Made by a program: the position numbers and the translations under genes
Shown: positions 1-18,698 of the stretch, piece by piece
Layout: the number at the start of each line of letters is the position of its first letter
How positions within the stretch are numbered: the stretch's first letter is position 1
Notes under the pieces: model-generated
Told to the model about the DNA's origin: nothing
The model's input: the letters and a program-made list of their open reading frames with translations, nothing else
The model's database searches: none
NCBI GenBank assembly: GCA_027596945.1
Contig: JADGJH010000432.1
Location: forward strand, 1-18,698
DNA length: 18,698 bases
DNA from: Physocladia obscura
Lineage: Eukaryota > Chytridiomycota > Chytridiomycetes > Chytridiales > Chytriomycetaceae
Direction of reading: 5' to 3'

Positions 1-76
1 AATTAAAGCTGTGAACCAGTTGATAATATTTGTGTTCTATATTTTTTCTTTTGCCTGGAAAATACTTTTGAAAAAA

Positions 77-458
77 ATGGTCGCAACCCGAAACATCGGC
101 AAACGCGCCTCAAGCGGGAGCTCAACTGCAACGACTGTAGCTACCAAAAAAACTAAGAGATCTTCGCCGACGGTTACTTTACCGGCCAATACCAAGATTC
201 CATTCAGTGTTGATGAACTTACCAGTAAAAAAGAGGCTCTTAATAAAGTTGCTGCGCCAAAACCAGCGCCAAACTTGAAACGTGTCCCACACCCAAAAAA
301 GCTTGAAGAAATAAAAAAAAAAACTAAAAGTTGTTACGCCGGTTGTCAAGACCGCAATTGTGATTAGTGTTGGTTCACTTAAGAAGGCTTTTAGTTCGCC
401 ATTAAAGAATCAAAAGAGATTGACTTCTCCTGTTAGAAAGAGACCTAGTTCTGGATAA
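77..458 (+). CDS. small basic Lys/Ser/Pro-rich protein, frame broken by an A homopolymer
   Basis: I do not recognise this protein. The ATG at 77 follows an A-rich leader and opens a frame rich in Lys, Ser, Thr and Pro (residues 2-7 are VATRNI), with no membrane segment or recognisable domain. The frame stops at 365-367. Just upstream, at 313-323, is a run of eleven A. Counting one A fewer continues smoothly into another open frame ending with RKRPSSG and TAA at 456-458, which would give about 126 residues. The downstream part keeps the same Lys/Ser/Pro composition, so the break is probably a sequencing or assembly error in the homopolymer, or else a recent mutation. The segment has many CpGs, unlike the transposon block that follows, so I take it as host sequence. 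A nuclear or nucleic-acid-associated protein is a guess from composition only. It could also be the last exon of a gene that begins outside the window. Confidence 0.45.
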
Positions 459-490
459 TTTTATTTCCTATTCTTTATTTGTCAAATATA

Positions 491-496
491 AATAAA
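491..496 (+). terminator. AATAAA polyadenylation signal
   Basis: A perfect AATAAA lies 33 bases after the stop codon at 456-458, a normal spacing for a compact eukaryotic 3' end. In AT-rich DNA such hexamers also arise by chance. Confidence 0.4.
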
Positions 497-574
497 AATT
501 CAATCGTGGAAGGCAGCTTTTTTTTCATTTCGGGTTTCATTGAAACGAAAATTTTGTCAGTCTTTATTCTTTAA

Positions 575-781
575 ATCGAATTCACCAAGAAAAAAAGACA
601 CAGCACTACATACCAACAAACAAACAAACAGTCCTCGTGCTCCAAAAACACATGCCATTTGGATCACTCGATTTTTGCACTGTGTCCTACCTGCCTGGGC
701 AACGAGCTGCCTGATACTGCCACAATGAACAATCTTCATATCTCAATTGCAGCCCACAAACAACGAAAATGGCTACAATAA
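575..781 (+). CDS. short Cys/His ORF, possible last exon with a CxxC-x14-H-x5-H finger
   Basis: The frame is open from 575 to the TAA at 779-781, about 68 codons, with no ATG near its start, so it would be a 3' exon or a remnant. The final 45 residues contain CSKNTCH, then CPTC, then MNNLH and AAH. This spaces as C-x2-C-x14-H-x5-H, compatible with a C2H2-like zinc finger and loosely like ubiquitin-binding UBZ fingers, although the last spacing is not canonical. The stop codon lies within an AATAAA (777-782), the same economy seen at the end of the RhoGAP gene at 14757. The region retains CpGs. A second frame (540-728) is also open here, so the assignment is uncertain. It may alternatively be the tail of a relative of the transposase downstream, which also ends in a Cys/His finger. 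Confidence 0.25.
   Translation: MEFTKKKRHSTTYQQTNKQSSCSKNTCHLDHSIFALCPTCLGNELPDTATMNNLHISIAAHKQRKWLQ
613..631 (+). repeat. CAAA microsatellite
   Basis: Four tandem copies of a CAAA/AAAC unit (cutting across the open frame described at 575-781). Confidence 0.7.
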
Positions 782-1389
782 ATGTTTACATAATGGCAGT
801 AGAGCAATAAAATCAAGGTCAACTCAACCACCACCTGTTTCTTTGTGGGCTTGAAAAGTGGCAAGACAAAGCCATAATCATAGTTGGTGTTTGCCAATAC
901 CTCCACAAACTATCAAATGCAACTCTGGCATCAACTTGAACATTAACACACCAGCATCAAAACTAAAATCAACTTCAGCATCACCATCAACATCAACAGG
1001 AAAGACCATAAAGAACAAAAAAAAACATATATGTGTACACCAGCAAATTTGTGCTCTGATGGCAAACAGGGCTAACTAGTGTCTGTATGAATTTGTTGAG
1101 GAAGCACTTTTGGTGTTGGATGTCACATTGGTATTTCTACATTGTGGCTTTGCCTGAAGCAATTTTGCTTTAATCACAAGCAGATGAATCATTGAATGTA
1201 ACAAAAAAAAGTATTGAGTGAATCTTGAAAAATGACCAAATGTCTTGAAATCCAACCAATGCACAAATTCGTTTTTTGAATAAACAACAACTTTTGTATT
1301 GAATTTGCATCAACTCTACCACAGTCTAATGAAGCACTCAACCTTGCAAAGAAGCTTTTTTGAGATTTGAGTGCCTGAAAACAACTGCA
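782..1389. other. gene-poor, CpG-depleted stretch
   Basis: I see no supportable gene. CpG is nearly absent, so this is probably the decayed 5' part or flank of the DNA transposon that follows. Short open frames on both strands here have no recognisable motifs. Confidence 0.4.
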
Positions 1390-2250
1390 TCTTCAGAGAA
1401 ATAACCAATTTGGGTACAAACAACCATTCAGTGCTGGAGTTTTCCCAAATCATTGGCAGGCAACATGGAATATCAACCAAGGATGTCAGAAAAATCTACA
1501 AGCAGGTCAGAAAGCATCCAGATTGATTCCATGCCAACAGTTCATTTACAGATATACAAGAAGAAGATTTTGTTTTATTCTTACATGTGTGAGCCATGTC
1601 CCATCATCCAATGGTTTGTCCAGACTTCATTGAAATATCATAGAAAAATTTACAGCAATGCTGAGTGGACAGCTGCAAAGTGGTTTGAGAGTTTCCAGCA
1701 CCAAAAGAAGATTAGTGGCAAACACCTGAAAGCAATATCAGGGGCACATACCAATCTGACTACTCTAAGAGAGATCAAGGCATGGGTGGTTGAGTTTGAG
1801 CAGTGGATCATTACACAAGGCTACAGTTTAAAGAATGCATTCAATGTTAGATGCACATCAAATTACAAAACAACAACCTACAGTCAAAAAAAATTGCCAC
1901 TTCAGCCATTTAACATCCAAACAAGCTTCACAGAGAAAGGAGTCTGTTTGCCAGTTTCATTTCATTTGTACTAGCCAGTGGCAAGAGAGTAATGGATGTT
2001 TTATGTTATACTACTCAGATACAGCAACATGCTCTTACCTGAAGAAGAAACAAGATTGTGCTGAGATGACATCACACCAGCCTATTTCATATACAATGAA
2101 ACTGGCTACTTGACAGAAACCCAGTGCAAACATGTTTTGGAAGAGTTAAAAGCAGTTTGGTTGAATTTTCATCCTGGTCTTACACCTGTGTTGATTTGCA
2201 ATAATTTTGGTGCCAAAATTCCATGACCAGTGGCAACAGTCTGAAATAAT
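1390..2250 (+). pseudogene. decayed pogo/Tigger-like DDE transposase, N-terminal and catalytic core
   Basis: Protein-like segments continue across shifting frames on the plus strand. At about 1640-1800 there is a helix-turn-helix-like region with NAEWTAAKWFESF, a KHLKAISGAH segment, and EIKAWVVEFEQWI. It runs into NAFNV at about 1832, where pogo/CENP-B-type transposases carry the first catalytic Asp (NVDE-T). One base too many and point changes disrupt that Asp here. The next conserved blocks lie in other frames: LASGKRVMDV (about 1971), PAYFIYNETGYLTETQC (about 2078), and LTPVLICNNFGA (about 2184), where the second catalytic Asp should stand but Asn is seen. Stops include TAG at 1974 and TGA at 2224. 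Family placement rests on motif order recalled from DDE_1/CENP-B-like transposases. The element is clearly non-functional. Confidence 0.6.
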
Positions 2251-2517
2251 TTACTGCCAAATATAATTAGTCCATTAACTCTCTGTGTACAATAAATAAG
2301 AATTGAAATACAGAGCTTTCATTAAAGATTTGGAATTCAAGCTGAGATGCCCTAACAACTGAAAGAAGCCATCTACAGTGATCACCACACTGAAATAACA
2401 TTTAAAGATAATAAAGTACACAAGAAACATTATACACAATATTTCTGTATGTTTTTCAGCTGCCTTATTAAACAGCTTTTCTTTATCATTGAGTAACATA
2501 ACATATACACATAGTGA

Positions 2518-2691
2518 CTCTCTCAGGACTTGCTATGCATACATGAGACCTCAGTTTGTGTAGATAACAAGGGTAGCATTGTAATAATAAAAGGGATCAA
2601 TAAAGCTGTATTTTTGGCCAAGGGCACTATTGGTACAACAGCTCAAACTGCTGTAGTGGTACTCAGTGCAATGTGCCACAATGAGCTGTAA
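2518..2691 (+). pseudogene. second DDE transposase fragment
   Basis: A 57-codon open segment contains CIHETSVCVDNKGS, then KGINKAVFLAKGT, then TAVVVLSA. This matches the pattern around the first catalytic Asp of DDE_1 transposases: DET, a D-N-K-G turn, then a strand ending in VV-SA. The Asp is replaced by His (HET). Because the preceding remnant already has its own DET-region counterpart at about 1840, this is probably a piece of a second, related element rather than the next part of the same protein. No ends or terminal repeats were identified. Confidence 0.4.
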
Positions 2692-3279
2692 AGATAGAAC
2701 TGTTTTTATTACTCATTCACAATTGATGCTAGGAGACTCTGACAGCCTAGAAATAGCTCTGTATTAATTGTATGCACTTGTGACAACATGTTGTATGTTT
2801 CACAAGTGATGGATTGATAGGCAAGTTTTTCTAAGTGCTCTAACTTTGAAAATTTACATGGAGAAATTGATGCCATCTATCACCAAAAGTGACAAATAAA
2901 GCATTTGCCACTTAGCTAAAATATCAGGTGACCAATCAAGCCAAGGTGCGACCAAGACACTGGAAAATGAATAAAAACCATTGGTTTCTTTTCTGAAATA
3001 GCCACAAAAAATTAATAAAATTATATCATCTCTAAAACCCCTTGTTGCACACAGCAAATCAACACTTGGTGTTCACAAAACATTGGATGTCATCACCTTG
3101 TGTTTTGAGTTTGGAATCGAAGGTTTTTTTTACCTCCAAATACAACACACTTCCTACAGCCCATAGATTGTTTAATCTTCCGCAATATAAAAAACCAGAT
3201 TTGCCATCTTTATCAGGAATGGCACAGCTTTGCAATAGATTCCATGGACAAACTTGGTGAGGAGCTCATCTTGATTGCT
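2692..3279. other. transposon-derived stretch without a recognisable gene
   Basis: CpG-poor, with stops in every frame and no conserved blocks that I could recognise. It lies between two transposase remnants, so it is most likely decayed transposon sequence. Confidence 0.4.
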
Positions 3280-3837
3280 TTAGATGCTCTATTGTGTCTC
3301 ACATCCCAGATTATCTGTTCTTCTGTTAAGTGCATGGGAATCTTTCCTTTTAATGCAAAAAAATTTTGTTGATGCAGCAATGGCTAACATCAACACTCAA
3401 TCAACCAATGTTAAAACTGCACAAAATACTGCCAAAGCAATTCTGGATGTATTCAGCAACTTGATTATCACATCATCTGTCAAAAAATTACCAGTAAATG
3501 CAGATAAGTTAATGGCTGCAGATTAAATCTACACTTATCAAGGAGTTTGATTAGTGCAACAGAAGGCCATGGATGAAAAGAAAGCCAAGTCAGACGCAAT
3601 TACAAAAAAGAAGCAAATATGGGGTTAGTCAAAAATCAAAATGTGACAATGCACATTTAGTCAAAAAAGTTGCAAAACAGTGTGACAGAATATTAAACAA
3701 TGAACAATTCTCAGTTAAATACCACAAAGGAACAAATTTGCTTGGTTTGCAAAACATTCAGATTATGCCCTTTCTGCAAGATGCATAACAAGGATCAACT
3801 GAATGCACATAATCAAATTTGCAAAGGAAGTGGTTGA
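3280..3837 (+). pseudogene. C-terminal part of a decayed DDE transposase with a Cys/His finger
   Basis: A frame from about 3310 contains LLLSAWESFLLMQKNFVDAA, resembling the stretch after the catalytic core in pogo-like transposases (a Trp followed by an Ala-rich helix). After several stops and frame changes there is a Lys-rich linker (DEKKAKSDAITKKK, about 3574) and an open tail from 3697 to TGA at 3835-3837. The tail carries CLVCKTFRLCPFC and then HNQIC. Its last four ligands space as C-x2-C-x10-H-x3-C, a C2HC/UBZ4-like spacing, preceded by another CxxC. The finger itself is intact although the rest is broken. Its assignment to the same element as the 1390-2250 remnant is an inference from orientation and order. 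Confidence 0.45.
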
Positions 3838-3927
3838 TATCAGTTTATTATCCCCCTTTCATTGTTGGGAAGAATCTATCCTTTCTACTATTGTTACTTT
3901 AAATAAAAATCTATCTTTTATTTATTT

Positions 3928-4008
3928 TCAACTCTCATATGCGTATGCTGTTGATATTTCAGTAAGTTTATCAAAAGCTTGATAGTAGATTTTAAGTTTG
4001 AGAGTTGA
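3928..4008. repeat. 10-base inverted repeat
   Basis: tcaactctca at 3928-3937 is matched by its exact reverse complement tgagagttga at 3999-4008, with 61 bases between. Confidence 0.6.
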
Positions 4009-4052
4009 GAGAGTTTTTTTATTTGTTTAGATTCTACCAAAAAAAGGAAATC

Positions 4053-4064
4053 CAGAGGCCTCTG
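4053..4064. repeat. perfect 12-base palindrome
   Basis: cagaggcctctg reads the same on both strands. Part of it (gcctctg) recurs about 30 bases downstream at 4089-4095. Confidence 0.7.
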
Positions 4065-4096
4065 TACAGCTTTTTTTGCACTTGAGATGCCTCTGA

Positions 4097-4117
4097 ATTT
4101 GAAATAGTATTTCAAAT
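4097..4117. repeat. short hairpin, 9-base arms
   Basis: Arms atttgaaat and atttcaaat flank the 3-base loop agt. It is AT-rich, so chance occurrence is possible. Confidence 0.6.
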
Positions 4118-4288
4118 ACATCTATTTTAAATATATCAGTATAAAGGCATCTTTGGGTTTTTCCCTTCAATGAAAATATGATTTGAGAAAAATCAAACAA
4201 ATATGGTTTTTCTGCCATTTTTAAAACCCAAAATGATTGATGCTATAGTGTTCCCCAAGTTCCCAAATCCAGCAGTTGTTGAGTTTAG

Positions 4289-5959
4289 TCACCTGATGTC
4301 AGCCCATTTACAGAGGCCACCTCCATTATGCTTTTCTATTGCTCCCATCACTACCACTACCCCCCTACTTTTACCACTGGCACCCCACTCCTCTGCTTCA
4401 GGTGGTCTTATGGAGCCATGATCAAGAAGGCTCTCTAGCTCTTCTGCCATGATTCCATCACCCCAAAGTCCAACTGTTTCTCTTATCAGTTGCTCAAAAA
4501 AACCTGGTGGGGCTGGGAAAAAAGCCACTGGATGAGTTAATTCAGTATTTGATTCATTTTCTGCTGTGTGAGTTGTGATGTTATTCTTGGCATTGGTATT
4601 TGTGCTGTTGCCAGTATCCATGTCAATTTCTATTGAACTGTTACTGTTGTTGCAAAGTTCCATGAGTGTGTGTGTGACTAGTGATTCTTTTGTTTGTTAT
4701 TTCTGCCTCTAAATCATTAACTGATAAAAAAAAGACATCTCCTGCTTTTTCAGTACTGTTTTCTTCCTGTGGATACTGTTTCATCCATTTGCTTGTGATA
4801 TTGGCCACACCTGGTAGTATTTTAGTTTTGTCAAGTTTGTGGTTTTCCCATATTTCAGTAGCTTCCTGTCTGACTTGATATGTACCACCATAGACATGAT
4901 CTGTGTTTGGTATCATTTTTCTTGGCACATTGGACATTTTTCCCTTTTTTTGGTTTGGTTTTTTGTGTTCTTTTTTATTATTTTGTTTCATGGACCAAAG
5001 TGCATGATACTGGTTTTTCCATTATTTTTTTTGACTCTATGATACCATTTTCTTTTTCCCAATCTATGGTTATTTCACATCTTACTTTCTATAATATTTT
5101 ATGAACTGCTTGGTTAAGTCATTTTCATGCATGTCGGGTAATTCCCCATCTCCTATCTGCATTATGCACATTACAATCTCTGATCACTTTGTCTATGACA
5201 TTGGGAATAATCTGATTTCCAGCAATATGTGTCTAATTAAAATAGCATGCTTCATCACCATATTTCCTGTCTTTTTCCCCTGAAGTCCAATTTCTGAGAA
5301 CTTCAGAATCATTGTCAAAAACAATATCCCATCCATCTTTTATATCGCTGTGTGCTACCACCTTCAATAATTCCCCAATGTTTTTTTTCTCTGGTTTTAA
5401 AGCTGCTCTCAATAGGTAATGGTTCTGGTTCCCCTTTCTTTTTCCTTTCTTTTTTGTCATTCTTTTTCCTTTCTTCTCTTCTTTCTTTGCTGCATCATAT
5501 GTTTTACCTCCTAGAATTTATGAATTCATGCATTATTGCAACTTGTTCATCATGGAAGGCTGGACATGTCCATAGATGCTCACTTGTTTCTTCTACATTT
5601 TGGTCACAGCAGCAACAGTTCCTATTTGAGTATAAGTTTGGTTTGTTCCTTGCATTTATTGTTTGTAGTGGTAACTTATTATGTAATTTATTTACATAGT
5701 GTTTGAAATTAGAGGTGTGTTTCTGTGATGTTTGCCAAGATGTGGATTTAATTCCCTGTTGGAGCATTGTGAATGTTAAGCCAAAATTTATTTTGTCTTG
5801 TAGTTTTGTAGTTTTTTGATGTGCTTGTGTGCTGGTTGTTTGATGTACTTAATGTGTTCATAAATTCTTTTAACTGTGTTGAGATTCTTTCTGAGCTGTC
5901 CTTCAATTATTTTTCCAGATATTTTGGGGCAAAATTTGATGTGTGACTGTGCTTCTGCT
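4289..5959 (-). pseudogene. LINE ORF2 C-terminal region with zinc-binding motif and long tail
   Basis: The block 5504-5767 holds LPLQTINARNKPNLYSNRN followed by CCCC...SEHLWTC (5564-5617). This is the zf-RVT-type finger (C-x2-C...H-x3-C) typical after RNase H in these LINEs. Near 5040-5090 the residues RCEITIDWEKENGI recall the Arg-Cys...Trp-Glu block that often ends such proteins. Open blocks continue past it: 5233-5460, a very Lys-rich stretch at 4900-4991, and 4289-4663, which has an Asn/Thr-rich part followed by FFPAPPGFFEQLI. Either ORF2 has an unusually long tail or another element begins here. Confidence 0.55.
5432..5498 (+). repeat. polypyrimidine tract
   Basis: Almost uninterrupted C/T on the plus strand. 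On the LINE coding strand this is a Lys/Arg/Glu-rich segment, so it is explained by coding composition. Confidence 0.5.
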
Positions 5960-6445
5960 TTTGTTGTGACTTCTTCTTCTTTATGACCTTCTTTTGCTAA
6001 AATATCAGCAGCCTCATTGCCTACAATGCCTGAGTGTGCTTTGACTTTAGTGAAAACTGCTGGAAGTTCTTCTCTATTTCTATCTATCTGAACTGTAATT
6101 GCAGTACCATATGCATATTTTTTTTCCCATAAGTCTCTTTGTTGCATTTGCCAGCTGTGTTTCTGTAGTTTGTTGTATTCTGTTATTATATTTGCATTAT
6201 CTATCATTATTTCTGCTTCCCCTCCAGCAATTAATGATTTGAGATGCAATTCTTTCAGCTTTAGTGGAGGAAGCCCATCCATTTGCTTTAAAGCTAATAT
6301 TTTTGCCTGTGTTTCTTCCACTGTTGATATGTATTCCTCCTGCCCTGCTAGGAGTGTCATCTTTGTTTTTTATGTATGAACCATCACTGTATATTTGATC
6401 TTTAGTGATTTTACTGCCATTATTTGTGCCAATTGCTACCAGCAT
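5960..6445 (-). pseudogene. LINE ORF2 RNase H domain, one frameshift
   Basis: All four acidic residues of type I RNase H are readable: Asp in IYSDGSYI (about 6385), Glu in SSTKAERIA (about 6256), Asp in MIDNANII (about 6201), and Asp in GNEAADILAKEG (about 6000). The His of KAHSGIVG just before the last one is also present. A frameshift lies near 6240, between the second and third. In elements of this class the domain removes the RNA template strand after cDNA synthesis. Confidence 0.75.
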
Positions 6446-7654
6446 TTTGTCAGATGTGTTAAAGTATTTCTTGCCTACTTTTTCCTATCTTCTCTCATTT
6501 CATCGGTAATTTCTTCTACTTCCCTGTAGTTTATATCTGTATTTTCTAGTATAATTAGTGTAGGCCTTATTGGTTGCCGCCCTGCTGATCCTTCCATTGA
6601 GTGTATTGTGCTACTATTCATCAATATGTCTTCAGCCACCACATTTTCTTGTTCTGGTTGTGGCTTTGCATTTGCATCATTGATTATTCTAAATATTTCA
6701 TATACCTTTCTTATTTTTACATTGTGCTTGACTCTTTTTGCCAAGTTGGTCTGTTTTTGATTCTTTTTGTAAGTTGTTATTTTGTAAGCAAACTTGTTAT
6801 TTCCACAGTCAAATTCTGCCATTTGTGGTTCTTTATGCTCTGAGACAAACTTTGTGCATGTTTCATTTTCTTCTGCTTTGTGGTTTTTGGTTTGCATCCT
6901 TCACATTCTATGGCAAATTCTGTGTGTTCTGTTCTAAGTGCCTCTTTCAGGCCCTTGTATTTTGTGTGTCATCATCTAAGCACTGTGCCACATCTCTAAT
7001 TTTGAGCCTTATTAGTTGTGTTGTTTTAAATACCAATAATCCATCTTCTTGCATAATTTCATTGATTCTACTCATTAAAGCTATGCCATTGTTGGATTTC
7101 CATTCTATAATGTTACCAATTTTGAATGTTGATATAATCATTTTCAGGTCTTTTCCTGCAAATGGGTTTGGACTTATGACTGTTTGCTTTTCTAGTAGTG
7201 TTTTTCCCTCTTTATCTTTCTTAAGGAGTGCCTCTTTTAATGTTATACCAACTGTAGGTATCATTTTTTGGATACCTGTGCTTCATGTCTTTTATTGTGA
7301 GAAGGCTTGTACTGTCTGCACATAGAACTTGCTCCAGAAATATTATATTATGGTATGCCAGATTTTCTGCTATTTGATTATATATCACATAATTTCCTAT
7401 TGCATGGAATATTGAAGTTTCACCCCCCTCTACTTTGCCAAATTCTTTTACTGGTATGCTTTCTTTAGTGCTGTATTTAGCTGCTAAGAGTGAGAATTAG
7501 TGTGCATTCTTGCTATGACTGTGGCCAGGAAGTGTTGGTCATTTTTAATTCTAGTTGGAAATGGTTCATTTAGGATGAATTGTGGTAGTGTCAGTGCTTC
7601 TTGTAGCTGCAGAGCCTGTATTTTCATTCACATTGCCAATGAGGCTGTCTTCAT
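6446..7654 (-). pseudogene. LINE ORF2 linker between RT thumb and RNase H
   Basis: Open blocks at 6947-7264 and 6475-6897, in different frames, are rich in charged residues and have no catalytic motifs. Similar poorly conserved linkers are found in large RNase H-containing LINE ORF2s. About 7265-7650 is heavily broken. Confidence 0.45.
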
Positions 7655-9240
7655 TCATACAGATTGTGGTATTGTAGCTAAGTCCATATTGTAATGTTCA
7701 TTCCAATTTTCAAGTTTGCCTATTTGGCTATGTTCCAGGATTGAGTCTGGTGTGTCTCTTGACAGTGCTGCTTTTTGCTTATAAAGCTGCTTTATTTTGG
7801 CATACCATTTGTCAACTATTGTTGCTGGGACACCTGCAGTTTGCCATTTGTATCTGGCTTGTTGTAGTAATATCTGGTTTGTTAGAATTGCCACACTGTT
7901 GTGTGGTATTCTTTTATCTTGGAGAATGTCACATGTATCTTTTATTTGCTCTTCTATTTTTTCTGTAGCTAGTTTGCCATTTTTGGAGGCTGTGAAGTAG
8001 TTTCCTAGTAGCTGTTCACTATTGTTTCCAGTTTTAATTTTTATTTCTCTTTGTTTTTCAACATTCCAGTATAGTTTCCATTCTGGATCTTTCATGTTCA
8101 TTGGAAGAACTTTTGTTTTTGTTTTGTTTGCTTCAATTGTATTTCCTTCCATGAATTTTATTGTGAGACTTTTTTGTAGTTCTAGCTCTTTCCTACTTTT
8201 TGCAATAAGTGTGGTATCATCAACATATGCAAGCAATGCAACTTGCTCTGTGAGTATTTTATTTTCCCTATGTTTACCACTATAATTTGTTTTGTATTGC
8301 ATTTCAAAAATGTGTCCTGTAGTGTATTTGTCAATTGTGCACAGAAATGTATCCCAGAAGATTCTCCATTCAAGTGGAGCCAGTACTGATCACTGTACCA
8401 ATTTGTACAGCCTCTGTTGTACCAGCAGCTGTAAATACTTGGATTTTAATGCTTTTTTGTGTGTTGTATTTGAATGTTGAATATTTGTATTGGAGTTTGA
8501 TTCTTTTGTGGCTACGCATAACTTCTTCCACACTAACTGAGTCAAATGCTTTTTTGATGTTTAGAAGTGTTATGTATAATTATTCATTTTTCCTTTTACA
8601 GTTATCAATCACTGCTTGAACTGTGTGAGTTACTGGCTCTGTTGACTTGCCTTTTAGTACAGACATATTTTTTTCCTTTGAGTATATTATGATGTGAAAC
8701 GTAAACTTCCTTTATAAATGTTTCAGTGAAAAAACTGTTGTTTATTGAATAAAGACTATTGCTTTTATAAACTTTCCAATTATGAAACAAACTTGAAACC
8801 AAAACACTTCCGTTACAAATCCCATTAGCCACTTTGAACCTTCTGTTGTTTCATCCCTGCCTTCAGTTTCACAACATATTATGTATTTGGAGTGTTGGAG
8901 ACAATCTTAAATTGTATATCATTTCTATTAGCTTGTATCCTGTTTCAAGCAGAGATATTGGTCTTGTGTTGTTGTATTCTGCTGCTCAGTCTTCACTCTT
9001 TGGTATTGGGTTTATGTTACCCATTAAACATTTTTCAGGTGCATAAGCATGGTCCATGCAAAGCTGAATAGCCATTGCTAGAATTTTTTTTACATTTTTT
9101 GTTGATTTTAGTATTAGTTCTCTGGAAATGTCACTAGGACCTGGGGCCCTATTTGCTCCCATTTTTGTAATTGCCTCCATGATTGTGTCAGCTGTAACTT
9201 TGTTTTCCATGTTGGAGTAGATGGTTGGGTTAATTTAAGC
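7655..9240 (-). pseudogene. LINE ORF2 reverse transcriptase domain
   Basis: Motifs occur in order on the minus strand. NRAPGPSDISRELI (about 9150), INPIPKSED and NTRPISLLETGYKLIEMIYN (9000-8920) are the finger motifs. LKGKSTEPV and NIKKAFDSVS (motif A, about 8560) follow, with Asn in place of the catalytic Asp. LAPLEWRIFWDTF (motif B side) and AYVDDTTLI (motif C, YVDD at 8216-8227) are present. The thumb runs to about 7655 with KIKQLYKQKAALSRDTPDSI. Breaks: four TGA codons between 8851 and 8988, frame changes near 8400-8300, and an internal 157-base segment at 8676-8832. The YVDD is intact but the copy is dead. Confidence 0.8.
8676..8832 (-). other. 157-base segment with direct-repeat edges and GT-AG ends inside the RT
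   Basis: On the plus strand ctttga occurs at 8676-8681 and again at 8832-8837, bounding a segment unlike the surrounding RT. On the minus strand it begins GTGGCT and ends CAAAG. Reading from RRFK directly to EKNMSVLKGKSTEP across it rejoins two frames that both carry RT motifs. It has two CpGs in a region almost without them. It could be a short insertion with a 6-base target duplication, an introner-like intron, or coincidence. No terminal inverted repeats were seen, and the donor GTGGCT is weak. Confidence 0.4.
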
Positions 9241-9386
9241 AATTGGTTTGTATGCTTGGTAGTATACAGAGCCTTCTTTGAACTCTTGGGGTTGTCTGCT
9301 TCAAAAAACTTCTTTTGTTTGCCTGGCTACTTCTTCCAGGATTGTTTCAGGATTATATGAAATTTTTTCCTCTCCTTTATCACCTT

Positions 9387-10179
9387 TTACTTTAATTCTG
9401 TCAACTCTGACATTGTTGTTTTCATCAAATATTTTCTTAAGGTATTTTGTTGGGCTGTGTAGTGCAAGATTGTCTCTTTGGTTAACATATTTTCAATTTT
9501 CTCCTCTAGTATCCTTTGCTGCTGTTTTGAGAATTGTTTATTTGCATTGCGGAGTTTCCTTGTTAGCCACAACATTGATTTTGTCTTGGCAAGTGTGTTA
9601 TCAGCTATTGTGTCAAAGCATGGTATACCATCTAAAGCCACATATGCATCCTGCGTTTCTTCAACACTCACTATCCAGTCTCTTTCAAGTTCTTTGCTTG
9701 CACTGTGTATTTCATACCATAGTTTAGGGCCATAGTCTCCTCTTTCATGCTCATGAGCAGCATGCATGCATTTCTTGGTTGAGTTTCTTAATCACCACCA
9801 TTTATCTTCAACAATTTTTTTATCTATCTTCTTTCCAGTATCATATTTCTTTATTGGTAGTGTTAACTCTGCTGCTTCCATAAGTGCATCTTCAAGTTGC
9901 TGTAGTATTGATGATATTTTTGCACCAACAAGTTCCCTATCCTCTGGGTCTGTCAGTTTTTCATATGCCATTGGCATTTGGCATTCAATTTTTTCTGCTA
10001 TCTTGGTGTGCTATCTCATTAGTTTGGAATCACCTGCTTTTGGTTTATGCTCCAGCTCAATTTCTTTAATTATGCTGTGCAGTGTTATTCCATCAAGAAC
10101 TTTTGTTTTGTGTTCAAAATTTTCCCATTCTTCTTTTGTTGCTCCAGTAGTGTCTATCATTTTCCTTTTAATCCTTGGC
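9387..10179 (-). pseudogene. LINE ORF2 connector between endonuclease and reverse transcriptase
   Basis: Three same-frame blocks (10011-10271, 9792-9977, 9387-9767) are separated by single stops, including a TGA after EDKWW. They are helical and charged, with segments such as RKLRNANKQFSKQQQRI resembling the linker region of RNase H-bearing LINEs. No catalytic motifs are expected here. Confidence 0.5.
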
Positions 10180-11034
10180 AGTTCATTAGCCATACTGAAA
10201 ACTTTTTCAGAGTTAAATGTTGCAATTACTGGCACATGATATGATACTTGGCTATCATATAGCTTTCTCATGCTGTCACATTTTTCAACTTACTCTGTAA
10301 GTTTTTGTGATGCCCATATTCCATCTAGGCAACTTGCTTGTATTATTTCCATGTCCATCCTATTGGTAATATTGTTATCTTTGATACCAAATCTAGTGTA
10401 TCCCATTTTATTCTGTATATATCTGAGAGTTGACCACTTTTCATGTGTTCAAATATTTCATACTTTTTTGTTGCTCGTGGAGCATCACTTTTAGATTATG
10501 AGTCTATTTCTGCATCAAGGACTTCATTCCAGTCTCTTAACCAAATAGATTCTATATTATTTTGTTTGTCTTCTTCAATTGTCTGGTTAATCCAGCATGA
10601 CATTGTTTCTGTATTTGTTTTTGTTGCTGATGATGTGATTCTCACTTTCCCACTTTTCAGTGCCAAGATAATTGAAATAAGTGTGGATCCAATTTTAAAT
10701 GGAGTTTTTTTATACAGATGTCTTGCCATTTTATCTGTTAGGAGTATTGCTATACCTCCAGATATTACCATTTTGTGTTATGCATGCATCTGTTGCAAAG
10801 CACCTTGTGATTCTGTGCAGCTTCATGTATAGTTGATAGGCAACTTTTTGCACTCATTCTTGTTTCAGTGAGTGCTACTATATGTATATTATACTTTTTA
10901 ATTGTATCTATTGTGGTCCATGCTTTTACTCTGGTGATTGTGTTGAGGTTGTGTGTTAAAACATTAATTGAGTTATTATTAATTTCACCAATGGTACTAC
11001 TTCCAACAAGTGTGGTTGCATCAATTGGATACAT
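10180..11034 (-). pseudogene. LINE ORF2 AP-like endonuclease domain, inactivated
   Basis: The block starts at ATG 11034. VLTHNLNTI carries the first catalytic Asn and IVALTETRMS the catalytic Glu of exonuclease-endonuclease-phosphatase (APE-like) domains. After a frame change at about 10770, GGIAILLTDK and then LRDWNEVLDAEIDS match the G-D-W/F-N block. Further on, LDGIWAS matches the D-x-I-W-A-S block. The final S-D-H catalytic motif appears as SYH (10236-10244): Tyr stands where Asp should be, so this copy would not nick DNA even if the frames were mended. Known role in the family: first-strand target cleavage for target-primed reverse transcription. Confidence 0.7.
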
Positions 11035-11037
11035 TTA
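11032..11037 (-). promoter_or_regulatory. ORF1 stop / ORF2 start junction, TAAATG
   Basis: The ORF1 frame ends in TAA (11037-11035) and the next codon in the same frame is ATG (11034-11032), which opens the endonuclease block. With no spacer, translation of ORF2 would need reinitiation or stop readthrough. Abutting or overlapping stop-start junctions are known in some non-LTR elements, such as the TAATG of SART1. Confidence 0.5.
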
Positions 11038-13141
11038 TAGTATTGGATCTGATCTTATTTGGCTAGTGCTTTCATTATTATTTGTTTGTTCATCAATTTC
11101 TTCTATCACAACAGTTTCTCTTTTCCTTTTCTTTGTTTTTAGTGTATCAATTGCTTCAATTTTTCCAACATTATGTTTTGTAGATGTAGGTGGCTTTGAG
11201 TTGAGCCATAATGTAATTTTTGATGGTTTTTTGTTCCCTACATTTTTAATATGTTTCCAGCACTACTGGTTTCTGCAAAGGAGAAAGCTCTTCATCTATT
11301 TCTGCCTGTTTGTTAGTTTGTGTGTTTAAGATTTTGGTGGCTTTCTGCACTGCTGATCTGCACTTTTCAGGTTCAGACATCCCTTTTGTTGGTTGTTCTT
11401 GCACCATGTTGTTGCCACTTTCCCTTTGTATCCTTTCATATTCAATTCTTTGCATTTCAAGTTCTTTGCAAATACATACATTGCTACTACTGCTGCCACT
11501 GTTACCATGCATTGTGCATACTGTCATAGTGAGGTATCCATTGTTTGTGCTGTTTGCAATAAAGTGTTCAGCAGCCATTATTTCATTTGCTGTTATTTTT
11601 CCATTCATTTTACCTTTTCCTTTACCATCTGTGGCTCCTCCCAGTGTTGGCATTAACTGATGTAATATTGTGCAGTTGTTTAGTTGATTTTCTTTTGCTG
11701 TTTTGTTTATGTTTATAATCTTGTTTCTGTGGTAGAGTTTGGTATTTGCATTGAGTTGAAGATTTTTTATTTGTTCACACTCATTCAGTTTTTTTGATAT
11801 TCCACTATTACTTCTGTTGTTCTTCCATTGACTCCTCTGACAAGTAGTTGGAGTGTTCTGTTGTATTCACATGTTGTTCCTATTTTATTAGGTTCTTTGT
11901 ATGAGTGAATGTTTTTGTTCCATTTGCTTTTTACCTGTTTCATATCACCATGTTGATTTCTTCTGATGTTGGTACACCATTAGCTGGTGTCATGGTTTCA
12001 AATGCTTCACTTTCATCCACATTGGATGTTCTATCAAGATCCTCCATGAGTGTTCCATTTTTGGTGTTTTCCTTACATACATTGCTCATCATTTCTGTAG
12101 CCTCTGCTGAGATTGGGCACGTAAAGTTGAAATTTGGAATAAGTCCAAAAAGACCACAATTAAGTTGTTGATTCAACACTGCATCATCACTTTGCAATTT
12201 TCCAGTTTTGTGTTTCTTGATAGAAATTGGTTGAATTGTAGTCACTGCTTGACGTTCCATGCTATATTCTGAAGTCTTTTATTCTGTAGTTCCATAATGC
12301 TAGATTGTTTTTTAATTTTTCTCATGATTGAATCAAGTGATGGCAGTGGTCTTGGGAGATTGTCCACAATTTGTAAGAGATCTGAAGCCATTTGTTGTGT
12401 CATACTAGACATTCTGTTGTGTTTTCCCTCATTTGTTTCAATTGCAGTACTTTGTGCATTGGAATTACTGCCCAGTTCTTCAATTTGCTGCTCATGTTCA
12501 GTCATACTGTTTTCTAGATTGCTGCACCGCTGTTCAAGACCACTTATCTTCTTTTGAAGTGCCTCAATTTCTCCTTGCAGTCCATCACTTATTGTGGTTT
12601 GTATCAGCTGTTGGAGTTGTGAGTTGTTTTGTCTGGTGTTGTTCTTGTCATTTGTCTGCAGATCCATCAAGATATTGCGTTCATATGTTTCACCAGCTGC
12701 TGCAGCCTTGCTTGAGATTAGGCAAAGTGGCATGAGCATTTTGCTTCTGTTGCTGCTGTTGGAGTTGCTACAGCTATTGATGCCAGTGCTGCTGCTATTA
12801 TTGCCATTATCTTTATTGCAGTAGTTGTTTTCAGTGCCACTACTGTTACTTTGACTTCTGTTGCGACTTGTATTCATGTTTCCATCTTGTATTGGAATTC
12901 TGAATTTAGCACAAGCTACACAAACTTCCCTGGGGTGACTCTGCCCTTCATGTTCTATCTTTCTGATGCGTGCAGTGACTGTTTTGAGATCATTTTGTGT
13001 AAATCCTTCTGAATCCAGTCTTTCGATTTTAACTCCGTCAGCTTTGATATGAACAGTGCCACAACTGAAGCTTTGGCATTCAATTCCAAAGCTGCAGTTG
13101 TTCAAAGTGTTGTTTTCAAATGAGCTGCAGTTCCATTGAAT
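11035..13141 (-). pseudogene. LINE ORF1: CCCH finger, coiled coil, basic tail
   Basis: No clear ATG is visible at the start; the recognisable frame begins near 13141, just after a stop. Early in it (13049-13096) is a C-x5-C-x4-C-x3-H finger, and about 40 residues later a CVAC pair. A Ser/Asn-rich linker follows. At about 12650-12400 there is a heptad-like segment (EIEALQKKISGLEQRCSNLE, then EHEQQIEEL) typical of the trimerising coiled coil of LINE ORF1 proteins. Further blocks in other frames are at 11940-12260 and 11246-11653. A clean last block from about 11260 (CWKHIKNVG, later KTKKRKRE, a likely nuclear localisation signal) ends at TAA 11037-11035. Frameshifts and stops separate these blocks. 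The role, by analogy with other LINEs, is RNA binding in the retrotransposition particle. Confidence 0.55.
13049..13096 (-). other. Nab2/ZC3H14-type CCCH zinc finger motif in ORF1
   Basis: The minus-strand residues CSFGIECQSFSCGTVH give the spacing C-x5-C-x4-C-x3-H. This is the spacing of the zf-CCCH_2 fingers of Nab2 and ZC3H14, which bind poly(A) RNA. All four ligands are present. Poly(A) binding by this protein is inference. Confidence 0.5.
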
Positions 13142-13262
13142 TCAACTATTGGAAGTGTTTTCACATTCACATTTTTCCGCTACTTGTAATTCTTGACACT
13201 GGGAAAAATTTGCTTTATTTTAATCATTACAAAATGATTTTTTTCCTGAAGGCCACTGATAT
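13142..13262. other. 3' flank of the MyTH4-RhoGAP-like gene and 5' edge of the LINE
   Basis: The 121 bases contain the poly(A) signal of the upstream gene and then sequence that runs into the LINE ORF1. On the minus strand a pyrimidine-rich run ending in cag (about 13201) resembles a splice acceptor, but nothing else supports an intron. Confidence 0.4.
13214..13219 (-). terminator. AATAAA polyadenylation signal of the pseudo-GAP gene
   Basis: AATAAA lies 44 bases after the TGA at 13263-13265. The sequence aataaagcaa is shared with the 3' end of the upstream paralog (14747-14756). Confidence 0.5.
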
Positions 13263-14641
13263 TCAGCCCTGAGAACAAAATTGCATCAAAGCAAGAAGAA
13301 AAGCTTGTTCCATGCTTATATTATCAGTAGGTGTATTGATTTCATCAATTGGACTTCGCAAAAAAGTTGATGCCAGAACTGTTGCAATACTTTCACAAGT
13401 GTGCTTTTCTTCTTTCCCAAGAATATTTAAGAATTTTCCCATATATAGCAATACTTTTTTGTTGATGTCTGGCATTGAGCTCAACAAAGATTCGAAAGAA
13501 TCAACGCTTAAATCAGAGCAAGCAAATTGACGACCAATTTCTAGGCAGTTTTCATACAAATTTACTGGAACGAGAGGCTCAGCAAGTTCGTGAAACCAAA
13601 GCTTCAAAAGAGCTGCTGGAACATGAGGACTTGTAATTGTTCCCATGTCATATTTCCCTCTTTCCAGCCTTTCTCGTAATACTGAAGTTTAAAAAAATTA
13701 AAGCTTGGCAAGAGAAAACAAATCTAGATAACAAACCTTTAATTAAATCTGAGTCATCAGGAACACCAAAAATATCATCTGTCTCCGATCCATTCAGTCT
13801 AATAATCGCATCAGACAAAAATAACAAAATTCTTGGCATGGCAAGCCTTCGACCTGTTCCATCCTTTGGATTTTTTCGAGTCTGGCTCGTCATTAAATCC
13901 TGTAAAGTTTCCCCAAACAGCGACGTTCGAAACGGCGCCTCCTGAGCCCGTTCAATTTCTGAAATAGTTGGAGTCTTGTACCTGATCCCGCTGCTACAAA
14001 TTGAAGCAAGCTTTTTAAAGCAAAACTTTGCGATTCGGGCAATAGCTTCATTTTCGCGGGATAGTATTACTGCTGATGTATTTATGCTGTCGGTGTCTTC
14101 TGTTACAGTTATGCACCAAGTGGGGATGTCGCTCTCTGGCCACATGTTTGCAGGGACACCATCAAAGTGATGTTGAGCAAAATCTTTGACAACCGATTCA
14201 CAGTCTTTTGATGGCGGAAATACAGTGGTTAGAACACTGAAAAGAAGCCATCCACGAAACACCGACTCGCTGATCAAAGTAATCAACAAAAACAGAAAAT
14301 ACAAATAAGCCCTATCGTACTCACGATGATTTATTTCGAGAAACCTGATTCAATACTTGCATATAGATTTCGCTGCGCAAAGATCTAAATGTCACACCAA
14401 TATTTAGCAGTATTTGCACTTCCTTTATCGATCCATGATACGGCGGGCCATTAGAAACATCCGCCATGATATGATTTATTAGTTCAAAGCTTCGAACGGC
14501 CTCTTTATGAAGATGCCGTGGAACGTTTTCGAGTAATGGAGATTGCAATTGGTTCTGATCGAGGTTTTACTGATTATGACTGATGGTTACTGTGTCTCTT
14601 ACCCTGAATTTAAAGGTAGTGAAGTCACCAGTCAAGGTCAT
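13263..14641 (-). CDS. truncated MyTH4-RhoGAP paralog lacking the arginine finger (probable pseudo-GAP)
   Basis: Exons on the minus strand: 14641-14603, 14554-14325, 14269-13737 and 13681-13263. Introns are 48, 55 and 55 bases, all GT-AG, and the total of 1,221 bases gives 406 residues. Residues 1-13 (MTLTGDFTTFKFR) are unlike the paralog. Residues 14 to about 230 are most of a MyTH4 domain (LRSEIYMQVLNQ, SESVFRGWLL), and the rest is a RhoGAP fold (LLKLWFHELAEPL, EQAFLLAL). The arginine-finger motif G-I-F-R-V-P-G-D of the parent reads DIFGVPDD here (Gly258). The Arg four residues after the conserved Lys294 is His298, and the conserved Asn is Thr373 (ASTFLR). These correspond by motif to p50RhoGAP R85, R126 and N194. 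Frames and splice sites are intact, so it is probably expressed as a GTPase-binding or scaffolding protein without GAP activity (inference). It also has about 13 extra residues near position 150. It arose by tandem duplication of the gene at 14757-17521. I chose the start because the ATG exon splices in phase with intact consensus sites. Confidence 0.75.
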
Positions 14642-14756
14642 GCTCAGAGTTGATGATCTCTTCGAATTTTTTTTTTTCAAATACCCAATTTAAAAAAAGA
14701 AAAAGCAAACGAAAACAAATTCCTTTCCCACCCCAAGCAATGCAACTTGCTTTATT
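14642..14756 (-). promoter_or_regulatory. 115-base intergenic space: terminator of the upstream gene and promoter of the pseudo-GAP
   Basis: It contains the poly(A) signal at 14751-14756 and a run of about eleven T at 14667-14677 (A on the coding strand). Poly(dA:dT) tracts are common in fungal promoters. No TATA or other element can be called with confidence. Such a short gap suggests that the duplicate's promoter lies within or very near the parent's 3' end. Confidence 0.35.
14751..14756 (-). terminator. AATAAA polyadenylation signal of the WW-MyTH4-RhoGAP gene
   Basis: AATAAA starts directly after the TAA stop codon (14757-14759). Confidence 0.5.
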
Positions 14757-17521
14757 TTATGGAGTCGGAACAGACGGAGGTGAGTGCGTTAGCAATACAC
14801 GAATGAAAGCTTGTTCGAAATTTGTGTTTTCGAAAATCACAACTGGGTCGTCACTTGGGCATCGCAAAAAATTTGGAGCAAACACTAATGCAATATTTGC
14901 ATGCGTCATTCTTGTGAAACTTTGGTTTTGTGGGTCAGCCACAACTTTCAAAAAATTGAGCATATATAAAGCTACTCTGCGGTTGATATCTGGCATCTCT
15001 CCAATAAGTTCATACGCCAAAGCCCCAACGTCTTCTTCGGATTCTGGAATCGTAGCCTCACGCCCAATATCGATGCAATCGTCATATAAATCAGCCGGAA
15101 TTAAAGGCTCCGCAAGTTCTCTCAGCCAAAGCTTCAACAGAGAAGAGGCAACATGTGGATCGCTAATTCCGGTAACATCGTACTTTCCTCGTTCCAATCT
15201 AATACGTAGTTCTGTTGAATGAAGTCAATTAAAATTTTGCTAGAAAATAATTAAACCTCACCGTTAACCATGTCAATGTCTCCGGGTACGCGAAAAATAC
15301 CCTCTGTTTTGCATCCATTCAGAGTCAAAATGGCGTCAGTCAAAAACAGAAGAATTCTTGGAAGAGCCAATTTGCGCCCAGCACTGTCTTTTGGATTTTC
15401 CTTCGCCTGTACAGCCATGACATCCTCTAAAGTTTCGCCAAACAGCGATGCCCTAAATGGAGCTTCTTGTGCGCGTTCAATTTCTTGAATCATCGGAGTT
15501 TTTCCACGCGGCCCACTGCGACAAATTCTAATAAGTTTCTTGTTGCAATATTTTGCCAGTGCAGCGATCGCTTCATTTTCTCTAGAGTTCGTCTTTGTGG
15601 CCCAGTTTGGTAAAGAAATCGTTCCCCATGAGCCAGCGGGAACTCCTTCGTAATGCTCCAGAGTAAATGCTTTCACATACTCTTCCAAATCCTTCGAAGG
15701 CGGAAAAACAATAGTCACGACACAGAGCAACAACCACCCTCGAAATACGGATTCGCTGAAAAAATTCATTTATTGAATGAATATTTTATGCAAAAGTCAA
15801 TTTTAACACTTACGGTAGAGTATTTCCTCGAACTTGTTTCATAATTTGAACATAAATCTCGTCTCGTAAAAATTTCGACGTAACGCCCATATTTAGCAGA
15901 CTTTGGACTTCTCTAATCGACCCAGTGTATGGTGGACCTTGCGAAACATCGGACATTATATGTTTGATCAACCTGAAACTCTTTATTGCATCTTTGTGGA
16001 GGTGTTTTGGTAGATTTTCCAATAAAGGTCCGCGCAGAGTATCCTAGATTTCAAATCATAATCAGAACCATCAATGAGACATACAGCTTACTTTTTGGTA
16101 CATCAGTGCTTCTTCAACAGAAACAGTGTGCTTAATAAAGAGTCCACGTTTCATTTCAGTGAAGTGATCTTTGGCATAACCATCAATCTTAAATTTATTG
16201 ATATGAGCCGTATCAGGGAGAACGAAACTTGACATAATTAAATTAATACTCTGTTGCAAAGTAAATGACATAGATAGCCTTACTCTGGTTTCACTTTTGG
16301 AAGTGAAGCTAAGTTTTGGTTGTAGGGTACTTCGACAATTCTCCGCGGTGGCCTGTTGCTTCTCGTTTCACTTGGAGTTATTGGCGACATAGGATGCTGT
16401 TGAAGTTGTGGAGATGGTTCTTGTTGTTTCAGTTCTCCTGACGAATCTCTTGGAATAAGCATGGAAGGAGGCATTAAAGCAATTGAGCTACTGGTAGAAG
16501 CTCGGGCAGTGTTGGACGCATTTGTGACCGATGCCGCAGCACTGCTGCTGCCACCAGAGACCATCCCGAGATGTTCAAAACGAGACCGATTGCTACTTCC
16601 ACTATTGTAGTTATTGTTATTGTTGATGTTGTTGTTGTTGTTGAAACTATTCAAACTCGGAGCACGATCTCTAAGAGGAGAAGGAGCGAGGGGAGGCTGC
16701 TGCTGCTGCGGAATGAATTGTGCCTGTGACTGAACAAAAGGCTGTTGCTGTACAAGCTGAGCTTCACCGCTTATTTGAGAGCGTGCGATTGAACCATCAC
16801 TTTCGTCTTCCGATGAATGCGAAGAACCAAGCATTGTTGAACTCATAGTAGACATGCGTTTAAGAGCCGAAGTCATCTGTTTTCCCACAGCGGTGCTCTA
16901 TGGGTAATTGTTTAATCAACACTTCCAATTTGGAGTGAAATAATCAATTACTGACAACGAATCTCATCATACCTGTAAAGACCGCAACTGAATATTTCCA
17001 CAATGAAAAGATTCAATCAAGTGGATCAACACAGCAAATACTGGAGGTGTTTCATAGGTGCTTACCGGTATCACAACGCCTTCCAGCGGACGTCTCCACT
17101 CAGTCTGACCAGTGCCCGTATTGTAATAATAAGGCTGTATGGAATGCACAGGATCAACACCAAAGAAATGCTGTCAGTGGACTATTAATGATCAGGCAAA
17201 GGAAACTCACCAGGTTTCTCGCATCATCGTGCAACTCCCACCATTCGTCATCAGCACCTTCTGAATTGCGCATATGCCTGTAAGCATTAGTAATATCGAA
17301 TGCAGGGAACGAAAAAAAGGCGGGTAGTGTGGTTAGTTAGGGTCAGCAGAGTATATCGCTGCCAAACAAACGGTGGCTGGAAGTAACGCTCACACAATGG
17401 CTTCGATTGGCCGGTCCCACTGGAAACCGCCGGTTGCGATATTGAGGAAAAAAGTTGTTCCGGTGCTAGGATCAACGACCTCGCGGAACTCTGGCATGGT
17501 GCTCGGCAGAGGTTGCGACAT
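14757..17521 (-). CDS. ARHGAP39-like: WW-WW-MyTH4-RhoGAP protein, ARHGAP39/Vilse (CrossGAP) type
   Basis: Exons on the minus strand: 17521-17394, 17277-17211, 17134-17066, 16987-16973 (microexon), 16897-16295, 16250-16092, 16043-15814, 15755-15262 and 15211-14757. They sum to 2,220 bases, 739 residues. WW1 (about 10-40) has Phe12 at the first Trp position, then Trp35 and Pro38. WW2 (about 52-84) has WWEL, PYYYN, Trp78 and Pro81. Residues 94-294 are a Ser/Gln/Asn-rich linker. MyTH4 (about 300-500) shows GPLLENLPKHL, LRDEIYVQIMKQ, ESVFRGWLLL and GKTPMIQEIE. RhoGAP (about 505-730) shows EGIFRVPGD (arginine finger Arg579), LLKLWLRELAEPL (Lys615, Arg619) and VFAPNFLR (Asn702). In animals this family accelerates GTP hydrolysis on Rac/Cdc42, while WW domains bind proline motifs (Robo for Vilse) and MyTH4 domains bind microtubules or partners. 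A similar cytoskeletal role is inferred. The donor of the fifth intron is ambiguous: 16294, giving a 44-base intron, or 16283, giving 35 bases with the acceptor two bases later. Confidence 0.85.
16600..16760 (-). repeat. Asn and Gln codon repeats in the linker
   Basis: AAC/AAT repeats (about 16600-16643) encode Asn runs, and CAG repeats (16697-16711, 16742-16752) encode Gln runs. They form a low-complexity, probably disordered linker that may vary in length between strains. Confidence 0.8.
16973..16987 (-). other. probable 15-base microexon (LRSLQ)
   Basis: Between the WW2 exon and the linker exon, the minus-strand string attcag / 15 bases / gtatga gives consensus acceptor and donor sites in phase 0. 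It would add LRSLQ after VVIP, which recalls the IPLAKLQ after WW2 in animal ARHGAP39. Skipping it also keeps the frame, so alternative splicing is possible. Confidence 0.5.
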
Positions 17522-17840
17522 TTCGGTTTTAGCTTTTGAAACAACTCTCAAATTGATTCAGTGAAAACATGCGAAAAATCCCGTTTTGACACTAAGGAAA
17601 AGTTTATTGTGCTACGATTCTCCTCCAATAAGAAATACAATATCTTTTCTGCCAATTTATTAAATATTTCTCTTTTTGAAGTAAAACAAAGTATTTGTTG
17701 GATTTGCGCGAAAATGGTTTGAGAGGATAAAACAGTCTAGAAACTCCTTCCGATACTCCTCCGCTGTTTACTTTGGAATTGTGAAAGTCCACGGCATTTT
17801 GCAAAATGAAGAATTTTCATAACTTGTTCCCCAGAGCACC
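17522..17840 (-). promoter_or_regulatory. 5' flank of the WW-MyTH4-RhoGAP gene
   Basis: AT-rich but CpG-containing, so probably unmethylated host sequence. It should hold the leader and promoter. The start codon follows ccgaa, with a purine at -3. A 66-codon open frame on the minus strand (17604-17804) begins without an ATG and shows no recognisable motif, so I do not call it a gene. Confidence 0.35.
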
Positions 17841-18698
17841 TTGTCAACTGTAACTTTCAGGAATTAACAATCAACTAATAAATACTAGATATTTGTTGTT
17901 TTATAGTGGCCATCAATAAGTGGACAAAGAATGCTATTGTTCCTGGAGCATGTGATTGCAATTTGCCATTATACCTTGAAGAATATGATGGTTTAAATTC
18001 AAGGTAGGTCAAATATGTCAATGAGTTGCTTCATATTTCTGAGAACTCATATTATCTTGACTTGATGGTTTTGAAAGCAATATTTGATCCACAGATTGTA
18101 TCTGATAGTCAAATATAAATTAAATTACTTGAGCAAAAACTTCTTCATCCTCAAAGTGAGATGAGTCAGTTTGTTCTCAGGATGAGAACTTGCCAGTCAA
18201 AATCAGCATTTAAGTGCTGATAAACAAACAAGTCCAACATATTGAATCTTTGAGGGAATTTTTGAAGAATTGTTTTATTTAATGCAATGACATTCCCATC
18301 CACTATACTGTGCAAATTATGTATAAAAAACTCAATGAAATTGTCAAAAAAATACGTCTTGCTCCCCTTAATTATTTTAAAGAGCACACCTAACTGATCA
18401 ATAGTAATTGGGACATTGCTTATTGTAAATTTTGCACCAAATGAAAACAGTGAGGGAAAAAGTTTTCTCATAATTCATTTCTCAAAAGTTTTCCATACAA
18501 AATAAAGCAGGCACCAACAATCAAAACTTATAGAATGCAGCGCAGCAATATTACAAGGCCTCAAAATAACTGTGGAAGGCAACACAGTTAAAGAAGTTTG
18601 TGTTGAATCCTGCGAAGGCGTATTCACTTGAACTAGTGGAATTGGCACAGTAAAGTATAATTTAGTTTTTAGAATCTTATTATTTATTTCCAAGAATA
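17841..18698. other. CpG-poor decayed coding sequence, probably transposon-derived
   Basis: On the plus strand, 17906-18216 is one frame with only two internal stops over about 103 codons (NKWTKNAIVPGACDCNLPLY; later LLEQKLLHPQSEMSQFVLRM). A second plus-strand stretch from 18229 (VQHIESLREFLKNCF) follows in another frame. On the minus strand, 18166-18693 is also a single frame with one stop (18472-18474), so the coding strand is uncertain. CpG is almost absent from 17841 to 18350, as in the transposon block. I recognise no family. A decayed mobile-element protein is the simplest reading. Confidence 0.3.

Follow-up and report, generated by a model that had tools for sequence, protein, structure and literature searches.

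A diverged tandem paralogue of an ARHGAP39/Vilse-type RhoGAP gene in the chytrid Physocladia obscura: sequence support for a pseudo-GAP under purifying selection

The window analyzed in this study is a whole contig (JADGJH010000432.1, 18,698 nucleotides) of the 21.8-Mb genome assembly of Physocladia obscura. It contains two genes, which we designate as gene A and gene B, in tandem on the minus strand; all positions given below for the two genes and their parts refer to that strand. Gene A (14757..17521) has eight exons and codes for a 730-aa protein of the ARHGAP39/Vilse type, in which Pfam recognizes WW, MyTH4, and RhoGAP domains. Its exon 4 (16897–16284) encodes a long Gln/Asn/Ser-rich linker between the WW and MyTH4 domains, and this linker is probably disordered. 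Gene B (13263..14641) is a pseudo-RhoGAP paralogue with four exons and 406 aa, as judged from the splice model and its translation. The A stop codon is separated from the B start codon by a spacer of 115 bp (14642..14756), which contains the AATAAA of A and a T-rich stretch and is the sole room for a promoter between the two genes.

The splice model of B agreed exactly with the initial annotation in its four exons, three introns, and 406 codons as well as in coordinates and strand. The introns are 48, 55, and 55 nt long, and all three have GT–AG borders. Exon 1 (14603..14641) comprises 13 codons with the proposed ATG and is putatively coding; it is followed by the 48-nt intron 1 (14555..14602), which contains TCATAATCAG. 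Homology to A starts with exon 2 (14325..14554), the phase-0 acceptor of which matches that of A exon 6. Exon 3 (13737..14269) encodes the remaining MyTH4 domain, the linker, and the start of the RhoGAP domain, where B has DDIFGVPDD in place of EGIFRVPGD of A, and the remaining RhoGAP domain is encoded by exon 4 (13263..13681). The Pfam scores for B (70.8 bits for MyTH4; 72.3 bits for RhoGAP, PF00620, over a curated cut-off of 24.5) do not reflect chance. The WW domain is absent from B's own exons according to Pfam and would belong to B only if B were spliced to exons of A. In addition, within 14269–13263, B has a 13-codon in-frame insertion in the MyTH4–linker region (exon 3) and a 5-codon deletion ahead of the N391 helix, both of which are absent from A and 12 aligned relatives, and its RhoGAP part has smaller in-frame gaps. 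An AATAAA (13214..13219) lies 43 nt past the B stop codon and is followed by GCAA as in A, which is suggestive only (p = 0.07).

Comparison of the two genes identifies B as a diverged tandem paralogue of the MyTH4–RhoGAP half of A. The homologous stretch starts where A exon 6 and B exon 2 have their phase-0 splice acceptors, and the following two introns are at matching places. B was born by local DNA duplication of this half of A with the introns retained. No counterpart of B exon 1 was detectable in the stretch of A compared (p = 0.24), a search of the region ahead of B exon 2 revealed no remnant of A exon 5 (p = 0.94), and the homologous introns of A and B had no alignable similarity (p = 0.94 and 0.06). 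Among the matches listed, the closest were MyTH4–RhoGAP proteins, mostly with a WW domain, from Rhizoclosmatium, Obelidium, Siphonaria, and Chytriomyces. The relatives of protein A and the phylogenetic tree place the genes among those of chytrids, and sequence comparison assigns A and B to the ARHGAP39/Vilse type in Chytridiales fungi; B itself has the order MyTH4 then RhoGAP and is nearest to this family by sequence.

A, B, and 27 of the 123 relatives compared were placed in one tree (29 sequences), which united A and B with the four sister genera in a group with support of 100/100. B joined A with moderate support (SH-aLRT 84.6, bootstrap 80). Under both LG+G4+F and LG+C20+F+G4, all six constrained trees passed the AU test, and the duplication may therefore predate or postdate the split from the sister genera. 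The branches leading from the A–B node in the best tree measured 0.04 for A and 0.90 for B, which assigns most replacements to the B branch, an excess that depends on the moderately supported grouping of B with A. No orthologue of B was seen: the protein matches to B (five) and to B residues 225–406 (seven) all keep the finger arginine. The search requires shared five-residue words, and this absence is thus not proof.

The residues of the RhoGAP domain are numbered here as in full-length p50RhoGAP, counted on the p50 chain, so that the functional Asn194 corresponds to N391. Among the 123 relatives compared, which are part of the family (the best 120 of 387 proteins in the relative search), the arginine finger R282 is Arg in all 123; R323, N391, and P398 are each unchanged in 122, the remaining row being a gap; and the Lys of K319 is present in 121, one of the other two rows being a gap and the other reading Q. 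Gene A retains the equivalents of all five. In B, the finger is replaced by G, exon 4 carries R323H, N391S, P398S, and N399T, and only K319 is kept. The V394 site is T in B, L in A, and M or L in nearly all relatives, and is thus itself not invariant. The initial annotation had noted the loss of the catalytic arginine, the retention of the conserved Lys, which is that of the LLK motif (K319), and the motifs DDIFGVPDD, LWFHEL, and ASTFLR in B in place of EGIFRVPGD, LWLREL, and APNFLR in A; all of these were borne out. Its catalytic asparagine was misassigned, because the Asn of the APN motif is N399 and not the functional residue. The latter lies within MTHANIALVF, eight residues before the APN Asn, and it is also lost in B. 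Sequencing error had been considered as an alternative, but the R-to-G (CGC to GGT) and R-to-H (AGA to CAC) replacements need two and three base changes, respectively, and cannot be accounted for by single miscalls. The N-to-S, P-to-S, and N-to-T replacements need one base change each. B deviates at 31 of 103 near-invariant sites, the next highest value among the 28 rows being 9 of 106; these deviations amount to 8 of 40 sites in the MyTH4 domain and linker and 23 of 63 in the RhoGAP domain. With a RhoGAP profile match and no finger arginine, B falls into the class of finger-less (pseudo) RhoGAPs, and its GAP activity has presumably been lost.

We compared A and B over 379 shared codons, in which the proteins are 55% identical. 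Nucleotide identity at codon positions 1, 2, and 3 is 0.65, 0.75, and 0.42, respectively, and 30 of 83 fourfold sites (36%) are identical. These low values at third positions and fourfold sites show that silent sites are saturated. The GY94 model gave a dN of 0.34 and an omega of 0.02 at its optimum; omega was 0.08 at a dS of 4.4, with a fit 1.2 log units lower, and 0.14 at a dS of 2.4, with a fit 6 log units lower. An omega of 1 fitted worse by 96 log units. The dN/dS estimates were 0.37/3.1 with NG86 and 0.35/1.6 with LWL85. When codons were restricted to those in which the residue of A is shared with at least three of the four sister genera (286 of 379), B differed at the second position of 57 codons and at the third position of 156 (p = 8e-18), and the RhoGAP part, with 146 such codons, had 37 second- and 77 third-position differences (p = 2e-6). 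Neutral drift simulated from A down to a third-position identity of 45% produced at least nine stop codons in each of 200 runs; the 406 codons of B are free of stops, frameshifts, and broken splice sites. B thus shows neither the broken frame or junctions nor the even change across codon positions that mark a pseudogene.

Decay of B was rejected, as its frames and GT–AG junctions are intact and its second positions are far better kept than its saturated third positions, with a third copy, situated at another place in the genome, serving as the control. This copy (the C53 copy; L023 2964–4124, G000:C53:3463–4623) corresponds to the 3′ half of A with introns included, and 1075 of its 1151 aligned bases (93.4%) are identical to those of A. 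It has four frame-breaking deletions, two 3-base deletions, and four new stop codons, and its changes are spread over codon positions 1, 2, and 3 in numbers of 21, 17, and 24, along with 14 in 200 noncoding bases. The pattern identifies the C53 copy as a truly decaying one. Its match to A stops at an A-rich tract 23 bp ahead of the B start codon. Taken together, the codon analyses make B a well-supported candidate for a pseudo-GAP under purifying selection. The claim of the initial annotation that selection rather than decay has shaped B stood up to the dN/dS estimates, the positional bias, and the simulations alike. As no B orthologue was seen, this selection is deduced from a single gene pair with saturated synonymous sites.

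Constraint differs between the two halves of B. The B branch is 0.65 long for the MyTH4 domain and linker and 1.33 for the RhoGAP domain, or 0.053 and 0.143, respectively, when scaled to the rest of the tree. Hydrophobic columns are preserved in 42 of 42 cases in MyTH4 and in 49 of 57 in RhoGAP. From the hydrophobic columns and the branch pattern, both folds are probably retained, with the RhoGAP half being looser; erosion of this half is conceivable in view of its faster change and of the 8 of 57 hydrophobic positions lost there. Because MyTH4 is the better conserved half, we consider a MyTH4-led role without catalysis, as a scaffold or decoy, the most likely function of B, with a probability of about 0.6. 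In this view, B is a protein-coding gene under purifying selection, the product of which probably keeps its RhoGAP fold and has lost the GAP chemistry and most of the residues for canonical contacts with Rho GTPases. Its MyTH4 domain could rival A for the MyTH4 partners of A or dock partners of its own, and the dead RhoGAP module could serve as a folded binding surface, so that B would act without catalysis in parallel with other RhoGAP pseudoenzymes. We infer from the sequence that B is expressed, has no GAP activity, has lost GTPase binding, and acts as a scaffold or decoy.

The initial annotation had raised the possibility that B competes with, or regulates, A at a shared GTPase. Competition would occur if B bound the GTP form of the Rho target of A without hydrolysis and shielded the target from A. 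Loss of the finger alone permits binding, as R85A p50RhoGAP is reported to still make transition-state-analogue complexes with RhoA (PMC5575484), and a review states that finger mutants bind persistently and sequester the target and that OCRL1, which lacks the finger, binds GTP-Rac1 without stimulation of hydrolysis (PMC8305018). The retention of K319 in B fits with such binding. However, K319 is the only one left of the five binding determinants given in that review, with R323, N391, the V394 side chain, and P398 gone (PMC8305018), and the E, G, and G flanking the finger are also lost. According to the same source, reversing the charge of K319 and R323 most likely prevents association, and p85, with losses comparable to those of B, has no detectable GAP activity (PMC8305018). 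N391 (as N194) is described as contacting Tyr34 of RhoA (PMC12240320). The RhoGAP domain is moreover the faster-evolving half of B, MyTH4 being more constrained. The proposed competition is thus weakened: its premise about the finger holds, but the contacts lost besides the finger lead us to rate a GTPase trap below the scaffold or decoy role and to regard it as unlikely. Another reading makes B an untranscribed relic that was useful until recently. The faster change and hydrophobic losses of its RhoGAP domain, the lack of orthologues in the word-based protein search, and the plain decay of the C53 copy are in line with such a fate, which we nevertheless consider quite improbable given 406 codons without a stop, frameshift, or broken splice site despite saturated third positions.

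Two features count against B as a standalone gene. It lies only 115 bp from A, and its MyTH4 fold lacks approximately 33–39 N-terminal residues when aligned to solved structures. In P0001, a relative with a structure model (mean pLDDT 76.4), this fold begins at residues 256–262 according to all nine MyTH4–FERM structures among the 50 matches listed, and the start of B corresponds to residue 295; a standalone B would thus lack the first 33–39 MyTH4 residues, which are encoded in A by exon 5. B could instead be promoterless, with A exons 1–5 (WW and the MyTH4 start) being spliced to either A exons 6–8 or B exons 2–4. The shared phase-0 acceptors would allow an in-frame junction of A exon 5 with B exon 2, and the exon lengths predict active and dead isoforms of 730 and 731 aa, respectively. 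Such splicing requires transcription to run past the 3′ end of A and an intron of 1.5 kb to be removed, whereas the other introns of A and B are 48–168 nt long, and B has an ATG exon of its own with a GT–AG intron. The block of P0001 containing the first MyTH4 residues has a pLDDT of only 49–78, and the MyTH4 start may accordingly be dispensable. On balance, this arrangement seems doubtful to us. The 48-nt A intron 5 (16044..16091) contains CTGATTATGA, which is complementary to TCATAATCAG of B intron 1, although the statistics of this 10-mer are weak (p = 0.008 with a post hoc choice). The duplex of these two introns is the best of 15 intron pairs at −21.9 kcal/mol, an energy that is reached by 4.6% of shuffles (p = 0.046) for a pair chosen after the fact and is suggestive only; the region has 13 inverted pairs of 12–22 nt. 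That A and B form one gene with two 3′ ends, between which a splice choice, perhaps guided by intron pairing, selects the active or the dead version, is an improbable idea; if it is true, splice choice would replace an off-switch for Rho by a decoy that matches it in size and address.

B has parallels among known RhoGAP homologues. ARHGAP39/Vilse/CrossGAP/Porf-2 proteins have MyTH4 followed by RhoGAP, as does B, which is 40–54% identical to 12 aligned fungal relatives. Unlike them, B encodes no WW domain in exons of its own and lacks the finger arginine, which is kept by all 123 relatives compared (part of the family). The partner domains of p85 of PI3-kinase differ from those of B. Like B, the p85 BH domain has a RhoGAP fold without contacts of the R323, N391, V394, and P398 type, and it is reported to lack the surroundings of the finger as well and to show no detectable GAP activity (PMC8305018); it keeps the finger arginine (PMC2386819), whereas B does not. 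The same review lists ARHGAP36, CNTD1, DEP1, DEP2, FAM13B, INPP5P, and OCRL1 (in its spellings) as RhoGAP homologues that, like B, have no finger and are reported to be inactive (PMC8305018), and ARHGAP36 is likewise described as finger-less and inactive elsewhere (PMC8128262). Those seven are animal proteins with other partner domains, whereas B is fungal. None of them is known to lie in tandem with the active gene from which it was copied. Class III plant formins have RhoGAP-like domains in which the finger Arg is replaced and the fold is kept, and these are presumed inactive; their conserved Lys is replaced too (PMC2386819), in contrast to that of B. Dead RhoGAPs without the finger are thus already known from animals and plants, and B is a further example; a finger-less MyTH4–RhoGAP protein was not reported in the titles and abstract beginnings covered by our literature search. 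Here, the active gene, its dead-looking twin under selection, and a third copy in decay occur together in one small fungal genome, offering a natural comparison of pseudoenzyme birth and pseudogene death. The locus also provides a test of whether a RhoGAP domain deprived of catalysis and GTPase contacts survives via its partner domain, MyTH4.

The remainder of the window contains remnants resembling mobile elements. From approximately 5.8 to 13.1 kb, the minus strand has broken retrotransposon-like open reading frames, with a weak reverse transcriptase match at 7655–8386 (24.8 bits, under the cut-off of 29.6) and an RNase H match at 5791–6369 (26.5 bits, just above the cut-off). The last long open reading frame of this stretch starts approximately 120 bp downstream of B and has no convincing Pfam match. 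On the plus strand, positions 1405–3369 hold pieces resembling a DDE-type DNA transposon, with HTH_63 and DDE_1 matches that are both under their cut-offs.
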